Shown here: piece by piece, positions 1 to 7,520 of the stretch
Numbering within the stretch: position 1 is the stretch's first letter
Layout: each line of letters begins with the position of its first letter
Origin: Dehalococcoidia bacterium
GTDB lineage: Bacteria > Chloroflexota > Dehalococcoidia > Tepidiformales > Tepidiformaceae
Assembly: GCA_009838385.1 (NCBI GenBank)
Contig: VXRS01000200.1
Coordinates: 1-7,520 of the forward strand
Length of the DNA: 7,520 nt
Direction of reading: 5' to 3'
The notes under the pieces: generated by a model
The model's database searches: none
What the model saw: only the letters and a program-made list of their open reading frames with translations
What the model was told of the DNA's origin: nothing
Translations under genes and position numbers: made by a program

Positions 1-586
1 GCGCCTGGAGGCGGGCGGCGCCGGTGCTGAGCGCCCCGAGCTGGGCGTCGAAGTCGCCGCGGCGTTCGGCGGGCGTGCGGACGTTCCGGAGGATCAGCGC
101 GAAGAGCGCCTCGTTCAGCCGTCCTGCCTCGCGCAGCTTGAGGGGCGGGATGATGACGCCCTCCTGGTACAGCTCCGTGGCCACCGGCATCGAACCTGCC
201 GACATGCCTCCGATGTCGGCGTGATGCGCGCGGTTGGCGACGAACCCGATGAGCTCGCCGCTGGCGAACACGGGCGCCACCAGCGTCACGTCGGGCAAGT
301 GCGTGCCACCGAGGTATGGGTCGTTGACGATGGCCACGTCGCCCTCGCTCCAGGGCGCCAGCGTGGAGACCGCGGCGATCGACTCGGGCATGGCTCCCAG
401 GTGGACGGGGATGTGAGCGGCCTGCGCCACCATCTCACCGTTTGCATCGAAGACGGCGCAGGAGAAGTCGCGGCGCTCGCGGATGTTGGGTGAGTGGCTT
501 GTGCGCCACAGCGTTACGCCCATCTCCTCCGCAGCCGAAGCGAGGAGCGCGTTCCAGACGGCGAGGCGGGCGGGATCGTCGGTCAT
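1..586 (-). CDS. hyuB: Hydantoinase B/oxoprolinase family subunit, N-terminal part (cut by window edge)
   Basis: The first 195 codons of a HyuB-type subunit are present; the C-terminus lies beyond position 1. The protein begins MTDDPARLAVWNALLASAAE. Visible family motifs are the SPNIRERRDFSCAVFD segment (about residues 32-47), NDPYLGGTHLPD (88-99) and NRAHHADIGG (118-127), the last being a hallmark of the HyuB/5-oxoprolinase C-half family. In this family HyuB works with HyuA in ATP-dependent opening of cyclic amides (5-oxoproline, N-methylhydantoin) or in related carboxylases; the substrate cannot be told here. The ATG overlaps the TGA of hyuA in an ATGA arrangement, with no clear ribosome site of its own, so translation is probably coupled to hyuA. 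There is no stop in frame down to the edge. A full HyuB is usually over 500 residues, so well over half is missing from view. Family assignment is secure; substrate is unknown. Confidence 0.93.
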   Translation of the reverse strand, partial: MTDDPARLAVWNALLASAAEEMGVTLWRTSHSPNIRERRDFSCAVFDANGEMVAQAAHIPVHLGAMPESIAAVSTLAPWSEGDVAIVNDPYLGGTHLPDVTLVAPVFASGELIGFVANRAHHADIGGMSAGSMPVATELYQEGVIIPPLKLREAGRLNEALFALILRNVRTPAERRGDFDAQLGALSTGAARLQA

Positions 587-2526
587 CGTGGGGTCACCAG
601 GAGGTTGCCGCCGGCGTCGACGGTCGCCTGCCAGCCCTCCGGAATGAAGGTAGTTGCGTCCGGCTGCGTGATAACCGCAGGCCCGCCGAGCGTCGAGCCG
701 ACGGCAAGCGCTGCTCGGGAGGTCTGGGCTGCGGCGACGCCGCCTGCCAGCGTGATCGGTTCGGACGCCCCGGAATCGTCAGTGGTCTCGGCGGCCAGGT
801 CCGGAAGAGTACGCGTTGCGCCCTGCGCGCGGCAGCGCAACGCGACCAGCTCGACGGGGCGCTCGGGAGTCGAAAAGCCGTACTCGCGCTCGTGGGCGGC
901 ATGGAAGGCGGAGGCAATCGTGGCCGGTTCGGGCCGGTCGATGGAGACTCGCAGCTCGTGCGCCTGACCCTGGTAGCGCACATCGGCGGCCCAGGTGAGC
1001 TGCGTGAGTGTCCCGCCTGCGGCCTGCAAGTCCGCCTTCGCCTGCTCCTCGAGTGCCCTGGCAGTGTCGTTGACGGAGGCCGACGCTTCCTGCCCCAGGC
1101 TGATCAGCAGCCCCTGCCCCCGCTCGATGACCTCCGGAGCCGTGGCGATCCCGACTGCGGACAGCACTCCGGCATGGCGGGGTACGAGCACCTGTCCGAT
1201 GCCGAGCTCGGCTGCCAGCTCGCAGGCGTGGAGGGGGCCGGCGCCGCCGAAGGCCACAAGCGTGAAGCCGGCGGGGTCGTACCCGCGTTCCAGGCTCACG
1301 CGCCGCAGGGCCCGCGCCATGGTCGCGTTCGCGACCTCGACCACCGCGGCCGCCGACGCTTCGGGGTCGCCGAGGGTGGCAAGGGCGTCACGGGCACGCG
1401 CGAAGTCGGGGATGACGGAGCCGCCAAGCGGTGCGTCGGGGCGCAGCCGTCCCAGCACGAGATTGGCGTCGGAGACGGTCGGGAGCTCCCCACGTCCATA
1501 GCAGGCCGGGCCGGGATCGGCGCCCGCGCTCTGCGGCCCCACTGCCAGCGCCCCGCCCGAATCCAGGCGCGCGATCGACCCGCCGCCCGCGCCTACCGTC
1601 ACGATGTCGACCATGGGCGTGTGTACGGCGAGGCCGTCGACCTCGGTGGCGGAACGGTAGCGGGGTTCGCCCGGGCAGAGCGAAACGTCGGTGCTGGTGC
1701 CGCCCATGTCGAACGTGATGACCTGCTCGTGACCCGCCGCCTTCGCCACGGCAAGGGCGCCGAGCACCCCGCCGGCGGGCCCGCTCGTGACCATCGAAAC
1801 GGGGCGCTCGCCGCTGGTCGCGGCGTCGGTGAGGCCGCCGGCCGAGTGCATCACGCGCAGCCCGGGGAAGCGCCCGTCGATGCCGTTCAGGTAGCGGCGG
1901 GCCGCTGGCTGGAGGAACGCGTTGATGGCGGTCGTGCTGGCGCGCTCGTACTCGCGGTGCTCGGGAAGCGTCTCGTGCGAGGCGCTCACCGGGAAGCCCG
2001 CTTCGCGCAGCGCGCTGGCGAGACGGGCCTCGTGTTCGGGTCGCAGGTAGGCGAACAGCAGGCAGATGGCGACCGCCTCCGCCCCCAACGTCCGCGCCTC
2101 CTGGACCACCCGCGCGACCTCGCCCTCTTCGAGGGGCGTCACGACCTCGCCGTCGGCGCCGATCCGCTCCCGCACGGTGATGACATCGCCACGCGCGACG
2201 ACGTGGGGCGTTCGCCGGGGTTCGAGGTCGTAGAGGGATGGGCGCTCCTGCCGCCGGATGACGAGCAGGTCGCGGAAGCCCTCGGTCGTGACGAGAACGG
2301 TGCGCGGTCCGCGGCGTTCCAGGAGGGCGTTCGTGGCGACGGTGCTGCCGTGCGCCAGCCGCTGGTCGGTCAGGCCGCCCGCGCCGGCCAGGACGGCTTC
2401 TTCCGGAGCGGAGGGCGTTGAGAGGCGCTTCCAGGTGCGGATGCCCGTCTCTTCGATGGCGACGAAATCCGTGAACGTGCCGCCCACGTCCACGCCGAGG
2501 ACGCCTCCTTCCAGCGCCTCAGCCAC
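583..2526 (-). CDS. hyuA: Hydantoinase/oxoprolinase subunit A (ATP-binding)
   Basis: A complete 647-residue HyuA-type protein, a normal length for the family. The actin-like ATPase fold is marked by DVGGTFTD (residues 13-20) and DMGGTSTD (273-280). Other conserved blocks are HGSTVATNA (59-67), SHETLPEHREYERASTT (183-199), GPAGG (249-253), VGAGGGSIA (311-319), GPQSAGADPGPACYG (330-344) and AFGGAGPLHA further on. With HyuB it should form an ATP-dependent cyclic-amide hydrolase (5-oxoproline to glutamate, or a hydantoin substrate) or a related carboxylase; the sequence does not decide which. I chose the GTG at 2526 because it lies just before the conserved N-terminal strand, sits 1 base after the uvrC stop, and has AAGGAG 10 nt upstream. 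The frame remains open further upstream, but that stretch is proline/arginine-rich shadow of uvrC. Being coupled to uvrC is an odd neighbourhood for this metabolic pair. Confidence 0.95.
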   Translation of the reverse strand: MAEALEGGVLGVDVGGTFTDFVAIEETGIRTWKRLSTPSAPEEAVLAGAGGLTDQRLAHGSTVATNALLERRGPRTVLVTTEGFRDLLVIRRQERPSLYDLEPRRTPHVVARGDVITVRERIGADGEVVTPLEEGEVARVVQEARTLGAEAVAICLLFAYLRPEHEARLASALREAGFPVSASHETLPEHREYERASTTAINAFLQPAARRYLNGIDGRFPGLRVMHSAGGLTDAATSGERPVSMVTSGPAGGVLGALAVAKAAGHEQVITFDMGGTSTDVSLCPGEPRYRSATEVDGLAVHTPMVDIVTVGAGGGSIARLDSGGALAVGPQSAGADPGPACYGRGELPTVSDANLVLGRLRPDAPLGGSVIPDFARARDALATLGDPEASAAAVVEVANATMARALRRVSLERGYDPAGFTLVAFGGAGPLHACELAAELGIGQVLVPRHAGVLSAVGIATAPEVIERGQGLLISLGQEASASVNDTARALEEQAKADLQAAGGTLTQLTWAADVRYQGQAHELRVSIDRPEPATIASAFHAAHEREYGFSTPERPVELVALRCRAQGATRTLPDLAAETTDDSGASEPITLAGGVAAAQTSRAALAVGSTLGGPAVITQPDATTFIPEGWQATVDAGGNLLVTPR

Positions 2527-2527
2527 C

Positions 2528-4399
2528 CTAGACGTACTCCTTGACCTTCTCCGCAAGGGAACGGGTGTAGCCGGCGGTGCTGGCAATCTCCTCGACGCCG
2601 GCCTCGCGCACGGCCTTGAGCGAGCCGAACTTGCGCAGGAGTGCGCGCTTCTTCTTCGGGCCGACGCCGGGAATGGAGTCGAGGACGCTGGCGGTGGCGG
2701 CCTTGCGGCGCACCTGGCGGTGGTAGGTGATGGCGAAGCGGTGGGCCTCGTCACGGACGCGCTGGACGAGGTAGAGGGCTTCGGAGCCGCGCGGCAGGAT
2801 GATGGGCGCTTCTTCGTCCGGGGCGAACAGCTCTTCGTGGCGCTTCGCCAGCCCGAACGTGGGAATGTGGTACACGCCGAGCTCGCGCATGACCTCTACG
2901 GCCGCGCTCAGCTGGCCCTTGCCCCCATCGACGATGACGAGATCGGGCAGGTCCCAGCCGTCGTCGTCGGCTGTCTCGGTATCGCCGCCTTCGAGGGTCT
3001 GCTGCTCGATGCGCTTGGCGGCTCGCTTGAAGCGGCGGCGCAGGACCTCCTGCATGGTGGCGAAGTCATCTGGTCCCTCGACGGTCTTGATGCGGAACTT
3101 GCGGTACTGCCGAGGGGCGGGCTGGCCATCGAGGAAGACGACCATGCTGGAGACCGGGCTGGCGCCCTGGGTGTTCGAGTTGTCATAGCACTCGATGCGG
3201 TGGGGCGCCTCGGGCAGGGCGAGTTCCTCCTGCAGCTCGTCGAGGGCGGTGGCGGTCTTGGTCTGGTCGCTGAGCCAGCGCACCTTGAGGTTGTCCAGCG
3301 CCTCGGCCGCGTTCTCGCGGGCCATTTCCAGAAGCTGGCGCTTCTCGCCGCGCTGGGCCACGCGAATCTCGACGTTGGCGCCACGCTTCTCCGTGAGCAT
3401 TGCCTCCAGGTCGGCCCGCCCTTGCGGCTCGATCGGCACGACCACCAGCTTCGGGATCGACTGCGCGCTCTCGTAGTACTGCTGCAGCAGGCTGCCGAGC
3501 ACAGCCTCGTCGGACTCGCCCGTGACGCCCTCCATGACGAAGTGGTCACGACCGGTCATCTGCGTGCCGCGGACGAAGAAGACCTGAACGCAGGCGCGGT
3601 CGCCTTCGCGGGCGAGGCCGTAGACGTCGAGCTCTTCCTTCTTCGTGGTCGAGAGCATCTGGCGTTCGACGGTTCGCTCGATGGCCCGGATCTGGTCGCG
3701 GAGCATGGCGGCGCGCTCGTAGTCGAGGGACTCGGCGGCCGTATTCATCTGGTCCCCCAGGCGGTCGAGCACGTCGGACGCCTTCCCTTCGAGGAAGAGG
3801 ATGATCTGGTCGATGACCTCGGTGTATTCCCCGGGCGTGCAGTAGGCCGTACAGGGGGCGATGCAGCGCTTGATGTAGTAGTCGAGGCAGGGACGCGGGT
3901 CCGTCCCCGTGATCTCCTTGGTGCAGGAGCGGTAGGGGAAGAGCTTCTTGAGCAGGTCGAGGGTGGCGCGCACGGAACCGGCGCTGGCGTAGGGGCCGAA
4001 GTAGCGGGCGCCGTCCTTCTCGATGCGGCGCGTGATGTAAACGCGCGGCCACGGGTTCTGCACGTCGATCTTGAGGTAGGGATAGCGCTTGTCGTCCTTC
4101 AGGCGAATGTTGAAGAACGGCTGGTGCCGCTTGATCAGCGTCGCCTCGAGGATGAGCGCCTCACCGGCGTTGGCGCAGACGATGTACTCGAAGTCCTCGA
4201 TATCGGCGCGCAGGGCGCGGGTCTTCGGTTCGAGGCTGCGGGGCGAGCCGAAGTAGGAGCGCACGCGGTCCTTCAGGCGCGCTGCCTTGCCGACGTAGAT
4301 GACCTCGCCCTTCTCGTTGCGCATGAGGTAGACGCCGGGCCTCGCGGGGAGCGCCTCAATCTGCTTCTTGAGCCGTTCGGGTAGGGCGGTTGCGACCAC
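2528..4399 (-). CDS. uvrC: UvrABC excinuclease subunit C
   Basis: A full-length 623-residue UvrC, the nuclease that makes both cuts around DNA lesions after UvrA/UvrB loading in nucleotide excision repair. Domains in order: GIY-YIG nuclease (about 18-100; PGVYLM and VIYVGKA, with the NAGEALILE segment), a cysteine-rich region with C159, C171, C179 and C183 spaced 12/8/4 as in the iron-sulfur site of E. coli UvrC, the UVR motif that contacts UvrB (about 216-251), the RNase H-like nuclease (ECYD at 403-406, PDD 443-445, VIVDGG with D491, H553), and tandem helix-hairpin-helix (about 571-620; SIPGVGPKKKRALLRKFGS). All expected catalytic residues are present. The segment after D406 reads NSN where DIS(H/N) is usual, a minor change. 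The start is GTG with no good ribosome site; a TACACT hexamer ends 6 nt before it, so the transcript may be leaderless. It is followed with 1 base between by hyuA. Confidence 0.98.
   Translation of the reverse strand: MVATALPERLKKQIEALPARPGVYLMRNEKGEVIYVGKAARLKDRVRSYFGSPRSLEPKTRALRADIEDFEYIVCANAGEALILEATLIKRHQPFFNIRLKDDKRYPYLKIDVQNPWPRVYITRRIEKDGARYFGPYASAGSVRATLDLLKKLFPYRSCTKEITGTDPRPCLDYYIKRCIAPCTAYCTPGEYTEVIDQIILFLEGKASDVLDRLGDQMNTAAESLDYERAAMLRDQIRAIERTVERQMLSTTKKEELDVYGLAREGDRACVQVFFVRGTQMTGRDHFVMEGVTGESDEAVLGSLLQQYYESAQSIPKLVVVPIEPQGRADLEAMLTEKRGANVEIRVAQRGEKRQLLEMARENAAEALDNLKVRWLSDQTKTATALDELQEELALPEAPHRIECYDNSNTQGASPVSSMVVFLDGQPAPRQYRKFRIKTVEGPDDFATMQEVLRRRFKRAAKRIEQQTLEGGDTETADDDGWDLPDLVIVDGGKGQLSAAVEVMRELGVYHIPTFGLAKRHEELFAPDEEAPIILPRGSEALYLVQRVRDEAHRFAITYHRQVRRKAATASVLDSIPGVGPKKKRALLRKFGSLKAVREAGVEEIASTAGYTRSLAEKVKEYV
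2537..2542 (-). promoter_or_regulatory. Ribosome binding site of hyuA inside the 3' end of uvrC
   Basis: AAGGAG on the minus strand lies 10 nt before the GTG at 2526. It is within the last codons of uvrC (Lys-Glu-Tyr-Val). It decides the hyuA start against the upstream open frame and implies uvrC and hyuA are on one transcript. Confidence 0.7.
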
Positions 4400-4405
4400 G
4401 TGGCT

Positions 4406-4411
4406 AGTGTA
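4406..4411 (-). promoter_or_regulatory. Possible -10 box of uvrC (leaderless start)
   Basis: TACACT on the minus strand ends 6 nt before the GTG of uvrC, in the 21-nt gap after the toxin gene. At that spacing transcription would begin at or next to the start codon. There is no convincing -35 hexamer and no Shine-Dalgarno sequence, which agrees with a leaderless message but does not prove it. Confidence 0.35.
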
Positions 4412-4420
4412 GCGCGGCCC

Positions 4421-4837
4421 TCAGCGGGACAGTTCCGCCAGGGCGTCGGTGGGGGAGAGCGCCGGGACCGGCGAGTCCACGTAGTCACGCACGTTGCGGG
4501 TGAGGATGAACTGTGCGTCGCAGGCGCGGGCGGCGGCAACCTGCATCGCATCCTCGAAGTCGGGTATGGGCAACGTCAGGGCGTAGTGGGCATCCTCTGT
4601 GCCTGTCTTCGCAACCTCAGTGAACTCCAGGAGCTGGGCGACGGCATCCTTGGCGAAGGCGGCGTCCTGTGGCCGCTCGAGGTTGTAGTAGAAGTTGGAG
4701 ATGGTGTGCCACGCCACGAGAAGGGTCTCTCCTCGTTCGCGAAGTAGTTGGATGACCTCGCGAGAGGGGCCGACAAAGCTCTCCCGGCCCAGCGCTACGT
4801 CGATCAAGACGTCGGTGTCAACGAGCCACCTGGCCAC
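4421..4837 (-). CDS. PIN-domain toxin, VapC-like ribonuclease
   Basis: A 138-residue single-domain PIN protein, the toxin half of a type II toxin-antitoxin pair; PIN toxins are metal-dependent RNases that cut tRNA or other RNA. Visible motifs: LVDTDVLID at the N-terminus (D7, D9, D13), HTISNFYYNL (about 44-53), PDFEDAMQ (92-99, with D93 and D96), and LTRNVRDY (112-119). In classical VapC a glutamate lies in the second motif; here the matching place is SNFYY (N48). I recall this as common in the PIN_3-type subfamily rather than a sign of decay. The start is a GTG sharing its G with the antitoxin's TAG, so translation is coupled to the antitoxin. A weak AAGAAG lies upstream. The gene ends in TGA, 21 nt before uvrC. 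The molecular target is not predictable. Confidence 0.9.
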   Translation of the reverse strand: MARWLVDTDVLIDVALGRESFVGPSREVIQLLRERGETLLVAWHTISNFYYNLERPQDAAFAKDAVAQLLEFTEVAKTGTEDAHYALTLPIPDFEDAMQVAAARACDAQFILTRNVRDYVDSPVPALSPTDALAELSR

Positions 4838-5199
4838 TAATCGAAGGGTCCGTACTTCTTGACCATGCGCTGGTACCTGAGGTCATCAAGATCCTGGTCG
4901 GTTAGCGGCGTCTCTGGTTGGGCCTGTCCCCAGAGGCGGGTTCCGAAGGGGAGCGATGTGTCATTCCAGCGAGCAGCGCGCTCCTCCTCGGTCTCGAAGG
5001 GAAGATGCTCTGCGATCTCCTCGGGCGTCTTCCCCGCCGCCCAGGACGTGCCTTCCGCCGGGGAGTCCGCCTCCAGCTTGTCGCGGAGGATCTGCTCGAT
5101 GACAGAAGAGAGAGAGACGCCGCGGGCACGGGCATAGTCCTTCGCCCTGGGGAGCACCTCGGAGTCGATCGTGACCGTCAGCTTCGTCTTGGTCTGCAT
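4837..5199 (-). CDS. Ribbon-helix-helix antitoxin (VapB-like, DUF6364 type)
   Basis: A 120-residue antitoxin partnering the PIN toxin. Residues 6-43 form a ribbon-helix-helix DNA-binding unit: the strand KLTVTID, then helices EVLPRAKDYARARG and SLSSVIEQILRDKL. The remainder (about 44-120) is acidic and likely holds the toxin-neutralising part, which is longer than in minimal VapB proteins. The frame is open further up to an ATG at 5259, but those 20 residues are the operator read as protein (MNDTYTCCYNTYTYHAENPA). The ATG at 5199 has GGAG 9 nt before it (5209-5212) and directly precedes the RHH strand, so I use it. As is usual for RHH antitoxins, it probably dimerises and represses its own promoter through the inverted repeat at 5215-5255. 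Confidence 0.9.
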   Translation of the reverse strand: MQTKTKLTVTIDSEVLPRAKDYARARGVSLSSVIEQILRDKLEADSPAEGTSWAAGKTPEEIAEHLPFETEEERAARWNDTSLPFGTRLWGQAQPETPLTDQDLDDLRYQRMVKKYGPFD

Positions 5200-5214
5200 G
5201 GCTGGATTCTCCGC

Positions 5215-5255
5215 ATGATACGTATACGTATTGTAGCAGCACGTATACGTATCAT
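5215..5255. repeat. Perfect 15-bp inverted repeat, antitoxin operator
   Basis: The left arm ATGATACGTATACGT (5215-5229) and right arm ACGTATACGTATCAT (5241-5255) are perfect reverse complements separated by 11 bp (5230-5240). Each arm carries the smaller palindrome ACGTATACGT, so the site offers two RHH-dimer-like half operators about 26 bp apart, centre to centre. The -10 box of the antitoxin lies in the spacer, so bound protein would block RNA polymerase. It is strikingly AT-rich in a GC-rich window. The right arm ends one base before the stop codon of the phosphotransferase gene. Confidence 0.85.
5230..5238 (-). promoter_or_regulatory. Extended -10 promoter of the antitoxin-toxin operon
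   Basis: TGCTACAAT on the minus strand is an extended -10 element (TGn plus TACAAT, with the hexamer at 5230-5235). The -35 region would fall near 5253-5258 and is weak (TGAATG), which an extended -10 can tolerate. Transcription should start near 5223, giving a leader of about 24 nt before the ATG at 5199, which includes the ribosome site. The promoter is enclosed between the two operator arms. Confidence 0.65.
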
Positions 5256-6017
5256 TCACGTTTCGCTCAGTTCCCGGAGCTCCTTCAGCCTGCGCTGCGC
5301 GTAGTCGGACTCGAGCTGCCAGCAGACCGCGACTTCCCAGGCGACCGACGCCCGCCGGATGCGGTCGAAGTCCCCCGGAGGCAGGCTGGCTGACTCAGCG
5401 TCGGGCAGGGCGCCGAGGTCGAGGAGGGGGGAGTCGATGCGCGCTTCATCCCAGTCCAGCAGGCCAACCCGGTCCCCGTCGATACGGATGTTGGTGGGGG
5501 AGGGGTCGCCGTGGATTACCGCCGGCTCGCCCTCGGGGAGCTCCTTCCAGGCGGCGCGGCACAGGGCGGCGTCCTCGGGCGGGAGGAGGGACATGTCGAC
5601 GTCGCCACCACGGTCGGTCGCGATCAATTCGTGACAGGTGCGGAAGCCGGGGCGCTGGGGCCGCGCCGGCATCAGGCTGTGCAGCCGCCGTAGTTCATCG
5701 CCGACGAGCTCGGCGTCTCGTTTGCCCTTGGGCTCCCTGCCCTCGATGAACGACAGAACGACAAGCCCACCGACGCGGCGCTCGCCCGACGCAGTCGCGA
5801 TCGGAAGGGGGACGGTGAAGCCCTTGTCGTGCAGGGCGCCAAGCAGGTCGAGCTCCCAGTCCAGTGCCTCGCCCGCGCGGTCGTTCTGGCGGGCGACACA
5901 GCGCTCACCACGCAGCCGGATGGTCCAGACGCGGTTGCGTAGGCCGCTTACTTCCGCCTCGACGTCGACGGCGCCCCACGGTTCGAGCCTCTGCTGAAGA
6001 TCGCCAAAGGGCGTCAT
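5256..6017 (-). CDS. APH-family phosphotransferase (aminoglycoside phosphotransferase fold)
   Basis: A 253-residue protein-kinase-like small-molecule phosphotransferase. The C-lobe shows the catalytic loop VIHGDPSPTNI (H169, D171, N176) and the metal-binding DWDEA (D188, D190) followed by the usual DSPLLDLGAL. The N-lobe is recognisable from ELDLLGALHDKGFTVPLPI (55-72) and LVVLSFIEGREP (85-96, hinge and start of C-lobe). Proteins with this fold phosphorylate aminoglycosides, homoserine, choline, fructosamine or other small molecules; nothing here identifies the substrate, and calling it a resistance gene would not be justified. The ATG at 6017 has GGGAGG 11 nt upstream (6029-6034). The stop TGA abuts the operator of the antitoxin, so the -35 region of that promoter is inside this gene's end. 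It is slightly short for the family but looks intact. Confidence 0.85.
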   Translation of the reverse strand: MTPFGDLQQRLEPWGAVDVEAEVSGLRNRVWTIRLRGERCVARQNDRAGEALDWELDLLGALHDKGFTVPLPIATASGERRVGGLVVLSFIEGREPKGKRDAELVGDELRRLHSLMPARPQRPGFRTCHELIATDRGGDVDMSLLPPEDAALCRAAWKELPEGEPAVIHGDPSPTNIRIDGDRVGLLDWDEARIDSPLLDLGALPDAESASLPPGDFDRIRRASVAWEVAVCWQLESDYAQRRLKELRELSET

Positions 6018-6028
6018 GGACGGGTTGG

Positions 6029-6034
6029 CCTCCC
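6029..6034 (-). promoter_or_regulatory. Ribosome binding site of the phosphotransferase gene
   Basis: GGGAGG on the minus strand, 11 nt before the ATG at 6017. It supports that start. The spacing is a little long. Confidence 0.55.
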
Positions 6035-6086
6035 GGCACCAGCGTACGGCGTGTGCGCTCGCGAGCCAGCTAACGCCTCCCGCCGG

Positions 6087-6092
6087 TACAAT
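6087..6092 (+). promoter_or_regulatory. Probable -10 box of the crotonase operon (leaderless start)
   Basis: TACAAT is followed by only 7 nt and then the GTG at 6100, so the transcript would begin at or very near the start codon. No Shine-Dalgarno sequence is visible before the GTG. I see no strong -35 hexamer. The surrounding 82-bp region (6018-6099) separates the divergent phosphotransferase and crotonase genes and should hold promoters for both; I could not place a convincing one for the minus strand. Confidence 0.55.
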
Positions 6093-6099
6093 CGCCGCC

Positions 6100-6906
6100 G
6101 TGGACTACCAACACATCCTGTACGACGTGGCGGACGGCATCGCGACGATCACGCTGAACCGGCCTGAGCGGCTGAACGCGTTCGACAACCTCATGCTGAG
6201 CGAGTGGCGGGACGCCATCGAGCGCTCGGACGCGGATCGCGACGTGCGCGTCATCATCCTGACCGGCGCCGGGCGCGGGTTCTGCAGCGGCATGGATGTC
6301 GCGCACGAAACCGCGGGGGAGGGCGTGCTGCGCACGGAGGAGAGCGTCGCCGAGCGGCGACACAGCCTCCGCAACAGCGTCCACCACATCCCCCGAGCGC
6401 TGGTGCAGCTGGAGAAGCCGTACATCGCGGCGGTCAACGGCGCGGCCGTGGGCGCGGGGATGGACATGGCCTCGATGGCCGACATCCGTTTCGCCAGCGA
6501 GCGGGCCCGCTTCGGCATGGGCTATGTGCGTATGGGCCTCATCCCGGGCGACGGCGGCGCCTACACGCTTCCGCGCATCGTGGGCACGGCCAAGGCGCTG
6601 GATCTGATCTGGAGCGGTGAGCTGATCGACGCGCAGGAAGCGCTCCGTATCGGGTACGTGAGCGAAGTCTGCCCGCCCGAGGAGCTGCTGGACCGCACGC
6701 GCGAGTTCGCCCAGAAGATCGCGCGAGGGCCGGCGACGGCCATCCAGCTCGCGAAGAAGCTCGTCTACCGCTCCGCCAACCTGACCTTCGACGAACACCT
6801 CGATTTCGCCCAGATGGCAATGACCCTCGCGCAGTCCACCGAGGACGCGAAGGAGGGCCCCCTCGCCTTCACCGAGAAACGCGAGCCCAACTTCAAGGGC
6901 TACTAG
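6100..6906 (+). CDS. Enoyl-CoA hydratase/isomerase (crotonase) family protein
   Basis: A 268-residue crotonase-fold protein of normal length that should act on an acyl-CoA thioester. Conserved parts are the N-terminal [20 protein letters not shown] (10-29), the two oxyanion-hole segments [10 protein letters not shown] (58-67) and NGAAVGAG (113-120), and [16 protein letters not shown] (138-153). Against rat mitochondrial hydratase, the two catalytic glutamates (E144, E164) align with D122 and Y142, so true 2-enoyl-CoA hydration is doubtful; isomerase, hydrolase or another crotonase-type reaction is possible. The GTG at 6100 is chosen because it directly precedes the first strand ([12 protein letters not shown]) and follows TACAAT at leaderless spacing; the frame is open to an ATG at 6016, but that part has no family match and overlaps the other gene's start. 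It is first in an operon with a peroxiredoxin and an acyl-CoA dehydrogenase. Confidence 0.93.
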
Positions 6907-6910
6907 CGAC

Positions 6911-6916
6911 AAGGAG
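6911..6916 (+). promoter_or_regulatory. Ribosome binding site of the peroxiredoxin gene
   Basis: AAGGAG lies 6 nt before the ATG at 6923, in the 16-nt gap after the crotonase gene. It is the best ribosome site in the window. It fixes the start of the peroxiredoxin frame upstream of the in-frame TGA, so the gene is set up for translation from its true N-terminus. Confidence 0.85.
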
Positions 6917-6922
6917 AACAAC

Positions 6923-7384
6923 ATGCCTCCAGCACCTGGTGACCGCGCCCCGGCGTTCACCCTGATGAACAAGGACCGGGAGGAGGTCACGCTCGACTCG
7001 TTCCCCGGCAAGAACATCGTCCTGGCGTTCTATCCGCTCGCCTTCACCGGTGGGTGAACGTCCGAGATGATCGGCTTCCGCACGCACACGGATGCGTTCG
7101 CGGAGGCCAACGCCCAGGTTCTGGGCGTGAGCGTCGATTCCTTCGCCGCCGTCGGTGAGTTCCAGGAGAAGCTCGGGCTGGAGTTCCCCCTCGTCTCGGA
7201 CTTCCCGAGGAACCAGGCGGGGCGCGACTACGAGATCTTCAACGAGGACTTCGGTTTCCATAACCGTGCCACCTTCGTGATCGACAGCGAAGGCATCGTG
7301 CGCGATGTCTACCTCGAGCCGCGTGACTTCGAGTCGCACGCGCCGCACGCGCTCGAAGCGCTGCGCGAGATCAACGAGGGCTAG
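6923..7384 (+). CDS. AhpE-type peroxiredoxin, probable selenoprotein with TGA-encoded Sec45
   Basis: Read through one TGA, the gene encodes 153 residues. From what I know, that matches Mycobacterium tuberculosis AhpE in length. Family features: [10 protein letters not shown] (5-14), the active-site loop [14 protein letters not shown] (36-49; P38, T42), VLGVSVDS (66-73), FPLVSDF (88-94), and NRATFVID (114-121) with R115 matching the active-site arginine. TGA at 7055-7057 is codon 45, the exact place of the peroxidatic cysteine (C45 in AhpE). The frame is intact on both sides to TAG at 7382, with the same high third-position GC. There is no cysteine anywhere, so no resolving cysteine in the chain; reduction would need an outside thiol. 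The expected role is cytosolic reduction of peroxides, with Sec as the attacking residue. Alternatives are a fresh nonsense mutation or a sequencing error of TGC/TGT. Incorporation needs selA, selB, selC and selD elsewhere in the genome. The next gene is 6 nt downstream. Confidence 0.82.
7073..7108 (+). promoter_or_regulatory. Candidate bacterial SECIS hairpin within the peroxiredoxin gene
   Basis: The hairpin begins 15 nt after the TGA. Lower stem: 7073-7081 (GGCTTCCGC) with 7100-7108 (GCGGAGGCC), 9 bp including one G-U. Upper stem: 7082-7086 (ACGCA) with 7093-7097 (TGCGT), 5 bp. Apical loop: CACGGA (7087-7092). A 2-nt bulge (UC, 7098-7099) sits on the 3' side. The loop starts 29 nt after the TGA, within the range known for bacterial SECIS elements. 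The loop carries GG in its second half rather than the GGUC-like start of E. coli fdhF, so the match to SelB rules is partial. GC-rich coding DNA also gives chance hairpins, but 14 pairs at this place is notable. Confidence 0.6.
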
Positions 7385-7390
7385 GTTCCC

Positions 7391-7520
7391 GTGCTCTTTC
7401 GCGACTCGCCCGAGCAGGCCGCCTTCCGTGCGGAGATCCGCGACTTCCTCGACGCGGAGCTGCCTGCGGAGATGTGGAACATGCGCAGCGATCGCGAAGA
7501 GATGGACGAGGAAGAGGCAG
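7391..7520 (+). CDS. Acyl-CoA dehydrogenase, N-terminal fragment (cut by window edge)
   Basis: Forty-three codons are visible from a GTG at 7391 to the window end, with no stop. The start MLFRDSPEQAAFRAEIRDFL, followed by an acidic stretch, is typical of the first helix of bacterial acyl-CoA dehydrogenases of the FadE-like family, which oxidise acyl-CoA to 2-enoyl-CoA using FAD. The catalytic base and FAD-binding parts lie outside the window, so the assignment rests on the N-terminal helix and on the company of a crotonase gene. The start is 6 nt after the peroxiredoxin stop, with only a weak GAGG upstream, so translation is probably coupled. Confidence 0.75.
   Translation, partial: MLFRDSPEQAAFRAEIRDFLDAELPAEMWNMRSDREEMDEEEA

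Follow-up and report, generated by a model that had tools for sequence, protein, structure and literature searches.

A probable selenocysteine-containing AhpE-like peroxiredoxin of Dehalococcoidia and a candidate branched bacterial SECIS element

An AhpE-like peroxiredoxin gene, located near one end of a 7,520-nucleotide stretch of DNA from a Dehalococcoidia bacterium (contig VXRS01000200.1, referred to as the window), carries an in-frame TGA that almost certainly inserts selenocysteine (Sec) at the active site of the enzyme. On the basis of sequence comparisons, we consider it highly probable that the gene encodes a working 1-Sec AhpE-like peroxiredoxin, that the UGA at 7055-7057 is decoded as Sec, and that the insertion takes place via a branched bacterial SECIS. 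A broader proposal, which we favor with less confidence, is that this element represents a second, branched architecture of the bacterial SECIS, in which the UGA and the SelB-binding G-U hairpin are about 60 nt apart and the distance is brought back to normal by an inserted hairpin. This architecture would have evolved in AhpE-like selenoperoxiredoxins of the Chloroflexota and other phyla, and its pairing would dictate residues 64-68 of the protein. The original prediction, made from the letters of the window, had identified the Sec codon; it overlooked the branched RNA element, which is the more unusual part of the locus. The components of the proposed element, two hairpins (H1 and H2) and a basal stem (P0), are listed in Table 1 together with the genes.

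Table 1. Features of the peroxiredoxin locus (positions are those of the window).
Feature	Position	Strand	Remarks
Enoyl-CoA hydratase family gene, directly upstream	6016..6906	+	Pfam ECH_1, 1.9e-61
Likely ribosome binding site (aaggag) of the peroxiredoxin gene	6911..6916	+	From the letters of the sequence only
AhpE-like peroxiredoxin gene, TGA predicted to be read through	6923..7384	+	153 residues, 1-Sec type, 0 cysteines
In-frame TGA, predicted Sec codon	7055..7057	+	Residue 45, peroxidatic position
P0, 5' strand of the proposed basal stem	7063..7072	+	Two registers
H1, long hairpin, proposed side arm/spacer	7073..7108	+	Columns 19-54 in the window (TGA = 1-3); family consensus 17-55
H2, hairpin ACGCCCAG-GUU-CUGGGCGU, proposed SelB-binding arm	7110..7128	+	G-U-N triloop at 7118-7120
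P0, 3' strand	7129..7141	+	Both registers
Start of the next gene, probably acyl-CoA dehydrogenase	7392..7520	+	Cut by the end of the window

The peroxiredoxin frame extends from the ATG at 6923 to the TAG at 7382-7384 and, as originally predicted, the TGA at codon 45 is its sole interruption. The context of this codon is PLAFTGG-U-TSEM. In a phmmer alignment the TGA coincided with the Cys in the sequence PLAFTGIC of AhpE Rv2238c (PDB 1xxu), which agrees with the earlier assignment of codon 45 to the attacking Cys of AhpE; an in-frame UGA aligned with the catalytic Cys of homologues is the pattern by which selenoproteins are recognized. The protein matched the Pfam families AhpC-TSA (1.1e-35) and Redoxin, and an AlphaFold2 model had a mean pLDDT of 93.9. 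Third-position GC was 0.84 on the 5' side of the TGA and 0.90 on the 3' side. Under the standard reading the gene would be split into a 44-aa stub and a "headless" 105-aa ORF that starts at an internal ATG (7067). The existence of this ORF had been anticipated, and fragments of about 105 residues appeared many times in the protein search. Headless 105-residue versions starting at the internal ATG are numerous in the protein collection (e.g., P0006, P0007, P0013 and P0016), and P0016 is annotated as a redoxin domain-containing protein. Reading of the stop codons confirmed that TGA ends hyuA, the PIN toxin gene and the APH-type phosphotransferase gene in the window, while uvrC, the gene upstream of that for PIN, the enoyl-CoA hydratase gene and the peroxiredoxin gene itself end in TAG.

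Read-through orthologues that keep the TGA were found in 29 of 60 related Chloroflexota genomes, a count of the best TGA matches (L009-L037) that leaves out the lower-scoring TGA paralogues of G054 and G041; the row for G016 in this search lists TAA besides TGA. The nearest genome, G001, is 95% identical to the window over 6000-7520, and 25 of the 38 genomes of its family have the TGA gene. In a search at the class level, 104 of 294 genomes had a match at E 1e-20 or better, and a TGA-bearing match was present in 76 of the 104 (hand count); 60 loci or paralogues, a subset, were taken from the class list. The closest loci (88-97% protein identity) belong to MAGs called Dehalococcoidia or Chloroflexi, and L086 (76%) to one called Tepidiformaceae. 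Beyond the Chloroflexota, TGA forms were found in MAGs named Tectomicrobia, Acidobacteria, Eremiobacterota and Bacillota. A TGA form that is about 36% identical, with hairpins unlike H1 and H2, is present in Sulfobacillus harzensis DSM 109850 (L109).

The codon at the Sec position was TGA in 119, TGC in 16 and TGT in 5 of 140 aligned loci, with no other codon observed; since the loci were picked from match lists and include 17 twin records, 119 of 140 is not a prevalence. This restriction supports the earlier argument that a TGA would hardly fall exactly here by chance. All ten sister proteins that are 55-67% identical have Cys at the Sec column, so that an inspection of homologues at position 45 finds Cys in the sisters and a conserved TGA in the relatives. 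The claim that the frame shows no decay 3' of the TGA was borne out by dN/dS values of 0.07-0.27 against six close relatives (L009, L010 and L012-L015); against four more distant relatives the range was 0.04-0.34, with dS partly saturated. These ratios indicate that the frame 3' of the TGA is under purifying selection, and values well below 1 make a pseudogene very unlikely. In a quick tree with weak support there were at least 13 changes between Sec and Cys, and close Cys forms were nested among Sec forms. The nesting of the Cys forms (full-length P0001-P0035) suggests repeated exchange between Sec and Cys. Among the other sequences collected, two FFFPRAGTxGU peroxiredoxins (L167 and L187) likewise carry an active-site TGA and are placed with Bcp-like Cys proteins in the quick tree, and one Chloroflexota TGA form of 256 residues (L096) has a C-terminal extension with three Cys that is possibly a fused reductant.

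In the proposed mechanism the UGA would be decoded as Sec by tRNA-Sec, SelA, SelD and SelB. These components were called in the 60 relatives when tRNA-Sec scored at least 60 bits and SelB, SelA and SelD exceeded their family cut-offs. The 29 genomes with the TGA gene included 27 with tRNA-Sec, 28 with SelB, 26 with SelA and 29 with SelD. All four were present in 23 of them, and each of the other six, which are at most 86% complete, was short of a single part. The TGA gene was found in 29 of the 46 genomes that have at least two parts of the machinery and in none of the 14 that have none (Fisher p 2e-5). Within the family of G001, selA was present in 14 of 14 near-complete genomes with the TGA gene vs 1 of 8 near-complete genomes without it; over all 38 genomes the figures were 22 of 25 and 4 of 13, respectively. 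The complete set was found in relatives including G001, as the prediction of a Sec codon had led one to expect. The tRNA-Sec of G001 has the anticodon TCA, its SelB has the C-terminal winged-helix domains SelB-wing_2 and wing_3, and its SelD itself reads GCGG-U-ASK. A TGA is likewise present in 44 of the 46 SelD rows that exceeded the cut-off.

The analysis of the RNA included 101 of the 119 TGA loci, after 17 identical twins and L162 (no value) were left out, and 21 Cys genes used as controls, which are mostly more distant than the closest Cys relatives (P0001 and others). The folding stability of 40-nt windows was expressed as z relative to synonymous-codon shuffles. The mean z at +12 from the TGA was -1.94 in the 101 TGA genes vs -0.08 in the 21 Cys genes. 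In the family of the window (25 genes) it was -2.43 at +12 and -2.84 at +18. At one or both of these positions the value fell below -1 in all 25 family genes; among the other TGA genes this applied to 60 of 76, and among the Cys genes to 5 of 21. An Rfam search of the window produced 0 matches up to E 1. Since RNAalifold found 0 consensus pairs in a single mixed-family set (A3), the structures were tested clade by clade instead; in the family of the window the program recovered just part of H1. The length of H1 is 36 nt in the window, with a median of 38 over 84 genes. Among 24 distinct sequences, changes on both sides occurred at 7 of its 15 pairs and in 25 cells vs 10.6 in shuffled alignments (0 of 500 as high), and 84% of the cells were paired in register vs at most 50% when the arms were slid. 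The count of further pair types was less clear (17 vs 14.4 shuffled, 29 of 500 as high).

A second dip of z, at +42 to +54, led to the discovery of H2. The arms of this hairpin meet around codon +21, and the codon itself constitutes the triloop (GCCCAG-GUN-CUGGGC). Applying a strict rule (at least 5 pairs), H2 was found in 77 of the 101 TGA genes, in 20% of their synonymous shuffles and in none of the 21 Cys genes, while stems centered on other codons between +14 and +29 of the TGA genes did not exceed 13%. When looser loops were admitted, H2 was present in 84 of 101 TGA genes and again in 0 of 21 Cys genes; in two of the latter the minimum-energy fold contains a stem resembling H2. The central codon begins with GT in 79 of the 84 genes. 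Because codon +21 also encodes Val in 14 of the 21 Cys genes, the constancy of G-U may be partly a legacy of the protein, which does not apply to the complementary arms. Compensatory forms include GCCCAA/TTGGGC, GCCCGC/GCGGGC, GCTCAC/GTGGGC, GCCAAG/GTTGGC and ACTCAG/GTGAGT. Changes on both sides numbered 66 cells vs 24 shuffled (0 of 500 as high), with 86% of the cells paired vs at most 46% when slid; a slide by one position left 43 both-side cells and 40% of cells paired. Some of the H2 changes replace two amino acids together (Gln-Leu, Arg-Ala, His-Val, Lys-Val). Residue 67 is encoded within H2; all 18 Sec proteins (L016-L033) have Leu here, compared with 9 of 16 close Cys proteins, and the run AQVLG is present in 17 of 18 and 8 of 16, respectively (p 0.006). 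Two Cys genes located inside Sec clades (L169 and L170) are without H2, and their relatives L138, L144, L146 and L147 have it. The possibility that H2 is a by-product of the codons for Ala-Gln-Val-Leu-Gly was considered, and is argued against by the synonymous shuffles of the 101 TGA genes and by the Cys genes.

P0 was found in more than one register. The family register pairs 7064-7071 with 7133-7140, and the minimum-energy fold of the window pairs 7066-7072 with 7129-7135. The energies calculated for the window were -38.8 with the family register, -40.6 with its own register and -37.9 without P0, so the contribution of P0 is 0.9 or 2.7 kcal/mol. In the 25 family genes the fraction of paired cells was 91% vs 75% in synonymous shuffles for P0 in the family register, 84% vs 68% for H1 and 99% vs 76% for H2, which all 25 genes have. 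In each case 0 of 200 shuffles were as high; the folds from which the P0 and H1 registers were taken are those of these very genes, a choice for which the shuffle tests are uncorrected. In the 21 Cys genes none of the three pairings was clearly above the shuffles. The family registers did not extend to the 59 other TGA genes, where pairing was 52.8% vs 52.7% shuffled for P0 and 48.1% vs 48.2% for H1; the figure for H2 in these genes is biased because they were chosen for having it, and 77 of 101 is the fair figure. Clade f21 (16 genes) has P0 in another register (9-17 with 75-82; 88% vs 65% shuffled, 0 of 200 as high), and in this clade P0, H1 and H2 each exceeded 200 of 200 synonymous shuffles.

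Folding of positions 7055-7138 of the window produced a basal stem around H1 and H2, and the segment 7066-7134 alone had a z of -3.91, with 0 of 200 shuffles as stable. H1 and H2 were folded jointly (columns 11-80) in 75 of the 84 genes with H2. A minimum-energy fold comprising H1, H2 and a basal stem of at least 4 pairs was obtained for 96% of the 25 family genes vs 12% of their shuffles, for 32% of the 76 other TGA genes vs 7%, and for 0% of the 21 Cys genes vs 1%. The minimum-energy folds of the family used the family register of P0 in 12 of 25 genes, another register in 12 and neither in 1. P0 is a likely closing stem, judging from these folds; its register varies, and it is the least settled part of the branched fold.

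The loop of the E. coli fdhF element is numbered counting from the UGA. The fixed bases of this element are U17, G23 and U24 (PMC8659212). In the published model of the bacterial SECIS (bSECIS), a stem of 4-16 bp carries a loop of 3-9 nt whose first two positions include a G, and 16-37 nt separate the UGA from the apical loop (PMC13188914). Some genes fail this single-hairpin model, and distinct classes may exist (PMC13188914, PMC12013277). H2 resembles the fdhF type in that it is located in the coding region after the UGA and has an upper stem with a G-U apical loop; in the window the GUU loop and the stem of 8 bp agree with the loop and stem rule of PMC13188914. Unlike that type, its loop starts 60 nt after the UGA, outside the range of 16-37 nt, and the extra helix H1 makes the structure branched. 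A canonically placed G-U hairpin was found in 8 of the 17 TGA genes without H2 vs 2 of the 84 genes with it (p 4.5e-6); by the criteria used here, 9 of the 17 were also without the canonical hairpin. The simplest reading of this mutual avoidance is that H2 and the canonical G-U hairpin are alternatives for one job.

G-U loops were also found in other selenoprotein genes. In 14 of 14 SelW-like genes of the same family there is a direct hairpin, with the loop CGUGGA and a 19-nt spacing, that covaries at one pair. The loci concerned (Rdx, CxxU) are L225, L227-L229, L231, L233-L235, L237, L239, L240, L245, L248 and L249. In PrxU genes of other Chloroflexota the G-U lies directly at +22 in 8 of 8 (GGUC in six, AGUU in two), and in the selD genes it lies at +37 in 20 of 20 framed loci (L203-L219 and L221-L223); the mis-framed PrxU gene L192 and the selD gene L220, which has no frame, were left out. 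The selD hairpin, which mostly has the same apical CAG-GUN-CUG as H2, is located behind a hairpin of about 14 nt. Covariation support for the selD G-U hairpin was weak (3 both-side cells), and none was detected for the hairpin that precedes it. The two together are possibly a smaller version of the spacer design.

From these comparisons we infer that SelB would read H2 through its upper stem with the G-U-N apical loop, that H1 would be inserted between the UGA and H2 as a side arm, and that P0 probably closes both hairpins. With H1 folded away, the UGA and the H2 loop would be separated by about 22-24 nt instead of 60 nt, a distance within the normal range. The competing interpretation of the RNA is an ordinary SECIS, with H1 as the SelB-binding element; H2 would then be accessory or would result from codon choice. 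H1 has strong covariation and, with a loop that begins 29 nt past the UGA, occupies the usual place (16-37 nt in PMC13188914). However, the loop of H1 in the window, CACGGA, has no G in the first two positions, unlike the model, and the constant G-U loop lies in H2 (79 of 84) and not in H1, as it likewise characterizes the selD, SelW-like and PrxU genes. Moreover, H2 and the canonical G-U hairpin avoid each other, and codon choice was controlled by the synonymous shuffles both in the 101 TGA genes and in the family. We therefore regard an ordinary SECIS as unlikely.

The remaining alternatives concern the codon itself. If the TGA were a true stop, the gene would be dead or would produce just the 105-aa fragment, and the standard reading with its stub and its many database fragments agrees with this; but the TGA is shared by 25 of 38 family genomes, dN/dS is well under 1 after it, the Sec codon is limited to TGA, TGC or TGT in 140 loci, and H2 behind the codon is confined to TGA forms. 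A pseudogene or nonsense mutant is thus extremely improbable. We give equally little weight to a reassignment of TGA as a sense codon (e.g., Trp or Gly) or to plain near-cognate readthrough. These would account for the open frame across the TGA and for nothing else, whereas TGA ends other genes of the window, the Sec column is Cys in the ten aligned sisters, relatives carry a Sec tRNA with the anticodon TCA, and the 14 relatives without Sec machinery are also without the TGA gene. An error of sequencing or assembly that turned TGC or TGT into TGA is less probable still, given that the same codon is TGA in independent assemblies of several projects. Selenocysteine is the sole reading of the TGA that fits the sequence comparisons: Cys in the sisters, the conserved TGA, the machinery, purifying selection and the RNA element all support Sec at the peroxidatic position, as had been proposed.

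Sec peroxiredoxins with a TxxU motif are already known (PMC1794560, PMC2398784, PMC9312934, PMC13188914), and the original prediction had acknowledged them as a group, which the TxxU family of PMC13188914 and PMC2398784 bears out. PrxU, first described from Eubacterium acidaminophilum, shares with the window protein the AhpC/TSA domain, Sec in place of the peroxidatic Cys and TxxU (PMC13188914, PMC2398784, PMC9312934). In contrast to PrxU, the window protein has no Cys and scores 58 bits against NF040737, whose cut-off is 270; PrxU also forms its own clade in the quick tree. Of 301 Chloroflexota genomes, 9 have PrxU-type proteins over the NCBIfam cut-off (L189-L197); all 9 possess a TGA form, and G386 additionally has a PrxU form without TGA. 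The word AhpE does not occur in the main text of PMC13188914, PMC2398784 or PMC9312934.

The designation AhpE-type stood with respect to sequence. The best PDB sequence match of the window protein was AhpE Rv2238c (82.6 bits), with the next family at 73.6 bits, and the protein has a single peroxidatic residue and no resolving Cys, which are the characteristics of AhpE. It is 34% identical, when structurally aligned, to the mycobacterial 1-Cys AhpE (PDB 1xxu, 1xvw, 4x0x and 5id2), from which it differs in having Sec for Cys. By fold, Bcp ranked slightly above AhpE, and the quick tree, whose deep support is weak, places AhpE on a long branch in the other half. Bcp/PrxQ proteins (PDB 5epf and 3drn) had lower sequence scores than AhpE (73.6 bits for 3drn), and the Bcp-like paralogue of G001 (L184) differs in having a second Cys five residues past the first. 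In searches of open-licence papers, neither an AhpE-like peroxiredoxin with Sec nor a bacterial SECIS of branched or distant type was found described. The RNA element is the part that is new, and it appears to be a branched variant of the usual single hairpin.

The peroxiredoxin gene probably shares a transcript with the enoyl-CoA hydratase gene. An enoyl-CoA hydratase gene is located upstream in the window and in L097, L085 and L092; the corresponding ORF of L086 had no match. The 43-residue piece encoded by 7392..7520 had no Pfam match, and the gene at the corresponding place in L097 and L085 encodes acyl-CoA dehydrogenase, so that in the window too the peroxiredoxin is probably flanked by these two genes. 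Among 19 neighboring ORFs (some perhaps not genes) of 15 other loci no recurrent redox gene was found; a PALP gene is upstream in two Bacillota loci (L109 and L113), and a rhodanese gene is downstream in L113. Elsewhere in the window, positions 4421-5259 (minus strand) contain a PIN-domain toxin gene and, adjoining it upstream, a DUF6364 gene that probably encodes its antitoxin. Hydantoinase/oxoprolinase B and A genes occupy 2-2754 (minus strand). The ORF of A starts inside uvrC (2528-4399), and its true start is probably near 2500 because the first Pfam domain begins at residue 86.

By analogy with the family, the selenolate would attack and reduce the peroxide and would then be regenerated by an outside thiol, which is required for this step since the protein has no cysteine. 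AhpE uses mycoredoxin. As a guess that fits the gene neighborhood, the role of the enzyme may be the removal of peroxides originating in fatty-acid oxidation.

If the branched element is true, it describes one class of the genes that fail the published model, provides a rule for finding more of them, and offers a test of how SelB measures distance. A laboratory test would be possible with a named strain, Sulfobacillus harzensis DSM 109850, which has a TGA form. The locus adds an AhpE-like, cysteine-free selenoperoxidase whose database entries are headless 105-residue fragments. It also adds a family with intermixed close Cys and Sec forms, which would be useful for studying the retention of Sec vs its loss.
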